This document shows, piece by piece, positions 1 to 8,536 of a stretch of 8,536 nucleotides of DNA; the stretch's first letter is position 1; each line of letters starts with the position of its first letter. Origin of the DNA: an uncultured Eubacteriales bacterium. GTDB taxonomy: Bacteria > Bacillota > Clostridia > Saccharofermentanales > Fastidiosipilaceae. The stretch spans positions 1 to 8,536 of the forward strand of contig CABKML010000041.1 of the NCBI GenBank assembly GCA_902373515.1, in the 5' to 3' direction. Below the pieces are notes generated by a model that was given only the letters and a program-made list of their open reading frames with translations, made no database searches and was not told the DNA's origin. A program made the translations under genes and the position numbers.

Positions 1-124
1 TTTATCCACTACTTTTACTATATTATATGAAAAATAGAATATTATTTCTATACTAATACTTTATCTTAGGGGGGTAATCCTCTCTAGGCTGTTTTTTATG
101 CTCAAAAATCAAGCTATTAAGCCA

Positions 125-266
125 ATCTTAAACTTTTTAACGCTAGCTTTTCCTATCGTTAAAAAGTGCACCCAGTATCCATAGTGTGCACTCAAAAAAG
201 TGTAGATATACTAGGAGTTCTCTCAATCCTTGTCGAGAGTGTCGTATTGATGTCAAAGGTGGATTA
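125..266 (+). repeat. Dispersed repeat copy 1, probable IS3/IS150-type insertion-sequence end remnant
   Basis: This stretch is repeated at 2198-2339 in the same orientation with about 90% identity and one single-base indel. It opens with an inverted repeat, ACTTTTTAACG at 132-142 and CGTTAAAAAGT at 157-167, continues into a GTGCACCCAG motif, and then into a frame starting at 186 that reads MHSKKCRYT and later KGGLAAV. From memory, a TGCACCCA-type terminus followed by an OrfA beginning with basic residues and a KGG motif is the layout of IS3-family (IS150 group) elements, so I infer a degenerate left end. No transposase core (DDE) is present. A small stem, CTCTC/GAGAG, is kept in both copies while its loop differs. 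It could instead be an unrelated intergenic mobile repeat. Confidence 0.6.
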
Positions 267-521
267 GCAGCTGTTGTTGCGCACTTGGATTTTGTACGTT
301 CTCTGTTAGTTTTGTATAAATTTCTTTTGAAACAGCTATTTTCACATAATTATGTGCGCGTGTGCCAAGAAAATGCCATGTTACGATTCGTAACGCTTGT
401 GTTCTCGTTCGTTCCTTTTCTATTCATATGTTGCTCGTTAGCATGTAATTACGCAGTGCGATTATTAATTGCATTACGAGCAAAACAAATAATCGTTAAG
501 AACAAAAACTCATAGCCAATG
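267..521. other. Leader region of the XRE regulator gene, no gene recognised
   Basis: These roughly 255 bases lie between the repeat and the ribosome site of the XRE gene. A frame open from 186 to 515 runs through them, but its beginning is the IS-like repeat, and the rest is hydrophobic and basic with no family features and no ribosome site, so I do not call it a gene. The clearest element is the perfect 15-base palindrome at 380-394. Related half-sites (TTACGA or TCGTTA) recur around 436, 474 and 493. I could not place a convincing -35/-10 pair. Confidence 0.4.
380..394. promoter_or_regulatory. Perfect palindrome, possible operator
   Basis: GTTACGATTCGTAAC is a perfect inverted repeat of two 7-base arms around one central T, 141 bases upstream of the XRE regulator start. 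XRE proteins commonly bind short palindromes near their own promoters, so autoregulation is a reasonable inference, but nothing in the window proves binding. Confidence 0.3.
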
Positions 522-535
522 AAAGGAGTTATACG

Positions 536-1168
536 ATGTTGTTAGGAGAAAAAATTAGAAATGCGCGCGTGGAAGCGGGTTTAACTCAGGAAGAACTTGC
601 TGAAATGATTATGGTTTCGCGTGCTGCGATAGCGAAGTGGGAAGGCGGTCGCGGTCTGCCGGATGTTGCAAATTTGAAGGTGATTGCGGATGCGCTGGGT
701 GTTACTGTCGACTATTTGTTGGATAAAGACAATGCTATTGATTTGTCAATCATTAAGAAGCCGATTGATGTAGCGAAGTATGGTCTTAATGCAAAATTGG
801 GTGTTCGTAAGAAAATCAAGATAAAGGAACAAATTATTCGCGATGAATATGCAGACGCTGAAATTATTATGCTCACGGTGACGAAGTTTATTCCAAATTC
901 GTCTGAAAAGTTTATGGATAATTTTATCGGGTTTATTACTACTTTGTTCGGTGGTATTCCTTTGTTTGATACGTTTGCATTCGGTAAAGCGGTAGAGAGT
1001 ATTGGCAGTGAACAGTATTACTTGGTGAATAAAAAAGAAAAGCAATTTTTTGTGCTGATAACGGATGAGCATATTATTAGCAGAATGATGCGAGTAAAGT
1101 TCACTGATAAGAAGATGTGTATTGGGGATAAGGAATTTACGCAAGTAGGTAAGTTGCGTGATAAGTAA
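536..1168 (+). CDS. XRE-family (Cro/CI-type) transcriptional regulator
   Basis: The product is a 210-residue DNA-binding regulator. Residues about 7-62 form a lambda-repressor-type helix-turn-helix: IRNARVEAGLTQEELAE, then VSRAAIAKWEGG, then LPDVANLKVIADALGV and DYLL, which is the classic HTH_3 pattern. The remaining ~150 residues are mixed and charged, with a hydrophobic segment around FIGFITTLFGGIPLF; I do not recognise the domain, and it is probably a sensing or oligomerisation part. The ATG is preceded by AAAGGAG at 522-528 with 7-base spacing, which supports this start. A strong terminator follows at 1194-1247, so the gene is likely monocistronic. It sits inside the segment flanked by the two IS-like repeats, with the toxin-antitoxin operon converging on it. 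Its target genes cannot be read from the sequence. Confidence 0.9.
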   Translation: MLLGEKIRNARVEAGLTQEELAEMIMVSRAAIAKWEGGRGLPDVANLKVIADALGVTVDYLLDKDNAIDLSIIKKPIDVAKYGLNAKLGVRKKIKIKEQIIRDEYADAEIIMLTVTKFIPNSSEKFMDNFIGFITTLFGGIPLFDTFAFGKAVESIGSEQYYLVNKKEKQFFVLITDEHIISRMMRVKFTDKKMCIGDKEFTQVGKLRDK

Positions 1169-1193
1169 GAACCGGTAGTTTGCCGGGAATTGG

Positions 1194-1247
1194 TCAGAAG
1201 AATGTGGTTTTCGGTTTTGATTTCCGCATTCTCCTGATTTTTATTTT
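1194..1247 (+). terminator. Rho-independent terminator of the XRE regulator gene
   Basis: A 14-base stem pairs 1194-1207 with 1224-1237, with one G-U pair and one mismatch, and is followed at once by a T-rich run (TTTTTATTTT, 1238-1247). It starts 26 bases after the regulator's stop codon. Confidence 0.75.
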
Positions 1248-1359
1248 CCGGGTTTTGTACATGCTTTTAGTATTTTTACATGACAGTTGATCATAAGAAA
1301 TGAAATTCAATTTTTGCATACATATAAAAATGCATTTTCTTTGCATCCGGCCAGTCTAC

Positions 1360-1393
1360 TGAAATTTTTTGACGTATGCGTCAAAAAATTTCA
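1360..1393. repeat. Perfect 15-bp inverted repeat with 4-base loop
   Basis: TGAAATTTTTTGACG at 1360-1374 is exactly complementary to 1379-1393, with TATG between. It lies between the converging XRE gene and the toxin gene, 83 bases past the toxin's stop. The T-run is on the 5' arm and the A-run on the 3' arm when read on either strand, so the hairpin is not followed by the U-tract expected of an intrinsic terminator. Its role is open: mRNA end stabilisation, a protein-binding site, or the end of a lost element. Confidence 0.6.
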
Positions 1394-1475
1394 TTGGCAC
1401 CAAACCATGATTTTGACCATATAAAACGTTACATTGGGCGTTTAGAAAGATATGTCACATATTGTCGAATTTCCA

Positions 1476-1802
1476 TTATTTGTTGTTGATAATATTTTCG
1501 ATGTTTCTGCCTGCATAAAAGATACGAACAACCGTCACGCTACATTTATCTTCATCTACGAGGTAAAAAGCTGTGTAGTTATCTATGGGAACCCTGCGTA
1601 TTCCCATAGAATGCCATGGCTCCCACTCTACAAGCGGATGGCGCATAGGCATAGTGTTAAGAGAACGGATAGTTTTTCTAATGCGACTCACCTGTTTTTC
1701 AGCTGTTTTAGGAACTTGCAAAGTAAAGCGGATATACTCGTATAATTCGCTAAGATCAAGGAACGCTTGCGGAGAATAGATTATGTTATAAGTTGTACTC
1801 AT
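1476..1802 (-). CDS. RelE/ParE-family toxin of a type II toxin-antitoxin pair
   Basis: This 108-residue protein has the RelE/ParE fold pattern. An N-terminal strand (YNIIYSPQAFLDLSELYEYI) leads into a helix that begins the typical plasmid-stabilisation-type motif. A central RxxRxxIRSLNTMP helix with HPLVEW follows, then the C-terminal strands MGIRRVPIDNYTAFYLVDED and VTVVRIFYAGRN, which match the family's R...NY.iFY.vde...V...RI.y.R ending. Family members either cut mRNA on the ribosome (RelE) or poison gyrase (ParE). Which applies here cannot be told without structure-level comparison. The start codon overlaps the antitoxin stop by 4 bases (ATGA, 1799-1802), the usual translationally coupled arrangement. 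The length is typical and the frame intact, so the module may be active. Confidence 0.88.
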   Translation of the reverse strand: MSTTYNIIYSPQAFLDLSELYEYIRFTLQVPKTAEKQVSRIRKTIRSLNTMPMRHPLVEWEPWHSMGIRRVPIDNYTAFYLVDEDKCSVTVVRIFYAGRNIENIINNK

Positions 1803-2104
1803 GCACCATATTCCTTTGCAAAGAACTGATCTACTTCATCTGCACTATAAGATTTGCCGGATCTTAGAGAGTCTAAGCCTTTCTGCAATTCCTTATCCAA
1901 CTCATCTCTTGTTAAGTTGCCTAAAGCAGTAGGTTTATTTACCGGCAGGCGAAGTTCAAAGGGCATGCCTTTTTGTAAAACGATTTGACTATAAAGCATT
2001 TGAATCGCAGAAGACGGTGTTATGCCAAGCCGGTTCAAAATGTTTTCAGCATTTTCTTTAAGTGTGGTGTCGATTCGTGCATATACAACATTGGTATTTG
2101 CCAT
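1799..2104 (-). CDS. RelB/DinJ-family antitoxin
   Basis: This 101-residue protein is the antitoxin partner and first gene of the operon. Residues 1-50 have the ribbon-helix-helix pattern of RelB/DinJ: MANTNVVYARIDTTLKENAE (DNA-contacting strand and first helix), then NRLGITPSSAIQMLY (second helix), then the typical GMPFEL. The C-terminal half, with RDELDKELQKGLDSLRSGK and ending FFAKEYGA, should be the disordered toxin-wrapping part. I chose the ATG at 2104 rather than upstream in-frame starts because AAAGGAG lies at 2115-2121 with good spacing and the protein then begins like the family. Antitoxin and toxin-antitoxin complex usually repress the shared promoter, here at 2130-2158. Confidence 0.88.
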   Translation of the reverse strand: MANTNVVYARIDTTLKENAENILNRLGITPSSAIQMLYSQIVLQKGMPFELRLPVNKPTALGNLTRDELDKELQKGLDSLRSGKSYSADEVDQFFAKEYGA

Positions 2105-2129
2105 GATATTCACACTCCTTTCTGTCTTC

Positions 2130-2158
2130 ATTTTACAAGTGATAGCAAGCAATTGCAA
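2130..2158 (-). promoter_or_regulatory. Sigma-70-type promoter of the toxin-antitoxin operon, with overlapping palindrome
   Basis: On the minus strand, TTGCAA (2153-2158) and TAAAAT (2130-2135) are separated by exactly 17 bases and lie 26 bases upstream of the antitoxin ATG. The perfect palindrome GCAATTGC (2149-2156), inside two direct GCTTGC copies, overlaps the -35 box. That is a natural place for autorepression by the ribbon-helix-helix antitoxin. Confidence 0.6.
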
Positions 2159-2197
2159 GCCGATGAAAGCAATATATTTATTTCAGCGAGATAATCC

Positions 2198-2339
2198 ATC
2201 TCAAACCTTTTAATGCTAGCTTTTCTATCGTTAAAAAGCGCACCCAGTATCCATAGTGTGCACTCAAAAAAGTGTAGCTATACTAGGAGTTCTCTCAATC
2301 CACATAGAGAGTGTCGTATTGATGTCAAAGGTGGATTAG
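2198..2339 (+). repeat. Dispersed repeat copy 2, probable IS3/IS150-type end remnant
   Basis: This is the second copy of the 125-266 repeat, in the same orientation. It keeps the GCACCCAG terminus motif and the frame reading VHSKKCSYTRSSLNP and KGGL. The upstream inverted repeat is weakened by base changes, and the CTCTC/GAGAG stem is retained with a different loop. Similarity stops abruptly after GGTGGATTAG. It lies directly downstream of the orphan antitoxin, where a toxin gene would be expected, and just upstream of the toxin-antitoxin promoter. Confidence 0.6.
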
Positions 2340-2415
2340 GTGGATGTATTTTAAGCTTCCGACTTTGCTACATATTAAATAAATCAGGAAGTTGCTTGAA
2401 GTTTAAGCATATAAC

Positions 2416-2751
2416 CTAATCCTCGGCATTGAGGGCTTTGAGCAGCTCATCTGTAGTGTTATAGGATGTTGCTTGAATTTTACCTGACATGATATCGCGT
2501 GCTTCTTGCATCGCGGCCAGTGTTTCAGCATTAAACTTCGGAACTTCTACTTTAAAAGGAAGACCGCCGTGTAAAATGCACTGGCGTAAGAAGATGTTTA
2601 CGGCACTTGACATATCGATGCCGAGTTCGCTAAACAGTTCATTTGCTTCTGCTTTGATACAGTTGGTATACATTGTCAAGCAACAAAATTTGTCAAGTTC
2701 CTCATAGACTTTTTTGTTCTTTTTGATGAACATGTCGGATAAAACTGCCAT
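2416..2751 (-). CDS. Orphan RelB/DinJ-like antitoxin with altered N-terminus, possibly a pseudogene
   Basis: The frame encodes 111 residues. The core TNCIKAEANELFSELGIDMS, then SAVNIFLRQCILHGGLPFKV, is plainly RelB/DinJ. The usual N-terminal strand between the initial TN and the first helix (normally about 8 residues with an R/V-I-D pattern) is missing: the text jumps from TNC to IKAEANELF. The residues before it (MAVLSDMFIKKNKKVYEELD) do not look like the family. Neither the ATG at 2751 nor the internal ATG at 2673 has a good ribosome site. No toxin gene follows; the downstream side is occupied by the IS-like repeat. I infer a decayed antitoxin or a stand-alone one that can no longer bind DNA normally. 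Its C-terminal half could still bind a RelE toxin and might cross-talk with the nearby pair. Confidence 0.65.
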   Translation of the reverse strand: MAVLSDMFIKKNKKVYEELDKFCCLTMYTNCIKAEANELFSELGIDMSSAVNIFLRQCILHGGLPFKVEVPKFNAETLAAMQEARDIMSGKIQATSYNTTDELLKALNAED

Positions 2752-2772
2752 TTCATCAGTTATAACTTATAA

Positions 2773-2808
2773 ATTATAGATTTTTGCATTAAATATCACT
2801 TATAAGTG
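2773..2808. promoter_or_regulatory. Divergent intergenic region with palindrome and minus-strand -10 box
   Basis: The 97 bases between the orphan antitoxin and the ATPase are very AT-rich. CACTTATAAGTG (2797-2808) is a perfect 12-base palindrome, and its core ACTTATAA recurs at 2765-2772. On the minus strand a perfect TATAAT lies at 2773-2778, about 21 bases from the antitoxin ATG, with the palindrome covering its poor -35 region. On the plus strand TGTGATAAA near 2807-2815 could be an extended -10 for the ATPase. A shared operator is an inference. Confidence 0.35.
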
Positions 2809-2848
2809 TGATAAACTGTGGTTAGTTAAGCAATTAAGGTGAAGTTTT

Positions 2849-4063
2849 ATGATTAAACGCGAACTGTATATGAGTCGTATTCGTCCATTTATTGGAACTG
2901 ATTTGATTAAGGTCATGACCGGTATCCGCCGATGCGGAAAGTCGGTTATGCTGAAACTGATTCAGCAGGAGCTTACAGAAACCGGTATTAGTTCGACGCA
3001 GTTTATTTCAATCAACTTTGAAGATATGTGCTATTCCCATCTTCTAAGCGCTCAGGCATTGAATGACGAGATTGTCAAACGGGCAAAAGAGATTGGCGGC
3101 AAGGTTTATCTTTTTTTCGATGAGATTCAGGAGGTTAAAGACTGGGAAAAGTGCATCAATTCTCTACGTGTTTCTCTGGATTGTGATATTTACATTACCG
3201 GATCGAATGCAAAGTTGCTATCCGGCGAGCTTGCGACTTATTTGGGCGGTAGATATGTGGAGTTTGTGCTATATCCTTTCTCCTTCGGGGAGTTTATAGA
3301 GCTGTATCGTTCGGTCAAGCCCGATGCGTCAAATCAGCAGTGTTTTCAAGAATACTTGCTTGCCGGCGGCATGCCTTATCTTGCAAATCTACATTATGCA
3401 GATGCGCCGTCTAAGCAGTATCTTCATGATTTGTTTAATTCGGTTCAGCTTAAGGATATTGTGAAACGTAATAAAATTCGTGATGTTGATTTGCTTGAAC
3501 GAATCATTGCTTACGTGATTGCTAATGTTGGAACGACTTTTTCTGCAACGTCTCTTGCCAAGTTTTTGAAAAACGAGCATCGGACTGTCGCTCCGGAAAC
3601 AATCCTGAATTATATAAAATACTGCTGCGACGCGTACTTATTCTATCAGGTGAAAAGAGAGGATTTGCAAGGCAAGCAAGTGCTTTCTTCTAATGAAAAA
3701 TATTATATTGCTGATCATGGTATCCGCGAGGCTATCTTCGGCGGCAATATGCGAGATATTAATCTCACTTTGGAGAATATCGTATATTTGGAATTGCTTC
3801 GCCGTGGTTATGAAGTGACTGTTGGCAGAATGGGTGACAAGGAAATTGATTTTGTATGCAGCCGGCGCGGTGAAAAGTTGTATGTTCAGGTCACTTATTT
3901 GCTGGCTTCAGAGGAAACGGTGAGCCGCGAGTTTGGAGTGTATGACGCTATTCGCGATAATTTCCCGAAATATGTTGTTTCTCTCGATGAGTTTGATATG
4001 AGCCGAAATGGCATTAAGCACAGAAACATTCGTGATTTTCTTTTATCTGATAAGTGGAACTGA
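2849..4063 (+). CDS. AAA_14/DUF4143-family ATPase
   Basis: This 404-residue protein belongs to the widespread bacterial and archaeal family of an AAA+ domain followed by DUF4143. The Walker A motif is GIRRCGKS (residues 25-32), Walker B is VYLFFDE (86-92), a sensor-like TGSN lies at 117-120, and LGGR with YVEFVLYPFSFGEF (132 onward) is characteristic. The C-terminal part (about residues 200-404) is DUF4143 with a PD-(D/E)XK-like outline: E315 in LELLRRGYEV, EIDF with D334, and LYVQVTY around Q347. Whether it cuts DNA is unknown; the usual E-x-K is replaced by Q-V-T, as I recall is common in this family. AAGGTGA at 2836-2842 supports the ATG. The family's role is not established, though members are often found in variable islands. 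Here it lies between two antitoxin copies. Confidence 0.9.
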   Translation: MIKRELYMSRIRPFIGTDLIKVMTGIRRCGKSVMLKLIQQELTETGISSTQFISINFEDMCYSHLLSAQALNDEIVKRAKEIGGKVYLFFDEIQEVKDWEKCINSLRVSLDCDIYITGSNAKLLSGELATYLGGRYVEFVLYPFSFGEFIELYRSVKPDASNQQCFQEYLLAGGMPYLANLHYADAPSKQYLHDLFNSVQLKDIVKRNKIRDVDLLERIIAYVIANVGTTFSATSLAKFLKNEHRTVAPETILNYIKYCCDAYLFYQVKREDLQGKQVLSSNEKYYIADHGIREAIFGGNMRDINLTLENIVYLELLRRGYEVTVGRMGDKEIDFVCSRRGEKLYVQVTYLLASEETVSREFGVYDAIRDNFPKYVVSLDEFDMSRNGIKHRNIRDFLLSDKWN

Positions 4064-4111
4064 AAAAGTCCGGTTCCGGTTGTGGATATCGGTTAGTCGT
4101 TGATTTCCCTT

Positions 4112-4216
4112 TTAGCCATACGCTTTCTTAAAGTCTTCCATAACAGCCGGTGTTTCAGCATTAAACTTCGGGACTTCTACTTTAAAAGGAAGACCGCCGT
4201 GTAAAATGCACTGGCG
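4112..4216 (-). pseudogene. C-terminal fragment of a RelB/DinJ-like antitoxin
   Basis: Read on the minus strand, this encodes RQCILHGGLPFKVEVPKFNA, then ETPAVMEDFKKAYG, and a TAA stop (4112-4114). Bases 4151-4217 match 2521-2587 of the orphan antitoxin at 66 of 67 positions. Outside that core the two differ: this copy has a shorter C-terminal tail. Upstream of RQCIL the antitoxin sequence breaks off at 4217 into unrelated sequence (GEQVNFAKG in the same frame). It has no start and no helix-turn portion, so it is a broken gene. With the orphan antitoxin it makes a direct repeat around the ATPase. The bases 4218-4314 after the junction hold nothing I recognise. Confidence 0.75.
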
Positions 4217-4307
4217 TCCTTTAGCGAAATTGACCTGCTCCCCTTGCCAACTCACCCCTATGCATATTGAACTAATTACAAAAACGACGCACCGTCAGCA
4301 AAGAACA

Positions 4308-4328
4308 TGTTACAATGAAACGCAGGGA
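4308..4328 (+). promoter_or_regulatory. Extended -10 and ribosome site in front of the CdaR-like gene
   Basis: TGTTACAAT (4309-4316 region) looks like an extended -10 box, though no good -35 accompanies it. AGGGA at 4324-4328 lies 7 bases before the ATG at 4336, while the ATG at 4315 has no ribosome site. This is why the later start is chosen. Confidence 0.4.
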
Positions 4329-4335
4329 CAGAATT

Positions 4336-5454
4336 ATGAAAATAAGTAAACACACAGCACAATTAATCGTTGACGAATTACGGGAAGTAATCAACGAACA
4401 TATCAATTTTATCAGCACAGACGGAATCATCATCTATTCCACCGATACCAAGCGCATCGCCACCTTTCATCAGGCGGGCCTACTCTGCGTCAAAGAAAAC
4501 CGCACCGTCGCCGTCACGAATGATGACGAATACGCCGGCTCCAAAAAAGGAATCAACATGCCTTTGACTTTTAACGGCGAAATCATCGCGGCCATCGGCA
4601 TAACGGGAGAAATTACCGTAGTCAACAAATACGGCGCCATCATCAAAAAAATGACCGAAATCCTGCTGAAAGAAACTTATGCCCAAAAAATTCTGAAGCA
4701 AAAGCGGGAACGCGTGAAATATTACCTGGAAAATCTAATCAGCAAAAGTGAACACGATTTGGCCGACAGCACCCGCCTCACGGGGCAAGCGATCCCCGAA
4801 GGCAATCCTTCCATCTACGACAAATTCATCTGTATCGGCAAAATCGGCAGCGGCGACATCGCAATCGAACAAATTGACAAGCTCTATGAAATCTTAGAGA
4901 ACAACTTGGAAGCAAGCTGCCTTTTTTCCGTCTTCTTCAACGAAATAATTATTTACAGCTATCAGAATACTTCCGCAACTTTATCGGCACTTTTAAATAG
5001 CTGTTGTGCGGAAATTGCGGACAAAATCGGCTACGCTTTCAGTTTCGGCGTCAGCGAAAAATTCAGCGATCTGCAGACAGCCGGCAGAATGTACAAGGAA
5101 GCTGAGATTGCTTGGCGCTGGGGACATTTGGCGCAATTGGACAGTAATATTTTCCATTATCGGCATTTTGATATTGAGCTGTTGTTAAGCTCCGTGCCGG
5201 AAGAGACTTTGAAGCAGTACAAAAAAATTATTCTCGGCCGCCTGGCTGATAAGTCGGAATACGATTTCTACGCTAATTTGTTGAAAATTTATGTGCAATG
5301 CAACTGTTCCCTCTCTGCTTGCGCCGAAAAGCTCTTTATTCACAAAAACACGGTGCAGTATCGTCTGACCAAGTTGCATCAGCTGACGGGCTTCAATCCG
5401 CAAAATATCATGGATTTGATTAAGCTCTATCTGGCTTTCGCTATTAATATTTGA
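4336..5454 (+). CDS. CdaR/PucR-type sugar diacid regulator
   Basis: This 372-residue transcription factor has the three-part layout of CdaR. An N-terminal diacid-recognition domain spans residues ~1-130 (MKISKHTAQLIVDELREVIN ... INFISTDGIIIYSTD ... KRIATFHQAGLLC ... PLTFNGEIIAAIGITGE). A GGDEF-like or linker middle (~135-290) follows, and the C-terminal PucR helix-turn-helix is at ~305-372 (NCSLSACAEKLFIHKNTVQYR, then LTGFNPQNIMDLIKLYLAF). Known relatives sense organic diacids such as glycerate, glucarate or galactarate and activate catabolic operons. No such catabolic genes are in the window, so the ligand and targets are unknown. The start at 4336 is supported by AGGGA. Base composition is more GC-rich than the island to its left, which suggests it is the resident chromosomal edge. 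It converges on the exporter gene. Confidence 0.88.
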   Translation: MKISKHTAQLIVDELREVINEHINFISTDGIIIYSTDTKRIATFHQAGLLCVKENRTVAVTNDDEYAGSKKGINMPLTFNGEIIAAIGITGEITVVNKYGAIIKKMTEILLKETYAQKILKQKRERVKYYLENLISKSEHDLADSTRLTGQAIPEGNPSIYDKFICIGKIGSGDIAIEQIDKLYEILENNLEASCLFSVFFNEIIIYSYQNTSATLSALLNSCCAEIADKIGYAFSFGVSEKFSDLQTAGRMYKEAEIAWRWGHLAQLDSNIFHYRHFDIELLLSSVPEETLKQYKKIILGRLADKSEYDFYANLLKIYVQCNCSLSACAEKLFIHKNTVQYRLTKLHQLTGFNPQNIMDLIKLYLAFAINI

Positions 5455-5660
5455 ACAAGCACATCGCCGCTCATATACGGCACTGCACGCGGCACCCGGA
5501 TTTTGCCTTTTTTAGAGGCGCTTTTTGGGGAGGCGCTTGGAGAGGCCGCTTGTGGAGCGTCTTTCGGGTGACTTTTTGGAGCATCTTTAGGAGCCGTCTG
5601 GTGGTGCTTTGGCCCGCCTTGAGGAGCCCGTCTTTTAAGCGCTTTTATCAGGCGCCCTTC
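5430..5660 (-). repeat. GC-rich imperfect repeat tract, in frame behind the exporter stop codon
   Basis: Between the two convergent genes is a tract of short degenerate units of 12-15 bases with the pattern GC-x-CTTT-GG on the plus strand (clearest at 5517-5610). Read on the minus strand in the exporter's own frame, the 77 codons after its TAA (5661-5663) are open as far as a TAG at 5427-5429. They encode a low-complexity peptide: APKDAPKSHPKDAPQAA, then SPSASPKSASKKGKI, then RVPRAVPYMSGDVLVQ. There is no start codon at the head of the frame. It may be a former C-terminal tail cut off by a nonsense change, or a non-coding repeat that is open by chance because it is GC-rich. No clear terminator for either gene is visible here. 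Confidence 0.5.
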
Positions 5661-6557
5661 TTAGGCATCTTCCTTAGGCGACTGCGCAATTTTACCTTCC
5701 CAATAGCATTTCAAAACCGCCGTCAAAATAATAATCACATAACCGATTAAACTGTACGTATCCGGAATTTCCTGCAGAAAAATGAAGCCCAACAAAGCCG
5801 CAAAAATCACCTGACTGTAATCGAAAACGGAAATCTCTTTCGCCGGCGCATATGTATAAGCCTTAGTCACAAAGACTTGACCGATAACCGCACAAAAGCC
5901 GGCCAGCAGCAAATTCGCCGTCTGCGGCCAAGTCATCGGCTGATAGTGACAAACAACAGCCGGAGAAATTGCCAGCACCGAGAACAAAGAAAAGCTGAAA
6001 ATAATCAACGGGCCCGGCACGCCGCCGACGCCCAACTTGCGCACCAAAGTATAAGCGGAGCCTGCGCAAAAGCCACCGAACAGTCCTACCATCGCCGGCA
6101 AACTCACAAGCCCGGCTGACGGCTTAACCACAAAAACAGCTCCGAGCAAAGCCACAAAAATACTCAATACGGCAATTTTATTCGGCTTTTCGTGCAACCA
6201 GATTACCGACATCAGAATGGCGAAAAAAGGCGACATTTTCTGCAAAATGCTGGCATCGCCCAAGTACAGGTTCTGGATAGCCCAGAAATTCGCAACAAAA
6301 CCGATGGTGCCGAAAGTGCAGCGCCAGAACATCGTCCAACGATTTTTCGGTGCCAAATAAAACTTTTCCCGGCTCCTAAGCAGCAGCAAAAAGGAAACTA
6401 TCATCGTGATTAAGTTCCGAAATACCGCTTTTTGCAGTACCGGTACGTCCCCTGCCTGTTTGACAAAAAATGCCATGGTCGCAAAGCCGAAAGCGGATAT
6501 TATGATTGCTGCTATGCCTTTGCTGTAAGATTTGGTTAAATTATTTTTCTCCTGCAT
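5661..6557 (-). CDS. EamA-family (DMT superfamily) transporter
   Basis: This 298-residue integral membrane protein has about ten hydrophobic helices in two EamA halves: GIAAIIISAFGFATMAFFV, NLITMIVSFLLLL, CTFGTIGFVANFWAI, MSPFFAILMSVIWLHEKP and IAVLSIFVALLGAVFVVKPS in the first, and MVGLFGGFCAGSAYTLVRKL, IIFSFSLFSVLAISPAVV, LLLAGFCAVIGQVFVTKAY, VIFAALLGFIFLQEIPD and LIGYVIIILTAVL in the second. The conserved LHEKP and LQEIPD ends of each half are typical. Relatives export or take up amino acids, nucleosides or other small metabolites; the substrate cannot be told. The length is normal, so the stop at 5661 gives a complete transporter even without the in-frame tail behind it. A weak GAGAGAA ribosome site precedes the ATG, and a TATAAT lies at 6588-6593. 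Confidence 0.9.
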   Translation of the reverse strand: MQEKNNLTKSYSKGIAAIIISAFGFATMAFFVKQAGDVPVLQKAVFRNLITMIVSFLLLLRSREKFYLAPKNRWTMFWRCTFGTIGFVANFWAIQNLYLGDASILQKMSPFFAILMSVIWLHEKPNKIAVLSIFVALLGAVFVVKPSAGLVSLPAMVGLFGGFCAGSAYTLVRKLGVGGVPGPLIIFSFSLFSVLAISPAVVCHYQPMTWPQTANLLLAGFCAVIGQVFVTKAYTYAPAKEISVFDYSQVIFAALLGFIFLQEIPDTYSLIGYVIIILTAVLKCYWEGKIAQSPKEDA

Positions 6558-6587
6558 AAATTTCTCTCATTCTCTCGTTGTCTTCTA

Positions 6588-6593
6588 ATTATA
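6588..6593 (-). promoter_or_regulatory. Probable -10 box for the exporter gene
   Basis: A perfect TATAAT on the minus strand lies 30 bases upstream of the exporter ATG. No good -35 is seen at the right distance. The imperfect direct repeats at 6597-6624 and 6658-6686 lie just upstream and could be activator sites. Confidence 0.45.
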
Positions 6594-6596
6594 GTT

Positions 6597-6686
6597 GTTT
6601 TCTCGCAAGCGTGCCGAACTTTTGCTAAACCTTCCGTCATATTTTGTGAGGAAAACAGTTTTTCCCGCAAACGTGTCTGAACTTTG
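6597..6686. repeat. Pair of imperfect direct repeats upstream of the exporter promoter
   Basis: GTTTTCTCGCAAGCGTG with GAACTTT at 6597-6621 is echoed by GTTTTTCCCGCAAACGTG with GAACTTT at 6658-6683, about 61-62 bases apart. They sit between the NUDIX stop and the exporter's -10 box. The spacing is about six helical turns, so paired regulator sites are conceivable, but simple duplication is equally possible. Confidence 0.45.
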
Positions 6687-6745
6687 AGTGGTTGGGCACG
6701 GCGGCGGGGCGGAGCGGAAGCGCAGGAATGAGCGGAGTTTATCTG

Positions 6746-7369
6746 CTATTCGAAGCGAGTTTGCCAATTTTTGTCAGCTTGCGCCTCGAAACACAATTTA
6801 ATTTGCTCAACGCACGTTTTGTTGACGCTTAAAGGCGGCAAGTTATCGAGGCTGAAATAGTCAGTGGCGATTGTCTCGCTGTTAGCTTGGAAATGGCCGC
6901 CCGTTTTGTGGCAGAGAAAGAAAACTTTCAGCACGCCGTAAGGGAATATTTTGCTGCTGTGCTTTTGCAAGTCTTGCAAAGCTATCACTTTTTCTACTGT
7001 CACGTCTATCCCCGCTTCTTCTTTGGCCTCTTTGATGCAATTTTCCATTACGGTCAATTCCGCTTCGCACCAGCCTCCCGGCAAAGCCCAACGGCCGTCA
7101 CTTTCCTGTACCAGCAGGATTTTATCGGCTTGGAAAACTGCCGCTCTGGTGTCAATTTTCGGGGTTTGGTAGCCTGTTTCGTTGCAAAAAAGGTCTTTGA
7201 CTTTGGCTAAGGGCAGATCGCTTTTGTAGGCCATCATGTCTGCTGCAATGTCTCTAATTTCCTGATAACGTTCCAATTCGAATTTTTCTTTGCTGTATGT
7301 TAAGCCGGCCTGGGCCAAGCTTTGCAATCTGCGTGCCCAATTAATTACTATATCTTCCGATTTACTCAT
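6746..7369 (-). CDS. NUDIX hydrolase with N-terminal Nudix_N_2-type domain
   Basis: This 207-residue predicted nucleoside-diphosphate-X pyrophosphohydrolase starts with the helical domain WARRLQSLAQAGLTYSKEKF ... ERYQEIRDIAADMMA (residues 11-47), typical of a Firmicutes NUDIX subgroup. The catalytic domain follows from about residue 70 (DTRAAVFQADKILLVQESDG, RWALPGGW). The NUDIX box runs from G99 to I121. REUXEE reads KEAKEE (113-118), keeping the metal-binding glutamates, but the residue at the GX5E position is L105, with a glutamate one place earlier. As I recall, this subgroup tolerates change there. The substrate is unknown; relatives act on ADP-ribose, nucleotide sugars or coenzyme derivatives. 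I use the ATG at 7369 because GAGAGG precedes it. A longer frame from 7465 only adds a proline- and alanine-rich repeat peptide. It is transcribed toward the exporter, 188 bases away. Confidence 0.87.
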   Translation of the reverse strand: MSKSEDIVINWARRLQSLAQAGLTYSKEKFELERYQEIRDIAADMMAYKSDLPLAKVKDLFCNETGYQTPKIDTRAAVFQADKILLVQESDGRWALPGGWCEAELTVMENCIKEAKEEAGIDVTVEKVIALQDLQKHSSKIFPYGVLKVFFLCHKTGGHFQANSETIATDYFSLDNLPPLSVNKTCVEQIKLCFEAQADKNWQTRFE

Positions 7370-7385
7370 TTGTTGTCCTCTCAGC

Positions 7386-7643
7386 GGCGCGGCTCTTTTT
7401 GGGGGGGCAGATGGCGCTTGGGGGCCGAGGCTATTGGTGCGCCCGTGCTCTTTGGAACAGCGCAACGCATAGGGGCCGGGGCTCTTTGGGGGAGCAGATG
7501 GCGCTCATAGGGGGACCTGTGCTGTGCAGGCGGCGCTATTTGCGTTGGGAGAACTCGATAACACTCGTACAAACTTAGAAGTGTTCGTGCCCGGCAGCGC
7601 TCTTGTACGACTTTAGATAGCGCTCGTGCCCGGCAGCGCTCTT
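7386..7643. repeat. GC-rich repeat region upstream of the NUDIX gene
   Basis: Two imperfect copies of a GGCTCTTT-GGGGG-GCAGATGGCGCT unit lie at 7391-7420 and 7480-7508. Further right is a tandem pair of 36 and 39 bases (7564-7599 and 7600-7638), each ending in TCGTGCCCGGCAGCG. The left part resembles the tract at 5517-5560. On the minus strand the NUDIX frame is open back to 7513 and reads APSAPPK twice. A second frame (7701 down to 7381) reads ERCRAR twice at the tandem repeat. Neither has a ribosome site, and both are strongly biased in composition, so I do not call a gene. The region probably also holds the NUDIX promoter, which I could not locate. Confidence 0.55.
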
Positions 7644-7796
7644 CCGGCGCCTCGCATCCTTTTAAGAAACTCGCTTTTGCCGCTTCTTTCTTCAAAAACA
7701 TATTCTGGCACTTTGCTGCTGTTTAAGCAAGAGAGCGGATTTAAGACTGCAAGAAAAAGCAGATTTCCGTTGAAATAAATAAGGAGTCTGCAAAAT

Positions 7797-7886
7797 ATCG
7801 GAAATTCAGCGTATGCGAGAAATACCCGATATCCTCACCATAAAAAATTGCTTTCCCGAGATCGCCCACGCGTATGCGGGAAACAC
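7797..7886 (-). CRISPR. Relic type I-E-like CRISPR: two degenerate repeats and one spacer
   Basis: On the minus strand, 7886-7858 reads GTGTTTCCCGCATACGCG followed by TGGGCGATCTC. This is a 29-base unit with the CCCGC/GCG-GGG hairpin and the GTnTTCCCCGC start of type I-E repeats, about four changes from a typical Firmicutes version as I remember it. Exactly 61 bases on, 7825-7797 begins GTATTTCTCGCATACGC, matching at 15 of its first 17 positions, and then loses similarity in its 3' half, as terminal repeats usually do. The 32 bases between (7826-7857) have the standard I-E spacer length. At the next 61-base step on either side I see no repeat, and no cas gene is in the window. It is a relic or an orphan mini-array; coincidence is possible because only two units remain. 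Confidence 0.55.
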
Positions 7887-7997
7887 TCAGCAAGAAAAAT
7901 ATTGTTCTGCTTCATTTCAGCTGTTACTTTTTCTCCCTGATATCCTGACATTGGAAGAACAGTTTTACATTGCCGTGTGCTTAATACCTTGATTATT

Positions 7998-8116
7998 TTA
8001 TTGTCTATCACTAAAGAAATCCTTCCAAAATGGATTTTCTTCTGTTCAGGTGTCAATGCGTGTGGATAATCCATAAACAGATTGAAGACCTACTTCTTGT
8101 CAAAGCTGAATAACCA
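7998..8116 (-). pseudogene. Decayed small gene, C-terminal part of a conserved hypothetical protein
   Basis: On the minus strand the frame reads WLFSFDKK, a TAG stop, VFNLFMDYPHALTPEQKKI, and then, after a shift of frame, PFWKDFFSDRQ and a TAA at 7998-8000. From memory, small Firmicutes proteins (a DUF7675-like group) end in FSFDK...LF.DYP..LTPEQK.IFDEENP.W.DFF..R. The gene therefore appears to carry at least one nonsense codon and a short deletion between KKI and PFW that removed the FDEEN part. A frame starting at the ATG of MDYPH (8074) runs on to 7835 into the CRISPR relic, but that continuation looks like an out-of-frame artefact. The family identification is uncertain; the decay is seen directly. 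Confidence 0.5.
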
Positions 8117-8121
8117 TTAAC

Positions 8122-8223
8122 CTATGCTTTCTTTCCTTCTGATGTGTTAATAAATTCATCTGTGTTGAAATTGCTGTCTACCAATACGCTATCTTTGATA
8201 CAATGTGCCTGTGCCAAAGACAT
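8122..8223 (-). CDS. Possible 33-residue peptide or gene fragment
   Basis: A short minus-strand frame (MSLAQAHCIKDSVLVDSNFN, then TDEFINTSEGKKA) is preceded by GGAG with 8-base spacing. The frame stays open upstream of the ATG as far as the terminator at 8248-8292. I do not recognise it. It could be a small gene, or the remains of the 5' part of the decayed gene next to it or of another gene. Confidence 0.2.
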   Translation of the reverse strand: MSLAQAHCIKDSVLVDSNFNTDEFINTSEGKKA

Positions 8224-8247
8224 GCTCTGAACTCCGTGAAAAGGCTT

Positions 8248-8292
8248 GTAAAAACAAAAAATTCCTCTCACTTGTTTGAACTGTGAGAGGAA
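8248..8292 (-). terminator. Rho-independent terminator, minus strand
   Basis: A perfect 8-base stem CCTCTCAC/GTGAGAGG (8264-8271 and 8283-8290, extended by two A-T pairs) has an 11-base loop and on the minus strand is followed by AATTTTTTGTTTTT. It would stop transcripts coming from the right edge of the window. Confidence 0.75.
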
Positions 8293-8328
8293 AAAGTCAG
8301 GGTATTTTTCTAAAACTTTTCAATTTTT

Positions 8329-8370
8329 TGCGTAAAATAAAAAAGATCCCCGAAAAATTTTCTCGGAAAT
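8329..8370 (-). terminator. Second minus-strand terminator-like hairpin
   Basis: An imperfect palindrome, CCGAGAAAATTTTTCGG on the minus strand (8366-8350), is followed by GGATC and then a TTTTTTATTTT run. Together with the hairpin about 80 bases further on, it makes a tandem terminator for a minus-strand transcript from beyond the right edge. Confidence 0.5.
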
Positions 8371-8415
8371 CTAAGTAAGTACTCTATTATGTTTTATCTT
8401 AGCGAGCAGGCCATT

Positions 8416-8491
8416 TGTGGATAAGTTTATCCAAAGCAGTCATCGTTAGGGTTGCACCCTAAGACCAAAATTTGGTTGATGTAATTTACAT
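8416..8491. repeat. Cluster of four tight palindromes with a DnaA-box sequence
   Basis: Four short, nearly loopless inverted repeats stand in a row: TGGATAA-gt-TTATCCA (8418-8433), TTAGGGT-tgc-ACCCTAA (8446-8462), ACCAAA-a-TTTGGT (8464-8476) and ATGTAA-t-TTACAT (8479-8491). All arms are perfect. The first contains TTATCCACA on the minus strand (8416-8424), the consensus DnaA box; another perfect TTATCCACA lies at 8061-8069. The arrangement could be a replication or recombination site, protein-binding operators, or the 3' structure of a transcript from the right. Confidence 0.5.
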
Positions 8492-8536
8492 TATGAGCAG
8501 TTTGCCGACGGAACGGTGAAATGTATTGAGAATGAG
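8486..8536 (-). other. Window-edge stretch, possible end of a minus-strand gene
   Basis: From the right edge, one minus-strand frame reads NTFHRSVGKLLIM and stops at 8486-8488; another stays open for 35 codons to a stop near 8430 (YINQILVLGCNPNDDCFG). Neither is recognisable in so short a piece. The two terminators to the left imply that some minus-strand gene ends near here. Confidence 0.2.

Follow-up and report, generated by a model that had tools for sequence, protein, structure and literature searches.

A likely orphan, truncated relic of a type I-E CRISPR array in an uncultured Eubacteriales bacterium

In type I-E CRISPR-Cas systems, Cas6e cleaves the repeat at the base of its hairpin. 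Repeats around a spacer also occur outside arrays, in CreA guide genes, which commonly carry two degenerate repeats; the two CreA modules with a stated location lie in or beside cas operons (both statements from the excerpted text of PMC8501985). In the six haloarchaeal systems treated in the excerpted part of PMC9458426, the first CreA repeat is the more diverged and keeps its Cas5-binding end, and the second largely loses that end. We analysed a window of 8,536 nucleotides, the whole stretch of DNA presented here. The segment at 7797-7886 of its minus strand very probably consists of a 32-base spacer flanked by two damaged type I-E repeats, the likely dead end of an array that lost its other units and its cas genes. 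We regard the locus as real and of an ordinary kind, no new system but probably a type I-E CRISPR relic, orphaned and truncated.

On the minus strand the locus begins with unit 1, a mutated type I-E CRISPR repeat of 29 nt (7858-7886, read from 7886 to 7858; GTGTTTCCCGCATACGCGTGGGCGATCTC), continues with a spacer-like interval of 32 nt for which no target was found (7826-7857, read from 7857 to 7826; GGGAAAGCAATTTTTTATGGTGAGGATATCGG), and ends with unit 2, a truncated repeat (7797-7825, read from 7825 to 7797; GTATTTCTCGCATACGCTGAATTTCCGAT), in which the 17 nt at 7809-7825 alone still resemble unit 1. The starts of the two units are exactly 61 bases apart, in keeping with the ~61-nt repeat-spacer period of type I-E, and the regularity of this spacing is that of a single interval between two units. 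The earlier note had described this arrangement of two minus-strand units 61 bases apart, with a 29-base repeat and a 32-base spacer, correctly. Over the first 17 positions units 1 and 2 are identical at 15, over the last 12 nowhere, and they differ at 14 of 29 positions overall. The degeneracy that had been ascribed to the 3' half of unit 2 is therefore real but was understated, no base being shared with unit 1 after base 17. The window contains one pair of 17-mers that are at least 15/17 alike at a distance of 61, and no such pair was seen in 200 dinucleotide shuffles. The length of the spacer, 32 nt, is that of the spacers in two live arrays described below (genomes G073 and G358).

We assembled a reference set with the Cas6e model TIGR01907, which matched 22 of the 299 genomes searched within one phylum, at 23 places. 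Arrays were found at 19 of these 23 type I-E loci, and 61 was the commonest period in all 19, with an array finder that covered periods 58-64 only. A repeat profile was built from the 18 distinct I-E repeats of the 19 arrays and run against a background of 2,645,690 positions (both strands of L001-L088). Aligned in this way to I-E repeats, as the earlier note had proposed, unit 1 scored 26.2 bits; the background maximum was 17.9 bits, and no background position scored as high. Unit 1 also matches the repeat of the live arrays (GTCTTTCCCGCATACGCGGGGGTGATCC) at 24 of 28 positions and has 5 of its last 8 bases. An I-E-like repeat with a CCCGC/GCGGG-type stem is thus recovered in unit 1, and over 17 nt only in unit 2. 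Unit 1 had been said to keep the CCCGC/GCG-GGG stem; most of the stem and the loop are indeed present, but relative to the live repeat the stem has one mismatch and one G-U pair. Bases of the 5' handle are altered as well. By its sequence, unit 1 can be recognised as a type I-E repeat that has mutated.

We also searched 398 sampled genomes with a pattern of 27 bases of unit 1, allowing at most 3 mismatches and using the reversed pattern as a control. The pattern was found in 3 of the 398 genomes, at 10 places that all read GTCTTTCCCGCATACGCGGGGGTGATC, and the reversed control was found in none. G073 holds six copies of the matching repeat and G358 three, both at 61-base steps, and G251 holds one copy near a contig end, immediately downstream of cas3, cse1, cas7, cas6e, cas1e and cas2e (NCBIfam, run on all but two frames of the operon). 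The cas operon beside the G251 copy indicates that another bacterium has the near-identical repeat as part of a type I-E locus. No cas gene was detected among four frames examined on the G073 contig, so the array there is tied to type I-E by its repeat alone. All three genomes come from the same phylum as the genome with the Oribacterium parvum locus L001 and are, as far as known, not close kin of the host. The earlier note had held that its reading would be undermined if no relative carried a similar repeat in an I-E array and if, in relatives, both units belonged to an unrelated gene; for the repeat we observed the opposite, one of the three occurrences lying behind I-E cas genes, albeit in no close kin of the host. 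As a separate observation on the G251 locus, its Cas2e is fused in one frame to a DnaQ-like 3'-5' exonuclease domain (L132, 8565-9497).

Unit 2 scored -18.7 bits on the same profile, a level reached by 18,138 background positions, the low score being due to the loss of its 3' part. It matches the live repeat at 17 of 28 positions, and within its first 17 bases it agrees with the best reference repeat at 14. With such a score, unit 2 counts as a repeat solely through its distance from unit 1 and its likeness to it. That similarity ends so abruptly after base 17 points to a break within the repeat, or to its end having been replaced, rather than to even point decay. In the reference arrays whose right end is present, the last repeat departs from the consensus in 8 of 12 cases (for example 24/28 in L130, 26/28 in L121 and 23/28 in L118) and is intact in the other 4. 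The likeness to a leader-distal terminal repeat that had been suggested for unit 2 holds to this extent, but the 12 last repeats span 23 to 28 of 28 positions and unit 2 is more damaged than any of them, in a count that left out repeats below 22/28 and in which the slot after the last repeat reached at most 12.

Scanning the window with the profile yielded no further unit of the quality of unit 1, and a direct-repeat search returned two copies. No third unit was seen by eye 61 bases to either side, though a unit in the poor state of unit 2 might have escaped notice. The set of at least three near-identical repeats that marks a type I-E array was not found. No cas family was matched among 9 of the 33 listed ORFs in Pfam or among 6 of the 33 in NCBIfam and PADLOC, and none in the minus frames to the right of the array in Pfam or NCBIfam. 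No leader or cas2 end was recognised, by eye and against the leaders of the reference arrays, in the minus-strand stretch where a leader would lie (7887-8000). Neither an adjacent cas operon nor a leader was therefore found, in a window that ends 650 bases past the array, at 8536. A tblastn comparison of the window with 1025 ORFs taken from I-E loci was also made, with E-values per query, uncorrected for the number of queries. Of the best 30 rows, 17, including the top 4, fall on the 7797-7886 stretch with E-values from 3e-4 to 0.016; judged by their letters, these are spurious frames through arrays, several of them from the same locus, which agrees with a type I-E array at this place. The remaining 13 rows are scattered, with E-values of 0.001 or worse, and none was accepted as a cas fragment. 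One of these 13 has a query frame that looks like Cas7; it matches a RelB-like gene at 2584-2691 with an E-value of 0.012. On both counts, no visible cas genes and no third repeat, our results agree with the earlier note, within the ORFs and frames examined and for repeats of the quality of unit 1.

A neighbour upstream, which is not part of the array, is a DUF7675 (PF24723) pseudogene at ~8001-8146 on the minus strand, with internal stops and a frame change (Pfam; coordinates computed from residue numbers). Profile positions 12-49 match at a Pfam E-value of 3.4e-14, and positions 51-65 match in another frame at an E-value of 0.0061, below the Pfam cut-off. A minus-strand ORF at 7835-8074 overlaps unit 1, and its upstream part belongs to this pseudogene, which ends at ~8001. 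As an ORF it had no match in Pfam (E 0.001), NCBIfam or PADLOC (E 1). We considered it as a cas6e remnant and rejected it, Pfam giving DUF7675, NCBIfam nothing and PDB one row at an E-value of 0.89.

The spacer (7826-7857), which the earlier note had marked for comparison with phage and plasmid sequences, gave no match above chance. The rows listed for phages and plasmids had E-values of 0.3 or more (one listing holding 20 of 30 records), and scans of viral contigs for exact 22-mers and 21-mers both gave 0. A self-targeting spacer was considered and dismissed: 21 of the 32 bases match 1036-1067 in an HTH_3 gene, and 4 of 73 background stretches of equal length reach at least 21. The exact 29-base unit 1 occurred in 0 viral contigs. 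The exact first 18 bases are present in viral contig L112, with no second copy seen by eye over 401 bases near this match. A megablast of the whole window against plasmids and phages gave no match.

Folded alone, the live repeat reaches -12.6 kcal/mol, unit 1 -8.1 kcal/mol and unit 2 -1.4 kcal/mol; the hairpin of unit 1 is weakened, and unit 2 keeps only the left arm of the stem. When the 107-nt RNA is folded as a whole, unit 1 does not form its repeat hairpin; instead the spacer pairs with unit 1 and with bases beyond unit 2, and 25 of 200 shuffles fold equally well. A normal crRNA 3' end is not expected, because unit 2 retains the left arm alone. Since unit 2 is without a hairpin for Cas6e, and unit 1 has a stem mismatch and changes in the 5' handle, a normal crRNA from this locus is unlikely, and little or none is predicted to be made. 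No sigma-70-like promoter was found in 7400-8536, where shuffles averaged 1.7.

Elsewhere in the window, the NUDIX, EamA and CdaR proteins have matches of 97-99% from metagenome entries of one source only. Among the matches listed, the best named relatives are from Lactobacillus (67% and 66%, NUDIX) and Oribacterium (57%, EamA); for CdaR the closest named entry of the 120 listed, at 43%, belongs to Anaerococcus. On these matches the host is probably an undescribed member of Bacillota. Of the EamA loci in named genomes, none exceeds 57% identity among the best 80 of 577. The family of G073 was covered by 9 genomes, none with an EamA match at E 1e-60, a scan of genomes for NUDIX gave no match, and CdaR gave 8 matches at E 1e-30, with 27-32% identity, in 398 genomes of one phylum. 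An AAA_14/DUF4143 ATPase at 2849-4063 scores 545 bits against PADLOC PDC-S01, a model among known and candidate defence proteins. An 84-nt repeat, 93% identical, occurs at 2504-2587 and 4134-4217, and is perhaps a second, partial copy of a RelB-like antitoxin gene across the AAA_14/DUF4143 gene. Another repeat pair, at 125-267 and 2198-2339, is 94% identical over 119 nt and 89% identical over a further 28 nt, and the copy at 125-267 has a hairpin (TTTTTAACG...CGTTAAAAA) at one end; this pair resembles a small element of dispersed or MITE-like type flanking HTH, ParE and RelB genes. The intergenic region at 7370-7700 has 58.6% G+C, compared with 46% to its left and 39% to its right, and contains imperfect repeats of GGCTCTTTGGGGGAGCAGATGGCGCT and of GCTCGTGCCCGGCAGCGCTCTT.

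Three other readings of the locus have to be weighed. It could be a CreA- or CreR-like guide, with purposely divergent ectopic repeats and a spacer that leads a Cascade encoded elsewhere to silence a host promoter by seed pairing. Two degenerate repeats with one spacer outside an array fit the layout of such guides as given in the excerpts of PMC8501985 and PMC9458426, and unit 2 has lost its last 8 bases, as has the second repeat in the six haloarchaeal systems. This fit is partial, however: unit 2 has lost its stem too, and unit 1 is the better kept overall, whereas in those six systems it is the first repeat that is more diverged (PMC9458426, excerpted part). The seed of a CreA spacer would pair with a nearby promoter next to a PAM. 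Scanning the window for seed matches (positions 1-5, 7 and 8; rows with fewer than 12/32 total matches dropped) gave none on the promoter side, and the sole full match outside the spacer, at 4706, is inside the CdaR-like gene. No cas genes were found alongside within the window, which ends 650 bases past the array, and we consider a guide of this kind very unlikely.

That the locus is a functional orphan mini-array, used in trans by a Cascade whose genes lie elsewhere in the host, appears similarly improbable. The case for it is that the loop and most of the stem survive in unit 1, which folds to -8.1 kcal/mol alone, and that cas genes may exist beyond the window, which stops so soon after the array; yet unit 2 has no stable hairpin, unit 1 combines its stem mismatch with an altered 5' handle, the spacer is without a target, and the interval from 7400 to 8536 is without a recognisable sigma-70-like promoter. 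The earlier note had left the choice between the last trace of an array and an orphan mini-array that could still be read; we favour the last trace, since unit 2 has lost its hairpin. Chance resemblance, by an operator or another short palindromic element, draws on two other CGCA-containing stretches at ~6600 and ~6658 of the plus strand, weakly similar local words. It is extremely unlikely, given that none of the background positions reaches the score of unit 1, that the spacing is the exact I-E period, and that a near-identical repeat forms arrays in other genomes. The two plus-strand stretches were themselves rejected as a second pair of units, the one at ~6658 scoring -11.35 bits, far below unit 1, and the one at ~6600 being absent from the listed matches.

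We therefore return to the damaged end of a type I-E array as the preferred reading. The array would once have adjoined a type I-E system, or shared Cas proteins with one. Unit 2 may have been cut by a deletion or by the usual decay of a leader-distal repeat, and unit 1 would afterwards have gathered point changes without selection; that selection was lost is also argued by the mutated state of unit 1, the would-be leader-side repeat. The locus illustrates that combining a repeat profile with the exact period allows a CRISPR stump with a single spacer to be identified from its sequence, and it is a record that this lineage has probably lost a type I-E array. Were it instead a guide RNA that has been retained, it would exemplify CRISPR-based control of genes in type I-E, which little here favours.

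Among known systems, the type I-E array with the repeat GTCTTTCCCGCATACGCGGGGGTGATCC (G251, G073 and G358) is like this locus in 24 of the 28 positions of unit 1, in its 29-nt repeat, its 32-nt spacer and its 61-nt period. It differs in that only two units, both damaged, are present here, with no cas genes found in the window and no recognised leader. CRISPR2 of Enterococcus faecalis is related to type II. As an orphan array it shares with the present locus the absence of adjacent cas genes (excerpts of PMC4580645 and PMC5491264), whereas the locus here is type I-E and retains just one spacer, beside a cut repeat. The CreA antitoxin guides of CreTA, as excerpted in PMC8501985 and PMC9458426, are alike in having two degenerate repeats around one spacer, and the locus departs from them in its better-kept first repeat, with no nearby seed target and no cas neighbours found.
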